A stretch of DNA of 63,740 nucleotides from Marinitenerispora sediminis (GTDB lineage Bacteria > Actinomycetota > Actinomycetes > Streptosporangiales > Streptosporangiaceae), in contig NZ_QEIO01000007.1 in NCBI RefSeq assembly GCF_003336425.1, positions 1 through 63,740 of the forward strand, written 5' to 3'. Positions 1 to 63,740 of this stretch are shown here, piece after piece. Below the pieces are notes generated by a model. The model had not been told where the DNA came from, did not search any database, and saw nothing but the letters and a program-made list of their open reading frames with translations. Each line of letters opens with the position of its first letter. The stretch's first letter is position 1. The translations under genes were made by a program, and so were the position numbers.

Positions 1-153
1 GTCCGCGTCGTCGGACGCGGCGGCTTCCGCGTGCGCCATGTCGCCTGGTCCGTGCGGGAGGGCCCGCGACTCCCCGTCCGCGTCGTCGGACGCGGCGGCC
101 TCCGCGTGCGCCATGGCATCCCTCCCGTGCCCGATCGGCGACTCCCCGCTCAT
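1..153 (-). CDS. N-terminal fragment of an unidentified protein (runs off the left edge)
   Basis: An open frame starts at an ATG on the minus strand and stays open for 51 codons to the window edge, preceded by a GGTGGG ribosome-binding-site-like stretch. The visible N-terminus is Ala/Asp/Glu-rich and carries a 25-residue tandem repeat beginning MAHAEAAASDDAD; at DNA level it is a 40-bp direct repeat (1-40 and 76-115) with one mismatch, offset by exactly 75 nt, so it keeps frame. It is divergent from the lycopene cyclase with about 41 bp between starts. Only a low-complexity N-terminus is visible, so the product cannot be named; a carotenoid gene would fit the neighbour, but that is a guess. 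Confidence 0.45.
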   Translation of the reverse strand, partial: MSGESPIGHGRDAMAHAEAAASDDADGESRALPHGPGDMAHAEAAASDDAD

Positions 154-194
154 CCCACCGGGTGCGCGGCCACCGCCCGTGCCATGCTGGCGCC

Positions 195-1382
195 ATGCGC
201 GAGGTCGACGTCGCCGTGGTGGGTGCGGGTGCCGCCGGACTGTCCCTTACCCACCGCCTGGCCGCGGCGAACGCCGCCTCCGGTCACCCCCTTACCATCG
301 CGCTGCTGGAGCCGCCTCCCGGACCCGGCACCCCGCCGGAGCGGACATGGTGCTTCTGGGAGCGCGGGCCCGGCCCGTGGGATCCGATCGTCGCGGCGCG
401 GTGGGAGCACCTGGAGGTCGTCGAGCCCGACGGCACCCGGCACCGCGCTTCCGCCGAGCCACTGACGTACAAGATGCTGCGCTCACGCGACGTCGACCGG
501 CACGTCCGCGGCGCGCTCCGCGAGCGGGAGCAGCTGACCGCGACGGTCACCGCGATCGAGGACGGCCCGGAGCGCGCCGTGCTGCGGATGAGGGACCCGG
601 CCGGCGCGGAATCGGAGCTGGCCGCCCGATGGGTGTTCGACTCCCGCCCCCTCGCGCGGGCGCCGGCCGACGCGACGGCCCTGCTCCAGCACTTCCGCGG
701 CTGGTTCGTCCGCACATCCGGCGACGCGTTCACCCCGGACACCGCCTGCCTGATGGACCTGCGCACACCCCAGCCGCGCCGCGGGGTGAGCTTCGGCTAC
801 CTGCTGCCGCTCTCGGCGCGGGAGGCGCTGGTCGAGTACACGGAGTTCACCCGCGCGGCCCTCGACGACGCCGGCTACACGGCCGCGCTGCGCGACTACA
901 CCGGCCGCTGCCTCGACCTCGGCCCCTTCACCGTCACGGCCGTCGAACAGGGGGCGATCCCGATGACCGACGGCCGCTGGCACACCCGGGCCGGCCGCCG
1001 CGTCTTCCGCATCGGCACCTCCGGCGGCGCCACCCGCCCCGCCACCGGATACACGTTCAGCGGCATCCAACGCCAGGCCACCGCGATCACCACCGCCCTG
1101 CACCACGGCCGCACCCCGGTCCCCCCGGTGCCGCACCGCCCACGCCACCTCGCGATGGACGCCGTCCTGCTGCGCGCACTCGACACCGGAAGACTCGACG
1201 GAGCCGACTTCTTCGCCCGCCTCTTCCGCCGCAACGGACTCCCCGGCGTCCTCGACTTCCTCGACGGCCGCAGCGGCCTCACCCGCGAACTGGCCCTGGG
1301 AGCGACAACCCCGGTCGGACCGATGGCCCTGACGACACTCGAACACGCATGGCGGAGGGGACTCAGACGACGCCGGGGGTGA
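195..1382 (+). CDS. crtY: Lycopene beta-cyclase family flavoprotein (CrtY-like)
   Basis: 395 aa. The N-terminus is a Rossmann dinucleotide-binding fold (VAVVGAGAAGLSL, about residues 5-17). The ERTWCFWE block and the later GTSGGATRPATGYTF block are diagnostic of bacterial FAD-dependent lycopene cyclases, which close the beta-ionone rings of lycopene in carotenoid synthesis. Length matches the CrtY family (about 380-400 aa). I chose the ATG directly before the Rossmann motif; an upstream in-frame ATG would add 11 residues not expected in the family. No other carotenoid gene is visible, so the remaining pathway must lie to the left or elsewhere. Substrate specificity (lycopene or a related acyclic carotenoid) cannot be read from the sequence. 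Confidence 0.88.
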   Translation: MREVDVAVVGAGAAGLSLTHRLAAANAASGHPLTIALLEPPPGPGTPPERTWCFWERGPGPWDPIVAARWEHLEVVEPDGTRHRASAEPLTYKMLRSRDVDRHVRGALREREQLTATVTAIEDGPERAVLRMRDPAGAESELAARWVFDSRPLARAPADATALLQHFRGWFVRTSGDAFTPDTACLMDLRTPQPRRGVSFGYLLPLSAREALVEYTEFTRAALDDAGYTAALRDYTGRCLDLGPFTVTAVEQGAIPMTDGRWHTRAGRRVFRIGTSGGATRPATGYTFSGIQRQATAITTALHHGRTPVPPVPHRPRHLAMDAVLLRALDTGRLDGADFFARLFRRNGLPGVLDFLDGRSGLTRELALGATTPVGPMALTTLEHAWRRGLRRRRG

Positions 1383-1923
1383 GGGGCATCCGGATGAAGT
1401 GGGCTTTAGGGGGCCTCCCAGCAGATGGGCAGCCCAACCGCCGCCGGATCCTGACGATCGAGGCGGTTTATCCCTGGCAATCGGCGTAGCCGTCCGCCGA
1501 GTATTTCCGAGCATCTTCACGGAAACGTGTTGTCAGGATACACAGAGTAGCGCTTCCATGGACCCCGACCAGCCGCACCGGGCGGCTGGTCGGGCGGAAA
1601 GGCGACGCGGATGCGTCGATCAGGGCATGGGTGTGTGGTTCCTTGCCTCCGGCAGGGACACGCTGACCGGAAGGTCTGGGGCGAGCCTGGTCGTCCAGCC
1701 TTGTCGGGGGGCCCATGGCGATGGGGCCCGGCGTTTCAGCGCGAGACACGCGCCGACATGTGCCGGTTCTAGTTGTGGGAGGCGCCCGATGAGGACGATC
1801 GCGCGCCCACGACCCCGGGGAAACAGCCACACTCGCGTTCATCATGACGAACGACCGAGGCGAGTCGATGGCAGCGGCGCCCGCCCTTCCACCCGGAAGC
1901 TCCAGTCGGCGGGCTGGCGAACC
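1383..1923. other. Non-coding stretch after the cyclase
   Basis: About 540 bp with no reading frame that resembles a protein; the long overlapping frames on both strands are GC-driven. The only clear structure is the hairpin annotated separately at 1564-1594. Confidence 0.5.
1564..1594 (+). terminator. Strong hairpin downstream of the lycopene cyclase
   Basis: A perfect 12-bp stem, CCCGACCAGCCG (1564-1575) against CGGCTGGTCGGG (1583-1594), with a 7-nt loop. There is no U tract, as is common for actinobacterial terminators. It is about 180 bp after the crtY stop, so its assignment to that gene is tentative. Confidence 0.45.
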
Positions 1924-2193
1924 ATGCCGAATTCCGGTCCACCGGTAGGTGCAGGAGCGGACGCTGTCGGCCCCGCCCAGCGGTTGTACGCGGCGTTGCG
2001 CTCGCACGGCGTGCACCGGATCTATGGAGCGGTGCACGTGTCGGTGTCGGTGCTGTCGCTGCCGAGCGGGATTACGGTGTGGTGCCGGAGCGGGGTCTTC
2101 GAGTGGAGTAGCGTCGGCGGCGGTAGGACGGTGGTTCCGGCGGCGGATGTTCAGGAGGTGGTGCGTTTGCTGTTGGCGACGCTGCACACGTGA
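1924..2193 (+). CDS. Small actinobacterial protein of unknown function
   Basis: 89 aa. The central part (LYAALRSHGVHRIYGAVHVSVSVLSLPSG..VWC) alternates hydrophobic and polar residues like a small beta-sheet protein and resembles short hypothetical proteins common in Streptomyces-type genomes. In those genomes they often sit near an XRE regulator or a methyltransferase; no partner is present here. The ATG was chosen because the homology-like part begins shortly after it; no strong ribosome-binding site is visible. It ends about 70 bp before the CRISPR leader element. No signal peptide is apparent. Function unknown. Confidence 0.5.
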   Translation: MPNSGPPVGAGADAVGPAQRLYAALRSHGVHRIYGAVHVSVSVLSLPSGITVWCRSGVFEWSSVGGGRTVVPAADVQEVVRLLLATLHT

Positions 2194-2265
2194 GGGCGTG
2201 GAGTGTATGTCGGCGGTTAAGGGTTTCGCGTCTTTCAAGGAAGTATGGAAAGGTCTGGGTTGGAT

Positions 2266-3805
<1,540 letters not shown>

Positions 3806-3976
3806 CTGCCTTACACCGGGCCTGCCCACCTGCTCTATAGCACAGCACTCCTCGCAAGAATGGTGAATTGGGAAAACCACTTCTCAGTTGTCCATTTCAG
3901 GTCACGCTGGTTCCGTGTGGCTCTGATTGTCTCTGGGGTGTCTTACCTTTCCTTCCGGTGCTCGGGAGGAGGGGAG

Positions 3977-6193
3977 ATGGTGGGAGAACTTGTCGCGCAC
4001 AGCCCGAACAGCGACGGGCAATGGCATTCGCTTCGTGATCACCTTCGTGGAACGGGGGATTTGGCATACGAATATGCGAAAGCGTTCCAGTCGGGCGATT
4101 TGGGGCGTTTTCTTGGTCTGGCGCACGATGTCGGCAAAGGAAAGCCAGTCTGGCAGGACGGTCTGGTATGCGTGGCTGGTGCCGATCGGCCGGTTGGTGT
4201 TCCCCACAAGCACGAGGGAACGTGGTGGGCGGCTCGCCATGCCGGGGTGTGGTCGGCCGTGGTGCTGGGGCACCACGGCGGGTTGCCGGACCGGCAGGAC
4301 CTCCAAGACGCGGTGCGGCGGGTGACCGGCGACCGGCTCGCGGAGTTTCAGGCGACGGTGGACCGGGTGGCCCGAGAGGTGCCCGAAATCGTCCCGGCAG
4401 AACGGCCGCAGGTGCCGTCGTGGGTGGACGGGCGGGATTGGCCGACGTGCGACGTGTTCATGCGGATGCTGTTCAGCGCGGTTGTGGACGCCGACTTCCT
4501 CGACACCGAACGACACCACTCCGGCGCCCGCCCCGTCTCATCGGAGGAGCCCGGCCGTCTGGTCGAGCGGTTCGAACGCCAGCGCGCGGCCATGGTCGCC
4601 GGCAGCTCCTCGCGGTTGGCCGGACTGCGTGGCGAGGTGTATGACTACGCGGCGACGGCGGCCAAGCTCCCGCCGGGCGTGTTCCGGCTCGCCGCCCCGA
4701 CCGGGACCGCCAAGACGTTGGCCATGGCCGGGTTCGGCCTGCGCCACCTGGCCGCTCATGGCATGCGCCGGGTCGTTATGGCGGTGCCCTTCCTGTCGAT
4801 CACCGACCAGAACGCCGAGGTGCTCCGGCGCCTGCTCGACGCCAAGGGACAGCTGCCCACCGTGTTGGAGCACCACAGCGCCGTCGAACTGGAGCCAGCA
4901 GAGGAACGCCAAACGCCGCAGGGCAAGCCGTGGCAGCGCTTGGCGGCGGAGAACTGGGATGCGCCGTTCGTGGTGACCACCATGGTGCAGCTGTTCGAGT
5001 CGATCTTCTCCCACCGCCCCTCGGCGATGCGCAAGCTGCACCGGCTCGCCGGCGCGGTGATCCTGCTGGACGAGGTCCAGGCGATCCCGGACCGATTGGT
5101 GCTGCCGATCCTGTCGGTGTTGCGCACCCTGACCGAGCACTTCGGGACGACGGTGGTGCTGTCCTCGGCCACCCAGCCCAGCTACTGGGCACTGGCGCCG
5201 TTCGCCGACCTTCCCGTGCGTGACATCGTGCCGCCGGCCGCCGGGCTGGACGACAGGGCGCGTCGGGTGCGCTACGAGTGGAGGCTGCAGCCGCGCCCCA
5301 CGTGGGAGAAGGTCGCCGACGAACTCGCCGATGCACGGCAGTCCCTGACGATCGTCAACACGACCCGCGACGCCGCCGCGCTGCACCGCCTGCTGCCCGA
5401 CCGCAGCCTGCATTGCCGGCACTTGTCGACGCGGATGGCCGCCGAGCACCGCGCGCGTGTGATCGCCGAGGTGAAGGCGCGCCTGCGCGCGGGGGGCCCG
5501 ATCGCGCTGGTGTCCACCCAGTTGATCGAGGCCGGGGTCGACCTGGACTTCCCGCTGGTATGGCGGGCGTGGACGTGCGCGGACTCCCTCCAGCAGGCCG
5601 CGGGCCGCTGCAACCGGGACGGCGACCTGGACTGCGGGCATGTGGTGGTCTTCGACCCCGTCGACGGCGGACACCCCAGCGATGAGTCCTACAAGGCGGC
5701 CCTGGCCGCCACCGCGGAGTTCTTCGGCCCCGGCCTGGCCGACCCCGACGACAGGGAAGCGATCCGGGCGTACTACCGGCGCCGGTTCATCAACCAGAAC
5801 CTGGAACACCCGACGGGCTCGGCTGACAAGCCGCGCAGTGTCAACGGGGCGATGATCCAGCGGTGGCGGCAGGACGGTGACTTTCCCCGGGTGGCGCAGG
5901 CGTTCCGCATGATCGACGAGCACTCGGTGCCCGTCGTGGTCCCGCGCTGCAACCCGCAGCGGGAGAAGGAAGCCGACGACCTCCTCCGGGCTCTGCCCCA
6001 CGTCGACCCCGCCCAGCAGCGATCCCTGATACGGCGGCTCCAGCCGTTCATGGCCTCCCTGCCTCAGCACCGCGCTCGCCGCGCCGTCGATGCCGGCGAC
6101 GCTCAGTGGCTCGGCGACCTCCTGCTGTGGGACGGCGCGTACGACGAGCACCGCGGACTCGACACCTTCAACGAAGAGGACATGGTCTGGTGA
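3977..6193 (+). CDS. cas3: CRISPR-associated helicase-nuclease Cas3 (HD + DExx helicase), type I-C
   Basis: 738 aa. Cas3 is recruited by Cascade to an R-loop, then nicks and degrades the invader processively. An N-terminal HD nuclease region has H50-D51 in LAHDVGKG plus further histidines (HKHEGTWWAARH). The superfamily 2 helicase follows: Walker A APTGTAKT with K246 (GTAKT rather than GTGKT), motif II DEVQ at 365-368, motif III SSATQ, motif V STQLIEAGVDLDF and motif VI QQAAGRCNRDG. The start was set at the ATG behind GGGAGGAGGGG; an earlier in-frame ATG (3860) would add 39 residues unlike Cas3. It is the first gene of the cas operon, 171 bp after array 1, and its stop overlaps the cas5 start. 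Confidence 0.96.
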   Translation: MVGELVAHSPNSDGQWHSLRDHLRGTGDLAYEYAKAFQSGDLGRFLGLAHDVGKGKPVWQDGLVCVAGADRPVGVPHKHEGTWWAARHAGVWSAVVLGHHGGLPDRQDLQDAVRRVTGDRLAEFQATVDRVAREVPEIVPAERPQVPSWVDGRDWPTCDVFMRMLFSAVVDADFLDTERHHSGARPVSSEEPGRLVERFERQRAAMVAGSSSRLAGLRGEVYDYAATAAKLPPGVFRLAAPTGTAKTLAMAGFGLRHLAAHGMRRVVMAVPFLSITDQNAEVLRRLLDAKGQLPTVLEHHSAVELEPAEERQTPQGKPWQRLAAENWDAPFVVTTMVQLFESIFSHRPSAMRKLHRLAGAVILLDEVQAIPDRLVLPILSVLRTLTEHFGTTVVLSSATQPSYWALAPFADLPVRDIVPPAAGLDDRARRVRYEWRLQPRPTWEKVADELADARQSLTIVNTTRDAAALHRLLPDRSLHCRHLSTRMAAEHRARVIAEVKARLRAGGPIALVSTQLIEAGVDLDFPLVWRAWTCADSLQQAAGRCNRDGDLDCGHVVVFDPVDGGHPSDESYKAALAATAEFFGPGLADPDDREAIRAYYRRRFINQNLEHPTGSADKPRSVNGAMIQRWRQDGDFPRVAQAFRMIDEHSVPVVVPRCNPQREKEADDLLRALPHVDPAQQRSLIRRLQPFMASLPQHRARRAVDAGDAQWLGDLLLWDGAYDEHRGLDTFNEEDMVW

Positions 6194-6873
6194 CACGCCC
6201 GCACTTCCCCCACCCGCCGCTCGTCGTGGAGGTGGCCGGCCCCTTCGCCTGCTTCACCCGCCCGGAGCTGAAGGCCGAACGGGTCAGCTACCCGGTCATG
6301 ACGCCCTCAGCGGCCAAGGGGCTGCTGGAGTCGATCTACTGGAAACCGGAGTTCGACTACCTCATCACCCGGATCGAGGTCCTGCGGCCGATCGCGTGGT
6401 TCTCGATCCGCCGCAACGAGGCGAGCAGCATGCTCAGCCACCACTGGGTGGCCCGAGCCCGCCGCGACCCGACACTCCGCTACGACATCGAGCGCGACCG
6501 CGACCAGCGCAACACTGTCTGCCTGCGCGACGTCGCCTACCGCATCAGCGCCCAGATCCGGCCGCGCCCCCACGCAGACGGCCCCGAGGCGCGCTGGCGG
6601 GACCAGTTCCGCCGCCGGGTCGACCGCGGCGCCTGCTTCTCCCAGCCGTTCCTGGGCACCCGGGAGTTCGCGTGCGACTTCGGCAAAGCCGGCGACCAGC
6701 CGCCGATCGACCACAGCGCTGACCTCGGCTTGATGCTGCACAGCATCGACTACCAACCAGGGGGCGGCGAGAACTACCGGTGGTTCCGCGCCCGCCTGCA
6801 GCGCGGCGTCCTCACCGTCCCAGAGCAGGGGCTGCTCGCTGACCCGGAGATCATCGCGATGGGAGCCCCCTGA
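6190..6873 (+). CDS. cas5c: Cas5d (Cas5c), crRNA-processing endoribonuclease of type I-C
   Basis: 227 aa. The N-terminus has the Cas5 RAMP signature (VVEVAGPFACFTRPELKAER) and the subtype-specific VSYPVMTPSAAKGLLESIYW block. In type I-C this protein replaces Cas6: it cuts the repeat RNA at the 3' base of the hairpin, stays on the 5' handle and caps Cascade. The repeat here has a stem followed by 11 nt, matching that product. The GTG start overlaps the cas3 stop by four bases (GTGA), indicating translational coupling. The family's catalytic Tyr/Lys/His residues cannot be fixed without an alignment. No cas6 is present, as expected for I-C. Confidence 0.95.
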   Translation: MTRPHFPHPPLVVEVAGPFACFTRPELKAERVSYPVMTPSAAKGLLESIYWKPEFDYLITRIEVLRPIAWFSIRRNEASSMLSHHWVARARRDPTLRYDIERDRDQRNTVCLRDVAYRISAQIRPRPHADGPEARWRDQFRRRVDRGACFSQPFLGTREFACDFGKAGDQPPIDHSADLGLMLHSIDYQPGGGENYRWFRARLQRGVLTVPEQGLLADPEIIAMGAP

Positions 6874-8684
6874 TGCTGCTGACAGCCCTGGTCGACTACG
6901 CGCGGCGGCGCCAGGACGACCTTCCGCCCGCCTACCACCGCGTTCGTGGCGTGCGCCGGATGATCAGCCTGAACAGCGCCGGTGAGATCACCAACGCGCG
7001 CACGCCCATCCATGAACTCGGCGGTGCCGACAGCCCGACAGGAACGCCGCGGCCCACCCCGTTGGCGGTGCGCACCAGCGGGATCGCCCCGGCCCTGGTC
7101 GTCGACACCGCCGAGTACGTCCTGGGCGTGGCCAAGGACGATTCAGTCAAGAGCGCCACGGCCGCCGTCAATCGCCACGCCGCCTATCGCAAGCTCCTCG
7201 ATGAGTGGTCCGACGCCCACCCCGACGACCCCACCGTTCAGGCTGTCGCCACGTTCTTCTCCAGCGGCCGCTACCGCGCCCTGCCCACCGATGAACTCCA
7301 GGCGTCCGAGATCGTCTCCTTCCAGGTGGACGGCCAGTGGATCGACACCCACCCCGCCGCCCAGAGTTTCTGGTCCGACGTGGTGATCCGCCGCAAGAAC
7401 CCCAAGGCCACCACGGGCATCTGCCTGGTCTGCGGCCAGCGCGCTCTGCTCGTCACCACCATGCCGGAGTCGGTGCGCTCCACCCTTATCCCCGTGGCCG
7501 ACGGGCGCGGCAACGAAGTCCAAGTCGTCAGCATCAACAAGCCCGCCCAGGGGCGAGGCGGTCAGATCCAGCTGGGGAACACCCCCGTCTGCGGCCAGTG
7601 CGCCGCCCGGGCCACCGGTGCGCTCACCCTGCTGCTCAGCGACGAGCGCCACCACACCCGTGCCGCCGACAGCGTCATGACCTGGTGGACCCGCCGCAGC
7701 ACCTCCGAAGACATGTGGGACGCGCTGTGGGAGCCCACTCCCCAGGTGGTGAAGAACCTGCGCGCCTCCGTCGACCGTCCCCGCCACCGTCCCGCTCCGC
7801 ACGACGACAACGACGACGCCTTCTACGCGCTCACCCTCAGCGCGAACCGCAGTCGCCTGGTGGTACGGGACTGGATCGAGACCACGATCCCGGACCTTCG
7901 CCGACGCTTGGTCCGCTGGTTCGACGACCACGAGGTGCTCAACCCGTGGAACGGGCCGGCCGGGGAACTCGAAGCCCAGCCGTTGTGGCGGCTTGCGCTC
8001 GCGCTTGCCCGCTATGACGACCAGGCCGGCCGCTACGTGGCCAAGTCCGAGCCCCGCTCCGCCCGCCCCCGCCTGCTACGGGCCGCGCTGACCGACACCC
8101 GCCTACCGCCCCAGTTCCTGGCGCGTCTGCTCCAGCGCATCGGCAGCGACCGCCGCCTTGACTCGGCCCGCGCCGCGCTGCTGCGCCTGCTGCTCACACG
8201 TTCGATCCGACCCGGTGAGGAACCCGTGACACCTGAACTCGACCCCGACGCCCGCCACCCCGCCTATGTGTGGGGCCGCATGTTCGCCACCCTGGCCCGC
8301 ATCCAGCGGGACGCCCTCGGTGAGGTCAACGCCGGCATCGAGGACCGCTTTCTCCGTGTGGCCATGACTCGACCCCAGGCCGTGTACCCGTCGCTGCTGG
8401 ACAAGGCGAACAAGCACCTGAGCCGACTGCGCCGCAGCAGCGACAAGGGCGGTTGGGCCACGTTGCGCGAGCGACGGCTGGCCGAGCTCCACGAGCTTCT
8501 CGGCCCGCGCCCACTGCCCGCCACCCTGACCGCCGAGGACCAGGGCCGCTTCCTGCTCGGCCTGTACCACCAGCGCGCCGATGATCTGCGCGCCATGCGC
8601 GAGCAGGCCGCAAAAACCAAGAACACCCCGCCCTCCGGCGACACCGACCACTCCGACGACACCGAGGAAGGCCCGACCGCATGA
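6873..8684 (+). CDS. cas8c: Cas8c (Csd1), large Cascade subunit of type I-C
   Basis: 603 aa, a usual Csd1 length. It opens with MLLTALVDYARRR and GVRRMISLNSAGEI, typical of Csd1, which recognises the PAM and opens DNA for crRNA pairing. A four-cysteine zinc-knuckle-like site is visible as C184-x2-C187 and C240-x2-C243. The C-terminal third is helical and Arg-rich; in type I-C an internal start inside cas8c can yield the small subunit Cas11, and several in-frame ATG or GTG codons lie there, but I could not single one out. The ATG overlaps the cas5 stop by one base and the stop overlaps cas7 by four. Confidence 0.94.
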   Translation: MLLTALVDYARRRQDDLPPAYHRVRGVRRMISLNSAGEITNARTPIHELGGADSPTGTPRPTPLAVRTSGIAPALVVDTAEYVLGVAKDDSVKSATAAVNRHAAYRKLLDEWSDAHPDDPTVQAVATFFSSGRYRALPTDELQASEIVSFQVDGQWIDTHPAAQSFWSDVVIRRKNPKATTGICLVCGQRALLVTTMPESVRSTLIPVADGRGNEVQVVSINKPAQGRGGQIQLGNTPVCGQCAARATGALTLLLSDERHHTRAADSVMTWWTRRSTSEDMWDALWEPTPQVVKNLRASVDRPRHRPAPHDDNDDAFYALTLSANRSRLVVRDWIETTIPDLRRRLVRWFDDHEVLNPWNGPAGELEAQPLWRLALALARYDDQAGRYVAKSEPRSARPRLLRAALTDTRLPPQFLARLLQRIGSDRRLDSARAALLRLLLTRSIRPGEEPVTPELDPDARHPAYVWGRMFATLARIQRDALGEVNAGIEDRFLRVAMTRPQAVYPSLLDKANKHLSRLRRSSDKGGWATLRERRLAELHELLGPRPLPATLTAEDQGRFLLGLYHQRADDLRAMREQAAKTKNTPPSGDTDHSDDTEEGPTA

Positions 8685-9664
8685 GCACGCCCACCACCGA
8701 CCTGACCGCCCACCTGGACCCGGCGCGCAAGCACGACTTCGTGTTCCTGTTCGACGTGCGCGACGGCAACCCCAACGGCGACCCCGACGCCGGCGGCGCG
8801 CCCCGCACCGACCCCGAGACCGGACAGGGTATCGTCACCGACGTCGCCGTCAAACGCAAGATCCGCAACATGGTGGCGCTGCTCGGAGAGAAGAAGCCGG
8901 GCTACGACATCTACGTCGAGGCCGGTGTCGCGCTCAACGCCCAGCACAAGCGCGCCTACGCCGAACTCGACCTCACGCCCGGCCAGGCCGGCGCCGAGGA
9001 CAAGGCCCGGGACTGGATGTGCGAAGCGTTCTTCGACGTGCGCATGTTCGGCGCGGTCATGTCCACCGGCACCGCGCAGGAGAGCGCCGCGGCCGAGGAC
9101 GGCGAGAGCGAGCCGACCTCCAAGAGCAAGGGCAAGGGGAAGAAGGCCAAGACCACGCGTGTTCGCTATTCCTGCGGGCGCGTCCAAGGCCCTGTGCAGC
9201 TCACCTTCTCCCGCAGCGTCGACGTCGTCCTTCCCCTAGAGAACGGCATTACCCGCGTCACCCAGACCCGCGAGGAAGACGTCGCCAACGGCGAGAGCAC
9301 CGAGATAGGCACCAAGCACACCATTCCCTACGGCCTGTACCGGGGGCACGGCTACTTCAGCGCGCCGCTGGCCCGACGCACCGGTGTCACCCACGATGAC
9401 CTTGACATGTTCTGGCGGGCGTTCACGCTGGCCTTCGAACACGATCGGGCCGCCACCCGCGGCGAGATGACCTTGCGTGGCCTGTACGTTTTCACCCACG
9501 ACGATGCCTTCGGCCGCGTCCCGGCCGGCCGCCTCTTCGACCTCCTCCGGATCGACCGGGCGCAGAAGGACGGCCCGGTGACGAGGTCCTTCAACGACTA
9601 CACCGTCCAGATCGACGCCGAGGCAGTGCCCGCCGGCGTCACGCTCACCACGCTCCTCGGATGA
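8681..9664 (+). CDS. cas7: Cas7 (Csd2), Cascade backbone subunit with an unusual charged insert
   Basis: 327 aa. The N-terminal FDVRDGNPNGDPDAGGAPR followed by TDVAVKRKIRNMV is characteristic of Csd2/Cas7, which polymerises along the crRNA spacer. The family-typical stretch running from VMSTG directly into CGRVQGPVQLTFSRS is split here by about 34 residues (131-164): an acidic part (AAAEDGESEP) followed by a Lys-rich part (SKSKGKGKKAKTTR). The reading frame and flanks are intact, so this looks like a real surface-loop insertion, not an error. Four-base overlaps with cas8c and cas4 indicate coupling. Confidence 0.95.
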   Translation: MSTPTTDLTAHLDPARKHDFVFLFDVRDGNPNGDPDAGGAPRTDPETGQGIVTDVAVKRKIRNMVALLGEKKPGYDIYVEAGVALNAQHKRAYAELDLTPGQAGAEDKARDWMCEAFFDVRMFGAVMSTGTAQESAAAEDGESEPTSKSKGKGKKAKTTRVRYSCGRVQGPVQLTFSRSVDVVLPLENGITRVTQTREEDVANGESTEIGTKHTIPYGLYRGHGYFSAPLARRTGVTHDDLDMFWRAFTLAFEHDRAATRGEMTLRGLYVFTHDDAFGRVPAGRLFDLLRIDRAQKDGPVTRSFNDYTVQIDAEAVPAGVTLTTLLG

Positions 9665-10329
9665 CGAGCGCCACAACGTGGGCCGCCCCGCCGGGCGGCC
9701 CACCCCAGGTCACCCTCTCAGCCCTGGAGCACTACGCCTACTGCGGGCGCCAGGCCGGGCTCATCCTTCTCGAAGACGGCTACGTCGACGACGCGGCCAC
9801 CACTCGCGGAACACTGCTGCACCAGCGCGTCCACGAACCCGGCATCGACACCTGCGGCGAACTCCGCGTCCTGCGGGCCCTGCCCGTCTGGTCCGACACC
9901 TACGGCCTCACCGGGGTGTGCGACGTCGTCGAACTACGCAGCGACGGCCACGCCATCCCGGTCGAGCACAAGTCCGGCGACTACACACCCGGAGGCCCCG
10001 CCGACGTCCAACTCGCCGGACAGGCGATGTGCCTGGAAGAAATGTTCGGCCGCACCATCCCCTCCGGCCAGATCTACTCCGGCACCCAACGCCGCCGTCA
10101 CCGTGTCGCCATCACCGACGAACTCCGCCAGCGCGTCCTCGACACCGCCGACGCCGTCCGGAAACTCATCCAAGAACTCTCGCTGCCGCCACCGGCCGCC
10201 GACGCGCGCTGCCGCCGCTGCTCGATGAACACCTCCTGCATGCCCAAACTGCTGGCCAACCAACGCTCCTACACCAGCGCCGCGGCCCAACTCTTCCGCC
10301 CGGCGCCAGAAGCGACCTGGAATGACTGA
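9661..10329 (+). CDS. cas4: Cas4, Fe-S exonuclease of spacer acquisition
   Basis: 222 aa. A RecB-like nuclease core is visible (D88 in GVCDVV, then VEHKSG at 101-106) with the four Fe-S cysteines C28 (YCGRQ), C184, C187 and C193 (CRRCSMNTSC). Cas4 trims prespacers, helps choose those with the correct PAM and sets their orientation, together with Cas1-Cas2. The first residues overlap cas7 and its 3' end overlaps cas1 by eight bases. A short Pro/Gly-rich N-terminus precedes the conserved part. All recognisable catalytic and cluster-binding residues are present. Confidence 0.95.
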   Translation: MTSATTWAAPPGGPPQVTLSALEHYAYCGRQAGLILLEDGYVDDAATTRGTLLHQRVHEPGIDTCGELRVLRALPVWSDTYGLTGVCDVVELRSDGHAIPVEHKSGDYTPGGPADVQLAGQAMCLEEMFGRTIPSGQIYSGTQRRRHRVAITDELRQRVLDTADAVRKLIQELSLPPPAADARCRRCSMNTSCMPKLLANQRSYTSAAAQLFRPAPEATWND

Positions 10330-11356
10330 ACTTCTCAACACCCTCTACGTGCAGACCCAGGGCGCTGGCCTGTACCTCGATCACGACAGCGTCCGCATCC
10401 GCACCCCCGACGACGAATCCCGCCGTACCCTGCCACTGCGCAGGCTCGACGCCATCGTCGTCTACGGACACGTCAACATCAGCTCCGAACTGCAGGCCCG
10501 CTGCGCCGAGGACGGCCGCAGCATCGTGTGGATGTCACGCGCCGGCCGCTTCCTCTCCCGTATGGAGGGCCCTGTCCGCGGCAACGTGCTGCTCCGGCAC
10601 GCCCAGCACCAGATCCACGACCGGGAACAGACCCGTCTGGCCATCGCCCGCGCGTTCATCGCGGGCAAGATCCAGAACTCCCGGCAGATCATGCTGCGCG
10701 GAGCCCGTGACGTCCCCGATGCCGACCGAAAACGCGACATCCGGGCCAACATCAAGGAGTGCGAGACCTACCTGGCTGACGCCGCCGGCGCCGTGTCCGT
10801 CGACCAGCTCATGGGGATCGAAGGCAAGACCGCGCAGACCTACTACGAGGCGTTCGGGTGGATGCTGCGCCCTGACAACGACACCGGCCCGATGAGGGGC
10901 CGCAACCGCCGCCCGCCGACCGACCCGGTCAACGCGTTGCTGTCCTTCCTCTACGGCCTGACCCGCAGCCTCGTGCACGGTGCGGCCGAACAGGTCGGGC
11001 TCGACCCCTACGTCGGGTTCCTGCACAGCCTGCGCCCGGGCAAGCCCGCTCTCGCGCTCGACCTCATGGAAGAGTTCCGCCCGGTACTCGCTGACCGGCT
11101 CGCCCTCACGATGCTCAACCGCCACCAGGTCCAAGCCCGCCACTTCGAAACGCTGCCGGGAGGGGCGGTCAACCTCACCGATGAAGGCCGCACGATCGTC
11201 CTCACCGAATGGCAGCGCTGGAAACAGCGGGAATGGAAACACAAACTGCTGAAACGCGGGGTTCCCGCAGCGCTACTCCCCGTGGTACAGGCCCGCCTCC
11301 TCGCCCGCCATCTGCGCGGGGAACTCTCCGACTACCTTCCTTGGATTCCGGCGTGA
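10322..11356 (+). CDS. cas1: Cas1 integrase, type I-C
   Basis: 344 aa, the usual length for subtype I-C Cas1 (Cas1c). The beta-rich N-terminal domain is followed by the helical catalytic domain with metal ligands E167 (MGIEGKTAQ), H235 (GFLHSLRPGKPAL) and D247 (LALDLMEEFRP). Cas1 dimers with Cas2 insert new spacers at the leader-repeat junction. The start lies inside the cas4 coding end and the stop overlaps the cas2 ATG by one base. Catalytic residues look intact, which with the large arrays suggests that acquisition works or did so recently. Confidence 0.97.
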   Translation: MTELLNTLYVQTQGAGLYLDHDSVRIRTPDDESRRTLPLRRLDAIVVYGHVNISSELQARCAEDGRSIVWMSRAGRFLSRMEGPVRGNVLLRHAQHQIHDREQTRLAIARAFIAGKIQNSRQIMLRGARDVPDADRKRDIRANIKECETYLADAAGAVSVDQLMGIEGKTAQTYYEAFGWMLRPDNDTGPMRGRNRRPPTDPVNALLSFLYGLTRSLVHGAAEQVGLDPYVGFLHSLRPGKPALALDLMEEFRPVLADRLALTMLNRHQVQARHFETLPGGAVNLTDEGRTIVLTEWQRWKQREWKHKLLKRGVPAALLPVVQARLLARHLRGELSDYLPWIPA

Positions 11357-11649
11357 TGCAGCTGCTTCTCCTCACCTATGACGTCAACACCACCACACCC
11401 GAAGGGCGGCGCCGGCTCCGGACGGTGGCCCAGATCTGCGAAGGGTATGGCCGGCGTGTTCAAAAGTCGGTCTTCGAGATCATCAGCGACGAGCCTGGGG
11501 TGTTGACGTTGATCGACCGCATCGGCCGCGTGATCGACGACGAGGCCGACAGCATCCGCGTTTACCGGCTTCCGCCTGACGGATTCACGGTGGTGCGCAC
11601 CCTCGGGGCCGCCCGGGCGGTTGGGCACAACGACGCGATCATCATCTGA
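11356..11649 (+). CDS. cas2: Cas2, structural subunit of the spacer integrase
   Basis: 97 aa. The N-terminal beta strand LLLLTYDVNT carries the conserved Asp of the Cas2 ferredoxin-like fold, and RRLRTVAQICEGYGRRVQKSVFE is the usual first helix and second strand. Cas2 bridges two Cas1 dimers. I chose the ATG overlapping the cas1 stop because it gives the standard length and N-terminus; longer frames to the left lie wholly inside cas1. It is the last gene of the operon, and its stop is 17 bp before the array 2 leader element. Confidence 0.97.
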   Translation: MQLLLLTYDVNTTTPEGRRRLRTVAQICEGYGRRVQKSVFEIISDEPGVLTLIDRIGRVIDDEADSIRVYRLPPDGFTVVRTLGAARAVGHNDAIII

Positions 11650-11666
11650 TGAACGCCTTGGCCTCT

Positions 11667-11713
11667 GCTTGGGGACCTGAAGTGAGCAGAGAATCCCGGG
11701 GAGGTTCCCAAGC
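11667..11713 (+). promoter_or_regulatory. CRISPR leader element of array 2
   Basis: Counterpart of 2266-2312 with 39/47 identity. Here the end inverted repeat is nearly perfect: GCTTGGGGACCT pairs with AGGTTCCCAAGC with one G-T mismatch. It begins directly after the cas2 stop and lies 84 nt before the first repeat, the same spacing as array 1, while the sequence between is unrelated in the two leaders. Confidence 0.65.
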
Positions 11714-11797
11714 GAAAAACGGACGAAAGGGTTCGAATGGAAGCCGTGAGAACATGGGGCGCGCCTCAGCGTGGCGCATCTCCCCTGTTCAGGCGGC

Positions 11798-13765
11798 GTG
11801 GCAGTCGCCCTCCGGGGCGGCTGAGGATCGCAACTGCTCCCCAGCGTCGCCGCAAGGACCGGCGCCAGGGTGGCAGTCGCCCTCCGGGGCGGCTGAGGAT
11901 CGCAACGGCTCGGCGACCGGCGGCTGCGGCCCGGCGACGAGGGTGGCAGTCGCCCTCCGGGGCGGCTGAGGATCGCAACGCCTCCTGCCGCAGAGGTCGA
12001 GGGGGCTCGGACCGGTGGCAGTCGCCCTCCGGGGCGGCTGAGGATCGCAACACCGAGCGACTCGCGGCGGCCGAACAGGCAGCGGCGTGGCAGTCGCCCT
12101 CCGGGGCGGCTGAGGATCGCAACCGACGCTTGGAGTTCGAGCTCGCGGGCCTCCCGGGGTGGCAGTCGCCCTCCGGGGCGGCTGAGGATCGCAACCCCGG
12201 GATCTCAGGTCCGCGTAAACGGTGTCACGGGCGTGGCAGTCGCCCTCCGGGGCGGCTGAGGATCGCAACGAGCAACAGGCCGGCTACCGGCTGTCGGGGG
12301 AGCGTGGCAGTCGCCCTCCGGGGCGGCTGAGGATCGCAACGTTGCCGGCGGTCGGCCACAGCTCGATCGTGGCGGGTGGCAGTCGCCCTCCGGGGCGGCT
12401 GAGGATCGCAACGGCCGGATGCAGTACCAGGACGACCGGGTCTGAGGTGGCAGTCGCCCTCCGGGGCGGCTGAGGATCGCAACTCCGTCATGATGTCCAC
12501 GATCTTGACCGTCTCCCGGTGGCAGCCGCCCTCCGGGGCGGCTGAGGATCGCAACTTGGGCTCGACCAGCCGGGAGCGGGTGCGAGGGTCGTGGCAGCCG
12601 CCCTCCGGGGCGGCTGAGGATCGCAACGGTGAACGCACACTCACGTCTCTGACCTACGCCGACGTGGCAGCCGCCCTCCGGGGCGGCTGAGGATCGCAAC
12701 GCGTCAAGAAACCCTGACAAGCGAGAGGAGTCGATGTGGCAGCCGCCCTCCGGGGCGGCTGAGGATCGCAACGTGACGCCCTGGTGGCGCTGATTGAAGA
12801 GCTCAATGTGGCAGCCGCCCTCCGGGGCGGCTGAGGATCGCAACGGCCCCTCGACGTGCCACGCCTCGCCGGCGCGAACGAGTGGCAGCCGCCCTCCGGG
12901 GCGGCTGAGGATCGCAACAGGGCTCCTCGTCTCGGTCATCTGCGCCCTGGCCGGTGGCAGCCGCCCTCCGGGGCGGCTGAGGATCGCAACGATCGAGGTC
13001 TACCTGGACGACGAGCTGGTGGAGTGTGGCAGCCGCCCTCCGGGGCGGCTGAGGATCGCAACCTCGGGGCTCATGCCTTCGGCCGTGGCCTGGGTGTGTG
13101 GCAGCCGCCCTCCGGGGCGGCTGAGGATCGCAACCCACCTCGTGCCCTGGTGACGTGCTGCGCGGCATGGTGGCAGCCGCCCTCCGGGGCGGCTGAGGAT
13201 CGCAACGACTGTTCCAGCCTCATGCAGTACGCGTGGTGGCAGCAGTGGCAGCCGCCCTCCGGGGCGGCTGAGGATCGCAACTCGACTGACAGCCTCTCTG
13301 TCGCCGAGCAGGCGTAGTGGCAGCCGCCCTCCGGGGCGGCTGAGGATCGCAACTTGGAACCAGCACATCGACGCACTGTCGATATGCGGTGGCAGCCGCC
13401 CTCCGGGGCGGCTGAGGATCGCAACGCTGGATAGCCGGCACGGCATCGCCATGGTGCGTGTGGCAGCCGCCCTCCGGGGCGGCTGAGGATCGCAACGCCC
13501 CTCCTTCCGGAGCCGGTCGTAGGCATCCCGGTGGCAGCCGCCCTCCGGGGCGGCTGAGGATCGCAACGTCATCGACCACACGGCGTGGAGCGACGGCGAC
13601 CGGTGGCAGCCGCCCTCCGGGGCGGCTGAGGATCGCAACCCGGAGAGCCACCCCGGCTACGACGAGGACGCTCCGGGGGCAGCCGCCCTTCGGGAGGCTG
13701 AGGATCGTAACGTTCCGTGGTCAGGGTTCTGGTAGACGTCGGCGTGTGGCAGCCGCCCTTCGGGG
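11798..13765 (+). CRISPR. CRISPR array 2: 28 repeats (last two degenerate or truncated), 27 spacers
   Basis: Same 37-nt repeat family and orientation as array 1. Repeats start at 11798, 11870, 11943, 12015, 12087, 12159, 12233, 12304, 12376, 12447, 12519, 12591, 12664, 12736, 12808, 12882, 12954, 13026, 13098, 13170, 13245, 13317, 13389, 13460, 13531, 13603, 13676 (degenerate, 36 nt) and 13746 (only 20 nt left). Spacers are 34-38 nt. The first ten repeats read GTGGCAGTCGCC; from the eleventh on they read GTGGCAGCCGCC, turning one stem pair from G-U to G-C. The two trailer-end repeats have a TTCG loop. The leader is on the left, next to cas2. Confidence 0.98.
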
Positions 13766-13855
13766 ATCACTTGCGATTGCGGCCTTTCGTCCTAAACACA
13801 CGGGGCCCGTCGGACGCGTGCAGGTCAGGACGACTGGTGTGCAGTGACGACTGCT

Positions 13856-15180
13856 TCAAGAATGTGATCCGATGATGCGGGCCAACGCCTCACGACGCAG
13901 GCGTTCGTGTGCATCGCGCGCCGAACTCAACAACCGCAGGACTTGGCGTCGGTCGTCGTCCTGTGCTTCCGCGTACAAGACCGCCGCGCGCTGGAAGGCA
14001 TGCATCGCCTCAAACATTTGCTGCACCTCGCGGAGTGTGAGGCCGAGGTTACTCCACGCCCCCGCTTCGCGATGAAGGTCGCCGATTTGTTGGTAGAGGT
14101 CGCGGGCGCGTTCGTGGACAGTGATGGCTTCGTCGTAGTGGTGGACGGAGCGGGGTGTGAGGCCGAGGTTGTTCCATGCGTCGGCCTCGCTGTGGCAGTC
14201 ATCGATTTGTTGGTAGAGGTCGCGGGCGCGTTGCAAAACAGCGATCGCTTCGTTGAATCGGTGGAGATCCTGTAGCGCGGAGCCAAGGTTATTCCAGAAG
14301 TCGGCTTCATTGCGGAGATCCCCGATCGCTCGGGCGATATCGCGGGCCATGGTGGCCACGGTTAGCTGGTCGCTGAGGAATCGTCGCCAGGACAGGTACT
14401 CGCAGAGGGGAGCGCTCACGCGAACAGCGACGTGAGGGTGATCGCCTCCAGCCGTGGTGACAACGGCGATGAGGTTGGTGCGTTCGGCGTTCGGCGTTCG
14501 GCGTTCAGCCACGCCAAAGCATCGTCGCGTCCATCGAAGATATGTGGACTCTCGTCACCTGGCAGAGCGCGCAGGCAACCAGCGGCCGCCTCGGCGCGGA
14601 CCAAGTAGAAGTCGAGAAGACGATCGCGCGCCTCTTCGTGAGCTGTTGCAGTTCTCGGGGCGCTGTCAGTGTGGGTGGCGCGTTGGACCTCGGCGTAGTC
14701 ACGGAGCAGACCGTGCATGGACCACCGTCTGCTCTCGGTGTCGTGGCGGATGAGGCGGGCAGCGGCCAGATCGGTGAGTATCTCCTCCACATCCTCGGTT
14801 GGCATGCCGGCAAGCGCAGCAGCGCCGCAGGTCGAGATGTCGGGTCCCGGGTTCAGTGTGAGGCGGACAAACATCTCTCCCTGACGCTCGCTCAGTTTTT
14901 CAAATGAGGCGTCGAAGGCACTCCGCATTCTCGATGAGCTTGCCCCCAGTTCTATCTCGTCCGGGCGCTTCGAAGTGTCGGCGAGTCGGGCTGCCAGGGC
15001 ACGCGGGGTCTGGTGGGGGTGGCTGGTTAGCAGCGTTGCAGAGAGCTTCAACGCCAGCGGCAGGTGTCCGCATGTCCGCGTGAACTCGCCGAGCCCTTCG
15101 GTGTCGACGATGCGAGGGTCATCCGGGCCGAACATGTGTGGGTGACTGAGGATTTCAACCCGTACAGTCGGGCGGCAGCG
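13856..15180 (-). pseudogene. Broken NB-ARC/TPR signalling ATPase (STAND/AfsR-like), 5'-truncated and frameshifted
   Basis: Read on the minus strand, the first part carries the end of an NB-ARC module (GLGEFTRTCGHLPLALKLSA, equivalent to the GLPLAL motif) and a winged-helix part ending in SMHGLLRDYAEV. The second part, in another frame, is a TPR domain with repeated WNNLG..L and A..RARDLYQQIGD units. The switch is at a 7-bp tandem repeat (14480-14507): two extra copies relative to the expected LAWLNAERTNLIAVV sequence shift the frame. The Walker A part and any N-terminal effector are missing: the frame closes at a stop near 15181, next to an orphan CRISPR-like repeat. Such ATPases act in transcriptional regulation or defence. 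As it stands it is probably non-functional. Confidence 0.8.
14480..14507. repeat. Four-copy 7-bp tandem repeat causing a frameshift
   Basis: Units GCGTTCG at 14480, 14487 and 14494, then GCGTTCA at 14501. It lies inside the NB-ARC/TPR gene. A change of one or two copies alters the reading frame; a change of three copies preserves it. Confidence 0.9.
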
Positions 15181-15194
15181 TTACGCTCCTTGAA

Positions 15195-15226
15195 GTGGCA
15201 GCCCTGTGGGGGCTGAGGATCGCAAC
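15195..15226 (+). repeat. Orphan degenerate CRISPR repeat
   Basis: A 32-nt unit beginning GTGGCAGCCC and ending CTGAGGATCGCAAC. It keeps the 5' block and the full 11-nt handle AGGATCGCAAC; its hairpin is shortened to 6 bp (CAGCCC/GGGCTG). It lies about 1.4 kb beyond array 2, in the same orientation, right at the truncated 5' end of the NB-ARC gene. A weaker match to the repeat 3' end (15 of 19 bases) lies at 15141-15159, exactly 35 nt upstream. Confidence 0.75.
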
Positions 15227-15256
15227 GGTGGCATGCCGTCGTCGCATTTCTTGCAA

Positions 15257-15288
15257 GGGGGCGGGAGCTGTGGGAGCTAGCCGCCCCC
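15257..15288. terminator. GC-rich hairpin in the AT-richer intergenic region
   Basis: 8-bp stem GGGGGCGG (15257-15264) with CCGCCCCC (15281-15288), followed by TATATAAAA. It may be a terminator or a decayed element end. The surrounding 15227-15490 stretch is AT-richer than its neighbours and has no recognisable gene. Confidence 0.35.
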
Positions 15289-15490
15289 TATATAAAACAC
15301 TCCCATCTTTGATTAGCTAACGCATGTGTCCTAAAATCGGACATAAACCTCGGAATCTTGTCTTTGGTGTGTGGGCAACCCTAAGGTGGACTGACTTCGC
15401 AATCGGCTCCGGAAGCTTCGGTGGTATGCCCTCGACCATGGCGTCAGTCCGCTAGGCTCGCTCCGCGATGCCTAGTTGTAGTGAGGAGAC

Positions 15491-15685
15491 ATGGACATAA
15501 GACCCGACAAGCTAAGCGATCCACGCGGAGTCGTTTTCTGTGTGTGTGCAACCGTGCTGCTTGGTGTGGTTTTCTGGGGGTATTTCCGTTCAGTGTTCCC
15601 TTCGAAAGGTCGACACAGCCGCAGCCCTCTACAGGATCGGCGATCGTGCCGGCCAGGAACTAGAGGATCAGGTGAGGTGGGCTGA
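15491..15685 (+). CDS. Small membrane protein, possibly frameshifted
   Basis: 64 aa behind a clear GTGAGGAGAC ribosome-binding site. Residues 14-33 (VVFCVCATVLLGVVFWGYF) form one membrane segment. The tail after about residue 38 is Arg/Ser-rich and looks out of frame. The next frame continues as KVDTAAALYRIGDRAGQ and closes at 15722, which looks more like real coding, so a single frameshift near 15605 may have split a gene of about 75 residues. A strong hairpin follows. Function unknown; no similarity recognised. Confidence 0.4.
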   Translation: MDIRPDKLSDPRGVVFCVCATVLLGVVFWGYFRSVFPSKGRHSRSPLQDRRSCRPGTRGSGEVG

Positions 15686-15744
15686 GCTAACTGCTAAGAC
15701 CGCCCTGCTTTTGTCCAACTGACGGAAACTTCATACGTGATGGT

Positions 15745-15771
15745 GTCCCCGGACGTGATTCGTCCGGGGAC
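15745..15771 (+). terminator. Strong hairpin terminator after the small membrane protein
   Basis: A perfect 11-bp stem GTCCCCGGACG / CGTCCGGGGAC with a 5-nt loop, 23 nt after the last stop of the preceding ORF. Confidence 0.6.
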
Positions 15772-16219
15772 CATATTCGGTGCGAAGGGAGGCGAGGTCG
15801 TAGTAGCGCCGTCCCTCCTTGCCGACAACACTGCTGTGGAACGTTCCACCGATGAAGCCGAAGTGGTGTCGAGGTGTGGCCCCGACGTGCACTCGGCTGG
15901 GCTGGCAGCTCGCTGAATGGCGTCGCCAGGGGTGCCACTAGATGGAGGAAATGTTCCCTGCCTCCGCCGCCAAGTTTGCCCGGTTGGTGAGCTGGTCCCT
16001 ACCTCCTAGCGGTAAGGGTGAACGCTATATCGGCGTACTGGCTCGTTCTTTCGGAATGGTAGGCCGGTCTCGTGTGGTCGTTGATCGCCCTCTGATCGTC
16101 TCGTGATTGTTGACTGATTAATTCTTGATTGCGGCTTGATTGTGGGGTGAGTGTGTTCTGATTACGGGTTCTTCTTTCGTGGCCGGCGCCATGTTGGACG
16201 CCGACCCCGGGGAGGTCTT
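15772..16219. other. Intergenic stretch with no gene seen
   Basis: About 450 bp of mixed composition. No frame shows protein-like features on either strand. The 16080-16150 part is AT-rich with repeated TGATTG/TTGATT words. Confidence 0.4.
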
Positions 16220-16804
16220 GTGTCGGGTTTTCTTGTTTCGCCGTTGGATGTGGTGGAGCGGGAGTTCGTTTGGAGGTTCCGGAACCGTTGTGTTTGGGCG
16301 GGCGGTCGGTGGCGGAGGTATTGGAACGTGAGGTCGGGCTGGTAGAGCTCCGGACGCTGCTGTTGCGCGGTGGCACGTCGCGTGAGTTGCGGGATGGTGT
16401 GTGGCGGGTTGTGGTTCGTCGTGCGCGGGTGTCCGGGGAGTGGATGGTGGGGGCGGCCAGGCTCCGAATGCTGGCGTTGAAGGCCGTCGCCCGTCGTACC
16501 AGTCGGGGATTGGACGCTCAGGCTGTCGCGGATGGCGAGGATCCTGGCGGGCTTCCTGGTGGCGGTGCGTCAGGTCGATACAAGCTGGTCGAACCTGGTG
16601 TGGCTGTTGCGGTGCCGTGCGGAGCGTGCCGGGCTGCGCGCCCGCATGGTGAGGCCAGCCGGCTGCTCCTCGTGGTTGAGCTTGCGGGGCTGGCGGTGGC
16701 GGAGGAGGGTGGAGGGCATCCCGACCCCGTTCTGGTCGGCGTGGTTCGCCGCGGTGTGCTGAGCGGTGTGGAAGCCGAGATGATCGCGGCGACGCGGTTG
16801 CCAA
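16220..16804 (+). pseudogene. Decayed actinobacterial mobile-element protein (helix-turn-helix type, function unknown)
   Basis: Three frames must be joined to read a protein. It begins SGFLVSPLDVVERE, continues as SVAEVLEREVGLVELRTLL and RRARVSGEWMVGA, switches to LAGFLVAVRQVDTSWSNLVW near 16520, and returns with GHPDPVLVGVVRRGV and VEAEMIAATRLPS. The GHPD...EAEMIAATRL pattern resembles the sigma-factor-like or helix-turn-helix hypothetical proteins common in integrative elements of Streptomyces-type genomes; this identification is from memory of the pattern and not secure. Several frameshifts and an abrupt join to the recombinase fragment show that it is dead. Confidence 0.4.
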
Positions 16805-17308
16805 GCGGACACCGCGCAGGAGATCGAGCGGTTGCGGCGGGAGGTCGCGGACATCACGCTGCGGCAGACACGCCTGGTCCGCAGCATCGAACTCGAAGAT
16901 CCGCAGAGCCCAGTGGGTCCGAACATCAAGGCCCGGATCGCCGAGCTGGCGGAGGAGGGGCGGGCCAAGGAACAGCGGCTCTGCGAGCTGGACGTTCAGC
17001 GGGAGCCTGTACAGGTGCCCGAACTCCTCGATGTTATGCCGATCACATCGATGGACCTTCAGCATGTCCCGGAGGATGTCCTGCGCCCACTCTTCGAGGC
17101 GTTCCGGCTGAAACTGCGGGTGGACAAGGAGAATGGTCGACTGTCCGTGGGGGTGACCCTGCTCCCGGAGACCGTCGCGGCGGTGCGGGAGGTGGCCGCG
17201 CGGGTTGCGGGTATCCTGGCATGTCCCGAGTTGCCGGTCTGTGTGGTGGCCCCAGCAGGATTCGAACCTGCGACACCCGCTTTAGGAGAGCGGTGCTCTG
17301 TCCCCTGA
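16805..17308 (+). pseudogene. C-terminal fragment of a large serine recombinase, running into tRNA-Arg
   Basis: The frame begins without a start codon as ADTAQEIERLRREVADITLRQ and continues with a long coiled coil (SIELEDPQSPVGPNIKARI, ELAEEGRAKEQRLCELDVQ) and LFEAFRLKLRVDKENGRLSV. This is typical of the region after the zinc ribbon in large serine recombinases. The catalytic and recombinase domains are absent. The frame has no stop of its own before the tRNA: its last residues (AGFEPATPALGERCSVP) are antisense tRNA-Arg. It is a fragment left by an element integrated at, or recombined near, this tRNA. Confidence 0.65.
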
Positions 17309-17319
17309 GCTATGAGGCC
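17244..17319 (-). tRNA. tRNA-Arg (anticodon CCT)
   Basis: 76 nt including encoded CCA. Acceptor GGCCTCA pairs with TGGGGCC, with one G-U pair. The anticodon stem CCGCT/AGCGG holds the loop CTCCTAA, so the anticodon is CCT, reading AGG. The T arm is GCAGG-TTCGAAT-CCTGC. The 3' end faces the recombinase fragment. Confidence 0.95.
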
Positions 17320-17695
17320 GTTGGGAACCCAAGACTAACGGACGAACGTCGCCGATGGGGGCAGCGTCGGGAGAAGGTGGGGTGAGGGCGCCTCTGGAGG
17401 GCGTGAGGTTGAGTACCCTGTCTCCCCGAAGGGTTGTCATTGTTTCTGGGTGGCGTGCATCACAGTGGTGTGGTGTGTGCGGCGCGGTCTTCCCCCCGAT
17501 GGAGGCCGGTCGGGAAGCGATGGCGGCTCTGATCAGCTGATGCGTCGAGTGCCCGCGCGGTCCTGGGAGGCAGGGATGCGGAGGGTGCTCTCGCAGTACG
17601 TGTTCGGTCGACCACATGGCCGCACCCCTCATGTGTGCGTGTAGTACGTTGCGATGCGGCCACGCCAACGACCGAGAGGCAGCCGGAGGATCCAC
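17320..17695. other. Intergenic region upstream of the peptidase
   Basis: About 375 bp with no credible gene. It presumably holds the promoters of the tRNA (leftward) and of the peptidase (rightward); no clear promoter hexamers were identified. Confidence 0.4.
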
Positions 17696-18823
17696 GTGCC
17701 GTTCTTTCGCGATTCGCCGCGGCCGGTGACCCGTGTGCCGAGAAGCGTGGCCTCGGCCGGTCAGGGGCGGTCTCGGTTCACCGTCGGGTTGACGGTGACG
17801 CTCGTGCTCTCCCTGTTCGCGGGGCCCGGCACCCAGGTGCTGCTGGCGCCGTTGACCGACCGGGCTGCCGCGGACGTGGACCTGGACACCCTCAAGGAGG
17901 AGGCGGAGCAGGCCCGGGAGGAGCTGGAGGAGGCCACCGACGCCTACACCGAGCGCGAGGAGGCGCTGGAGGAGGCGCAGGAGGATCTCGTCAAGACGCT
18001 GCACGAGCTCCAGCAGACCGAGCTGCAGCTGTCCGAGATGCGGGTGCCGCTCGCCCAGCTCGCGAGCACGCTGTACAAGCAGCCCGATGTCGGCGTGATG
18101 GGGCTCATGACCTCCGACACGATTGACGAGGACCTGCGGGCCGAGTCGCACGTGGTCAAGCTCTCCGAGGACCAGGACGCGATGCTCGCGGAGGCCAATG
18201 AGCTGCGCGAGCAGCAGACCGAGCTCACCACCGCCGCGCAGGAGCTCCAGTCGCAGACGCAGCTGGAGCGGGTGGAGCTGGCCGGCGACCTGGAGGAGCT
18301 GCGCCAGAAGTCCGAGGAGAGCACCGAGCGGCTCACCAGCGAGCTGGAGGAGCGCGGGCTGTCCGTGGACGCCTACATGGCGGGAGTGGAGTGCGACCCC
18401 AACGCGGGCCAGGCCGCCTCCGGCTACCCCAACGGGCTGCTGCCGCAGAACGCGCTGTGCGAGCTCCACGAGAGCGGGCACTTCCTGCGCGCTGACGCCG
18501 CCGTGGACTTCCTTATGATGAACGAGGCGTTCACCGAGAACTTCGGCAAGCAGATCTGCCTCACCAGCTCCTACCGCGACCTGGCCAACCAGCAGCGGGT
18601 GTACGTGGAGCAGCCCCCCGGCAACGCGGCCGTCCCCGGCACGAGCAACCACGGTCTCGGGCTGGCGGTCGACATGTGCGGCGGCGTGCAGAACCAGGGA
18701 TCACCGGAGTTCAACTGGTTGGAGGCCAACTCCCGAACATACGGGTGGTACCACCCGCAATGGGCGTACTCCAGCCCCTTCGAGCCTTGGCACTGGGAGT
18801 ACGAGGCCGCCGGCGGGGGCTGA
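17696..18823 (+). CDS. Secreted M15-family D-alanyl-D-alanine carboxypeptidase (VanY-like) with coiled-coil N-terminus
   Basis: 375 aa from the GTG behind GGAGG. The N-terminus has Arg residues then a hydrophobic segment (FTVGLTVTLVLSLFAGPG), a signal peptide or anchor. A long Glu/Leu-rich coiled coil follows (about residues 60-215). The C-terminal VanY domain has SSYRDLANQQ, the zinc motif SNHGLGLAVD (His and Asp ligands) and the terminal PWHWEY His ligand. Such enzymes trim D-Ala from peptidoglycan stems or cut cross-links. The coiled-coil plus peptidase layout recalls envelope hydrolases controlled by partner proteins, but no partner gene is adjacent. Downstream mscL is convergent. Confidence 0.88.
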   Translation: MPFFRDSPRPVTRVPRSVASAGQGRSRFTVGLTVTLVLSLFAGPGTQVLLAPLTDRAAADVDLDTLKEEAEQAREELEEATDAYTEREEALEEAQEDLVKTLHELQQTELQLSEMRVPLAQLASTLYKQPDVGVMGLMTSDTIDEDLRAESHVVKLSEDQDAMLAEANELREQQTELTTAAQELQSQTQLERVELAGDLEELRQKSEESTERLTSELEERGLSVDAYMAGVECDPNAGQAASGYPNGLLPQNALCELHESGHFLRADAAVDFLMMNEAFTENFGKQICLTSSYRDLANQQRVYVEQPPGNAAVPGTSNHGLGLAVDMCGGVQNQGSPEFNWLEANSRTYGWYHPQWAYSSPFEPWHWEYEAAGGG

Positions 18824-18930
18824 GCCGCCAGTCCGAGCCGCCAGCCGGCGCCCGCCGGCCGGGCGGCTGGCCCCGGCGCCGGACCGGTGCGGGTCCGGCC
18901 GGCGCGGACGGCCGCCCGGCCCGCCGGCGG

Positions 18931-19347
18931 TTAAGAGGAGACGCCCTGGCGCTCCGGCTCCACCTGCGAGGTGCAGTGCGGGCAGCGGGTGGCCAGCCGG
19001 TCGATGTCGCTGCGGCACTCGGGGCAGGTGCGGGTGGCGGCCTCTTCCTCCCGGCCGAACCGCTCCAAAAGCTTCGTCATGGGCAGCACGACGAAGAAGT
19101 AGAGGATGGCCGCGGTCAGCAGGAACGAGACCAGCGCGTCGACGAACTGCCCGTACAGGAACCGGCTGCCGTTGATCTCGAAGTACAGCCCCTTGAACTC
19201 CGGTATGCCACCGAAGACGCCGAGCAGCGGGGTGATGAAGCCTTCGGTGAACGCCGTGATCAGGTTGGAGAAGACGGCGCCGACGACGACGGCCACCGCC
19301 AGTTGCACCAGGTTGCCCTGGAACAGGAACTTCTTGAATCCACTCAT
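18931..19347 (-). CDS. mscL: Large-conductance mechanosensitive channel MscL with C-terminal zinc ribbon
   Basis: 138 aa. KKFLFQGNLVQLAVAVVVGAVF is the MscL N-terminal helix and first membrane segment; FVDALVSFLLTAAILYFFVV is the second. MscL forms a homopentameric pore that opens under membrane tension to release solutes on osmotic downshock. After the cytoplasmic helix the chain continues with CPECRSDIDRLATRCPHC, a four-cysteine zinc-ribbon knuckle that the well-studied MscL proteins lack. The gene is convergent with the peptidase gene across about 107 bp of very GC-rich sequence able to form hairpins. Confidence 0.95.
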   Translation of the reverse strand: MSGFKKFLFQGNLVQLAVAVVVGAVFSNLITAFTEGFITPLLGVFGGIPEFKGLYFEINGSRFLYGQFVDALVSFLLTAAILYFFVVLPMTKLLERFGREEEAATRTCPECRSDIDRLATRCPHCTSQVEPERQGVSS

Positions 19348-19472
19348 GGGACCCCCATCGACGTGGTCAGGCGGGCACCGGAGGAGGTGGACGCACGGGG
19401 GTGCGGGTGCCCGCTGTGGAACGCGTGCCGTGCCGGAGCGCGGACCGGCGTGGCACCACGAGAGGTTACCGG

Positions 19473-20138
19473 TCAGCCGCGGATCGTGATGGAGAGCCGG
19501 TCGGCGACCGCCCGGCCGGCCAGGGATCTCGACTCCTCCTCCGTCACGGCCAGCAGGAGCAGCGCGCCGGACTCGCCCCCGCCCGGATCCGCACCCGGCA
19601 CGGCGATCACCGGCCGGTCCCGGACCACCACCTCGGCGGGCGCCGCCGGGGCGGCGCCGAACTCCGCGGCGAGCGGGTCCTGGGCCGCGGCGAGGACGTC
19701 GACGCGGCTGCCCGGGCGCAGCAGCGCCACCGCGCCGGGGTCGGCGACGCGCACGGGCGCGGCCACCATGCCCGCTCCGTAGGCGGCGGCCGGCGGGTCG
19801 GCGATCCGGGCGGTGGTGAGCACCTCGCCGCGCCGCACGGGTGCCGTGAGCGCGTTCCCGGCGGGGTTCTCGGACGGGCCGAGCGCTCCGGCGGGCACGG
19901 TGTCCCGTGGGACGGCGCGCACCGCGGTGTCGCCGTCGCCGAGCGGCTCCAGCGCGGTGAGGTCGCGTGCCGCCACGAGCACCTCGGTGGTGGGGGGAGC
20001 GGGGGGCCGGAGCAGGAGCACCGCTCCGGCGACGGCGAGGGCGGCGCAGGCCGCGCCGATCGGCCGCCGCCGGCGGGCGAGGACCGCCAGCAGCCCGGGT
20101 GGGCGCGCCGGGCCGCGCCGTACCGCGTTCGGGTTCAT
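19473..20138 (-). CDS. SAF-domain membrane-anchored protein (RcpC/CpaB-like)
   Basis: 221 aa. A short basic N-terminus (RRRRP) is followed by one membrane helix (IGAACAALAVAGAVLLL) and then TEVLVAARDLTALEPLGDGD, which matches the SAF fold of Flp-pilus assembly CpaB/RcpC. GALTAPVRRGEVLT-like and LRPGSRVDVLAA parts fit the rest of that family, whose members help assemble Flp/Tad pili in the periplasm. No other tad or flp genes are nearby, as is usual for actinobacterial solitary copies. The ATG was chosen because the membrane anchor then begins near residue 25; longer upstream frames are GC artefacts. Confidence 0.75.
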   Translation of the reverse strand: MNPNAVRRGPARPPGLLAVLARRRRPIGAACAALAVAGAVLLLRPPAPPTTEVLVAARDLTALEPLGDGDTAVRAVPRDTVPAGALGPSENPAGNALTAPVRRGEVLTTARIADPPAAAYGAGMVAAPVRVADPGAVALLRPGSRVDVLAAAQDPLAAEFGAAPAAPAEVVVRDRPVIAVPGADPGGGESGALLLLAVTEEESRSLAGRAVADRLSITIRG

Positions 20139-20370
20139 GGACGCACGGTAGGCGAGGCCGGGCGGCCGCGGTCGGCGTTGTCCACAGGCCTGGGACCGGC
20201 GGACGCGCGGGCGGGACCCGCCGCGCACACGACCGCGCACCGACCGCGCACACGACCGGGGCCGGCCCGTGGTCGGGCCGGCCCCGGTCGAAGACGCGGC
20301 GCCCGGGAGCCCGGGCGTGATGGGATGAGTGCTCCGGCCGGCCGTCGGCCGCACCAGACGCGGTCCGCCG

Positions 20371-20709
20371 TCAGGCGACCTTGGTGGCGGCGGAGCTGCC
20401 CGAGGAGCCGCCGGAGGCGCTGCCGGAAGTACCGCTGGAGGCGGAGTCGGACGTGGACTCGCTCTTGGCCGCGCCGTTCGCGGACGACGAGCCGTTGCCG
20501 GACGAGCCGGTGATGCTGGAGCTGTTGGAGCTGGAACCGCTGTCGGTGCGGTAGAAGCCGGACCCCTTGAAGACGATGCCGACGGCGGAGTACACCTTGC
20601 GCAGTTTGCCCTGGCACTCCGGGCAGATGGTCAGTGCGTCGTCGCTGAAGCTCTGGACGACCTCCATCTGGGCCTCGCACTGGGTGCATGCGTACTGGTA
20701 CGTAGGCAC
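20371..20709 (-). CDS. FmdB-family zinc-ribbon protein with Ser/Gly-rich tail
   Basis: 112 aa. It starts at a GTG behind AAGGAGGATCC. The first 55 residues are a FmdB/CxxC zinc ribbon (PTYQYACTQCEAQME, then CPECQGKLRKVYSAVG, and the family hallmark GFYRTD). The remaining half is low-complexity Ser/Gly/Ala. The family is named for a putative regulatory protein of methylotrophs, but in actinobacteria its role is unknown. It is commonly near 5-formyltetrahydrofolate cyclo-ligase, as here. Confidence 0.88.
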   Translation of the reverse strand: MPTYQYACTQCEAQMEVVQSFSDDALTICPECQGKLRKVYSAVGIVFKGSGFYRTDSGSSSNSSSITGSSGNGSSSANGAAKSESTSDSASSGTSGSASGGSSGSSAATKVA

Positions 20710-20983
20710 GGATCCTCCTTGCTGGCACTCTCGCCCATCGACTGCTAAATAGTACGCGGTCGGGCGGCGGGATCGCGACACAGGCACGTGGGGAGGTGGG
20801 CGCCGTTCCTGGTCATGCCGCCCGGTGAACGCAACGCCGGCGGGCTCCGGGATGTTCCGGTGGCGCTGCGCCGATGCGATGCCGCCGCCGTGCCGCTGCC
20901 ATGCCGCCGCTGTGCCGCCGCGGAACCGGCACACTGGACCGGCGCCGGGGGCCGGCCCCCGGTTCTGACACGGCGGACGGCGC

Positions 20984-21577
20984 TCAGCCCGTGCGGCCGC
21001 GGAACATCCGCGCCCCGCCGCCCGGGGTGACCACGCCGCGCACCGGCTGGTCGTGCGGCTCCGCGGGCAGGTCGGGGACCGCCTCCGTGTCGTAGATCAC
21101 CGCGATCGTCAGCGTGTGCGGGCCGACCCGCGCGAGCACCCGGTCGTAGCACCCCGCGCCGCGGCCCAGCCGCCGGCCCGAGCCGTCCACCGCGAGCGCG
21201 GGGCAGACCACCGCGGCGGCGCGCCGGACCGCGTCGGGGCCGTAGCGCGGCCCGGTCGGCTCCAGTAGCCCGCGACCGGCCGGAGCGAGGGAGTCCGGTC
21301 CCTCGTACGCGGCCCAGTCGAGGTCGCCGTCGGGCAGCAGCACCGGCAGCAGCACGTAGACCCCGTGCTTCCACAGCGCGAAGACCAGCCGCCGGGTGTC
21401 GGGCTCGGTGCCCACCGAGTAGTAGGCGGCCACCGTCCCGCCCATCGTGAGCTCCGGCAGGCCGAGCAGCGCGTCCCTGATCGCCGACCCGGCCTCCTCG
21501 CGCCGCTCCGCGGGCATCTCCTGGCGCGCGGCGAGGATCCGCCGCCGCATCTCGCGCTTCGACTCACGAGCGTCCAT
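20984..21577 (-). CDS. 5-formyltetrahydrofolate cyclo-ligase
   Basis: 197 aa. The N-terminal RESKREMRRRILAARQEM has the Lys-Arg cluster of the family; GTVAAYYSVGTEPDT and LLPVLLPDGDLDWAAY follow, then the ATP-binding segment GRRLGRGAGCYDRVL (GxGxGYYDR equivalent). It converts 5-formyl-THF to 5,10-methenyl-THF with ATP, salvaging a storage form of folate. The ATG selected gives the family's usual length of about 200 aa; the frame extends further upstream without homology. It is divergent from galU with a 221-bp gap. Confidence 0.92.
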   Translation of the reverse strand: MDARESKREMRRRILAARQEMPAERREEAGSAIRDALLGLPELTMGGTVAAYYSVGTEPDTRRLVFALWKHGVYVLLPVLLPDGDLDWAAYEGPDSLAPAGRGLLEPTGPRYGPDAVRRAAAVVCPALAVDGSGRRLGRGAGCYDRVLARVGPHTLTIAVIYDTEAVPDLPAEPHDQPVRGVVTPGGGARMFRGRTG

Positions 21578-21786
21578 GGCAGCAGTCTCGCAGCCGGAGC
21601 GGGCGGCCCGCGGCCGGTACGCCCGCACGCGCCGCCGCAGGTCGGGGACGCGGAACCGACGGCGAGATGAGAACTCGTGGAACGGAATGTGAACCTCGGC
21701 GGCGGTATGCCGCGTGGACCGGCACCCCGTGGGCGAGACGCAGACCGGAACGCGCGCGCCGCGCGTTCGGGCGCGAAGCATTGGCC

Positions 21787-21792
21787 TAAAGT
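21787..21792 (+). promoter_or_regulatory. Candidate -10 box of a leaderless galU transcript
   Basis: TAAAGT fits the actinobacterial TANNNT -10 pattern and is followed by six bases and the galU ATG, so transcription would begin at or next to the start codon. No ribosome-binding site precedes galU, which supports leaderless expression. No clear -35 box is visible. Confidence 0.5.
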
Positions 21793-21798
21793 GCCGAC

Positions 21799-22725
21799 AT
21801 GGCAGATACGCATCGTGCCCCGGCCTCCGTCACCAAAGCCGTCGTCCCCGCAGCCGGTCTCGGAACCCGCTTCCTGCCCGCGACCAAGGCGACGCCGAAG
21901 GAGATGCTGCCCATCGTCGACAAGCCGGCGATCCAGTACGTCGTCGAGGAGGCCGTGTCCGCCGGACTCGCCGACGTCCTCATGATCACGGGCCGCAGCA
22001 AGCGCTCGATCGAGGACCACTTCGACCGCGCCTACGAGCTGGAGGAGGCGCTGCGGGCCAAGGAGGACACCGAGCGGCTGAACGCGGTGCGCGCCTCCAG
22101 CGAGCTCGCGCAGGTGCACTACGTCCGGCAGGGCGAGCCCCGCGGCCTGGGGCACGCCGTGCTGTGCGCGGCCGGGCACGTCGGGGACGAGCCGTTCGCG
22201 GTGCTGCTGGGCGACGACCTCATCGGCGAGCGCGACGCGCTGCTGCAGCGCATGATCGAGGTGCGCGAGACCTACGGCGGCAGCGTCGTGGCGCTCATGG
22301 AGGTGGAGCCGGAGCAGGTGTCGCTGTACGGCTGCGCGGCCATCGAGCCGACCGGCGAGGACGACGTCGTCACCGTCACCGACCTCGTCGAGAAGCCGCC
22401 GGCCGACCAGGCCCCCAGCCGCTGGGCGATCATCGGCCGCTACATCTGCGACCCGGCGGTGTTCGACGTCCTGCGGGAGACCCCGCCCGGGCGCGGCGGC
22501 GAGATCCAGCTGACCGACGCGCTGCGCGAGCTGGCGCACCGCGGACCGGACGAGGGCGGCCCGGTGCACGGCGTGCTCTTCCGCGGCCAGCGCTACGACA
22601 CGGGCAACAAGGTCGACTACCTCCGCACCGTGGTGGAGTTCGCGTGCGACCGCCCGGACCTCGCGGCCGAGTTCCTGCCCTGGCTGCACGAGTTCGTCGC
22701 CAAGCGCGACGTCGCGCTCGACTAG
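21799..22725 (+). CDS. galU: UTP-glucose-1-phosphate uridylyltransferase GalU
   Basis: 308 aa. Signature motifs are AVVPAAGLGTRFLPATKATPK (nucleotide-binding loop), KEMLPIVDKPAIQYVVEEA, RQGEPRGLGHAVLCA, FAVLLGDDLI and GEIQLTDA. It makes UDP-glucose for envelope glycans and trehalose or glycogen. It opens the cluster galU-glp-(moaC-mog)-GNAT-glpR, an order known from Corynebacterineae and other actinobacteria, although here about 510 bp without a gene separate it from glp. Confidence 0.96.
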   Translation: MADTHRAPASVTKAVVPAAGLGTRFLPATKATPKEMLPIVDKPAIQYVVEEAVSAGLADVLMITGRSKRSIEDHFDRAYELEEALRAKEDTERLNAVRASSELAQVHYVRQGEPRGLGHAVLCAAGHVGDEPFAVLLGDDLIGERDALLQRMIEVRETYGGSVVALMEVEPEQVSLYGCAAIEPTGEDDVVTVTDLVEKPPADQAPSRWAIIGRYICDPAVFDVLRETPPGRGGEIQLTDALRELAHRGPDEGGPVHGVLFRGQRYDTGNKVDYLRTVVEFACDRPDLAAEFLPWLHEFVAKRDVALD

Positions 22726-23238
22726 GGCGTGCCGGGAGAGCTCGGCCCCATTCCCTGATGCCCGCGACCAGGACGGTGGCTCGAAACCACACGGCTGCGT
22801 GTCGGAGCGGGTGGCCGCCGCCCGGTCGCGTCCGAGCCGGTCCATCCCGCACTCCACCGTGTGGCCGTTGCCGTAGTCAGCCGCATCCACGACCGGCGGG
22901 CGCCCGCCCGGCCGGCTTTCGCGTTCGTGGTCGGCCACCTGGCCGGTTGACCCGCGCGTCCGGCGGGCCCGGGCGGGCGTGCGGCGGCCCCGCGCCATGG
23001 TCCCCGGATTCACCGCGTGGACGCCGCGGTGGGGCGCCGCCGCCGATGCCGCGCGGCGCGGAACGGGCGCCCGCCGCGCATGCCCTAGTGTCGTGCTGGC
23101 GGTGGCCGGCGCCACGGCCCGGCCCCGCGCCCGCCCGGCGCGCGGCGCCGGTGCGCGAGCGCGCCGGCACGGGACGCCGGAGGGACGCGTCCGGACACGG
23201 TGTCGGCCGGAGACCGGGCGCACGGGTGAGGGAGCGCG
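22726..23238. other. Gene-free gap between galU and glp
   Basis: About 510 bp, very GC-rich. Frames on both strands are Arg/Pro/Ala-rich artefacts. No tRNA, riboswitch or strong promoter was recognised. Confidence 0.4.
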
Positions 23239-24474
23239 ATGAAGAGCGTCGAACGGCACATCGCCGACGTGCTGGAGCTGGTCGAACCGCTGGATCCCAT
23301 CGAACTCGACCTGCTCCGGGCGCACGGAGCGGTCCTCGCGGAGCCGGTGACCTCCGCCGTCTCGCTGCCCGCCTTCGACAACTCCGCCATGGACGGCTAC
23401 GCGGTCGTGGCCGACGACGTGGCCGCCGCTGCGCCGGACCGGCCGGTGACGCTGCCCGTGGTGGCCGACATCCCGGCCGGCGACCCCGGCGCGCACGCGA
23501 TCCGCCCCGGGATGTGCGCCCGCATCATGACCGGCGCCCCCATGCCGGCCGGAGCCACCGCGGTGGTGCCGGTCGAGTGGACCGACGCGGGCGTGGCGCG
23601 GGTGGCCGTCCACCGGCCGGCTCGTGCGGGCAACGCCGTGCGCCGGGCCGGAGAGGACGTCGAGGCCGGCACCCGCGTGCTGCGCGACGGCGTCCGGATC
23701 GGCGCCGCCGAGCTGGCGGTGCTCGCCGCCGTGGGGCGCCGGGCCGTCCGGGTGCGCCCCCGGCCCCGGGTGGTGGTGCTGTCCACCGGCGCGGAACTCG
23801 TGGAGCCGGGCGACCCCGTCGGCCCCGGTCAGATCTGGGAGTCCAACAGCTACATGCTCGCCGCGGCCGTGCTGGACGCCGGCTGCGTGGCCTACCGGCA
23901 CGGGTTCGTGGCGGACGACCCCGCGGCCGTGCTCGGCACCCTGGAGGACCTGCTGGTGCGGGCGGACCTCGTCCTCACCACCGGCGGGGTCAGCATGGGC
24001 GCCTACGACGTCGTCAAGGAGGCGCTGGCCCGGCTCGGGACGGTGCGCTTCGAGAAGGTCGCCATGCAGCCGGGGATGCCGCAGGGGTTCGGCACCGTCG
24101 GCGAGCCGGGCACGCCGATCATCACGCTGCCCGGCAACCCGGTCAGCGCCTTCGTCTCCTTCCACCTGTTCGTGCTGCCCGTGCTCCGCCGGCTGCGCGG
24201 GATGCCGCCGGAGCCGCTGCCCTCCGTGCCGGCCCGCCTCCTCGTGCCGGTCTCCTCCCCGCCGGGCCGCCGCTCCTACCTGCGGGCGGTGCTGGACTAC
24301 GACCGCGGCGACGGCGGCCCCGGGTACGCGGTGCGCCCGGCCGTGCGGCAGGGCTCGCACCAGCTGTCGGCCCTCGCCGAGACCAACGCGCTCGTCGTGG
24401 TCCCCGAGGAGGTCACCGACGTTCCGGCGGGCGGCGTGGTGGAGGTCCTCCAGCTCCCCACCGGAGCGGCATAG
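23239..24474 (+). CDS. glp: Gephyrin-like molybdotransferase Glp (MoeA family)
   Basis: 411 aa. MoeA features include LPAFDNSAMDGYAV, GMCARIMTGAPMPAGATAVVPVE, VVVLSTGAELVEPGDPV, TTGGVSMGAYDVVK and LPGNPVSAFVSFHLFVLPVLR. MoeA inserts molybdate into molybdopterin. In Corynebacterium the homologue in this exact neighbourhood (Glp) is instead a gephyrin-like cell-division protein that binds FtsZ's C-terminus and the membrane receptor GlpR. The glpR/sepX-like gene downstream argues for that role here; moaC and mog next door argue for cofactor synthesis, and both may hold. ATG is preceded by GAGGGAG. Confidence 0.88.
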   Translation: MKSVERHIADVLELVEPLDPIELDLLRAHGAVLAEPVTSAVSLPAFDNSAMDGYAVVADDVAAAAPDRPVTLPVVADIPAGDPGAHAIRPGMCARIMTGAPMPAGATAVVPVEWTDAGVARVAVHRPARAGNAVRRAGEDVEAGTRVLRDGVRIGAAELAVLAAVGRRAVRVRPRPRVVVLSTGAELVEPGDPVGPGQIWESNSYMLAAAVLDAGCVAYRHGFVADDPAAVLGTLEDLLVRADLVLTTGGVSMGAYDVVKEALARLGTVRFEKVAMQPGMPQGFGTVGEPGTPIITLPGNPVSAFVSFHLFVLPVLRRLRGMPPEPLPSVPARLLVPVSSPPGRRSYLRAVLDYDRGDGGPGYAVRPAVRQGSHQLSALAETNALVVVPEEVTDVPAGGVVEVLQLPTGAA

Positions 24475-24628
24475 CCGGCCGCGGTGGCCATCCGCGGTGG
24501 CCATCCGCGGCCTCCGCGGCCGGGTCCCCGGCGGAGGCGGTCGCGGCGCGGGCCGCTGGTCCCTACCGCCGGCCCGCGGTGGTCGCATAACGTCGGAACG
24601 GCCAACGTCCCCGTCTGGAAAGCGCTCC

Positions 24629-25117
24629 ATGTCCGACAGTCATCCGTCCGGCTTCACCCATCTCGACTCCACCGGTGCCGCCCGCATGGTGGACGTCTCC
24701 GCCAAGGAGGTGACCGCGCGCACCGCCACCGCCACCGGGCGGGTGCTGCTGGCCGCGGACGCGGTCGCCGCCCTGCGGGCCGGCGAGGTGCCGAAGGGCG
24801 ACGCGCTCGCCGTGGCGCGGCTGGCCGGCATCCAGGGCGCCAAGCGCACGCCCGACCTCGTGCCGCTGTGCCACCCGATCGCGGTGCACGGCGTGGACGT
24901 CGCCGTCGAGGTGGTCGACGAGGGCGTCGCCATCACCGCGACGGTGCGCACCGCCGACCGGACCGGTGTCGAGATGGAGGCGCTCACCTGTGTCATGACG
25001 GCGGCCCTCGGGCTGGTCGACATGGTCAAGGCGATCGACCCGGCGGCGGTGGTCACCGACGTCCGGGTCGAGGAGAAGACCGGCGGCAGGACCGGCCACT
25101 GGGCCCGGCCGCGGTGA
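24629..25117 (+). CDS. moaC: Cyclic pyranopterin monophosphate synthase MoaC
   Basis: 162 aa, standard length. TRTATATGRVLLAADA, the active-site block KRTPDLVPLCHPIAVHGVDV, the GVEMEALTCVMTAALGLVDM segment and DMVKAIDPAA are all typical of MoaC. It completes the conversion of GTP to cyclic pyranopterin in molybdenum cofactor synthesis, working after MoaA, which is not in this window. Its stop overlaps the mog start by four bases. It lies 154 bp after glp, and together with mog interrupts the usual glp-GNAT adjacency. Confidence 0.95.
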   Translation: MSDSHPSGFTHLDSTGAARMVDVSAKEVTARTATATGRVLLAADAVAALRAGEVPKGDALAVARLAGIQGAKRTPDLVPLCHPIAVHGVDVAVEVVDEGVAITATVRTADRTGVEMEALTCVMTAALGLVDMVKAIDPAAVVTDVRVEEKTGGRTGHWARPR

Positions 25118-25677
25118 GCGGGGGAGCGGGGAACCCGCCGTCGCGGCCCGCCGCGCGCAGCGCCGTCGTCGTCACCGTGTCCAACCGCGCGTCGGCCGGT
25201 GTGTACGCCGACACCTCCGGGCCGCTGCTGGCGGAACTGCTCACCGAGGCGGGCTGCGTGGTCGACGGCCCCTGGGTGGTCCCGGACGGGGAGCCGGTCG
25301 GGGACGCGCTGCGGCGGGCTCTGGAGCACGGCTACGACGTCGCCGTCACCACCGGAGGCACCGGCCTGAACCCGGGTGACGCGACTCCGGAGGCCACCCG
25401 GCCGCTGCTGTCCTACGAGGTCCCGGGGATCGCCGAGGCCCTGCGCGCGGCCGGACGGGAGAAGGGCGTGCCCACCGCGATGCTCTCCCGCGGGCTGGCG
25501 GGGGTCGCGGAGCGCCCGGGGCACCGGATGCTGGTGGTCAACCTGCCGGGCTCGCGCGGCGGGGTCCGGGACGGGATGGCGGTGCTCGGGCCGGTGCTCG
25601 GCCACGCGCTCGACCAGCTGCGCGGCGGCGACCACCCGCGCCCGGCGGCCGGGCCGGGGGGCGCGCCGGCGGGCTGA
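25114..25677 (+). CDS. mog: MogA/MoaB-family molybdopterin adenylyltransferase
   Basis: 187 aa from a GTG overlapping the moaC stop (GTGA). SAVVVTVSNRASAGVYADTSGP is the family's first strand and loop; DVAVTTGGTGLNPGDATPEAT is the nucleotide-binding TTGGTG motif; LVVNLPGSRGGVRDGM is the C-terminal PGS block. The enzyme adenylates molybdopterin before MoeA inserts molybdate. Translation is coupled to moaC, so both probably come from one transcript. The Pro/Gly-rich C-terminal tail is not conserved. Confidence 0.93.
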   Translation: MSGGAGNPPSRPAARSAVVVTVSNRASAGVYADTSGPLLAELLTEAGCVVDGPWVVPDGEPVGDALRRALEHGYDVAVTTGGTGLNPGDATPEATRPLLSYEVPGIAEALRAAGREKGVPTAMLSRGLAGVAERPGHRMLVVNLPGSRGGVRDGMAVLGPVLGHALDQLRGGDHPRPAAGPGGAPAG

Positions 25678-25944
25678 CCGGCCGCGACGCGGTGCTCCCG
25701 GCCGGGTTCCCCGGTATCGGGCTCGGGAATCCCGGGAGACCCGGCATTTCGGCGGATACGGTCCCGCGAATTCCTGGTGGTTGATTTGTCCGAATTAGGG
25801 GTGCGATAGACGTTCGTCCCCCCGTACCTTTCGCGTGGAGTGGGATACTGGGCGGCGACGGCCCGCGCGGCCGGCTGATCGCCGGTCTTCGTGTCGAACC
25901 ACATCCCGTGACGGTGGCTGGCATCGGTGGCGGAGGGAAGGGCA

Positions 25945-26640
25945 GTGAACCGGATTCGAGGCTGGCCGATATCCCTCGAGGAGGGGCCGGTCGGCCTGCG
26001 GCCGCTGCGGCTGCGGGACGCCGCGGCACTGCGCGAGACGCGGGTGCGCAACGCCGACTGGCTGCGCCCGTGGGAGCCGACGCACCCGGAGATGCCGCTG
26101 CGGACCGCGAACATCACGCCCTACGCGGCCATGGTGCAGGCCATCCGGCGGGAGGCCCGGCAGGGCGTCGCCCTCCCCTGGGCGGTGACCTACGACGGAC
26201 GCTTCGTCGGCCAGCTCACCGTCGGCGCCATCGTGTGGGGTTCGGCACGGTCGGCCCAGGTGGGTTACTGGATCGACAGCGCGTACGCGGGACGGAGTAT
26301 CACCCCCACGGCGGTGGCGCTCGCCGTGGACCACTGCTTCTTCACCGTGGGGCTGCACCGGATCGAGGCCAACATCAGGCCCGAAAACCGGGCCAGCCGC
26401 CGGGTGGTGGAGAAGCTCGGATTCCGCGAGGAGGGGATCCGTCGACGGCAGCTGCACATCGACGGCGCGTGGCGGGACCACGTCTGCTACGCGCTTACCG
26501 TGGAGGACGTGCCGCGCGGCGTGCTCGCGCGGTGGCGGGAAGCCCGGTCCCGCAGGGCCTCCGGCGGTCCCGCCGGGGACGACCCCGCTCCGGGGGAGCA
26601 GGCGCCGGGAGCGGCGAGCCCCTGGTCCGAGCGTCCGTGA
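25945..26640 (+). CDS. GNAT acetyltransferase, RimJ/RimL type
   Basis: 231 aa from the GTG that has GGAGGGAAGG before it. The sequence LRPLRLRDAAALRETRVRN, then VGYWIDSAYAGRSITPTAV, HRIEANIRPENRASRRVVEKLGF and EEGIRRRQLHIDGAWRDHVCYAL follows the RimJ-like GNAT fold, with the acetyl-CoA loop replaced by AGRSITPTA as in many actinobacterial members. Such enzymes acetylate N-termini of ribosomal or other proteins; the substrate here is unknown. The gene is the usual companion between glp and glpR. The C-terminus is Pro/Gly-rich and not conserved. Confidence 0.88.
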   Translation: MNRIRGWPISLEEGPVGLRPLRLRDAAALRETRVRNADWLRPWEPTHPEMPLRTANITPYAAMVQAIRREARQGVALPWAVTYDGRFVGQLTVGAIVWGSARSAQVGYWIDSAYAGRSITPTAVALAVDHCFFTVGLHRIEANIRPENRASRRVVEKLGFREEGIRRRQLHIDGAWRDHVCYALTVEDVPRGVLARWREARSRRASGGPAGDDPAPGEQAPGAASPWSERP

Positions 26641-27138
26641 CGCCGCGCCGCGGAAGCCGCGGCGGTCGCGCCGGCCCCGGTCCGAGGTGGGCAAAGGGCT
26701 ACCGGCGCACCACCGTTCGCGGGATAATCGCCGAGACCCGCGTGGCGCGCGGACCTTGGGTGGAAGCGTATTACTACTCTCCGTTTTCCGGGTTTCACGG
26801 TATGTATTTACCGTTTTGACCTGCGTTTCTGGTAACGGAGACCCCATCTGAGGAAGAGGAAAGACTGCGATCTCACGACACTCCGGCCCGAATACTGCGC
26901 ATTCTCGGACACCGGGTCGTACGGTGCGGAACGTAGACGCATCAACGATGCAGGCAACACGTACATATGGCGCATGGGAGCAGAGGCATGACGAGCGGCG
27001 CGGCGGGTGTGCAGAACGCCCCACCGGAGAATCCGGCCGAACCGCCCCACAACCGCCTTCACCCCTGAGCCGGGTACCTGCCGCCGCGTCGCCGGCGCGT
27101 CTGCGGATGTCCTGTGGTCGGCGGTGCGAGGAGGGGCG
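26641..27138. other. Intergenic region before glpR
   Basis: About 500 bp without a convincing gene. The 26760-26960 part is AT-richer than its surroundings and probably contains the glpR promoter; no unambiguous -35/-10 pair was assigned. Confidence 0.4.
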
Positions 27139-27954
27139 ATGAGCAGCTCTCCTCTGTATTTGGCCATCGTGGTGGTCTGGGCGATCGTGCTGGTGCCGAT
27201 GCTGCTGCGTCGCGACGCCGCCGATCCGCTCCCCGGACCGCTGCGCCGCGCCGGACGACGCGGAGCCGCCGAGGCGGACGACGCCGACGGCGCTGAGAAC
27301 TTTCCTGATGTGGACGACGTGGACGACGAGGACGAGACCGGCAGCCCCGACGCGGAGAAGACGCAGGTGCTCTCCTACGGCGCCGACTACGTGACCGACG
27401 CCGTGGCCCGCTCGGCCGGCATCGCCGCCGACCGCGCCGCCGACGGGACCGGCCCCGCCGAGGACGCGGCGGACCGCGATGCCGGGCGCGCCGGCGACCC
27501 GGCGGGCGAGGAGGCCGAGGCGGCCCTCCGCAGCGAGCCGTTCGAGGACGAGGGGCCCGAGGACGACGAGGACGAGGCGTCCGCCGACTCCGCCCCGTAC
27601 CCGCCGGCACCGCGCGCCCGCTTCATCGCGCGGCGGCGGCGCCGCACGGTGGGCCTGACCACCCTGCTGGCCGCCACGAGTGCGGCGGTCGCTCTCGGCT
27701 ACGGTCCGTGGTGGGTCCTGGTGCCGCCCGCTCTGCTGCTGTTCGGCCACCTGCTGCTGCTGCGCGAGGCCGCCAAGGCCGACGCCGAACGCCTGGCCGC
27801 CGACCTGGAGCGCCGCCGCCGCCACGAGGAGGCCCGCGCCCGGCGCGCGGCGGCGCAGGCCGCCCGCGAGGCCGAGATCATCGAGCTGGCGGCCAAACGC
27901 GACCAGGTGTACGACCAGTACGCCGACGCCCACCTGCGTGCGGCCGGCGACTGA
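27139..27954 (+). CDS. GlpR/SepX-like divisome membrane protein
   Basis: 271 aa. It begins SSSPLYLAIVVVWAIVLVPMLLRR, matching the N-terminal membrane anchor of SepX from Streptomyces and GlpR from Corynebacterium (Ile/Val-Val-x-W-x-x-x-L-V-P-M-x-L-R-R). A long acidic, disordered linker (about residues 45-165) leads to two further membrane segments (TTLLAATSAAVALGYG and WWVLVPPALLLFGHLLLL) and a basic coiled tail ending EIIELAAKRDQVYDQYADA. These proteins tether the Glp/FtsZ division machinery to the membrane. Position downstream of galU, glp and a RimJ-type GNAT supports the call. ATG behind GAGGAGGGGCG. Confidence 0.8.
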   Translation: MSSSPLYLAIVVVWAIVLVPMLLRRDAADPLPGPLRRAGRRGAAEADDADGAENFPDVDDVDDEDETGSPDAEKTQVLSYGADYVTDAVARSAGIAADRAADGTGPAEDAADRDAGRAGDPAGEEAEAALRSEPFEDEGPEDDEDEASADSAPYPPAPRARFIARRRRRTVGLTTLLAATSAAVALGYGPWWVLVPPALLLFGHLLLLREAAKADAERLAADLERRRRHEEARARRAAAQAAREAEIIELAAKRDQVYDQYADAHLRAAGD

Positions 27955-28028
27955 CGGCCGGCCGCTGGGCGCGCTCCTCGCCCGTTTCGACTACTGGCGA
28001 GGAGCTGCTAGTCTTTAGACGTCCTTGA

Positions 28029-28105
28029 GGGGCTGTAGCGCAGTCCGGTAGCGCACCTCGTTCGCATCGAGGGGGTCAGGGGTTCAAATCCCCTCAGCTC
28101 CACCA
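28029..28105 (+). tRNA. tRNA-Ala (anticodon CGC)
   Basis: 77 nt with encoded CCA. Acceptor GGGGCTG pairs with CAGCTCC and includes the G3-U70 pair that identifies alanine tRNAs. The anticodon stem CCTCG/CGAGG holds TTCGCAT, so the anticodon is CGC (codon GCG). A U-rich terminator follows. Confidence 0.95.
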
Positions 28106-28112
28106 GGGTAGA

Positions 28113-28150
28113 AAGGCCATTTCCGGTAACCGGAAATGGCCTTCTTCTTT
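28113..28150 (+). terminator. Rho-independent terminator of tRNA-Ala
   Basis: A perfect 14-bp stem (AAGGCCATTTCCGG and its complement) with a 3-nt loop, followed by CTTCTTTT. Confidence 0.85.
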
Positions 28151-28535
28151 TCCCGGCCAGCGTCCGACTCGGAGCCCGGCTGCCGATTCGTCGGTCACGG
28201 CGCGCGATAACGCACCTACGGAGCAGAGTCTTCGCGTAACGGCGCCGTATTCACCCGGTGCCCGGGCTTCGGTGGTGGCCGTCCGCACGTCCTGGAGGCC
28301 GGGATCCGGTGCTGTGGGCGCGTCTTCCGGGTGTCGTCGCAGGTCACGTGGGTGAATGTCGTGTTCCGGGAGGAACATGCCATATTCCGTTAATGAGATT
28401 TTTGGTAAGTTAAAGCCGATATTCCAATATGGTGACAATCGCCATGATTGACCGGAACCAGCCCTTGTGTGCGCTGTGACTGATAAGTCATCGTATGACG
28501 CGGGGATGGGCTCGCGTATGAGCGAAAGGAGCAGT
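28151..28535. other. Intergenic region upstream of the secreted peptide
   Basis: About 385 bp without a gene. The part 28370-28500 is AT-rich, unusual here, with small inverted words (GATATTCCAATATGG; GACTGATAAGTCATCGTATGAC), and is the likely promoter or regulator site of the following peptide gene. Confidence 0.4.
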
Positions 28536-28748
28536 GTGCTCAAGAAGATCTGTGCCGTGACGGCCATCTCGGCCGCTGCGCTGCTGGGATCCGCGCTCCC
28601 GGCCTCCGCAGAGGACTCCGGCTCACTCACCACCTTCTCCCCCACCTGGCAGTGGTGGCTTGCCGAGGAGGTCACCCAGGTGTCGACCGAACTCTGGGAC
28701 TGGGTCCTGACCCTGGCCGAGGAGAAGGCCGGCGACGTCGTCGACTAG
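28536..28748 (+). CDS. Small secreted Trp-rich peptide, unknown function
   Basis: 70 aa from a GTG behind GAAAGGAG; an in-frame ATG six codons earlier is an alternative. LKKICAVTAISAAALLGSALPASAE is a typical Sec signal with an ASA cleavage site near residue 25, like those of chaplins and other hyphal surface proteins. The mature part is only about 45 residues, acidic, with four Trp (TWQWWLAEEV, ELWDWVLTLAEEK) spaced as in amphipathic helices. There are no cysteines, so it is not chaplin- or lanthipeptide-like. No export, maturation or immunity gene is adjacent. It stands alone between tRNA-Ala and the xylose genes. Confidence 0.65.
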   Translation: MLKKICAVTAISAAALLGSALPASAEDSGSLTTFSPTWQWWLAEEVTQVSTELWDWVLTLAEEKAGDVVD

Positions 28749-28954
28749 TCGCCCCGCCCGATCCTCGACCGCCGTTCCGGCGCCCGGCCGCCCCCAGTGA
28801 CCGGGCGCCCCCGACCACGGCGTGCGGGCCGGCCGTCGAGCAGCCGCGCCGCACCGCACGCCGTCCTGGTCGACGGGAGCACCGCCGTGACGCCGCCGTC
28901 CCCACCCCGCGCGGTGCCGCTTCGAGCGGTCCGTGAACCGGGCGCGCCGGGCGG

Positions 28955-30232
28955 TCAGCCCGGCCGCGGGGCCGGGAGCGGGAGCCGGCCGGTGTCCAGC
29001 GCGTCGACCAGGGCCGCCGCTCCGCCGCGGGCCGCCGCGGTCAGCCCCAACCGGGACGCCTCCACGCGGCAGCCGCCGCGCTCCGGGGCGATCACGTGCG
29101 CGTCGAGCTGCGCCGCGCACGGCGGCAGCAGCCACGGGGCCAGCGGGACGAAGTAGCCGCCCAGGAGGACCGCCTGCGGGTTGAGCAGGTTGACCAGGGT
29201 GGCGACACCGCGGCCCAGCCACTCCCCGGCCTCGGCCAGAGCGCGCCGCACCCCGGGATCGCCGTCCTCGGCCCGCCGCACGGTGGCGGCGACCGCCGCC
29301 GCCACCCGTTCGCCGGTGATCGGCCCCGCGGGGACGAGGTCGGGAACCGCCCGGCGGACGATCGCGTGGATCCCGGCCAGGGCCTCCAGGCAGCCGCGGC
29401 GTCCGCAGCCGCAGAGCGGATCGCGTGCGAGCGGGATGTGCCCGATCTCGCCGCCGTAGCCCGTGGAGCCGCGCAGTGGGCGGCCCTCCACCAGCACGCC
29501 CGCGCCGATTCCCACCTCGCCGGTGAGGTAGACGAGGTCCAGCGTGTGCGCGAGGTGGCCGCTCCGGTACTCGGCGACCGCGCCGAGGTTGGCGTCGTTG
29601 TCCACGAGGAGCGGCATCCCGGTCAGGCCGGCCGCGCCCAGCAGCTCCCGCAGCCGGTCCCGTAGCGGGAAGCCGCGCCACCGCAGGTTGGGCGCGTCGG
29701 TGACCACCCCGGCGGGGGAGTCGATCAGGCCGGGGACCGCCACGCTGACGCCGAGCAGCGTGCGGTCGGCGAGCAGCGGGTCGGCGGCCGTGGCCCCGGC
29801 CAGCGCGGCCAGGCGCTCGGCGGCGGCCTGCGGTCCGGCGGCGCCGGCGTCGAAGGGGACGTGCCGGGCGAGCAGCTCCCGCTCCGCCAGGTCCACGGCG
29901 ACCACGGTGAGGTAGTCGACGTTCACCTCCAGCCCGACCGCGGCGATCCGCCGCTCGTCGAGTGCCAGCATGACCCCGGGCCGGCCCACCCGGCGCGCGG
30001 GGGCCGCGCCGATCTCACGTACCAGGCCGTGCGCGATGAGGTCCGCCACCAGGCTGGAGACGGTCGCCTTGGTCAGCCGGGTGGCGGCGGCGACCTCCGC
30101 CCGGGAGCAGGGGGCGCGCTCGCGGACGGTGCGCAGCACCAGACCGAGGTTGCTCTCGCGCACGGTCTGGAAATCGGCCGGGCCGCCGGCCGGAGCTCCC
30201 CGAAGCACGCTGTCGTCCCGTCCCGTCGTCAC
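28955..30232 (-). CDS. ROK-family transcriptional repressor (XylR-like)
   Basis: 425 aa. A winged-helix DNA-binding N-terminus (GLVLRTVRERAPCSRAEVAA, TRLTKATVSSLVADLIAHGL) precedes a ROK sugar-kinase-like domain with GVSVAVPGLID, LLVDNDANLGAVAEYR, GEVGIGAGVLVEG, GYGGEIGHIPL and the zinc motif CGCGRRGCLEAL. It probably represses the divergent xylB-xylA genes and is released by xylose; the operator-like palindrome between them supports this. The GTG start was preferred because the conserved helix-turn-helix follows it; the frame continues 33 codons upstream through low-complexity sequence. Confidence 0.88.
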   Translation of the reverse strand: MTTGRDDSVLRGAPAGGPADFQTVRESNLGLVLRTVRERAPCSRAEVAAATRLTKATVSSLVADLIAHGLVREIGAAPARRVGRPGVMLALDERRIAAVGLEVNVDYLTVVAVDLAERELLARHVPFDAGAAGPQAAAERLAALAGATAADPLLADRTLLGVSVAVPGLIDSPAGVVTDAPNLRWRGFPLRDRLRELLGAAGLTGMPLLVDNDANLGAVAEYRSGHLAHTLDLVYLTGEVGIGAGVLVEGRPLRGSTGYGGEIGHIPLARDPLCGCGRRGCLEALAGIHAIVRRAVPDLVPAGPITGERVAAAVAATVRRAEDGDPGVRRALAEAGEWLGRGVATLVNLLNPQAVLLGGYFVPLAPWLLPPCAAQLDAHVIAPERGGCRVEASRLGLTAAARGGAAALVDALDTGRLPLPAPRPG

Positions 30233-30331
30233 TCGCCCCGCCGCCGCGTGCCGCACCGGAGGCGGCGGCCCCACGGGACCGCAGGTCGCGGCGCCGCGAC
30301 CCGTGCGGTGCTCCCAGGGTATTGACGCCAC

Positions 30332-30352
30332 TTAGTTCAGTAACCAAACTAA
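30332..30352. promoter_or_regulatory. Putative XylR operator
   Basis: A 21-bp palindrome whose arms begin TTAGTT and end AACTAA, with CAGTAACCA between, in the gap between the ROK regulator and xylB. It is AT-rich in very GC-rich surroundings and fits known xylose ROK operators. Confidence 0.7.
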
Positions 30353-30407
30353 TTGCGTGATCCGGGCCACGCAACGGCCCGGCGGCCCGCCCTTCCCTGG
30401 AGGACCG

Positions 30408-31811
30408 ATGCCGCTCGTCGCAGGGGTGGACTCCTCCACCCAGGGCACCAAGATCGTGGTGCGCGACGCCTGTACCGGCGCACTGGTGCGCCAGGCCGAG
30501 GCGCCGCACCCCGAGGGCACGGAGATCGACCCGGAGGCCTGGTGGCGGGCGTTGCGCCAAGCGGCGGGCGACGGGCTGCTCGGCGGAGTGGCGGCCATCG
30601 GGGTCGCCGCGCAGCAGCACGGCATGGTCGCCCTCGACGCCGACGGCCGGGTCGTCCGGCCGGCCCTGCTGTGGAACGACACCAGGTCGGCCGGGGCGGC
30701 CGCGGACCTGGTCGCCGAACTCGGCGGCCCCGAACGCTGGGCGGCGGCCGTCGGCAGTGTGCCGATCGCGAGCCTGACCGTCAGCAAGCTGCGCTGGCTG
30801 GCCGAGCACGAGCCCGGCAACGCCGCCCGGGTGGCGCGCGTGCTGCTGCCGCACGACTGGCTGACCGCCCGCCTGACCCGTGCCGCGGAGCCGGCGACCG
30901 ACCGGGGCGACGCCTCGGGGACGGGGTACTTCTCGCCGGCCACCGGACGCTACCGGCGCGACCTGCTGCACATGGCGCTGGGCCGCGACGCCGAACCGCC
31001 CCGGGTGGCGGCCCCCGCGGAGGCGCTGGGCCCGGTGCGCGCCGACGGGCTGCCCGGGATCGGCGTCGTGGCGGCGGGGACCGGCGACAACATGGCCGCG
31101 GCCCTCGGCGTGGACGCCCGCCCCGGCGACGTCGTGGTGAGCATCGGCACCTCGGGCACCGCCTTCGCCGTGGCCGAGCGCCCCACCGCCGACCCCTCCG
31201 GGCTGGTCACCGGCTTCGCCGACGCCACCGGGCGCTTCCTGCCGCTGGTGTGCACCCTCAACGCCGCGCGGGTCCTCACGGCCGGCGCCCACGCGCTCGG
31301 CGTCAGCCAGGAGGCCTTCGACGACCTCGCGCTGTCGGCGCCGCCCGGTGCCGGCGGCCTCACCCTGCTGCCCTACCTCGACGGCGAGCGCACCCCGAAC
31401 CTGCCCGGCGCCACCGGGCGGCTGTCCGGGCTCACCCGTGCCAACCTGAGTCCCGGGCACGTGGCCCGGGCCTTCGTCGAGGGCATGCTGTGCGGCCTGG
31501 CCGACGCCGTGGACGCGCTCGCCGACCAGGACGTACCGGTACGCCGGATCCTGCTCATCGGCGGCGGCGCCCGATCGGTCGCGGTGCGCGCGCTCGCCCC
31601 GCAGGTCTTCGGCCGCCCGGTGCTCGTGCCGCCGGCCGGCGAGTACGTCGCCGACGGGGCGGCCCGCCAGGCGGCCTGGGCGCTGTCCGGCGCCGCGGAG
31701 CCGCCGGAGTGGCCGGCCGCGGTCGCGCCGCGCGTCCACGAGGCCGACCCCGCGCCCGTCATCCGCGACCAGTACGCGGCCGCGCGCGCCGACGCCCGGC
31801 CGCAGGTGTGA
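30408..31811 (+). CDS. xylB: Xylulokinase
   Basis: 467 aa. A FGGY kinase: [18 protein letters not shown] (phosphate 1), [11 protein letters not shown] (substrate region), [23 protein letters not shown] and [22 protein letters not shown], and the C-terminal [22 protein letters not shown]. It phosphorylates D-xylulose to xylulose-5-phosphate. I chose the ATG with CTGGAGGACC before it; 17 upstream in-frame codons lie in the promoter region. xylA follows 67 bp later on the same strand, so both are likely in one operon. Confidence 0.95.
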
Positions 31812-31878
31812 GGCGGACCGGTATCCGACCGGGCCGAACCGCTCGGCCCGACCGCGAGAGCAGGAGGGAAGGCACCCG

Positions 31879-33036
31879 TTGAGCAACTACCAGCCCGCGC
31901 CGGAGGACAAGTTCAGTTTCGGCCTGTGGACGGTCGGATGGCGGGGCGTCAACACGTTCGGCGAACCCGTGCGCCCGCCGCTCGACGGCGCGGAGGCCGT
32001 CTACCGGCTCGCCGAACTGGGCGCCTACGGCATCACCTTCCACGACGACGACCTCATCCCGCCGGGCAGCGGCGCGGCGGCCCGCGACGCCGTCGTCGGC
32101 CGGTTCCGCCGCGCCCTGGAGGACACCGGCCTGACGGTCCCCATGGTGACCACCAACCTGTTCGCGCACCCGGTGTTCCGGGACGGCGGCTTCACCTCCA
32201 ACAGCCGGGACGTCCGGCGCTACGCGATCCGCAAGGTGCTCCGCAACATCGACCTCGCGGCGGAGCTGGGCGCCCGCACCTACGTCTGCTGGGGCGGCCA
32301 GGACGGCGCCGAGAGCGAGGCGGCCAAGGACCACCGCACCGCGCTGGACCGGCTGCGCGAGGCGTTCGACATCCTCTGCGGCTACGTGCGGGAGCGCGGC
32401 TACGACCTCCGCTTCGCCATCGAACCGAAGCCGAACGAGCCGCGCGGCGACATCCTGCTGCCCACGGTGGGGCACGCCCTCGCCTTCATCGGCGAGTTGG
32501 CGCACCCCGAGATGGTCGGCCTCAACCCCGAGGTCGGGCACGAGCAGATGGCGGGGCTGAACTTCGCGCACGGGGTGGCGCAGGCGCTGTGGCACGGCAA
32601 GCTGTTCCACATCGACCTCAACGGCCAGCGCGGTGTGAAGTACGACCAGGACCTGCGGTTCGGCGCCGGGGACGTGAAGGAGGCGTTCTTCCTGGTCGAC
32701 CTGCTGGAGCGCGCCGGCTACGACGGCCCGCGGCACTTCGACTTCAAGCCGCCGCGCACCGAGGACATGGACGGCGTGTGGACATCGGCCGCCGCCTGCA
32801 TGCGCAACTACCTGGTCCTCCGGGAGAAGGCCGCGGCCTTCCGGGCCGACCCCGAGGTGGCCGAGGCGCTGGCGGCGGCCCGGGTCGCCGAGCTGGCCGA
32901 GCCGACCCTGGGCCCCAAGGAGACCCTGGCCGACCTGATGGCCGAGGAGATCGACCTCGACGAGGTCGGACGGCGCGGCTACCACTTCGAGCGCCTGGAC
33001 CAGCTCGCCCTCGACCACCTGTTCGGCGTGCGCTGA
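31879..33036 (+). CDS. xylA: Xylose isomerase
   Basis: 385 aa, the class I actinobacterial type (about 388 aa) used as industrial glucose isomerase in relatives. [32 protein letters not shown] (catalytic His), [28 protein letters not shown] (metal ligand Glu), [29 protein letters not shown] and [11 protein letters not shown] are all present. It interconverts D-xylose and D-xylulose with two divalent metals. TTG start with AGGAGGGAAGG eight bases upstream. Confidence 0.97.
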
Positions 33037-33148
33037 CGGCCGCGGGCCGGCTCCGGCGGCTCCGGTGCGCCCGCTCCGGCGCGGTCCCGGCGGGCGCCGC
33101 CGGGGCCGCGTCCGAAAAAAAGCGGCATACCCGCTGAAACCAGTGAAC

Positions 33149-33170
33149 GTTCGTTTCTTTGTCATCCCTC
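33149..33170 (+). promoter_or_regulatory. Possible PHO box upstream of phoD
   Basis: Two adjacent 11-nt units, GTTCGTTTCTT and TGTCATCCCTC, resemble the PhoP direct-repeat unit of Streptomyces (GTTCACC-like). The site lies about 90 bp before the phosphatase start. The match is partial. Confidence 0.35.
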
Positions 33171-33256
33171 TGTGCGCGCCTGATTACGTTACGTGCATAT
33201 CTGCCCGCAGAATGGTGCATCGTCTGTGACATGTGACAGTCGGGAGGGACCACCCC

Positions 33257-34873
33257 GTGTCCGAGTTCACCCCGGATTCCGTGCCGGGCGGCGTCGGCCG
33301 CCGCACGTTCCTCAGCCTCACCGGCGTCAGCGCCACCGCCTTCCTCCTCGGTCTGGGCGCCGCCCCCACCCCGGTGCACGCCGCCGAGGCGCTGCCCGCC
33401 GACCCGTTCACCCTGGGCGTCGCCTCCGGCGACCCCCTGCCCGACGGCGTGGTGCTGTGGACCCGCCTCGCCATGAGACCACTCGCCGCCGACGGCCGTG
33501 GCGGGATGCCGAACCGGGACATCCGGGTGCGCTACGAGATCGCCGAGGACGAGCGGTTCGCCCGGGTGGTGCGGCGCGGCACGGCTGTGGCCACCCCGGA
33601 ACTCGGACACTCCGTCCATCCCGAGGTCGGCGGCCTCAAGCCTGGCCGCGACTACTACTACCGGTTCCGCGTCGGCGGGTTCACGAGCCCGGCGGGCCGC
33701 ACCCGGACCGCCCCGGCGCGCGGCGCCGCCGTCGAGCGCCTCCGGTTCGCCACCGCCTCCTGCCAGGCGTGGTACCACGGCTACTACACCGCCTACCGGC
33801 ACATGGCCGCCGACAACCTCGACGTCATCTTCTTCCTCGGCGACTACATCTACGAGTACGGCATCGTCGCCGGCGACAACCTGGAGCGCCAGGCCGACCT
33901 CGGCCCCGAGCACGGCGTGAAGGTCACCACGCTGGAGCAGTTCCGGCTCCGCTACTCGCTGACCAAGACCGACCCCGACCTCCAGGCGGCGCACGCCTCC
34001 GCGCCGTGGGTGGTCACCTGGGACGACCACGAGGTCGAGAACAACTACGCGGCCGCCGTGTCGCAGTACGGGGTGCCCGAACGCGAGTTCCTGGCGCGCC
34101 GCGCCGCCGCCTACCAGGTGTTCTACGAGAACCTGCCGCTGCGCTCCGTCCAGACGCCGGACGGGCCCTCCGTGCGGATGTACCGGACCCTGCCCTACGG
34201 GTCGCTCGCCGACGTGCACGTCCTCGACACCCGCCAGTACCGCGACACCTATCCGGCCGGCCGGGTGGTCGACAACTCCCCCGAGCGGCTCGATCCGGCC
34301 CGCACCATCCTCGGCCGCAAGCAGGAGCGGTGGCTGACCGGCGCCTTCCGCGACTCCACGGCGCGCTGGAACCTGCTGGCCAACCAGGTGGTGATGGCCC
34401 AGATCGACCGCGACCTCGGATCCGGCCGGCTGTACAGCAACGACCAGTGGGACGGCTTCCCGGCCTGCCGGGAGCGGGTGCTCACGGCGTTGCGCCGGGC
34501 CAGGATCCGCAACTTCGTGGTGCTGACCGGCGACATCCACCGCAACGTGGCCGCCGAGATCAAGGCCGACTTCGACGACCCCGACTCCAGGACGCTCGGC
34601 GTGGAGCTCGTGTGCAGCTCCATCAGCTCCGACCGCGACGGGGCGCGCAGCGACTCCTTAGCCCAGATCTGGCTGCAGAACCCGCACGTGCGGCTGTACA
34701 ACGCTCAGCGCGGATACCTGCGCTGCGAGGCGACCCGGGAGAGCCTGACCGCCGACTTCCGCATCGTTCCCTACGTGACCCGGCCGGGAGCCGGGGTCGA
34801 GACGCTGGCCCGCTACACCATCCCGGCCGGCGAGATGGGCCTGCCGGGCACCGCCCCGCAGCAGCGCCCCTGA
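33257..34873 (+). CDS. phoD: Secreted alkaline phosphatase/phosphodiesterase, PhoD family
   Basis: 538 aa from a GTG behind GGGAGGG. A twin-arginine signal is visible (GRRTFLSLTGVSATAFLLGL, ending PVHAAEA), so folded export by Tat is expected. Catalytic-domain motifs are LGVASGDPLPDGVVLWTRLA, ATASCQAWYHGYYTAY, FLGDYIYEYG, VTWDDHEVENNYA and VLTGDIHRNVAAEI, which carry the Fe/Ca ligands of PhoD. It releases phosphate from organic phosphodiesters and monoesters outside the cell. A tatB gene is about 1 kb away, probably by coincidence. Regulation by phosphate is plausible from the PHO-box-like upstream sequence. Confidence 0.94.
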   Translation: MSEFTPDSVPGGVGRRTFLSLTGVSATAFLLGLGAAPTPVHAAEALPADPFTLGVASGDPLPDGVVLWTRLAMRPLAADGRGGMPNRDIRVRYEIAEDERFARVVRRGTAVATPELGHSVHPEVGGLKPGRDYYYRFRVGGFTSPAGRTRTAPARGAAVERLRFATASCQAWYHGYYTAYRHMAADNLDVIFFLGDYIYEYGIVAGDNLERQADLGPEHGVKVTTLEQFRLRYSLTKTDPDLQAAHASAPWVVTWDDHEVENNYAAAVSQYGVPEREFLARRAAAYQVFYENLPLRSVQTPDGPSVRMYRTLPYGSLADVHVLDTRQYRDTYPAGRVVDNSPERLDPARTILGRKQERWLTGAFRDSTARWNLLANQVVMAQIDRDLGSGRLYSNDQWDGFPACRERVLTALRRARIRNFVVLTGDIHRNVAAEIKADFDDPDSRTLGVELVCSSISSDRDGARSDSLAQIWLQNPHVRLYNAQRGYLRCEATRESLTADFRIVPYVTRPGAGVETLARYTIPAGEMGLPGTAPQQRP

Positions 34874-35182
34874 CCGGCGGTATGGGCCCGGCGCCGCGGG
34901 ACCGCCGGATGTGAGGCCGGTCTCCCGGCACCGCCGCGTGTCGGCGCTTGACAGCGGGCGGTGCCGGGCTGGCGCGGCCGCCAGAAGTTCCTTCGGCCGC
35001 GTGGACGGCGGTTCGCGCCGCCCGTGACCGGTCATGCTCCTGTGCGAGACGACAGCACCGAGGCGGGCGAGGCCCGCCGCAGCCTTCCCGCCGGGGCGCG
35101 CCCCGGCGCCGACGTCCGAGGGCGCTCCCGGCGTCAGGCAGGCGGCGGACGTCCGGCACGCGCGGGAAGCGGGTGATGAGGC
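34874..35182. other. Gene-free gap after phoD
   Basis: About 310 bp of very GC-rich sequence. No protein-like frame or clear hairpin terminator was recognised. Confidence 0.4.
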
Positions 35183-35779
35183 GTGGACCGCGGACGTCCC
35201 GACGACCCGGGGACGCCGGAGTCGTGGCCGCCACCGGACCCTGGCGCCTGGCGGGCCGAGGCCGCCGGGACCGCCGAGGCCGCCGGGACCGCGGAGGACG
35301 CCCGGCCGACCGAGGTGTGGCCCCGGCACACCGCCGACCACTGGCCGGCGCTCCCCGACCCCTACGACGCCGAGCGGCCGCCGCCCCGGGAGCCCGCGCG
35401 GCCGCCGCTGCGGCGGCTCACCCCCGCCCGGCTGAAACCCATCGTGCGGGAACGCCGGCCCGGGTTCTGGGGCCTGGCCACCGGCACGGTGCTGTTCGTC
35501 ATGGCGGCGGCCGGCTCGGCCGAGTACGTCTCCCTGGGGGTGCGGTTCGCCGAACACGCCGTGTTCTGGGCACTGGTCGCGGTCGCCGCGCTGGTGAGCC
35601 TGCACCGCGAGCACGCGTACGGCTGGCCGCCCAAGCCGCGCTGGCCCTGGCCGTTCGCGGCCGTGGTCGGCACGCTCGCCGCCGAGCTCCTGGCGCTCAC
35701 GGCGGGATCGGCGCTGGTGATCGCCGGATCCCTGGTCGTGCTCGCGGTGCTGCTCGTCCTCGTGCTGCTGTTCGGATGA
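35183..35779 (+). CDS. Actinobacterial membrane protein of unknown function
   Basis: 198 aa. The first 90 residues are Pro/Ala/Asp-rich and probably disordered and cytoplasmic (ESWPPPDPGAW, TEVWPRHTADHWPALPDPYD). The rest has about four membrane segments: GLATGTVLFVMAAAGSAEYV, FWALVAVAALVSL, WPFAAVVGTLAAELLAL and LVIAGSLVVLAVLLVLVLLF. The GTG start is weakly supported (GATGAGGC before it). It is convergent with tatB, with a 53-bp gap. I recognise no family; Trp/Pro-rich N-terminal tails like this occur in divisome and secretion accessory proteins, but nothing here assigns a role. Confidence 0.65.
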   Translation: MDRGRPDDPGTPESWPPPDPGAWRAEAAGTAEAAGTAEDARPTEVWPRHTADHWPALPDPYDAERPPPREPARPPLRRLTPARLKPIVRERRPGFWGLATGTVLFVMAAAGSAEYVSLGVRFAEHAVFWALVAVAALVSLHREHAYGWPPKPRWPWPFAAVVGTLAAELLALTAGSALVIAGSLVVLAVLLVLVLLFG

Positions 35780-35832
35780 GGCTTGCCGCGCGGGAGCCCC
35801 GCGACCGGGCACGGCTCTCGGCGGCGACGTGC

Positions 35833-36153
35833 TCAGGTGGCTTCGTCGTCGAACGGGGGACGGCGCCCGTTGAGCTGGGCGGTGGCCCGGCGGGCCGGCG
35901 CCTCCTCCTCGTCCTCGCTCTCCCAGAAGTGCTTCTGCACGAAGCGCTTGGGGTTAAGGTCCTGGACATCGAAGTCCCGGAACTCCGGCCCCAGCCCCTC
36001 CTGGATGTCGTTCTTGGCGCTGTCGGCCATCCGGCGCAGCTGCCGGAGCATGCGCCCGGCCTGCTGCGCGGCCTTGGGGAGCTGCTCCGGCCCGAAGATC
36101 AGGAGCGCGAGCAGCCCGAGGGTGATGAACTCCCACCCTCCGATGTTGAACAT
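35833..36153 (-). CDS. tatB: Sec-independent protein translocase TatB
   Basis: 106 aa. MFNIGGWEFITLGLLALLIFGPEQLPKAAQQAG is the N-terminal membrane helix, hinge and start of the amphipathic helix of TatB, including the conserved Glu and Gly-Pro. The LGPEFRDFDVQDLNPKRFVQKH block marks actinobacterial TatB rather than TatA. With TatC it forms the receptor for twin-arginine signals. The ATG with GGAGG nine bases upstream was preferred to a GTG two codons earlier. The acidic tail (WESEDEEEAP) is variable. Confidence 0.9.
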   Translation of the reverse strand: MFNIGGWEFITLGLLALLIFGPEQLPKAAQQAGRMLRQLRRMADSAKNDIQEGLGPEFRDFDVQDLNPKRFVQKHFWESEDEEEAPARRATAQLNGRRPPFDDEAT

Positions 36154-36233
36154 GCGCACTCCTCCAGCGGACTGCCGTTCCTGTCTGCGCCGATAGCAGA
36201 CTAGCCGGTATCGGGATGACGGGACACAGCGGC

Positions 36234-37073
36234 TCAGGGGGGACCGCCAGCCGGTCCGGCGGGCCCGGCGCCGGGCCCGCCGCGGCCGGCCTCAGCGGGG
36301 GCGCGGCGTCTCCTCGGCGGCGGTGGAGCCCCGGCCGGCACGGCGCCGGTGTCGCCCGGCCCCAGGGCGAGCCGGCCCAGCAGCGCCACGACGATCCCCA
36401 GCGCCCAGCCGCCCAGCGACTCACTCGCCCAGTGGTAGTCGAGGGCGGTCATCATCACACCGACGGCGAGGACCGGGACCGCCGCGCCGGCCAGTGCCCA
36501 CCGCAGTGCGCGCGGATCCGGCCACCGGCCGTTGCGGCCGAACAGCAGCCAGGCCAGCAGCGGGTAGGTGAGTGCGGCGTTGGCGGTGTGCCCCGAAGGG
36601 AAGGACACGAAGCCGTCGTAGGGCGGCCCGCCCGGCGAGAGCACGGCAGCCAGCCACGCGGCCACGTTGCCGAGCCCGGGGTCGACGACGTCCACCCCGA
36701 TGACCGGAGGGGTGCGGCCGACCGCCACCTTCAGCAGCGTCCCCAGCACCGCCAGCGAGACCAGGCCGGTGACCGCGGCCGCCGGCGGGCGCCAGTCGCG
36801 GCGGCGCCAGCCGACCCACGCGCCGACACCCAGCAGCACCGGTGCGGTCAGCCAGCGCTGGCCGAGCCGGGCGACGGCCACCGCCAGCGCCAGCGGTGCC
36901 CCCTCGGGCTGGCGGGCGTCCACCGCCCGGTGCACCGGCCAGTCCGCGGCGGTGAGCGGCCCGCCGGCCACCACCTGCCAGGTGACGGCGGTGAGCGCGG
37001 CCGCGGCGACCACCAGCCACAGGACATATGGCCGCCACCAGGCGGCTGCGGACGCAGCGTTGCGAGACGTCAC
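36234..37073 (-). CDS. PAP2-family membrane phosphatase
   Basis: 279 aa with about six membrane helices. The phosphatase motifs are KVAVGRTPP (KxxxxxxRP-like, with a Thr before Pro-Pro), FPSGHTANA (PSGH) and YHWASESLGGWALG (catalytic His with the usual Ser-Glu in place of Ser-Asp). Such enzymes dephosphorylate phosphatidic acid, undecaprenyl pyrophosphate or polyprenyl phosphates at the outer face of the membrane; the substrate is not readable. The tail after residue 235 is Pro/Ala/Gly-rich. It is divergent from the channel gene. Confidence 0.86.
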   Translation of the reverse strand: MTSRNAASAAAWWRPYVLWLVVAAAALTAVTWQVVAGGPLTAADWPVHRAVDARQPEGAPLALAVAVARLGQRWLTAPVLLGVGAWVGWRRRDWRPPAAAVTGLVSLAVLGTLLKVAVGRTPPVIGVDVVDPGLGNVAAWLAAVLSPGGPPYDGFVSFPSGHTANAALTYPLLAWLLFGRNGRWPDPRALRWALAGAAVPVLAVGVMMTALDYHWASESLGGWALGIVVALLGRLALGPGDTGAVPAGAPPPPRRRRAPAEAGRGGPGAGPAGPAGGPP

Positions 37074-37274
37074 GGCCCGGGTCCCCTCGGTCGACCGAAC
37101 CGTTCCAGCTTAGGTCCCCGCCGCTGGGGCCGGCCGGCCGCGATGCGGCACCGGGTGCGCCCGCGCGGGCACGGACTGCGGCGGGATACCGCCGCCATCG
37201 CGGCGAACCGGGGACGTTAGGGTGGCGAGGTTCGGGATCGGGGCGACAGGGCGGCCGGTGTGCGGAGGGGAACA

Positions 37275-38168
37275 GTGGGAGAAGGCTCGCTGCGGGAGCA
37301 GGTGCGGGCAGTCGTCGAGGCGCGGTGGTTCCAGAACACCATCGTCGCCGTGATCGTGCTCAACGGGGTCTCGCTCGGCCTGGAGACCTACGAGGACCAG
37401 TTCGGCAGGTACGGACACTACTTCACGCTCGCCGACCGCGCGTTCGTGGCGGTCTTCGTCATCGAGCTGCTGCTGAAGGTCTTCGTCTACCGCGCGGCGT
37501 TCTTCCGCGACCCGTGGAACTGGTTCGACCTCTTCGTGGTGGGTGTCGCGGTGGTGCCCGCCACCGACGGCTTCTCCGTGCTGCGCCTGCTGCGGATCCT
37601 CCGGCTGCTGCGGCTCATCAGCGTGATCCCGCAGATGCGGGAGATCGTCTCGGCGCTGTTCCGGTCGGTCCCGGGGCTCGGCACCGTCATCGGGCTGCTC
37701 TTCGTGATCATGTACACCTCGGCGGTGCTCGGCGAGAGCCTGTTCGAGGACATCTCGCCGGACTACTTCGGCGACCTCGGCACCACCCTGTACACGCTGT
37801 TCATGCTGCTCACCACCGAGAACTGGCCGGACATCTCCGACTCGGTGATCGACGAGGCGCCCTACGCCTGGGTGTTCTTCGTGGGCTTCATCGTGGTCAG
37901 CGCCTTCATCGTGCTCAACCTGATCATCGGGGTCATCGTCACCTCCATGGAGCAGGAGGTCAGCGCGGAGCGGTGGGAGGAGGACCAGGAGCTCGAACTG
38001 CGCCAGCACGAGGCGGTCATGATCCGGCTGAACGCGCTGACCGACGAGGTGGCGCGGCTCACCGAGCAGGTGCGGCTGCTGGCGGCCGGAGGCCAGGAGC
38101 CGGCCGCGCGGGGCGCCGAGCCCGGCGGCGCCGCCCCCGGGCGCCCGGGGCCCGCGGCGGAGCGCTGA
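37275..38168 (+). CDS. One-domain voltage-gated cation channel (BacNav-like ion transporter)
   Basis: 297 aa from the GTG behind GGAGGGG. Six membrane helices: S1 FQNTIVAVIVLNGVSLGLE, S2 FVAVFVIELLLKVF, S3 WNWFDLFVVGVAVV, S4 SVLRLLRILRLLRLI with Arg every third residue (103-113), S5 LLFVIMYTSAVLGESLF, pore LFMLLTTENWPDI and S6 VFFVGFIVVSAFIVLNLIIGVIV. The filter region TTENW (180-184) resembles but differs from the TLESW of NaChBac-type sodium channels. A C-terminal coiled coil (LNALTDEVARLTEQVRLL) fits tetramer assembly. Ion selectivity is unknown. Confidence 0.88.
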   Translation: MGEGSLREQVRAVVEARWFQNTIVAVIVLNGVSLGLETYEDQFGRYGHYFTLADRAFVAVFVIELLLKVFVYRAAFFRDPWNWFDLFVVGVAVVPATDGFSVLRLLRILRLLRLISVIPQMREIVSALFRSVPGLGTVIGLLFVIMYTSAVLGESLFEDISPDYFGDLGTTLYTLFMLLTTENWPDISDSVIDEAPYAWVFFVGFIVVSAFIVLNLIIGVIVTSMEQEVSAERWEEDQELELRQHEAVMIRLNALTDEVARLTEQVRLLAAGGQEPAARGAEPGGAAPGRPGPAAER

Positions 38169-38210
38169 GCCGGTAGCGGCGCGCGGCCGCGGCGGGACGG
38201 CGGCGCCGGG

Positions 38211-38252
38211 GGAAAACAAACAGCCCTTCGCCCGGGAGACGAGCGAAGGGCC
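38211..38252 (-). terminator. Rho-independent terminator of cspA
   Basis: Read on the minus strand, GCCCTTCGC (38243-38251 complement) pairs with its 9-bp complement (38223-38231), followed by a U-rich run complementary to AAAACAAACA. It lies just past the cold-shock gene stop. Confidence 0.8.
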
Positions 38253-38272
38253 GAGAAACGAAACAGGCGACG

Positions 38273-38476
38273 TTAGAGCGCACGCACGTTCGACGCCTGG
38301 GGGCCCTTCGGGCCCTGCGTGATCTCGAACTCGACCGACTGGTCCTCTTCCAGGTTCCGGAAGCCGGATCCCGCGATCGCCGAGTAGTGAACGAACACGT
38401 CCGGGCCGCCGCCTTCAACGGCGATGAACCCGAAACCCTTCTCAGAGTTGAACCACTTCACGGTGCCCTGAGCCAT
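38273..38476 (-). CDS. cspA: Cold-shock protein CspA family
   Basis: 67 aa, the standard single cold-shock domain. It carries RNP1 [11 protein letters not shown]2 VFVHYSAI and the N-terminal [13 protein letters not shown]. It binds single-stranded RNA and DNA as an RNA chaperone. A hairpin in its 5' untranslated region and a good terminator downstream suggest a compact single-gene transcript. Confidence 0.97.
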
Positions 38477-38500
38477 CTGCTCTCCCTTTGGGGACTACAA

Positions 38501-38524
38501 CGAGACCGCACCCTGCTGGTCTCG
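38501..38524 (-). promoter_or_regulatory. Hairpin in the cspA 5' untranslated region
   Basis: CGAGACC (38501-38507) pairs with GGTCTCG (38518-38524) across a 10-nt loop, about 25 nt upstream of the start codon. It may take part in temperature-dependent folding of the leader, as known for other csp mRNAs; this is inference. About 220 bp further upstream contain no gene. Confidence 0.4.
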
Positions 38525-38745
38525 GGCTGCTGAGCGCCCATCCCCGGGAGTTACCGCCCAATGAACAAGCGCCCACGTGAAGTTCCGCGAGGCGCCTGGG
38601 GCATCCATGGAAACTACAACCGCAACCGCCCACCAAACTACCAGCCGGATCCCGCGATTGCCGAGACTTTCAGCCGAGGAAAATCGTGGAGGAAATGCTG
38701 AAATTTCACCTCAATCCGCCACGGCCTCCGACCGCTGGACGTGCG

Positions 38746-40377
38746 CTAACGCGGCGTCGCGTTCCCGAAGATCCAGGTGTCGAACCACATCCGGTCCGCC
38801 CACTGCTCGTAGGGGATGACCTCGGCGCTCAGCACGGGGTACAGGTAGCCGAAGTTCGCGACCACCAGCAGCATGACCACGCCGTACAGGACGCCGCCGA
38901 TCACCCGGCGGCGCGGCGAGTAGCGCGGATCGGCCGCCCCCGGCCCCATGGCCAGCCCCAGCGACAGCACGAGCGCCAGCACCAGGAACGGCAGCATCGG
39001 CAGCGCGTAGAACACGAACATGGTGCGCTCGGGGTAGGCGAACCACGGCAGCCACCCGGCGGCGATCCCGAGCAGCACGGCGCCGGCCCGCCAGTCGCGG
39101 TAGGTCACCCACCAGCCCAGCATCACCAGGCTGGCCGCGATCGACAGCCACCACACGGCCGGCGACCCGATGCCGAGGATCGCGCTGGAGCATTCGGCCG
39201 CCCCGCACCCGGTCTGGTCGCCGTCGTAGTAGAAGGCCACCGGTATGCGCATGATGACCCAGTCCCACGGGCGCGACGCGTAGTCGTGCTGGGCCGACAG
39301 GTCCGAGTGGAACGCGAGCATCTCCGCGTGGTAGTGCGCGAGACTGCGCAGCGGGTTCACCACGGCGAGCACCGGACCGGGCAGCTCGGCCCACACGCCG
39401 GTGGTGTGCTCGGCCGCCCACTGCCGGCCCCACCCGATCGGGCTGAGCAGCCAGCCGGTCCACGTGGCCAGGTAGGTCGCGGCGCCCACGACGACGATCT
39501 GGACGAACGCCGGAACCGCGTCGAGGAGGAACCAGCGCCCGGCCACCCGGCGCTGGCCCGCGCTGCGCCGCGCGCCGTAGTCCCAGGCCACCGTGAGCAG
39601 GCCGAACGCCGCGACGTAGAACAGCGCCGACCATTTCGTCCCGCACGCCAGCCCCAGGCAGACACCGGCGGCAAGCCGCCACCACCGCACGCCCAGCCAG
39701 CCGGCGGACGCCCGGCCGGAGTCGGCGAGGTCGGCCAGCCGGGCCCGGGCGCGGTCCCGGTCCACCACCAGGCAGCCGAACCCGGCGAGGACCCAGAAGG
39801 TCAGGAAGAGGTCCACCATGGCGATGCGGCTCATGGTGAAGTGCAGGCCGTCCAGCGCCAGGACCAGTCCGGCCGAGCAGCCGAGCAGCACCGACCGCGT
39901 CATCCGCGTCGCGATCCGTGCCAGGAGCAGCACGGACAGGGCGCCGAAGAACGCGGCGGCGACCCGCCACCCCGTCGGCGACATCGACGCCCCGAACGGC
40001 AGCAGGCTCCAGAGGTAGTCGCCGCCGGCGATCATCCACTTGGCCACCGGCGGGTGCACGACGAAGTCGCCGGCCCCGGTCCAGATCGTGTGCACGCCCT
40101 GGGCGAGCAGGTCATCGGCGTTGTCGACGGTCTCGTGCTCCACACCGAACGTGCGCAGCGCGAACGCGTCCTTGGCGTAGTACGTCTCGTCGAAGTAGAT
40201 CTGCGCCGGCTCGCCCAGCCGGATGAACCGCAGGGCGCCGGCGAACACCGCCACGAGCAGCGCGCCCAGCCAGCCGATCCAGGCGGGACGGGGCATCGGA
40301 GGCACCAGCCGCGCGCGCATGGTCGGGGTGGCGCCTGACTCCGGCGTGAGACCGGGGGGAGGGGCTGTGGTGGTCAT
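38746..40377 (-). CDS. pmt: Polyprenol-phosphate-mannose-dependent protein O-mannosyltransferase
   Basis: 543 aa with about 11 membrane helices. The first external loop has IYFDETYYAKDAFALRTFGVE, with the Asp-Glu catalytic pair of GT39 enzymes; GDFVVHPPVAKWMIAGGDYL and DGLHFTMSRIAMVDLFLTFW are family blocks, and the C-terminal ANFGYLYPVLSAEVIPYEQW is typical of actinobacterial Pmt. It transfers mannose to Ser/Thr of proteins leaving by Sec. Divergent from rsmI, the conserved actinobacterial arrangement. ATG 40377 was chosen; a second ATG three codons earlier is equally possible. Confidence 0.95.
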   Translation of the reverse strand: MTTTAPPPGLTPESGATPTMRARLVPPMPRPAWIGWLGALLVAVFAGALRFIRLGEPAQIYFDETYYAKDAFALRTFGVEHETVDNADDLLAQGVHTIWTGAGDFVVHPPVAKWMIAGGDYLWSLLPFGASMSPTGWRVAAAFFGALSVLLLARIATRMTRSVLLGCSAGLVLALDGLHFTMSRIAMVDLFLTFWVLAGFGCLVVDRDRARARLADLADSGRASAGWLGVRWWRLAAGVCLGLACGTKWSALFYVAAFGLLTVAWDYGARRSAGQRRVAGRWFLLDAVPAFVQIVVVGAATYLATWTGWLLSPIGWGRQWAAEHTTGVWAELPGPVLAVVNPLRSLAHYHAEMLAFHSDLSAQHDYASRPWDWVIMRIPVAFYYDGDQTGCGAAECSSAILGIGSPAVWWLSIAASLVMLGWWVTYRDWRAGAVLLGIAAGWLPWFAYPERTMFVFYALPMLPFLVLALVLSLGLAMGPGAADPRYSPRRRVIGGVLYGVVMLLVVANFGYLYPVLSAEVIPYEQWADRMWFDTWIFGNATPR

Positions 40378-40514
40378 CGCGGCCATACTAGATCGAGGAG
40401 TGTCGGCGGCGCCGGGGGCGCGGGGAACGTCCCCGGGGGTCGCGGGGGACCGTCCGCGGCGATTCGGAGCCCGGCACCGTGGCACCCACCGTAACGCTCC
40501 AGAAAGGGTGCAAC

Positions 40515-41381
40515 GTGACACACGCCGCGACGGGGGAGCCGGTGCCGGGGACGCTGGTCCTGGCCGGGCTGCCGATCGGGCAGGGGGACGATGCGCCGCC
40601 GCGGCTGCGCACGGCGCTCGAACACGCCGAGATCATCGCGGCGGAGGACACCCGGAGGCTCCGGCAGTTCGCCGCCCGGATCGGCGTCCGGCTCGGCGGC
40701 GCGTCGGGCGCCCGGATCGTCTCCTACTACGACGCCAACGAGCGGCGCCGCGCCGAGGAGCTCGTCACCGACCTGCGGGCCGGGCACGACGTGCTGGTCG
40801 TCACCGACGCCGGCATGCCGGGGGTCTCCGACCCCGGATACCGGCTGGTCACCGCCTGCGTCGACGCCGGGATCCCGGTCACCGCGATCCCGGGGCCCTC
40901 CGCGGTCACCACCGCGCTGGTGGTCTCGGGGCTGCCCACCGACCGCTTCTGCTTCGAGGGATTCCCCCCGCGCAAGGGGCTGGCCACCCGGTTGGCCGAG
41001 CTCGCCGACGAGCGCCGCACCATGGTGTTCTTCGAGTCGCCGCACCGGTTGGCCGCGACCCTGGCGGCGATGGCCGCCGCCTTCGGCGCCGACCGGCGGG
41101 CCGCGGTGTGCCGGGAGCTCACCAAGACCTACGAGGAGGTGCGCCGCGCCCCGCTCGGCGACCTCGCCGAATGGGCGCGCGGCGAGGTCCGCGGCGAGGT
41201 CACGGTGGTCGTGGCCGGCCGCACGGGCGCCGCCGGGGCCGCCGCGCGCGGGCCGGCTGACCTCGCCGCGGCCGTCGCGGAGCGCGAGGAGGCCGGGGTT
41301 CCCCGCAAGCAGGCCATCCAGGAGGTCGCGCGGCGGCTCGGGCTGCCCAAGCGCGAGGTGTACGACGCCGTGCACCGCTGA
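40515..41381 (+). CDS. rsmI: 16S rRNA (cytidine-1402-2'-O)-methyltransferase
   Basis: 288 aa from a GTG after GAAAGGGTG; a frame extension of 12 codons upstream is not conserved. GTLVLAGLPIGQGDDAPPRL, IIAAEDTRRLRQF, VVTDAGMPGVSDPGYRLV, AIPGPSAVTTALVVSGL, FFESPHRLAATL and CRELTKTYEEVRR follow the RsmI tetrapyrrole-methylase fold. It methylates the ribose of C1402 in the decoding centre with S-adenosylmethionine. LPIG replaces the common TPIG, as in other actinobacteria. Confidence 0.95.
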   Translation: MTHAATGEPVPGTLVLAGLPIGQGDDAPPRLRTALEHAEIIAAEDTRRLRQFAARIGVRLGGASGARIVSYYDANERRRAEELVTDLRAGHDVLVVTDAGMPGVSDPGYRLVTACVDAGIPVTAIPGPSAVTTALVVSGLPTDRFCFEGFPPRKGLATRLAELADERRTMVFFESPHRLAATLAAMAAAFGADRRAAVCRELTKTYEEVRRAPLGDLAEWARGEVRGEVTVVVAGRTGAAGAAARGPADLAAAVAEREEAGVPRKQAIQEVARRLGLPKREVYDAVHR

Positions 41382-41462
41382 CCGGAGCCGGCCACCGCGG
41401 CGGGGTGCCGGACGCACGGAGGGGACGGGCGTATGCCCGTCCCCTCCGCGGTTCGCGGTCGG

Positions 41463-44108
41463 CTAGACCACCGCGCCGTCGCTCTGCTCACGGGCGGTGC
41501 GCAGCTCCCTGCGCTGCTTGGTCTTCTTCTCCCGCACCACGTGCGGCGGCGGGGTCCGGTCGAACTTCTGCAACCAGATCGCCAGCGGCGTTCCCACGAA
41601 GATCGTGGAGAACATGCCGGACACGAGGCCCACCAGCATCGCGATCGAGAAGTCCGTCAGCGACGAGCCGCCGAAGATCGCGAGCGTGGCGAGGATGAAG
41701 ATGGCGCCGATACCGGAGTTCACCGTACGCGGCAGCGTGTGCAGGATCGCGCTGTTGCAGATCTTGCCGAACGGCGACTTCTGGTCGTGCGCCCACTCGT
41801 CGCGGACCCGGTCGAAGACCACCACCGAGTCGTTCACCGAGAAGCCGATGACGCTCAGCAGGGCCGCCAGGAACACGCCGTCGATGGGCTTGCCCAGCCA
41901 GGCGAACAGGCCGATGACGAGTACCAGGTCGAACGCGAGGGCCACCATCGTCGCCACGCCGAACGACCAGCGGAACCGCCAGGCCAGGTACGCCATCTGC
42001 AGCACCAGCGCGGCCACCAGCGCGAACAGCGCCTTGTTCCGCAGCTCGTCGCCCATGCTCGGACCGATCAGCTCGTCGCTGACCCGGTCGACCTCGCCGG
42101 CGTGCTCGCCCAGGGCGTCCTGGATCCGCTGCGCCTCCGCGTCGGAGATCTGGCCGGTGCGCACCGCGACGTCGCCGTCGCCGGACTCCTGCACCACGGC
42201 CTCGGGGAAGCCGGCGTCGGCGACGACCTCCCGGGCCTCGTTGACGCTGATGGACTCGCTCACGGTGAAGTCCATCACCCGGCCGCCGGTGAACTCGACG
42301 CCGTAGTTCGGCGGGCGCACCACGACGCCCACGACGGCCACCACCACGATCAGCCCGCTGATGCCCAGCCAGAGCCGGCTGCGCTTCATCAGGTCCGGGT
42401 TGCGCCGGACGAGCCACTCGCGCACCTTGCTGATCCGCGAGATGCCACTGATGGCGGGGTGCTTGCGGACCACCTTGCGGCGCACCGCCCACTCCACGAA
42501 CACCCGCGCGATGACCAGCGCCGAGATCATCGACGCGGCGGTGCCCAGGCCCAGCGTCACGCCGAAGCCCTGCACCGTGCCGGACGCGAGGAAGAACAGC
42601 AGCGCCGCGGCGATCAGCGTGGTGACGTTGGTGTCCAGCACCGCGCTCCACGCCCGCTCGGTGCCCGTGACGAACGCCTTGTGCAGGTTGGGCGGGATCG
42701 CCCGGCGGCGGCGGCGCGACAGCACGCCGGCCTCCGCCTGCGCGGTCTCGGCCTCGGTGGCGTCCACCATGCCGGCCGACTTGTTGGACGCGTAGACCCG
42801 CTCCTGCCGCTGGTGCTCCTCGCGCGCCCGCTCGAAGATCAGCACGTTGGCGTCGATCGCCATGCCGATCGCGAGCACGAAGCCGGCGAGGCCCGGCAGG
42901 GTGAGCGTCGCCCCCAGCGCGACCAGCGCCGCGTAGGCGATCAGGGTGTAGCAGGCGAGCGCCACCGACGCCAGGAAACCGACGAGCCGGTAGGCGACGC
43001 AGATGTAGAGCGCGGTCAGCAGCAGGCCGACCCCGCCCGCGATGAAGCTGGCCTTGATGGCCTCGGCGCCCAGGGTCGGGCCCACCGTCTGGCGCTGGAT
43101 CTCCTGCACCGGCAGCGGCAGCGAGCCGCCCTCGATCAGCACGGCGAGGTCGCGGGCGCTCTCCTGGTCGAAGCTGCCGGTGATGGAGGTGGTGCCGCCG
43201 GTGATGCCGACGTCGCAGGCGACGTCGGTCTGCACCTCGGGCGAGGAGATGATCTGGTTGTCCAGCACGATGGCGATGCGGCGCTGCGGGCTGCCCGACT
43301 CGTTGCACGCGGCCTGGCCGGTCAGCTCCTTCCACGCCTCGCGGCCCTCGCCCTGGAAGGAGACGTTGACCATCCAGTTCGTCTGGTACTGGTCCAGGCC
43401 GGCCTCCGCGCTGGAGACCTCGTCACCCTTGATCGCCGCCGGGCCGAGCTGGAGCTGCTGGCCCTGTTCGTCGGGCAGCGTCAGCGCGACGTCCTCGGGA
43501 TCGGCCGACTGGGCGGCGGGGGCGCCGCCGCCGCTCTGGCCCTGGAGCAGCTGCTGCAGCTCCTCCTCCGAGAGCGAGCTGCCGCCCTCGGTCCCGCCGT
43601 CGCCGCCCTCCTCGTCGGCGGACGACGCGGGCGCCGCCGCGTGCGACGACGGTGCGTTGGCCTCGTCGGCGGGCGCGTTGGCGTTGTCCCCGCTCTCGCC
43701 GCCGGCGGGCGCCTGCACCCCGGTGCCGCCGGCCGGTGCCACCCCGACGACGGGGTGGAAGGTCAGCTGGGCGGTCTGGCCGATGATCTCGGCGGCCTCG
43801 GTCGGGTCCTGCACACCGGGCAGTTCGACGATGATCCGGTTCTCACCGGAGCGCGACATCGTCGCCTCGCTGACACCGAGGCGGTCGACGCGCTGCCGCA
43901 GCACCTCGACGACCTGGTCGGTGTTGTCGGCGTTCGCCTCGGTGCCGTCCTCGCCGTCCTGCGTCTCCAGGACGATCTGCGTGCCCCCGCTGAGGTCGAG
44001 CCCCAGCTTGGGCGGTACGAACCACGCGGCGCCGAACGCGGCGACCACGATGACGAGGGAGATGACGCCGCGCAACCAGCGGCCGCCTGCTCCCGTAGAA
44101 CTGGACAA
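41463..44108 (-). CDS. secDF: Fused SecD-SecF protein export subunit
   Basis: 881 aa in one chain. SecD part: first helix, LGLDLSGGTQIVLET, VEVLRQRVDRLGVSEA, then a Pro/Ala/Glu-rich low-complexity insert (about residues 125-205) in the periplasmic P1 region, QTVGPTLGAEAIKASFIAG and LAIGMAIDANVLIFERAREE (Asp of the proton path). SecF part from about residue 573: YGVEFTGGRVMDFTV, VIGFSVNDSVVVFDRVRDE and the final helices. It uses the proton gradient to pull proteins released by SecA-SecYEG. TTG start behind GAGAGG. Most actinobacteria carry separate secD and secF beside yajC; none of those neighbours are here. Confidence 0.93.
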   Translation of the reverse strand: MSSSTGAGGRWLRGVISLVIVVAAFGAAWFVPPKLGLDLSGGTQIVLETQDGEDGTEANADNTDQVVEVLRQRVDRLGVSEATMSRSGENRIIVELPGVQDPTEAAEIIGQTAQLTFHPVVGVAPAGGTGVQAPAGGESGDNANAPADEANAPSSHAAAPASSADEEGGDGGTEGGSSLSEEELQQLLQGQSGGGAPAAQSADPEDVALTLPDEQGQQLQLGPAAIKGDEVSSAEAGLDQYQTNWMVNVSFQGEGREAWKELTGQAACNESGSPQRRIAIVLDNQIISSPEVQTDVACDVGITGGTTSITGSFDQESARDLAVLIEGGSLPLPVQEIQRQTVGPTLGAEAIKASFIAGGVGLLLTALYICVAYRLVGFLASVALACYTLIAYAALVALGATLTLPGLAGFVLAIGMAIDANVLIFERAREEHQRQERVYASNKSAGMVDATEAETAQAEAGVLSRRRRRAIPPNLHKAFVTGTERAWSAVLDTNVTTLIAAALLFFLASGTVQGFGVTLGLGTAASMISALVIARVFVEWAVRRKVVRKHPAISGISRISKVREWLVRRNPDLMKRSRLWLGISGLIVVVAVVGVVVRPPNYGVEFTGGRVMDFTVSESISVNEAREVVADAGFPEAVVQESGDGDVAVRTGQISDAEAQRIQDALGEHAGEVDRVSDELIGPSMGDELRNKALFALVAALVLQMAYLAWRFRWSFGVATMVALAFDLVLVIGLFAWLGKPIDGVFLAALLSVIGFSVNDSVVVFDRVRDEWAHDQKSPFGKICNSAILHTLPRTVNSGIGAIFILATLAIFGGSSLTDFSIAMLVGLVSGMFSTIFVGTPLAIWLQKFDRTPPPHVVREKKTKQRRELRTAREQSDGAVV

Positions 44109-44198
44109 TTGGTAAACCTCTCACGACTGGATGTGGACGTCCGGCGCCTGCCGGAGGGGGATGGCGGGTGCGCACGGCGGTCCACGTCCGGGCGTGGC

Positions 44199-44627
44199 TC
44201 AGGTGCGCGTCGTGGGAGGCGGGGCGCGGCCGAGCGGCAGCGTGCGGGCGCCGGCGGTCTCCGGCCCGGCGACCGCGCCCGCCGGCGGGACGTGCTCCCA
44301 CCGGCCCCGGCCGGGAAGCTCGGCGCGCCCGGGCAGGTAGCCGTCGGGAAGGTCGCGGGCGAGCGGCCGCTGGTCGCCGCCCCACTTGGCCAGCGCGAGC
44401 GAGACCGACGTGGAGTCCTGCGCCGGCCCCACCACGGCGTGCGGACCGAAGCCCACCATGGCCGTCCGGTGCTCGGACGGGGCGGTGGGCGCCGCGGGCG
44501 CGACGAGCTGGGCGACGGCGGCGAGCGGCAGCACCGGCGCGCTCACCGTGACCAGCACGGCCGTCAGCAGCGTGGCCAGGGCACGGAACACCGTGGCGGG
44601 CACCTTCCTCCGGCTTCTTCCGGGCAT
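44199..44627 (-). CDS. Putative secreted protein of unknown function
   Basis: 142 aa. A basic start (PGRSRRKVPA) and a hydrophobic segment (FRALATLLTAVLVTVSAPVLPLAAVAQ) make a signal peptide with cleavage near residue 35. The mature part is Pro/Ala-rich with HAVVGPAQDSTSVSLALAKWGGDQRP. No family recognised. It lies between secDF and metG on the secDF strand, ending about 90 bp before the secDF start. ATG chosen because it starts the signal; the frame upstream is GC-driven. Confidence 0.5.
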   Translation of the reverse strand: MPGRSRRKVPATVFRALATLLTAVLVTVSAPVLPLAAVAQLVAPAAPTAPSEHRTAMVGFGPHAVVGPAQDSTSVSLALAKWGGDQRPLARDLPDGYLPGRAELPGRGRWEHVPPAGAVAGPETAGARTLPLGRAPPPTTRT

Positions 44628-44801
44628 GACAGGGCGACGACGGACTCTGGCCCCATACCTTATCCGCACGAGTGGCCGAAACCGTGTCGGCGCCGACACG
44701 CGGCGGCGCGCTGACCTCGGGGGGAGGGCGCCACCGGGTCCCGCCGCGGGCCGCGGGACCGGCGGTTTCCCGCGGCGCGGGGGAGCGCTTCCCGCCGGAT
44801 G

Positions 44802-44807
44802 TAGCAT
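44802..44807 (+). promoter_or_regulatory. Candidate -10 box for the metG leader transcript
   Basis: TAGCAT fits TANNNT and lies seven bases before the ATG of the Met-rich leader ORF, the spacing expected for a leaderless start. No convincing -35 hexamer. Confidence 0.5.
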
Positions 44808-44814
44808 TACAGGC

Positions 44815-44886
44815 ATGCAGCGGGCACGCATGGCCATGATGGCGAGCCGGATGATGATGGTCTCCGGCCTCCCGCGCGTGCCCTGA
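44815..44886 (+). CDS. Met-rich leader peptide upstream of metG (candidate attenuator)
   Basis: 23 aa with Met at positions 1, 6, 8, 9, 13, 14 and 15 (start MQRARMAMMASRMMM), ending 69 bp before the metG ATG. There is no ribosome-binding site, but a TANNNT box seven bases upstream suggests a leaderless mRNA. After its stop, CCCACCG (44888-44894) can pair with CGGTGGG (44934-44940), GGAGGC (44900-44905) with GCCTCC (44915-44920), and TCCGC (44918-44922) with GCGGA (44941-44945) in the metG ribosome-binding site. The last two are mutually exclusive. Ribosome position on the Met codons could therefore set metG translation. This mechanism is inferred. Confidence 0.6.
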   Translation: MQRARMAMMASRMMMVSGLPRVP

Positions 44887-44955
44887 ACCCACCGCTCAAG
44901 GAGGCCCGGCCGGTGCCTCCGCGGATCGGGCGTCGGTGGGGCGGAAAGGTTGCCG

Positions 44956-46473
44956 ATGAGTCGTTACTTCGTCATGACCGCCATTCCCTATGTGAACGGC
45001 AGGCCGCACGTCGGGCACGCGCTCGAACTCCTCCAGGTCGACGTGCTCGCCCGGCATCGGCGGCAACGCGGCGACGAGGTACGCGCGCAGACCGGCACCG
45101 ACGACAACGCGCTGAAGAACGTGCAGAGCGCCGAGGCCGAGGGCGTCAGCCCGACCGAGTACGTCGCGCGGGTCGCCGAGCGGTTCCTCGGGCTGCAGCG
45201 GCCGCTCGACCTGCGCTTCGACGACTTCATCCGGACCAGCTCCGACCCGCGGCACCGCCCCGGGGTCGAGAAGCTCTGGAACGCGTGCGCCGCCAACGAC
45301 GACTTCTACCGCAAGAGCTACACCGGCCTGTACTGCTACGGCTGCGAGCAGTTCTACGCGGAGGACGAGCTGGTCGACGGCCTGTGCCCGGAGCACCTGG
45401 TCCGGCCGGACGTCGTCGAGGAGAACAACTGGTTCTTCCGGCTGAGCAGGTACCAGCAGCCGCTCATCGACCTGATCTCCTCCGACCGGCTGCGGATCGA
45501 ACCGGCCTCGCGCAAGCGCGAGGTGCTGTCCTTCATCGAGTCCGGGCTGGAGGACTTCAGCGTCTCCCGCAGCATGAAGCGGGCGCGGGGCTGGGGCATC
45601 CCGGTCCCCGGTGACCCCGAGCAGGTCATCTACGTCTGGTACGACGCCCTCGCCAACTACATCACCGCGCCCGGCTACGGCAGCGACGACGCCGGCTTCG
45701 CGCACTGGTGGACCGAGGGCGGCGAGCGGGTGCACGTCATCGGCAAGGGCATCATCCGGTTCCACGCGGTGTACTGGCCGGCCATGCTGCTCTCCGCGGG
45801 CCTCACGCTGCCGAGCACCATCTTCGTGCACGAGTACCTCACCGCCGACGGCCAGAAGATCAGCAAGTCGGCGGGCAACGCCAAGGACCCCGCCGAGATC
45901 GCCGAGCGGTTCGGCACCGACGCGCTGCGCTGGTGGATGCTGCGCGACGTCGCGCGGGCCGGCGACACCGACTACACCGACCAGCGGCTCGTCACCCGCA
46001 ACAACGAGGACCTCGCCAACAACATCGGCAACCTGGTCAACCGCACCGTCTCCATGGTGAACAAGTACCGCGGCGGCGCGGTCCCGCCGCTGCCGGAGCA
46101 CAACGACGCCGCCGCGGACCTGCGCGCGGCGCGCGCCGGCGCCGCTGCCCGGATCGACGAGGCCATGGCGGCGTTCGACTTCCGGCGGGCGGCCGAGGTC
46201 GTCACCGACCTCGGCGACGCCGGCAACCGCTACGTCGAGGCCGCCGCGCCGTGGACGCTGGCCAAGGCCGAGCGCAAGGAGGACGCCGCGCCCGACGCGC
46301 TGGACGCCGTCCTGGCCGAGCTCGTGCACACCTGCCGCCTGCTCGGGGAGCTGCTCACCCCGTTCCTGCCCGCCTCCGCGGCCGAGATCCTCGCGCAGAC
46401 CGGCGAGGGCGGCGACCGGGTCACCGCACCGTCGCCGATCTTCCGGCGCCTGGAGCTGGCCGCCGAGGAGTGA
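44956..46473 (+). CDS. metG: Methionyl-tRNA synthetase
   Basis: 505 aa. Class I signatures are HVGH (18-21, the HIGH motif) and KISKS (301-305, the KMSKS loop). RPHVGHALELLQVDVLARHRR, GTDDNALKN, CYGCEQFYAEDELVDGLCPEH (zinc-knuckle-like insertion) and GIPVPGDPEQVIYVWYDALANY are MetG blocks. It charges tRNA-Met and initiator tRNA. The ATG with GGCGGAAAGG upstream was chosen over a TTG two codons earlier. There is no C-terminal tRNA-binding extension, consistent with the short type. A Met-rich leader ORF lies upstream. Confidence 0.97.
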   Translation: MSRYFVMTAIPYVNGRPHVGHALELLQVDVLARHRRQRGDEVRAQTGTDDNALKNVQSAEAEGVSPTEYVARVAERFLGLQRPLDLRFDDFIRTSSDPRHRPGVEKLWNACAANDDFYRKSYTGLYCYGCEQFYAEDELVDGLCPEHLVRPDVVEENNWFFRLSRYQQPLIDLISSDRLRIEPASRKREVLSFIESGLEDFSVSRSMKRARGWGIPVPGDPEQVIYVWYDALANYITAPGYGSDDAGFAHWWTEGGERVHVIGKGIIRFHAVYWPAMLLSAGLTLPSTIFVHEYLTADGQKISKSAGNAKDPAEIAERFGTDALRWWMLRDVARAGDTDYTDQRLVTRNNEDLANNIGNLVNRTVSMVNKYRGGAVPPLPEHNDAAADLRAARAGAAARIDEAMAAFDFRRAAEVVTDLGDAGNRYVEAAAPWTLAKAERKEDAAPDALDAVLAELVHTCRLLGELLTPFLPASAAEILAQTGEGGDRVTAPSPIFRRLELAAEE

Positions 46474-46614
46474 GGCGCGCCCGCGCCGGCCGCACCACCG
46501 TGCGGCCGGCCGCAGAACGGGCGCGTCCGCCGGTGGCGGGCGCGCGGAGCGCGTGCGGGCGGAGCCGCGCCCCGGACGTGCGCCCGCCCCCAGGACAGGA
46601 CTGAGAGGACGCAG

Positions 46615-47535
46615 ATGAGCAAGCGCAGCGGCGAGGCCGTCCGCAACCGCAACGCCCAGACCCCGCCGCCCGCACCCGAGCCGCTGCGGGTGGCGGTTCC
46701 GGACTGCCACACCCACATGGACATGCAGAGCCCCGCCGTGCCCGAGATCATCGCGGCCGCGGCGGCCGTCGGCGTGACCCCGCTCATCCAGGTCGGGTGC
46801 GACCTGCCCTCCTCCCGCTGGGCCGCGGAGACCGCCGCCGAGCACCCGACCGTGTGGGCGGCGGTCGCGCTGCACCCCAACGAGGCGCCGCGCCTCGTCC
46901 ACGGTGACGGGGCGGCCGGGGTCGAGGCCGCCGACACCGACTGGACGGGCGGCCGCCGCCCGCCCGGCGGCCCGGAGGCGCTGGACGCCGCGCTCGCCGA
47001 GATCGACCGCCTGGCGGCGCTGCCGCAGGTGCGCGCGGTCGGTGAGACCGGCCTGGACTACTTCCGCACCGGGCCCGAGGGAGTGGCCGCGCAGCAGGAG
47101 TCGTTCCGGCGCCACATCGACATCGCCAAGCGGCACGGCCGGGCGCTGATGATCCACGACCGCGACGCCCATGACGACGTCCTGGCGGTCCTCGCCGAGG
47201 AGGGCGCTCCCGAGACCGTCGTGTTCCACTGCTTCTCCGGCGACGCCGACATGGCGAAGGTGTGCGCCGAGCGCGGCTACTACATGAGCTTCGCGGGCAA
47301 CGTGACGTTCGCCAGCGCCCAGCCGCTGCGGGACGCCGCCGCGGTGGCGCCGGCGGAGCTGGTCCTGGTCGAGACCGACGCCCCCTTCCTCACCCCCAAG
47401 CCCTACCGGGGGCGGCCGAACGCGCCGTACCTCATCCCCCACACCCTGCGCGCCCTCGCCGCGACCAAGGGGATGGCCGAGGACGAGCTGGCCGCGGCGG
47501 TCGCGGCCAACGCGGCCCGCGCGTTCGGGCTGTAG
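46615..47535 (+). CDS. tatD: TatD-family metal-dependent hydrolase
   Basis: 306 aa. Metal-binding blocks are PDCHTHMDM, VGETGLDYFR, ALMIHDRDAHDDV, VFHCFSGDADMAK and VLVETDAPFLTPKPYRG, all intact. TatD proteins are 3'-5' DNA or RNA exonucleases. A 25-residue basic and Pro-rich N-terminal extension precedes the fold. It follows metG in the same direction, the conserved actinobacterial order metG-tatD-rpf-rsmA. Confidence 0.93.
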   Translation: MSKRSGEAVRNRNAQTPPPAPEPLRVAVPDCHTHMDMQSPAVPEIIAAAAAVGVTPLIQVGCDLPSSRWAAETAAEHPTVWAAVALHPNEAPRLVHGDGAAGVEAADTDWTGGRRPPGGPEALDAALAEIDRLAALPQVRAVGETGLDYFRTGPEGVAAQQESFRRHIDIAKRHGRALMIHDRDAHDDVLAVLAEEGAPETVVFHCFSGDADMAKVCAERGYYMSFAGNVTFASAQPLRDAAAVAPAELVLVETDAPFLTPKPYRGRPNAPYLIPHTLRALAATKGMAEDELAAAVAANAARAFGL

Positions 47536-47547
47536 GCCGCCGGCGCC

Positions 47548-48663
47548 CTAGCCGCCGTCGCGGCCGAGGTCGCCGGGGACGCCCCACTCCGCCAGCACGT
47601 CGGAGAGCCGCGGTTCCGGGAAGTCCGGGGCGCGGGTGACCGCCCCGGGGGTGCGGCCGAACCGCGGGGCCGGGCCGGCGTAGACCCGTTCGCCGTCGCG
47701 GCGCAGCGTGCCGCGCGCGCGGATGTGCGGGTGGTCGGGCGCCTCGGCGAGCGAGAGCACCGGCTGGACGCAGGCGTCGGTGCCCGCGAAGACCTCGGCC
47801 CACTCGTCGCGGGTCCGTGTGCGCAGGACCGCCGCGAAGCGCTCCCGCAGCGGCGGCCAGTTCGCCGGGTCCATCCGGTCCGGCAGGTCGGCGCCGGAGA
47901 GCCCCAGGCCGTCGAGGAAGGCCGCGTAGAACCGCGGCTCGATGCAGCCGACCGACACGTGCCGGCCGTCGGCGCACTCGTACACGTCGTACCAGGGCGC
48001 CCCGGTGTCCAGGTAGTTGGTGCCGCGCTCGTCGCGCCACGCGCCCCGGGCGCGGTCGTCGAGGATCATCGACATCAGGAACGCGCTGCCGTCCACCATG
48101 GCGGAGTCCACCACCTGCCCGCGCCCGGAGCGCCCGCGCTCCACCAGTGCGGCGAGGATGCCGGTGACGACGAAGAGCGCGCCGCCGCCGAAGTCGCCCA
48201 CCAGGTTGGCCGGCGGAACCGGAGGGCCGCCCGCCCGGCCGAAGCTGTGCAGCGACCCGTTCAGCGATATGTAGTTCATGTCGTGTCCGGCGCGCTCGGC
48301 GAGCGGTCCGTCCTGCCCCCAGCCGGTCATCCGCGCGTAGACGAGCCGGGGGTTCGCCGCCAGGCACTCCTGGGGGCCGAGCCCCAGCCGTTCCATGACC
48401 CCGGGCCGGAACCCCTCCAGGGCCACGTCGGCCGCCGCCACGAGCGTGCGGGCGCCGCGCAGCCCCGCCGCGGACTTCAGGTCGAGTCCGGCCACCGGCC
48501 GGCCGGCGCTCATGTGCGGCCGGGCCGGGCCGGTGGCCGCCGCGGCCTCCGGCCGGTCCACCCGGACGACGCTCGCGCCGAGGTCGGCGAGCAGCATCGC
48601 GGCCATCGGGCCGGGGCCGATACCGGCGAACTCCACGACCCGGATCCCGTGCAGTGGACCCAT
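47548..48663 (-). CDS. CaiB/BaiF-family alpha-methylacyl-CoA racemase
   Basis: 371 aa. LHGIRVVEFAGIGPGPMAAM and LADLGASVVRVDRPE open the family III CoA-transferase fold; LDLKS, ADVALEGFRPGVMERLGLGP and ARMTGWGQDGPLAERAGHDM follow. NYISLNGSLHSFGRAGGPP and ANLVGDFGGGALFVVTGIL match the alpha-methylacyl-CoA racemase branch, with the active-site His and Asp residues. It would epimerise 2-methylacyl-CoA esters in branched-chain or sterol side-chain breakdown. It is opposite in strand to its neighbours and separates tatD from rpf, so it is an insertion into the conserved order. ATG with GAAAGG eight bases upstream. Confidence 0.9.
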   Translation of the reverse strand: MGPLHGIRVVEFAGIGPGPMAAMLLADLGASVVRVDRPEAAAATGPARPHMSAGRPVAGLDLKSAAGLRGARTLVAAADVALEGFRPGVMERLGLGPQECLAANPRLVYARMTGWGQDGPLAERAGHDMNYISLNGSLHSFGRAGGPPVPPANLVGDFGGGALFVVTGILAALVERGRSGRGQVVDSAMVDGSAFLMSMILDDRARGAWRDERGTNYLDTGAPWYDVYECADGRHVSVGCIEPRFYAAFLDGLGLSGADLPDRMDPANWPPLRERFAAVLRTRTRDEWAEVFAGTDACVQPVLSLAEAPDHPHIRARGTLRRDGERVYAGPAPRFGRTPGAVTRAPDFPEPRLSDVLAEWGVPGDLGRDGG

Positions 48664-48969
48664 GTGTGCGGACCTTTCGTGCCTGGGGACGGGGACCTCC
48701 ATTGTGCTGACCCGCCGGCTGGACCCCGACGCGGGGTGGCCAGGGGGCCGGCGCGCGGCCGGATGCGGATTCCGGTGGATTCGGCCATACCCAAAGCGGG
48801 GCCACCGCCCCTGTGGTAACTTCCCGATATCTCTGTATCACCGTGTGGCAGGCGAGCGAGCCGCGCATCCGGCGTGCCGGCCGGGCGAGGGCACCGAAGG
48901 CCGCCACGGTAGTCACCCGGGAATCCGCTCCCGGCCCCCTGCTCCCCGTGATCGCGAAGGTCTGAAATC

Positions 48970-50241
48970 GTGCGTACTGGGTCGTCACGTTCCCGCGGCT
49001 CCCGCCGGGCGCCGCGTAACTCCCCGCCGGACCCGAACGGGTTGCCGAGGACCGGGCAGCCGTCGGCGACGCAAGCGAAGAAGGGCGCGAAGGGCGCGGC
49101 GCGTCCGAAGCTGAAGCTCCCGTCGCTGCCGCCGCTGTCCCGCCGGTCCCGCCCGGTGGTGATCGGCGCCGCGGTCGCGGCGGTGCTGATCGCCGCGGGC
49201 GGCGGCACCGCGTTCGCCATGGACAAGCGCGTCAACCTCGTCGTGGACGGCGAGAGCCAGACCGTGCACACCTTCGGCGCGTCGGTCCAGGAGGTCCTGG
49301 ACTCCGCCGGCGTGGAGCTCGGCGAGCACGACGCCGTCGCGCCGGCGCTCGACACCGAGCTCGGCCAGGGGGCGCATGTCCTGGTGCGCAGCGGCCGCGA
49401 ACTCACCCTCGACGTGGACGGCGAGGAGCAGACCCACTGGGTGACCGCGCTGACCGTCGGCGAGGCGCTCGACCAGATCGGGATGGGCGGCGAGGCGCTG
49501 GAGCTCTCGGTGGACCGCTCCGCCGAGGTACCGGTCTCCGGACTGGAGGTCGAGGCGAGCCGGGGACGGCACGTCGTCATCCTCCGGGACCGGGTCCGCA
49601 CCGAGGTCGACACCACCGCCGGCACGGTCGAGGAGCTGCTGGCGGAGAACGGCATCGAGCTCGGGGAGCACGACAAGGTCAGCCCGGCCGTCGACGAGGA
49701 GCCGGTCGACGGCATGGTCGTCAAGGTCGTGCAGCTGCTCACCGAGCCCAAGACCGAAGAGGTCCCCATCGAGGCCGAGATCGAGGAGCGGGAGAACCCC
49801 GACCTGGAGAAGGGCGAGGAGAACGTCGTCCAAGAGCCGAAGGACGGCATCAAGGAGGTCACCTCCGCGATGATCATGCGCGACGGTCAGGAGACCGAGT
49901 ACGTCATCGAGGAGGAAGTGATCGAGGAGCCGGTCAACGGCATCGTCGAGATCGGCACCAAGGAGGACGTCAGCCCCAACGTGGGCGGCGACGCCGACAG
50001 CCTGAACTGGTCCGCGCTGGCCCAGTGCGAGTCGGGCGGCGACCCGACGGCGGTCAACCCGGCCGGCTACTACGGCCTCTACCAGTTCTCCCTGCCCACC
50101 TGGCAGTCGGCGGGCGGCAGCGGCCTGCCCAGCGAGGCCAGCGCCAACGAGCAGACCATGCGGGCCAAGACGCTGTACAACATGGTGAACGGCAACTGGC
50201 AGGGCCAGTGGCCCGAGTGCGGCGTGCACCTCTTCGACTGA
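48970..50241 (+). CDS. rpfB: Resuscitation-promoting factor, RpfB-like (DUF348-G5-Rpf)
   Basis: 423 aa. A basic, disordered N-terminus leads to a membrane anchor (PVVIGAAVAAVLIAAGGGTAFA, about 62-83). Three DUF348 repeats (DKRVNLVVDGESQTVHTFGA; GRELTLDVDGEEQTHWVTA; GRHVVILRDRVRTEVDTTAG), a G5 domain with Glu-rich sequence, and a C-terminal Rpf transglycosylase domain (LNWSALAQCESGGDPTAVNPAG, GLYQFSLPTWQ) with the catalytic Glu in CESGG follow. It cleaves peptidoglycan and stimulates growth from dormancy. GTG start. About 300 bp of 5' sequence precede it, with no confirmed riboswitch. Confidence 0.94.
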   Translation: MRTGSSRSRGSRRAPRNSPPDPNGLPRTGQPSATQAKKGAKGAARPKLKLPSLPPLSRRSRPVVIGAAVAAVLIAAGGGTAFAMDKRVNLVVDGESQTVHTFGASVQEVLDSAGVELGEHDAVAPALDTELGQGAHVLVRSGRELTLDVDGEEQTHWVTALTVGEALDQIGMGGEALELSVDRSAEVPVSGLEVEASRGRHVVILRDRVRTEVDTTAGTVEELLAENGIELGEHDKVSPAVDEEPVDGMVVKVVQLLTEPKTEEVPIEAEIEERENPDLEKGEENVVQEPKDGIKEVTSAMIMRDGQETEYVIEEEVIEEPVNGIVEIGTKEDVSPNVGGDADSLNWSALAQCESGGDPTAVNPAGYYGLYQFSLPTWQSAGGSGLPSEASANEQTMRAKTLYNMVNGNWQGQWPECGVHLFD

Positions 50242-50295
50242 GCGGCGTCCGCACGCTCCCTGCCGGCCTCTGACGCGGAAGGGGCCCGCCCGATC

Positions 50296-50945
50296 TGAAC
50301 TGCTCCCTGGAAGTTGGACTGGCGAATCCAGTTCCATCTACCAGGGAGCAGTCGTATGAGAGCGGATAGCTCGCTCACTTCGGCCCAGCGTGAGACGGCG
50401 ATAGCGTGGTTCGAGCAGGGCCTGGCCGATCACGCGGTGGCGACCTCGTTGGGGGTGCAGCGGTGGCCCATCAGGCACCTGTACCGACGGTGGCGGATCC
50501 ATGGCCGGAGTGCTGGTGGCCAAATGGACGAAGAAGTCCTACCCCTTCGAGTTCAAGGTCGAGGCGGTGCGCCGCGCCCTGGCCGGCGAGCCCAAGGCCG
50601 ACCTGGCCAGAGAACTCGGGCTGTCCTCGCCCAAGCTGCTGGAGGTGTGGGCGCGCACCTATCGCAACGAGGGCGAGAACGGGCTGCGCCCCAAGCCGCG
50701 GGGCACCCGCCCACGACCGCGCCTGCGCTTGAGGAGTCCGAGCTGGAGCGGCCGCGCCGCGAGAACGAGTTCCTGCGCGCCCAGAACGCCCACCTGGGAA
50801 AAGTGCGGGCCTTGAGGGAACACCGACCAGAGTGAAGGTCCGCGCTCTGATCGCTCTCAAGGCCGAACACCGCCTGGAGGTGCTGCTGAAGGCCGCCGGT
50901 CTGCCCCGGCCGATGTTCTTCTTCCACCAGGCCCGGATCCACGCT
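50296..50945 (+). mobile_element. Left part of a decayed IS3-family insertion sequence
   Basis: The element begins near TGAACTGCTCCCTGG, with the TG end usual for IS3. ACTGCTCCCTGG (50299-50310) is repeated inverted at 50341-50352, directly before the first transposase ATG, enclosing a second small inverted pair (TTGGACTGG / CCAGTTCCA). The right end was not found; sequence beyond about 50945 no longer looks like a transposase. Confidence 0.75.
50356..50945 (+). pseudogene. IS3-family transposase (OrfA and start of OrfB), frameshifted and truncated
   Basis: OrfA starts MRADSSLTSAQRETAIAWFE with a helix-turn-helix (HAVATSLGVQRWPIRHLYRR), shifts frame near 50505 to KKSYPFEFKVEAVRRALAGE and LARELGLSSPKLLEVWARTY, and shifts again near 50715 to ESELERPRRENEFLRAQNA, the leucine-zipper part. 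OrfB begins KVRALIALKAEHRLEVLLKA and is lost after GLPRPMFFFHQARIHAG, before any DDE residue. Inactive. It sits between rpfB and a methyltransferase gene, inside a normally conserved neighbourhood. Confidence 0.8.
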
Positions 50946-51594
50946 GGGCGGGCCCCTTCCGTCGTCGCGGCCCGGGGCGGCATCGGCGGAGGTGCGCGCC
51001 CTCGCCGTCCGTGCCGGGACGGAGCACACTCCGCGCGGGCCGGGGAAACGCTCGACAACGGCGGGGCGCGGCGCGACCCGGCGGCGGGTCCCCTCCGGCC
51101 GGCCGAGGGAGCTGCCGCCCTGCCGGAGCTCCTCCACGTGGTGGTTCAGCGCCCGACCGCGCGGCACCGAGGTCGAGGCCGCCGGCCAGGTGCCCGCGGC
51201 CGTCGGCCGTACGCGCACGGCCGCGCGGCGGATCGGACCGGCCAGCGCCGTGAGGGCGTCCGGGAGCGACACCGCCGAGCCGTCAGGGGCGGCGGAGGGG
51301 CGAACCAGGCCGGCGGCGAGCACCACCGGGCCGCGCTCTGGGCGCCGAACCGGAGCGGGCGGTGTACCTCGCCGAGATGACGGGGGAGGGGCCGCTGAGC
51401 GCGGAGAACCGGCTCCTCCGCGCGGCGGCGGGGCGCACCGGCGGTTGCCGGGGCCCGTGGACCCGGGCCGGGGCGCCACCCGCTCACGGGGGGGGCGGCC
51501 GCCGCCCTCGGCCGGGCGCGGCGGCGCGGAGCCCTTCCCGCCCCGTTCTTGGTGCGCGGCCACGTCTGCCCGGCGGCCGACGGGCCGCGGTCCG
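50946..51594. other. Gene-free stretch after the IS remnant
   Basis: About 650 bp of extremely GC-rich sequence. Long frames exist on several strands but all are Arg/Pro/Gly-rich without domains. Probably scrambled remains of the insertion. Confidence 0.45.
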
Positions 51595-52455
51595 TCAGGG
51601 GCGGCGGGCCACCGTCAGCAGGTGGTTGGAGACGCCGGCCAGGGACGGCTCGCGCTCCACCTCGCGCAGCGCCCACAGCAGGCGCCGGCGGCGCTCCGGG
51701 TCGTCCAGCCGGGCGTCGATCTCCGCCTCCGGCAGCAGGCCGGCCGAGCCCTCCACCGCGAAGCGCTCCGGCGCGGGCAGCCCGGCCGCGCGGGCCTCCT
51801 CCAGCGGCTCGTCCGGGTGGTGCAGGTACACATCGGTGAACCACCACCACGGGCTGCCGGGCGGCGGCTGGTGCCGGCCCTCGGCGAGGTCGCGCGCCAC
51901 CATGCCGCGGAACGCGTCGTCGTCGAGCAGGCTGGTGCGGAGGCCGTCGTGCAGCGAGGCGAATCGGCTGATGGTGGCCGCCACCACCAGTCCGCCCGGC
52001 CGCACCACGCGGACCGCCTCCCGCCACGCGCGGGCCCGGTCGGCCGCGTCGGTGAGGTGGTAGAGCGGCCCGAGGAGCAGGACCACGTCCCAGGACCCCT
52101 CGTCGGCGTCCAGCGCGCGGGCGTCACCGGCCGCGGCCTCCACCCCCGGCAGCCGCCGGGCGAGCTCGACGTGCCGCGGCACCGGGTCGACGACCCGCAC
52201 CCGGTGGCCGTCCCCGGCCAGCCAGCGCGCGTGCGCGCCGGTCCCGCCGCCGACGTCGAGGATCGAGACCGGTGAGGAGGGCAGCAGCCGGCGCAGGACG
52301 TCCTGGGTGCGGAGCAGCTCCAGGCGCCCGGCCCCGGTGCGCAGCCGGTCGTGCTCATCGCCGCCGGCGTAGTAGTCGCGCACGGTCCGCAGGTCGTCGC
52401 CGCGGGCCGCGGACGCGCCGGACTCGCGGGGCTCGGTGGGCTCAAAGGGCTCCAT
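51595..52455 (-). CDS. Class I SAM-dependent methyltransferase
   Basis: 286 aa. Motif [21 protein letters not shown] binds S-adenosylmethionine; [18 protein letters not shown] is motif II, and [20 protein letters not shown] is the motif IV region, common in small-molecule methyltransferases. The Trp-rich [21 protein letters not shown] is also seen in this subgroup. The substrate is unknown. It is divergent from rsmA with a 115-bp gap and is not part of the conserved rpf-rsmA order. ATG selected at the first Met of the homologous part. Confidence 0.82.
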
Positions 52456-52570
52456 ATCCGCCGACGCTAACCCGCCGCGGCGGTTTCCGCAGCAGGTTTT
52501 CCCGCCTGGGAGCCGCCATGCCGCGGGCGGTCGCGCGCGGGTGCCGCCGCGGGGCTGCGAAAATGGCGGG

Positions 52571-53446
52571 GTGACCCACTCCGACACCGCCGGCTCCGCC
52601 CGGCTGCTCACCCCGGCCGACATCCGGCGGCTGGCGGACCGCCTGGGCGTGCGGCCGACGAAGACCCTCGGCCAGAACTTCGTCATCGACGCGGGCACGG
52701 TGCGGCGCATCGTCCGCGCCTCGGGCGTGGCGGCCGACGACGTGGTGGTCGAGGTCGGGCCGGGCCTCGGCTCGCTCACCCTGGCGCTGCTTCCGCACGT
52801 CCGCCGGGTGACCGCCGTCGAGATCGACCGGACGCTCGCCGCCGCGCTGCCCGACACGGTCCGCGAGCACGCCCCCGACCTCGCCGACCGCCTGGAGGTG
52901 GTCACCGCCGACGCCATGCGGGTCACCGGGATCCCCGGCCCGGAGCCCACCGCGCTGGTCGCCAACCTTCCCTACAACGTCGCCGTGCCGGTGGTGCTGC
53001 ACCTGCTGGAGCTGCTGCCGTCGCTGCGCCGCGGCCTGGTGATGGTGCAGGCCGAGGTCGCCGACCGGCTGGCCGCCGGCCCCGGCAGCCGCACCTACGG
53101 CGCCCCCTCGGTCAAGGCCGCCTGGTACGCCGACGTCCGCCGCGCCGGAGCGATCGGGCGCAACGTGTTCTGGCCGGCGCCCAACGTCGACTCCGGTCTG
53201 GTCGAACTCCGCCGCCGCCCGGAGCCGGCGACGACGGCCTCCCGCGCCGAGGTGTTCGCTGTGATCGACGCCGCGTTCGCGCAGCGCCGCAAGACCCTGC
53301 GTGCGGCGCTCGCGACGCTGGCGGGCTCCGCCCCCGCCGCCGAGGCGGCCCTGCGCGCGGCCGGCGTCGCCCCCTCCATCCGGGGGGAGGCGCTGGGCGT
53401 CACCGAGTTCGCCCGTATCGCCGAGCACCTGCGGGTGCCGGGGTAG
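52571..53446 (+). CDS. rsmA: 16S rRNA dimethyladenosine transferase RsmA (KsgA)
   Basis: 291 aa from the GTG after GGCGGG; the frame extends upstream only through non-homologous sequence. [37 protein letters not shown] (SAM motif), [15 protein letters not shown] and [20 protein letters not shown] (NLPYN catalytic motif) are clear. It dimethylates A1518 and A1519 of 16S rRNA, and its loss gives kasugamycin resistance. No strong ribosome-binding site. Confidence 0.95.
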
Positions 53447-53771
53447 GGCGCGTCGGGCAAGGCGCTGCCGGAGTGTCCGGCGGCCGGTGGGGCAACCGCC
53501 GCGGTGGGTGCGGCGAGCTGGCCGGATCCGGGCCGCCGGCCGGCGCGGCGACGGCCGCGGCCGGGGTGTGGTCGGCGTCTCCGGACGCCGCGGTCCCTGG
53601 CAGGCCTGCCGCGAGCGGCACCAGCGCTTGCGACGTCCCGACCGCATGCGGCCGCGCCACGCCTGCCGGCCGGTGATCCGCCGGTTCGCCGCGGAACCGG
53701 CGGTCGGGGCGGTCCCGCCCCCCGGCGCGGTCCGGCCGCCGACCGGGCGGTGCCCGCCGCCGGGCGGCCCG
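53447..53771. other. Intergenic region between rsmA and the kinase (convergent)
   Basis: About 325 bp, extremely GC-rich, no gene recognised. Presumably it contains the termination regions of both genes. Confidence 0.4.
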
Positions 53772-55664
53772 TCAGGCGGGTTCGGTGGCGCCGGTGAGGT
53801 CGATACGGGCGCCCTCCACGTTCTCGCGGCTGCGCAGGACGAGCTGCAGCGGCTCGACGCCCTGGTTCACCACGAAGACGATCTCGCCCTCGACCCGGGC
53901 GTCGGGCTCGATGGTGCCCCACAGGGTCGCGGCCGCCTCCTCGCTGAACGGCTCCTCGGCGGGGACCAGCTGGCCGCCCGTCCCGCTGAGCAGCTGCCAC
54001 TCGGGCCGCAGCCGGACCGGGTCGCCCGAGGTGTTGCGCGCCGCCACGGTGAAGACGCAGTACTGGCCGTTGCTCAGCCGGGAGCGGTCCCCGAACTGGG
54101 TGGTGCAGGTGTAGTCGGCGAGCTGGAACCGCACGGCCCCGTCGGTCCGCGCGTCGCCCTCCTCGGCGCCGCCTCCGGGGGTGTCCGGCGCGTCGGCGGA
54201 GTCCGACTGGTCTGAATCGTCCTGCTGGCTCGTCGTGTCCTTCCACGGGAGGCTGAACCCGTTGGCGCCCAGCGCGGTGAGCGTGCTGAACAGGATGATC
54301 AGCAGCACGACGGCGACGACCCCCGCGATCACGAGCCAGCGGTTGCGCCGCGCCGGCTGCAGCGGCGTGTGCGGGGGCGGCGGCACCGGCGGGACGTAGG
54401 GCTGCGCCTGCGGCCGCGACGGGGCCTGCTGGTGGTTCGGTGGCCCCTGCTGCCCGCTGGCCGGGGGGATGGGCCCGGTGTGCTGCGGCGAGACCGTGGG
54501 GAACTGGCCGGTGTGGTGCCCCGGGTGCTGCCCGGCCGGAGGGGCGGTCGGCCGCGGGGGCGGCTGCCCGTGCGGCTGCCGCGCCTGCTGCGCCGGCATG
54601 CCGGTCGGCGGGTGCGGCATGCCGGCCGGCTGGCCGCCCTGCGGCGGGTACGACTGCGGCGGGCCGGCGGGACCGGGCGCGTGCCGCATCCCGGTGAGCG
54701 TCTGGTGCGCCCCGTGCGGCGGCCCCTGCGGGGGCATGGGCGGCATCGGGGGCAGGTGGTTCGGCCGCCACGACTGGTGCAGCGCGTGGCTCACCATGTC
54801 GTTGGGGTCGTGGGCGCCGGAGGAGTCGCCGCCGCCACCGGCGAGCTCCAGGAGCAGGTCCTGGGCCTTGGGGCGGCGCTCCGGCTCCTTGGCGAGCGCC
54901 TTGGCCACCAGTCGGTCCAGCGGGCTGTCCAGGCCGGTGATCCGGGGCTCGGCGAACAGCACCCGCTTGCCCAGCGTCATGGCGTCGCCGTTGCCGAACG
55001 GGTGGGTTCCCGTGCCGGCGAACGCCACCAGGCACCCCCACGCGAAGATGTCGGCCGCGGTGGTGACCTTCTCCTCCAGCAGCTGCTCCGGCGCCATCCA
55101 GCCCGGGCTGCCCATGACGATGCCCGTCTGGGTGTGGTTGGTCGCCGTGTTGAGCGCCCGCGCGATGCCGAAGTCGATCACGCGCGGCCCGGACAGGGAG
55201 AGCAGCACGTTGGCCGGTTTGAGGTCGCGGTGCACCAGGCCGGCGCCGTGGATGGCCGCCAGCGCCGCGGCGACGCCCAGGGCGAAGCCGTGCAGCGTGC
55301 CGGAGTCCAGCGGGCCGTGGTTGGCGATGTGCTCGGCCAGCGCGGTGCCCGCGATGTACTCGGTCACCATGTACGGCCGGTTCTCGAACGAGCCGTGGTC
55401 CAGGATCTTGGCCGTGCAGAAGGAGGCGACCCGCCGGGCGTTCTCCATCTCGTCGCGGAACCGCGCCCGCGTCGCCTCGTCGAAGGCGAGCTCGGGGCGG
55501 ATCACCTTGATCGCGACATGGGCACCCTTCTCAGGGGAGCGGCCGAGGTAGACCGTCCCCATTCCTCCGCTGCCCAGTCGCCCGGCCAGCACGTAAGGAC
55601 CGATGGTGGCCGGATCCCCGGCTGCCAACGGTTCCAGGTTCTTCGGGAGCCCATCCGACGGCAA
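53772..55664 (-). CDS. Transmembrane Ser/Thr protein kinase (PknB-type catalytic domain)
   Basis: 630 aa. Kinase domain residues about 20-275: GRLGSGGMGTVYLGRSPEKG (P-loop), VAIKVIRPE (Lys), HRDLKPANVLL, VIDFGIARAL (DFG) and GSPGWMAPEQL. A Pro/Gln-rich linker of about 150 residues leads to a membrane helix (WLVIAGVVAVVLLIILFSTL, about 443-465). The extracellular domain begins after an acidic stretch with FQLADYTCTTQFGDRSRLSN, which resembles DUF4352-like immunoglobulin folds. No PASTA repeats. TTG start behind GGGGAGGG. Ligand unknown. Confidence 0.92.
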   Translation of the reverse strand: MPSDGLPKNLEPLAAGDPATIGPYVLAGRLGSGGMGTVYLGRSPEKGAHVAIKVIRPELAFDEATRARFRDEMENARRVASFCTAKILDHGSFENRPYMVTEYIAGTALAEHIANHGPLDSGTLHGFALGVAAALAAIHGAGLVHRDLKPANVLLSLSGPRVIDFGIARALNTATNHTQTGIVMGSPGWMAPEQLLEEKVTTAADIFAWGCLVAFAGTGTHPFGNGDAMTLGKRVLFAEPRITGLDSPLDRLVAKALAKEPERRPKAQDLLLELAGGGGDSSGAHDPNDMVSHALHQSWRPNHLPPMPPMPPQGPPHGAHQTLTGMRHAPGPAGPPQSYPPQGGQPAGMPHPPTGMPAQQARQPHGQPPPRPTAPPAGQHPGHHTGQFPTVSPQHTGPIPPASGQQGPPNHQQAPSRPQAQPYVPPVPPPPHTPLQPARRNRWLVIAGVVAVVLLIILFSTLTALGANGFSLPWKDTTSQQDDSDQSDSADAPDTPGGGAEEGDARTDGAVRFQLADYTCTTQFGDRSRLSNGQYCVFTVAARNTSGDPVRLRPEWQLLSGTGGQLVPAEEPFSEEAAATLWGTIEPDARVEGEIVFVVNQGVEPLQLVLRSRENVEGARIDLTGATEPA

Positions 55665-55907
55665 GCGACCCTCCCCGACGGTGACGGTATCTGACTCCGT
55701 CTGGCCCCAAAGGTAGCGGGGATCCTGTCCTGATACCCACCCGCGCAGGCCACGGAGCCCCGGTGAGCGGGGTTCGCCGCGACACCGCGAGGGGAGGGCT
55801 CGCTACCGGGACGCCCCACCATCCTGGGTGTGACGCGCGAACCGCACAAGTGACCCGTACGGGGACATGGTTCACGCAGGTGGGGTTTCCTTTACGATCT
55901 AGGACTC

Positions 55908-56837
55908 GTGACCGCTATGACCGCCGTGACCGTCCGGGTCCCCGCGAAGGTGAACCTCCAGTTGGCGGTGGGGCCAGCGCGTGAAGACGGCTACCACGAT
56001 CTGGTGAACGTCTTTCACGCTGTCTCGCTGTTCGACGAGGTTACCGTCACGCGCGCGGAACCGGGGCCTTCGCGGCTGAGCGTGGCCGGTGGACTGGACT
56101 CCCACACGGCGCGCGTGCCGCTCGACGGCACGAACCTGGCCGCCCGCGCCGCCGAACTCCTCGCACGTGAGGCGGGGGTCGAGGCCGCGGTCAGCATCCA
56201 CCTGGCCAAGGCGATCCCGGTCGCCGGGGGCATGGCCGGCGGCAGCGCCGACGCGGCGGCGACCCTTGTGGCGTGCAACACACTGTGGCGGGCGGGGCTC
56301 TCGGACGCCGACCTGCACGCACTCGCCGCCCGGCTGGGCAGCGACGTCCCCTTCCCGCTCCTCGGCGGCAGCGCGGTCGGCACCGGGCGCGGCGAACACC
56401 TCACCCCCATGCCGTGCGGCGGCCGGTTCACCTGGGTGTTCGCCCTCGCCGAGGGCGGGCTGTCCACGGCCGCGGTGTTCGGCGAGTACGACCGGCTGCG
56501 CCCGGACGCGCCGCGTCCCGAGCCCGACCCCTCGCTCGCCGCGGCGCTGGCGGCGGGGGACGCGCCCGCGCTCGGTGCGGCGCTCTCCAACGACCTGCAG
56601 CGGGCCGCCCTCTCGCTGCGCCCGGAACTGCGCCGCACCCTGGACGCCGGCCGCGCGGCCGGCGCGCTCGGCGCGATCGTGTCCGGCTCCGGGCCCACCT
56701 GCGCCTTCCTGGCCGCCGACGGCGCCGCGGCCGGTGAGATCGCCGCCGCCCTGGCGGAGTCGGGGCACTGCGCCCGCACCGTGCAGGCGTACGGCGACGT
56801 GCCGGGGGCGACGGTGCTGCCCCCGTCGGCCGGCTGA
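55908..56837 (+). CDS. ispE: 4-(cytidine 5'-diphospho)-2-C-methyl-D-erythritol kinase
   Basis: 309 aa. VRVPAKVNLQLAVGPAREDGYH is the substrate-binding start; PVAGGMAGGSADAAATLVAC is the GHMP kinase ATP loop; LGSDVPFPLLGGSAVGTGRGE and SGSGPTCAFLAADG complete the family. It phosphorylates CDP-methylerythritol in the MEP isoprenoid pathway. The GTG start lies nine bases after TACGAT, a possible -10 box, so the mRNA may be nearly leaderless; an ATG three codons later is an alternative. Confidence 0.95.
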   Translation: MTAMTAVTVRVPAKVNLQLAVGPAREDGYHDLVNVFHAVSLFDEVTVTRAEPGPSRLSVAGGLDSHTARVPLDGTNLAARAAELLAREAGVEAAVSIHLAKAIPVAGGMAGGSADAAATLVACNTLWRAGLSDADLHALAARLGSDVPFPLLGGSAVGTGRGEHLTPMPCGGRFTWVFALAEGGLSTAAVFGEYDRLRPDAPRPEPDPSLAAALAAGDAPALGAALSNDLQRAALSLRPELRRTLDAGRAAGALGAIVSGSGPTCAFLAADGAAAGEIAAALAESGHCARTVQAYGDVPGATVLPPSAG

Positions 56838-56861
56838 CGCCCGCGCCGCCGCCCGCGAGGG

Positions 56862-57323
56862 TCAGATGCCGCCCTCGCGTGCCGGTTTGAGCAGCGGTGC
56901 GCCGGGGCCGAGCGCCGCCAGCGCGTCGTCGCTGTTGTGCAGCTGGCAGGAGCGCAGCGACAGGCAGCCGCAGCCGATGCACGAGGTGAGGCGGTCCCGC
57001 AGCCGGTGCAGCGCGTCGATGCGGGTGTCCAGCTCCGCGCGCCACTGCTCGGACAGCCGCGCCCAGTCCTCGACCGTCGGCGTGCGGCCGTCCGGCAGCG
57101 TGGCCAGCACGTCGCGGACCTGGGTCAGCGTCAGGCCCACCCGCTGCGCGGCGGCGATGAACGCCAGCCGGCGCAGCGTGGCCCGGTGGTACCGGCGCTG
57201 GTTGCCGGCGGTCCGCTCGGCGTGGATGAGGCCCCGTTCCTCGTAGAACCGCAGGGTGGTGTGCGGCACACCGCTGCGCTCGGCCAACTGGCCGATGGTG
57301 AGCCGTACCGGAAGGTGTCCCAT
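56862..57323 (-). CDS. soxR: SoxR-like MerR-family regulator with [2Fe-2S] motif
   Basis: 153 aa. MerR helix-turn-helix (LTIGQLAERSGVPHTTLRFYEERGL and RRYHRATLRRLAFIAAAQRVG), a dimerisation helix, and C-terminal CIGCGCLSLRSC, which is the C-x2-C-x-C-x5-C cluster site of SoxR. SoxR senses redox-cycling compounds through oxidation of this cluster and activates promoters with over-long spacers. The ATG with GGGAAG upstream was preferred to a GTG four codons earlier. It is divergent from the split transketolase genes, and a near-perfect soxbox lies between. Confidence 0.92.
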   Translation of the reverse strand: MGHLPVRLTIGQLAERSGVPHTTLRFYEERGLIHAERTAGNQRRYHRATLRRLAFIAAAQRVGLTLTQVRDVLATLPDGRTPTVEDWARLSEQWRAELDTRIDALHRLRDRLTSCIGCGCLSLRSCQLHNSDDALAALGPGAPLLKPAREGGI

Positions 57324-57355
57324 GTCACTTCCCACTCGGTCGGTGCTCCTTCGTG

Positions 57356-57386
57356 TTGACCTCTAGTTAACTCGAAGTCCGAGACT
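57356..57386 (+). promoter_or_regulatory. Soxbox promoter of the split transketolase operon
   Basis: TTGACC (57356-57361) and GAGACT (57381-57386) are separated by 19 bp, the long spacer of MerR/SoxR-controlled promoters. The palindrome 57360-57377, CCTCTAGTTAACTCGAAG, matches the E. coli soxS soxbox at 15 of 18 positions. The -10 hexamer is weak. Orientation points to transketolase. Confidence 0.75.
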
Positions 57387-57392
57387 GGTCGC

Positions 57393-58169
57393 ATGCCCAC
57401 GAAATCCTTCACGAGGTACGCCGACCTGCCAGCGCTCATCGGACTCATGACCGGTGACGAGAAGCACCAGGCCGCCGCCGTGTCCACCCTCGACGTGCTG
57501 TGGGTGCTCTACGACCGGGTGCTCGACATCACCCCCGACCGCGTCGACGACCCCGACCGCGACCGCTTCCTGCTCTCCAAGGGGCACGGGCCGGCCGCCT
57601 ACTACGCCGTACTCGCCGCCAAGGGGTTCATCGAGGTCCCCCCGCTGCGCAGGTGGGGCGAGTTCGACTCCCCGCTCGGCCACCATCCCGACCGCACCCT
57701 GATCCCCGGCGTGGAGATCGGCAGCGGCTCGCTCGGCCACGGCCTCGGCCTCGCGGTCGGCACCGCGCTGGGCCTGCGGGCCCAGGGGCGCACCCGTCCG
57801 CGCGTGGTCGTGCTGCTCGGCGACGCCGAACTCGACGAGGGCAGCAACCACGAGGCCATCGCCGTCGCCGCCCGCCTCGGGCTGGACCGCCTCACCGCCG
57901 TCGTCGTGGACAACCAGTCGGCGTCGCTCGGCTGGCCGGGCGGCATCGCCGAGCGGTTCGCCCGCGAGGGCTGGGCCGCCCGGACCGCCGACGGGCGCGA
58001 CCACGCGGCCCTGGACCGCGCGTTGACCGCCGCGCACCCGGACCGCCCGCTGGCCGTGGTGGCCCGCGTGCCCGCCAAGTACCCCGCCGCCGACCCCCGG
58101 CCCCGGGACCAGCGGTCGCCGGCCGGCTCCGGCGACCGGAGCGCCGAACACGGAGGAGCCGCACAGTGA
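57393..58169 (+). CDS. Transketolase, N-terminal (thiamine diphosphate-binding) subunit
   Basis: 258 aa. DRFLLSKGHGPAAYYAVLAA, GSLGHGLGLAVGTALGLRAQ and VVVLLGDAELDEGSNHEAIA (the GDG-like ThDP/Mg motif, here GDAELDEG) define the N-terminal half of a split transketolase; DNQSASLGW follows. The partner is encoded next with a four-base overlap. Together they would transfer two-carbon units between sugar phosphates in the pentose phosphate pathway. The gene lies 16 bp after the soxbox region, so its start codon is close to the transcription start. Confidence 0.9.
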   Translation: MPTKSFTRYADLPALIGLMTGDEKHQAAAVSTLDVLWVLYDRVLDITPDRVDDPDRDRFLLSKGHGPAAYYAVLAAKGFIEVPPLRRWGEFDSPLGHHPDRTLIPGVEIGSGSLGHGLGLAVGTALGLRAQGRTRPRVVVLLGDAELDEGSNHEAIAVAARLGLDRLTAVVVDNQSASLGWPGGIAERFAREGWAARTADGRDHAALDRALTAAHPDRPLAVVARVPAKYPAADPRPRDQRSPAGSGDRSAEHGGAAQ

Positions 58170-59128
58170 GCACCACCGCCGTCAGTACCCCGCCGGCCCC
58201 GCCGACCGTGGTCCCGCAGGACATGCGGGAGGCGTTCGCCGCGACGGTCACCGCCGCCCTGGACACCGACCCGCGGACCGCCCTCGTGCTGGCCGACATC
58301 TCCGCCGACCGCTTCACCGCAGCCGCGGCCCGCCATCCCGACCGGGTGCTCAACGTCGGCATCCGCGAGCAGCTGATGATCGGCGTGGCCGGCGGCCTCG
58401 CCCTCACCGGGATGCGCCCGGTCGTGCACACCTACGCGCCGTTCCTCGTCGAGCGGGCGTTCGAGCAGATCAAGCTCGACCTCGCGCACCAGGACGTCGG
58501 CGCCGTCCTGGTCGGCGTCGGAGGCTCCTACGAATCGCCGGGCATGGGCCGCACCCACATGGCGCCCGGCGACGTCGCCCTCTTCGACACCCTCCCCGGC
58601 TGGACGGTGCACGTCCCCGGCCACGCCGCGGAGGTGCCGCGGCTGCTCGGCCCGGCGCTCGGTCCGGACCGCGGCGACCGGGTGTACCTCCGGCTGTCCG
58701 CCCGCGGCAACACGGCCGCGCGGCCGGTCGGCCAGGGGCTCGTCGTCGTCCGCGCCGGCTCCGCGCGCTCCCGCGGCGTCGTGGTCGCTGTCGGACCGAT
58801 GCTGGACCGGGCGCTCGCCGCGACCGCCGGCCTCGACGTGACCGTCTGCTACCTGGCGACGGTCCGCCCCTTCGACCGCGCCGGACTGCACGCCGCCGTC
58901 GCCGCCGCCGGCCGCCCGGACGTGCTGCTGGTGGAGCCCTACCTGGCCGGCACCTCCGCCCACGAGGTCGCCGCGGCGCTCGCCGACCGCCGGCACCGGC
59001 AGCGGGGGCTCGGGGTCGGCAGGGCCACCGAGGTGCGCGGCTACGGGACCGCGGAGGAGCACGACCGGGTGCACGGGCTCGACACCGCCGGTATCGCGGC
59101 CGCGGCCCGTGACTTCTTCCTGGACTGA
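58166..59128 (+). CDS. Transketolase, C-terminal (pyrimidine-binding) subunit
   Basis: 320 aa from a GTG overlapping the upstream stop (GTGA), with CGGAGGAG before it. MREAFAATVTAALDTDPRTALVLADIS, RVLNVGIREQLMIGVAGGLALTG (Glu that activates thiamine) and VHTYAPFLVERAFEQIKLDL match the pyrimidine domain; the C-terminal third (GVVVAVGPMLDRALAAT, DVLLVEPYLAGTSAHEVA) is the transketolase C domain. It works as a heteromer with the preceding subunit. An alternative is a DXS-like or other two-subunit ThDP enzyme, but the neighbour and length favour split transketolase. Confidence 0.9.
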   Translation: MSTTAVSTPPAPPTVVPQDMREAFAATVTAALDTDPRTALVLADISADRFTAAAARHPDRVLNVGIREQLMIGVAGGLALTGMRPVVHTYAPFLVERAFEQIKLDLAHQDVGAVLVGVGGSYESPGMGRTHMAPGDVALFDTLPGWTVHVPGHAAEVPRLLGPALGPDRGDRVYLRLSARGNTAARPVGQGLVVVRAGSARSRGVVVAVGPMLDRALAATAGLDVTVCYLATVRPFDRAGLHAAVAAAGRPDVLLVEPYLAGTSAHEVAAALADRRHRQRGLGVGRATEVRGYGTAEEHDRVHGLDTAGIAAAARDFFLD

Positions 59129-59192
59129 ACCGCACGGGGGCACCGTCCGGTGGTCGGCGCACGGCGCCGGAGCCCGCACAATGGGATACACG

Positions 59193-60992
59193 ATGAATCT
59201 CGTCAACCTTCAGGACGTATCCCTGGCCTACGGCCCGCTGGTACTGCTCGACGGCGTCTCCCTCGGCGTCGAGGAGAACGAGCGCATCGGCGTCGTCGGC
59301 CGCAACGGCGGCGGCAAGTCGACGCTGGTGTCCGTCATCGCCGCGCGGACCGAACCCGACTCCGGGCGGGTCGTGCACGCCCGCGGGCTGCGCGTGGGCT
59401 TCCTGCACCAGCGCGACGCCTTCCCCGACGAGACGGTGGGCCGCTTCGTGCTCGGCGAACGCGCGGAGCACGAGTGGGCCGGCGACGCCCGGGTCCGCGA
59501 CGTGCTGCGCGGGCTGCTCGGCGGGTGGGACCTCGGCGCCGCCATGGCGAACCTGTCCGGCGGCGAGCGCCGCCGCGCCGCGCTGGCCCGGCTGCTCGTG
59601 GAGACGCACGACCTGATCATCCTGGACGAGCCGACGAACCACCTCGACATCGAGGGCATCGCCTGGCTCGCCGAGCACGTCCGCAACCGCCGCGAGGCGC
59701 TGGTGGTGGTCACCCACGACCGGTGGTTCCTGGACGCCGTCACCACCCGCACGTGGGAGGTCGTGGACGGCCGGGTCGAGCGCTACGAGGGCGGCTACGC
59801 CGCCTACGTGCTGGCCAAGGCCGAGCGCCACCGGCTGGCCGCGGCCGCCGAGGAGCGCCGGCAGAACCTCATGCGCAAGGAGCTGGCCTGGCTGCGCCGC
59901 GGCCCGCCCGCCCGCACCTCCAAGCCCAAGTTCCGGATCGACGCCGCCAACGCCCTCATCGCCGACGAACCGCCGGTCCGCGACACCGTGGAGCTGGTGC
60001 GGTTCGCCAGTGCCCGGCTCGGCAAGACCGTCCTGGACGCCGAGGACGTCACCGTACGCGCCGGCGATCGCACGCTGCTGGACCGGCTCACCTGGCAGCT
60101 CGGCCCGGGCGACCGGGTCGGCCTGGTCGGGGTGAACGGATCCGGCAAGACCTCCCTGCTGCGGCTGCTCGCGGGTGAGCGGACTCCTGACGCCGGAGCC
60201 GTGCGGCGCGGCCGGACCGTCCGGCTCGCCCACCTGTCGCAGAACCTGACCGAGCTGCGCCCCGACCGCCGCCCCCTGGAGGCGGTCGAGGAGATCCGCA
60301 CGGCCATCACCATCGGCCGCAAGGAGCAGAGCGCCAGCCAGATGCTGGAGCGGTTCGGCTTCCGCGGCGAGCGGCAGTGGACGCCCATCGGCGACCTCTC
60401 CGGCGGCGAGCGGCGCCGGCTGCAGCTGCTCCGGCTGCTCATGGACGAGCCGAACGTGCTGCTGCTGGACGAGCCGACCAACGACCTCGACATCGAGACC
60501 CTGACCGAGCTGGAGGACCTGCTCGACGGCTGGCCGGGGTCGCTGGTGCTGGTCAGCCACGACCGGTACTTCCTCGAACGCGTCTGCGACCGGGTGCTCG
60601 CGCTCCTCGGCGACGGCCGGCTGGCGTTCCTGCCCGGCGGGGTGGACGAGTACCTGGAGCGCCGCGCCGCCGCGGGCGAGGGCGGCCGGACGCCCGGGGT
60701 GCGGACCGCGCCGGCGGAGCCGGACGCGGCCGCCGCGGGCGCGAAGGAGGCGCCGTCCGGGGCCGGCCTGTCACCGGCGGAGCGCCGGGCGGCGCAGAAG
60801 GAGATGCAGCGCATCGAGCGCCGCATCGACCGGATCGGCGTCCGCGAGGGCGAGCTGCACACGGCGATGGCCGCGGCGGCTGACGACTACGCGCGGCTCG
60901 CCGACCTCGACTCCGAGCTGAAGGCCCTCGTCGCGGAGAAGGAGGAGCTGGAGGAGCTCTGGCTGGCCGAGGCGGAGCGGCTCGGCGAGTAG
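59193..60992 (+). CDS. ABC-F family ATPase (duplicated ATP-binding cassette)
   Basis: 599 aa with no membrane segments. Two cassettes: Walker A GRNGGGKST and GVNGSGKTS, signature LSGGERRRAALARLL and LSGGERRRLQLLRLL, Walker B LIILDEPTNHLDIEG and VLLLDEPTNDLDIET. The linker (LAKAERHRLAAAAEERRQNL, RRGPPARTSKPKFRI) is the ribosome-interacting P-site motif region, and the C-terminus is a coiled coil (RIERRIDRIGVREGELHTAM). ABC-F proteins act on ribosomes in stalling relief or antibiotic protection. It is the usual right-hand neighbour of ispE in actinobacteria. ATG 59193 chosen; 59181 is possible. Confidence 0.93.
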   Translation: MNLVNLQDVSLAYGPLVLLDGVSLGVEENERIGVVGRNGGGKSTLVSVIAARTEPDSGRVVHARGLRVGFLHQRDAFPDETVGRFVLGERAEHEWAGDARVRDVLRGLLGGWDLGAAMANLSGGERRRAALARLLVETHDLIILDEPTNHLDIEGIAWLAEHVRNRREALVVVTHDRWFLDAVTTRTWEVVDGRVERYEGGYAAYVLAKAERHRLAAAAEERRQNLMRKELAWLRRGPPARTSKPKFRIDAANALIADEPPVRDTVELVRFASARLGKTVLDAEDVTVRAGDRTLLDRLTWQLGPGDRVGLVGVNGSGKTSLLRLLAGERTPDAGAVRRGRTVRLAHLSQNLTELRPDRRPLEAVEEIRTAITIGRKEQSASQMLERFGFRGERQWTPIGDLSGGERRRLQLLRLLMDEPNVLLLDEPTNDLDIETLTELEDLLDGWPGSLVLVSHDRYFLERVCDRVLALLGDGRLAFLPGGVDEYLERRAAAGEGGRTPGVRTAPAEPDAAAAGAKEAPSGAGLSPAERRAAQKEMQRIERRIDRIGVREGELHTAMAAAADDYARLADLDSELKALVAEKEELEELWLAEAERLGE

Positions 60993-61112
60993 CCGGGGCG
61001 CGCGCCGGTGCCCCGGTCGGCCACCGCGGCCGCCGGCCGGGGGCGGCGCCCGTGGTGGGGCGGGCCGCGTCCGGCGACCGCGGTCAGGCGGTCGCTGGCC
61101 GCATGCGGCCAG

Positions 61113-61622
61113 CTAGCCGCGGGACGCGCCGGGCGGTTCGTCCAGGGGGGCGAGGAGGCCGCGCAGCAGGGCCGCGAGGCGGTCCCGGTCGCGTCGGGGC
61201 ATCGTGCCGAGGATGGACCGCTCGTAGACGAGCAGGTCGGCCAGAGCGGCGTCCACCCGCTCGCGTCCCTCGCCGGTGAGCCGCACCAGGACCCCGCGCT
61301 TGTCGGCGGGGTCGGGGAAGCGCCGCACCAGCCCGGCGGCGGCGAGGCGGTCGATCCGGTTGGTCATGGTGCCGGACGTCACGAGGGTGGCCCGCAGCAG
61401 CCGGCCCGGGCTCAGCTCGTAGGGGGAGCCGGACCGCCGGAGCTCGGCGAGCACGTCGAACTCCCACGGCTCCAGGCCGTGCCGGGTGAACACCGTGCGC
61501 CGGGCGCGGTCCAGGTGGCGGGCCAGCCGGGAGACCCGGCTGAGGACCTGGAGCGGCTCGACGTCGAGGTCCGGACGCTCCGTCCGCCACGCCTCGACCA
61601 GCCCGTCAACCTCATCGCGCAT
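61113..61622 (-). CDS. MarR-family transcriptional regulator
   Basis: 169 aa. A winged helix-turn-helix is clear: GLEPWEFDVLAELRRSG, LSPGRLLRATLVTSGTMTNR (recognition helix), RLAAAGLVRRFPDPADKRGV and VRLTGEGRERVDAALADLL (wing and dimer helix). MarR repressors respond to phenolic or lipophilic ligands or oxidants. There is no cysteine typical of OhrR at the N-terminus. A perfect 18-bp palindrome lies 12 bp upstream of its start, so it probably regulates itself. It is convergent with the ABC-F gene. Confidence 0.92.
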   Translation of the reverse strand: MRDEVDGLVEAWRTERPDLDVEPLQVLSRVSRLARHLDRARRTVFTRHGLEPWEFDVLAELRRSGSPYELSPGRLLRATLVTSGTMTNRIDRLAAAGLVRRFPDPADKRGVLVRLTGEGRERVDAALADLLVYERSILGTMPRRDRDRLAALLRGLLAPLDEPPGASRG

Positions 61623-61633
61623 GCCGGACAGTT

Positions 61634-61651
61634 TATCTTGATGTCAAGATA
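61634..61651. promoter_or_regulatory. Operator of the MarR regulator
   Basis: Palindrome TATCTTGATGTCAAGATA, with perfect 8-bp arms around TG, directly upstream of the marR-like start. It is AT-rich in GC-rich DNA and of the size MarR dimers bind. Confidence 0.8.
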
Positions 61652-61684
61652 CCCGTGCCGTTCCGGGCGGCACGGGCTCGGCGG

Positions 61685-62344
61685 TCAGTCGGTGCGGCGT
61701 CTGCGCTGCAGCGTCTCCAGCCGCGGCTTGGGGTCCAGGCTGGAGAGCCCGTTCCAGGCGAGGTTCACCAGGTGGGCGGCCACCACCTCGCGCTTGGGCT
61801 TGCGGACCTCCAGCCACCACTGGCCGGTCAGGGCGACCATGCCCACCAGGGACTGGGCGTACATGGGGGCCAGCTTCGGGTCGTAGCCGCGGGAGCGGAA
61901 CTCGTCGGCGAGGAGGTGCTCCACCTGGGTGGCGATGTCGCTGATGAGGCTCGCGAAGCTGCCCGTTCCGGAGGCCGCGTGCGAGTCGCGGGCGAGGATG
62001 CGGAAGCCCTGGCTGCTCTCCTCGACGTAGCGCAGCAGCGCCAGCGCCGCGTTCTCCAGCTTGGCGCGGGCGTGCTCACCGATCAGCGCCTCGCTGACCA
62101 TGCCCAGCAGCTGCTGCATCTCGCGGTCGACCACGACCGCGTAGATGCCCTCCTTGCCGCCGAAGTGCTCGTAGACCACGGGCTTGGAGACCCCGGCGCG
62201 CGCCGCGATCTCCTCGATCGAGGTGCCGTCGAAGCCGCGTTCGGCGAACAGCTGCCGGCCGATGTCCAGAAGCTGTTCCCTGCGCTCCTTACCGGTCATG
62301 CGCTTGCGGCGCGACCGGGGTTTCTGCTCGCTCACGGCTTCCAT
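61685..62344 (-). CDS. TetR-family regulator (likely lipid or desaturase control)
   Basis: 219 aa. The N-terminal helix-turn-helix is canonical: TGKERREQLLDIGRQLFAERG, GTSIEEIAARAGVSKPVVYEHFGGKEGIY. The ligand-binding helices (YVEESSQGFRILARDS, SLVGMVALTGQWWLEVRKPK) resemble actinobacterial fatty-acid-linked TetR proteins. It lies 14 bp after the desaturase stop on the same strand, so both form an operon, and an operator-like palindrome precedes the desaturase. Start may be the ATG used here or a GTG three codons later. Confidence 0.88.
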   Translation of the reverse strand: MEAVSEQKPRSRRKRMTGKERREQLLDIGRQLFAERGFDGTSIEEIAARAGVSKPVVYEHFGGKEGIYAVVVDREMQQLLGMVSEALIGEHARAKLENAALALLRYVEESSQGFRILARDSHAASGTGSFASLISDIATQVEHLLADEFRSRGYDPKLAPMYAQSLVGMVALTGQWWLEVRKPKREVVAAHLVNLAWNGLSSLDPKPRLETLQRRRRTD

Positions 62345-62358
62345 GATGGCCAACCAAT

Positions 62359-63309
62359 CTAGCCGGTGACCCGCTTGGCCGCGAGGCGTTCGGCGTTGGG
62401 CCAGCGGACCTTCGAGGCCCACCCGAGCTTCTCGAAGACCCAGATGGCCCGGGCGGAGATGTCGATCTGGCCCTTGAGCACGCCGTGGCGGGCGCACGTG
62501 GGGTCAGCGTGGTGCAGGTTGTGCCAGGACTCCCCGAACGACGGGATCGCCAGCCACCACACGTTACGGGACCGGTCCCGCACCTCGAAGTTCTCCTCCC
62601 CGATGGTGTGGCAGATGGAGTTGACCGACCAGGTCACGTGGTGCAGCAGGGCCACGCGGACCAGGCCGCCCCAGAAGAACGCGGTGAACGCGCCCCACCA
62701 CGACATGGTGACCAGGCCGCCGATGACCGCGGGGGCGAGCAGCGAGAAGACCACGATCGCGCCGAACCACCGGTCGATGCGGACGATGTCGCGGTCCCGG
62801 AGCAGGTCGGGCGCGAACCGCTTGGGAGAGGTCTTCTCGTCGCTGAGGAACATCCACGCCATGTGGGCGTAGAAGAGGCCCTTGGCCACCGAGCGCCAGT
62901 CGTCGCCGAACCGCCAGGGCGAGTGCGGGTCGCCCTCGTGGTCGGAGTACTTGTGGTGCCTCCGGTGGTCGGCCACCCACTTGATGACGCCGCCCTCGAT
63001 GGCGAGGCTGCCCGCGAGCGCGAGCGCGATGCGCAGCGGCCGGTTGGCCTTGAAGGAGCCGTGGGTGAAGTGCCGGTGGAAGCCGACCGTGATGCCCAGT
63101 CCGCCGATGACGTAGAAGACGGCGCCGATGGCGATGTCCGTCCAGGTCAGGCCCCAGCCCCACGCGAACGGGACCGCCGCGAGCAGCGCCAGGAGCGGCA
63201 CGAGGACGAAGAAGAAGACCGTGACGCGTTCGGCCTTCCCCCGTCCCTGGGGGTCGAGCTCCGGCTCCGGAGCGGGTTTCGTGGAGTTGAGCGTCAACTC
63301 TGCGGTCAT
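62359..63309 (-). CDS. Acyl-CoA (delta-9 type) fatty acid desaturase
   Basis: 316 aa. Three histidine boxes for the di-iron site: GFHRHFTHGSF, DHRRHHKYSDHEGDPHSPW and ESWHNLHHADPTCARHGV. Membrane pairs include VFFFVLVPLLALLAAVPFAW and TDIAIGAVFYVIGGLGITV. It introduces a double bond into saturated acyl-CoA and so tunes membrane fluidity. AGGTGG precedes the ATG. The TetR gene downstream and the palindrome about 115 bp upstream suggest repression by lipid status. Confidence 0.94.
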   Translation of the reverse strand: MTAELTLNSTKPAPEPELDPQGRGKAERVTVFFFVLVPLLALLAAVPFAWGWGLTWTDIAIGAVFYVIGGLGITVGFHRHFTHGSFKANRPLRIALALAGSLAIEGGVIKWVADHRRHHKYSDHEGDPHSPWRFGDDWRSVAKGLFYAHMAWMFLSDEKTSPKRFAPDLLRDRDIVRIDRWFGAIVVFSLLAPAVIGGLVTMSWWGAFTAFFWGGLVRVALLHHVTWSVNSICHTIGEENFEVRDRSRNVWWLAIPSFGESWHNLHHADPTCARHGVLKGQIDISARAIWVFEKLGWASKVRWPNAERLAAKRVTG

Positions 63310-63424
63310 CTGGTCCACCTGTCCCTGACGGCCGCGCCGCCGGGCGGACCGTTGGCGCCGGGGCCGGCGCCCTGTCTCCCGACCGCTCGGCGATCGTGCT
63401 GAAAACCTATACCTACGTAACCGT

Positions 63425-63444
63425 AACCTACGGCGACGTAGGTT
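63425..63444. promoter_or_regulatory. Palindromic operator upstream of the desaturase
   Basis: AACCTACG GCGA CGTAGGTT, a perfect 8-bp inverted repeat. A third half-site, CCTACG, lies at 63412-63417, giving sites on both faces of a likely promoter region (AACCTATACC nearby). Probably bound by the TetR protein of the same operon. Confidence 0.7.
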
Positions 63445-63588
63445 TGGCAAGACGGCGGGCCCGAACTTCTCGCAAAGCCGGCGGGTCGTATTGGAGATGC
63501 CCCGGGACGTGCCAGGCGTTATCGTGTCTCTGGATACGGCGGCGGGCCTCGCGTCCGCTCACCGCGACAGGCGGCGTGTCCGTCTCAT

Positions 63589-63660
63589 TCCCGGGTGATG
63601 TAATCGGCAGCATTTCGGATTTTGGTTCCGACCGTCCAGGTTCGAGTCCTGGCCCGGGAG
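63589..63660 (+). tRNA. tRNA-Gln (anticodon TTG)
   Basis: 72 nt without encoded CCA. Acceptor TCCCGGG pairs with CCCGGGA; the anticodon stem TCGGA/TCCGA holds TTTTGGT, so the anticodon is TTG (codon CAA). The T arm is CCAGG-TTCGAGT-CCTGG. The last 80 bp of the window after it show no feature. Confidence 0.9.
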
Positions 63661-63740
63661 CGCCTGGCCCACCAGCCCGGACGCCGGCCCCCGAACCGGC
63701 CGCGCCGGTCCGCCGCGGCCCCGTTCCCCAGCGCCCCGGG

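Follow-up and report, generated by a model that had tools for sequence, protein, structure and literature searches.

The metG gene of Marinitenerispora sediminis, which encodes a methionyl-tRNA synthetase (MetRS), is preceded by a short methionine-rich ORF and by RNA segments with competing pairings. Going by sequence comparison and modelled RNA folding, this leader is best explained as a widely conserved, Met-specific leader-peptide switch, a putative tRNA-Met-charging attenuator of one MetRS clade. We assign a probability of about 85% to a ribosome-mediated attenuator that would sense charged tRNA-Met and control metG; the figure refers to the sensing logic, whatever the output. The core of an earlier note on this DNA, a leaderless Met leader peptide attenuating metG, is supported by the comparison with relatives. 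The window, as the term is used here, is the whole stretch of DNA that was analysed, 63,740 nucleotides long.

The mini-ORF and metG in the window

The following features were located in the window:

44802..44807, + strand: TAGCAT, a -10-like box, 7 nt before the leader ATG at 44815; TAnnnT is kept in relatives
44815..44886, + strand: putative leader peptide ORF, MQRARMAMMASRMMMVSGLPRVP*, read from the sequence and kept in relatives
44830, 44836 and 44839, + strand: other leader Met codons
44846..44851, + strand: segment 1 (GCCGGA), 5' arm of the stem whose loop carries the Met codons
44851..44859, + strand: candidate regulatory codons AUG AUG AUG, codons 13-15, with Met at the same place in relatives
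44863..44872, + strand: segment 2 (TCCGGCCTCC), partner of segment 1 or of segment 3
44888-44894 and 44934-44940: CCCACCG and CGGTGGG, present in the window sequence
44900..44906, + strand: segment 3 (GGAGGCC), partner of segment 2 or of segment 4
44900-44905 and 44915-44920: GGAGGC and GCCTCC, present in the window sequence
44915..44920, + strand: segment 4 (GCCTCC), 3' arm of a terminator-like hairpin, with no U-tract after it
44940..44949, + strand: metG ribosome-binding region, GGCGGAAAGG
44956..46473, + strand: metG, methionyl-tRNA synthetase, the sole match over the TIGR00398 cut-off in the genome

The mini-ORF is a short leader ORF with clustered cognate codons, as seven of its 23 codons are Met and codons 13-15 read MMM. 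It ends 69 nt before the metG ATG (44956). Out of 439 window ORFs that are 8-50 codons long (longest ORF per stop, both strands), it alone has at least four Met within any 12-codon stretch when the start codon is not counted. A complementarity of TCCGC to GCGGA is also present. The earlier note had described TAGCAT, the 23-codon ORF with seven Met, the 69-bp gap and three possible pairings, and all of these were recovered in their places. It had also described the mini-ORF as devoid of a ribosome-binding site, and none was seen 5' of it in the window sequence. Folded as a single structure, the leader shows no unusual stability (z = -0.64), so that fold energy alone would have missed it.

The metG product is a MetRS of 505 aa with the Pfam domain tRNA-synt_1g. 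Divergent from the leader lies a 142-aa ORF (44202-44628, - strand) with a secretion-signal-like start, which had no Pfam match at E up to 0.001.

Conservation of the leader and its pairings

The DNA upstream of metG relatives was collected, giving 194 loci non-redundant on the upstream DNA. A leader was scored when adjacent Met codons occurred in an ORF that was 7-50 codons long and ended 20-250 nt upstream of metG. Such an ORF was found in 101 of the 141 non-redundant loci with a MetG at least 53% identical to that of the window (hereafter clade loci), compared with 36 of 2614 control windows taken from the 194 loci. The rule is blind to single-Met leaders, and because near-identical relatives remain in the set, its loci cannot be counted as independent events. 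Conservation in relatives, the comparative check proposed in the earlier note, holds for the ORF, for its Met codons and for a switchable RNA. Broken down by MetG identity, the adjacent-Met ORF was present in 24/34 loci at 62% or more, in 77/107 at 53-62%, in 3/22 at 46-53% and in 0/31 below 46%. An earlier pass had given 0/29 (L116-L144) and 0/23 (L161-L183, one sequence incomplete) for metG of 38-51% identity, and 12/16 for further clade loci (L145-L160). Forty clade loci are without adjacent Met. Judged by eye and not by program, 25 of them retain the hairpins, their Met codons being single or split, and the remaining 15 of the 141 clade loci are without the element altogether.

Two types of leader were aligned. 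Besides the window itself, the window type (alignment A1, n = 27) takes in Actinorugispora and three further genomes of the window's family, 13 loci from the Frankia family, seven from the Crossiella family and one MAG each of Pseudonocardiales and Acidimicrobiales. GCCGG-(Met codons)-CCGGC, GGCCTYY and GAGGCC...GCCTC are common to most of these leaders. Seven loci from the group of 34 with at least 62% identity are absent from A1: six are without the element (L085, L011, L012, L013, L234, L239), and one, L074, is of the second type and stands in A2. The second type (alignment A2, n = 54) was found in Streptomyces, Streptacidiphilus, Micromonospora, Actinomadura, Nonomuraea, Planomonospora and others. 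Its pattern is mostly ATGATG, then CCCCGC...GGGGC, then GAGGCCCC...GGGGCCTC. A2 holds 54 of 63 loci selected from 87 pattern-positive ones among 130, nine being left out by hand (L062, L261, L246, L215, L213, L044, L223, L250, L102).

Met clusters before hairpins were also found in a sister MetRS lineage (48-53% identical), namely in two Alphaproteobacteria (L065, L067), an Anaerolineae MAG (L056), a genome of the window's phylum (L117) and a Myxococcales MAG (L064). The clusters read MVM, MMM, MMSMVM and MAM in L065, L067, L056 and L117, and MPM in L064.

Among the loci without a leader, L011, L012, L013, L234 and L239 carry a Kutzneria-type metG of the clade. In L011, a TAGCCT box precedes the metG ATG by 7 nt, which would suit a leaderless metG. 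Locus L085, a metG relative of 69% identity without a leader, contains one in-frame TAA and is possibly a decaying copy or an assembly error.

Of the 81 aligned leaders, 79 have an in-frame start that TAnnnT precedes by 6-8 nt (26/27 window-type, 53/54 second-type); this spacing was found at 68 of 9404 arbitrary positions taken as background. It agrees with what is expected of leaderless actinobacterial leaders, a -10 box TAnnnT some 5-7 nt upstream of a start codon at which transcription also begins; in Streptomyces lividans, the -10 box TAnnnT lies at a mean of 6.3 nt from the start site (passages of PMC8079986). The presence of the box in 79/81 leaders argues that the leader is very probably leaderless, with transcription starting at or near the A of its ATG. 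Thirteen window-type starts were scored with a Shine-Dalgarno-like word; the TAGGAT box itself contains one.

Three mutually exclusive pairings surround the Met codons: 1:2 (GCCGGA:TCCGGC), which holds the Met codons in its loop, 2:3 (GGCCTCC:GGAGGCC) and 3:4 (GGAGGC:GCCTCC), 2:3 being without covariation. The Met-bearing loop between segments 1 and 2 varies in length. For 1:2 and 3:4 together, 85.2% of cells were paired in the window type (n = 27), and sliding by 1-3 columns lowered this share to 38-50%. One of 500 shuffles was as high, and no pair of the window-type 1:2 stem was changed on both sides. The 54 second-type leaders had 94.4% of cells paired (34-71% when slid), a percentage conditioned, like all pair percentages of A2, on a selection pattern that demands hairpin-like words. 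Here, 0/500 shuffles equalled the alignment in pairing, in cells changed on both sides or in covariation score, and 8/500 did so in pairs changed on both sides. For 2:3, 86.9% of cells were paired in the window type (slid, 39-74%) and 90.4% in the second type (slid, 33-72%). Covariation beyond shuffles was absent for 2:3, with cells paired as high in 457/500 (window-type) and 245/500 (second-type) shuffles; in the window type, complementarity is therefore kept without covariation. In segment 3 of A1, the row of the window itself is displaced by a column, and its pair counts are therefore too low. In L065 and L067, GGAAGCGG:CCGCTTCC is read as 2:3 and GCCGCTTC:GRGGCGGC as 3:4; the arms differ in sequence, and the topology is the same.

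From the three pairings of the earlier note, GGAGGC:GCCTCC stood as the conserved 3:4 pairing, and the other two did not. Pairing like CCCACCG:CGGTGGG (at least six Watson-Crick pairs) was found in 1/27 window-type leaders, the window itself, with 5% in shuffled sequences, and the stem was rejected as a conserved part. Pairing of segment 4 with the metG ribosome-binding site (RBS), as in TCCGC:GCGGA (at least five pairs), occurred in 7/27 window-type leaders and in 22% of shuffled sequences, which is at chance, and sequestration of the RBS by segment 4 was discarded as well. Since 2:3 would free segment 4 under starvation, such a cover of the RBS would act the wrong way round. Neither of the decisive pairings, 2:3 and the 1:2 stem that encloses the Met codons, was in the earlier note.

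Proposed switch and its output

In the proposed mechanism, RNA polymerase would begin at, or close to, the A of the leader ATG, and the leaderless 5' end would take up a ribosome that trails the polymerase. With ample Met-tRNA, the ribosome would pass the Met codons to the stop and cover segment 2, upon which 3:4 would pair and metG expression would be cut. With Met-tRNA short, it would stall at codons 13-15 and mask segment 1, upon which 2:3 would pair, 3:4 would be pre-empted and metG would be expressed. We infer that the mini-ORF is translated and that uncharged tRNA-Met is the signal. As a counterpoint, Met starvation should also lower the initiator Met-tRNA, which the leader itself needs. 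For the way in which 3:4 would cut expression, stopping transcription is our first choice, and this output is the least certain step because the U-tract is missing.

The effect of ribosome position on pairing was modelled with the ribosome edge assumed 12 nt from the A-site base, with a transcript ending before segment 4 and with segment regions in place of fixed columns. In this set-up, which was chosen after the first, full-equilibrium result, a ribosome on the first Met codon of the cluster gave at least three expected 2:3 pairs in 26/27 window-type and 54/54 second-type leaders. Shuffled GC-rich fragments reached this threshold in 25% (window-type) and 47% (second-type) of cases. With the ribosome at the stop codon, the threshold was reached in 0/27 and 0/54 because segment 2 is covered. 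With no ribosome it was reached in 12/27 and 8/54, and 1:2 averaged 4.1 and 4.8 pairs. The window leader had 8.1 expected 2:3 pairs in the Met stall; with segment 4 present, its expected 3:4 pairs numbered 7.4 for a ribosome at the stop codon and 3.0 for one stalled on Met. At equilibrium with segment 4 present, 3:4 often still wins in the Met stall (means of 5.7 pairs in the window type and 8.3 in the second type), so that 2:3 must act kinetically in most leaders. The first set-up, with full equilibrium and fixed columns, gave little switching in the Met stall (mean 2:3 probability 0.34 for the window type and 0.01 for the second type), and it misread the window, whose row is one column off in A1.

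The output was addressed by looking for T-runs and for stems at the metG start. A run of four T within 16 nt after the hairpin was found in none of the 27 window-type leaders and in 6/54 second-type leaders, so that an intrinsic terminator, that is, a 3:4 hairpin followed by a U-tract, is not seen in the window type. The window element would work like a trp-type attenuator, but we do not count it among the strict members of that family, since a U-tract was looked for and is absent. The same sensor may instead act through translation or Rho and not through intrinsic termination, a variant that does not exclude the sensing logic and that we consider possible at somewhat worse than even odds. It agrees with the lack of T-runs in 27/27 window-type and 48/54 second-type leaders, and in S. 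lividans leader peptides without U-tract hairpins precede thrS, trpS, metN and leuA (passages of PMC8079986). It also agrees with an extra stem of the second type, anchored at the metG start and with compensating variants, found in 36/50 leaders vs 42% of shuffled sequences, which may add translational control. However, the window type is without such an RBS stem (4/27 vs 33% shuffled), pairing of segment 4 with the RBS is at chance (7/27 vs 22%), and the sister-lineage leaders do have T-runs, which are clear after the hairpin in L065, L067, L056 and L117 and weaker, as a T-rich tail, in L064. Transcription attenuation is favoured as the ancestral output, and translation or Rho is a live rival for the window.

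In L019, L034, L068, L263, L265 and other second-type loci, the start stem lies in the last ~45 nt before metG. It is often CGGAGCC:GGTTCCG, with the variants GGAGCC:GGCTCC, GGAAGC:GCTTCC, GGTCCC:GGGACC and CGAACCC:GGGTTCG. A generic stem of at least six pairs near the metG start was found in 38/51 second-type leaders vs 55% of shuffled sequences, which is not clearly raised. An RBS stem was rejected as a conserved part of the window type, its 4/27 being below the shuffled rate.

Genome searches with models of both types bear on the specificity of the proposed tRNA-Met sensor. The window-type model (R2) was run against 200 genomes of the family. Its five matches with E no higher than 1.7e-6, one being in the window's genome, lie directly upstream of metG; all five are in R2's own alignment and thus match by construction. 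What carries information is that nothing else in these 200 genomes scored better than E 0.04, the level of two further weak matches. Run against 296 genomes of the class, the second-type model (R1) gave 48 matches with E no higher than 0.05. The six best were directly upstream of metG, four of them outside A2, and the other 42 had E of 0.001-0.05. R1 misses at least one known leader, that of G660, its match there not being at the metG of this genome; strict filters lose weak matches. If the leader were an arrest peptide or a general translation-stress sensor and not a Met-tRNA sensor, conserved C-termini would be in line with it, and SGLLRxS* and PRxRGC* are indeed conserved within each type. 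Nevertheless, these C-terminal residues are encoded by pairing segments and are unrelated between the types (SGLxR in the window type, PRxRGC in the second), Met being common to both, and the strong model matches (five of R2, the six best of R1) lie directly upstream of metG. We regard this reading as unlikely.

Slightly less credible still is an untranslated structured RNA (T-box-like, protein-binding or a riboswitch) with incidental AUG triplets. The well conserved pairing would suit it, but no Rfam match was found at E up to 1 in 44640-44990, T-box included. The Met codons are moreover in frame with an ORF whose start is 6-8 nt after TAnnnT, and the loop that bears them varies in length. 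At gathering scores, Rfam 15 found three tRNAs only in the window and no match in eight relatives. Least probable of all, the mini-ORF would only boost metG translation by reinitiation, without regulation, as has been proposed for leader genes close to structural genes (passages of PMC4833913), but the leader stop is 67-82 nt upstream of metG in the window-type loci inspected, with a stable hairpin between, and reinitiation would not call for Met codons.

Known leader systems and MetRS copies

In the trp-type attenuator of E. coli, the position of the ribosome drives the choice among 1:2, 2:3 and 3:4. The window element has the same logic, but it is without the U-tract and without a leader Shine-Dalgarno sequence, and its codons are for Met and not Trp. 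In Bacillus subtilis, thrZ is an on-demand spare synthetase under T-box control by tRNA charging. A T-box binds the tRNA directly, whereas in the window the translating ribosome would be the sensor. Canestrari (2020) reportedly described poly-Cys leaderless ORFs of mycobacteria that control cysteine genes, a control spoken of as translation attenuation. As far as that account goes, these ORFs are leaderless, as the window's leader very probably is, and both have a run of one residue and genes for that amino acid, Cys in one case and Met in the other.

In actinobacteria, trp-type attenuation of trp operons and classical attenuators or leader peptides for trp, trpS, leuS, ilvB and cys genes are described in passages of PMC1262725, which saw no conserved RNA structures upstream of methionine operons. 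Passages of PMC8079986 list leader peptides of S. lividans before leuS, leuA, trpE, trpS, alaS, ilvB, metNIQ and thrS, most of them called leaderless. Similar to the window, the Streptomyces synthetase attenuators (leuS, trpS, thrS, alaS) have a short ORF of cognate codons and competing hairpins before the synthetase gene (PMC8079986, and PMC1262725 for leuS and trpS), and those of leuS, trpS and thrS are described as leaderless (PMC8079986), as the window's leader very probably is. Within the passages covered, no metG leader is named among them, and here the sensed residue is Met, which is also needed for initiation. The metL leader upstream of metNIQ in S. lividans is likewise leaderless, with several Met codons and a Met-related operon; unlike the window's leader, it precedes a transporter operon, its Met codons are separated, its peptide is unrelated and its termination is called unclear (PMC8079986). 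In the parts covered of the literature on leader peptides for metG or Met, on attenuation, on a second MetRS and on leaderless leaders of mycobacteria, no metG leader was named; one could be in the 2010 Lopatovskaya survey. The words methionyl, metG and metS do not occur in the main text of PMC2965389. If the proposed attenuator is real, methionyl-tRNA synthetase joins the synthetases controlled by leader peptides, at more than 100 loci and with relatives in several phyla, through an element without a known Rfam family (window and eight relatives searched).

The genomes of 20 loci were scanned for MetRS at the TIGR00398 cut-off. Two Frankia genomes, Crossiella and the Pseudonocardiales MAG have a single match, in each case the leader-bearing copy. 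The other 16 genomes, 14 actinobacterial and two alphaproteobacterial, have two matches each. The clade metG is thus the second MetRS in 14 of the 18 actinobacterial genomes scanned besides the window's, and in the window's genome it is the only one. In the 16 two-MetRS genomes, an adjacent-Met ORF precedes 11/16 of the clade or sister-lineage copies and 0/16 of the other copies, whose starts were taken from profile matches and may be some codons off. Similarly, G178, a member of the window's family, possesses an adjacent-Met ORF before its 56% metG copy and not before its 40% copy.

In the MetG tree, made by a quick method and with no bootstrap, the leader label is clustered, with 23 changes vs a shuffle mean of 63. 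Here the MetG of the window falls together with those of Frankia and Crossiella, and many other members of its family are in the second-type clade, a placement that fits horizontal transfer.

Tentatively, and with less confidence than we place in the sensing logic, leader and MetRS may form a self-regulated, horizontally spreading cassette. In many hosts it might supply an on-demand spare MetRS when the resident enzyme fails, through starvation or a natural MetRS inhibitor, and it might have displaced the resident enzyme in the lineage of the window, in Frankia and in Crossiella. The element poses the puzzle of a Met sensor whose own initiation needs Met-tRNA. As Met is both the start and the sensed residue, a response would come only with initiator tRNA charged and elongator tRNA-Met not, and the switch might read the balance of the two pools. 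The proposed attenuator also predicts, for many actinomycetes, a second MetRS that would be turned on by a block of the first, a point of relevance to MetRS inhibitors.

The other MetRS copies of the 16 genomes (L318-L333) are of a sequence type clearly different from the clade copy, and 11/16 of them begin with (V)AWPYANGPRHIGH at the profile match.
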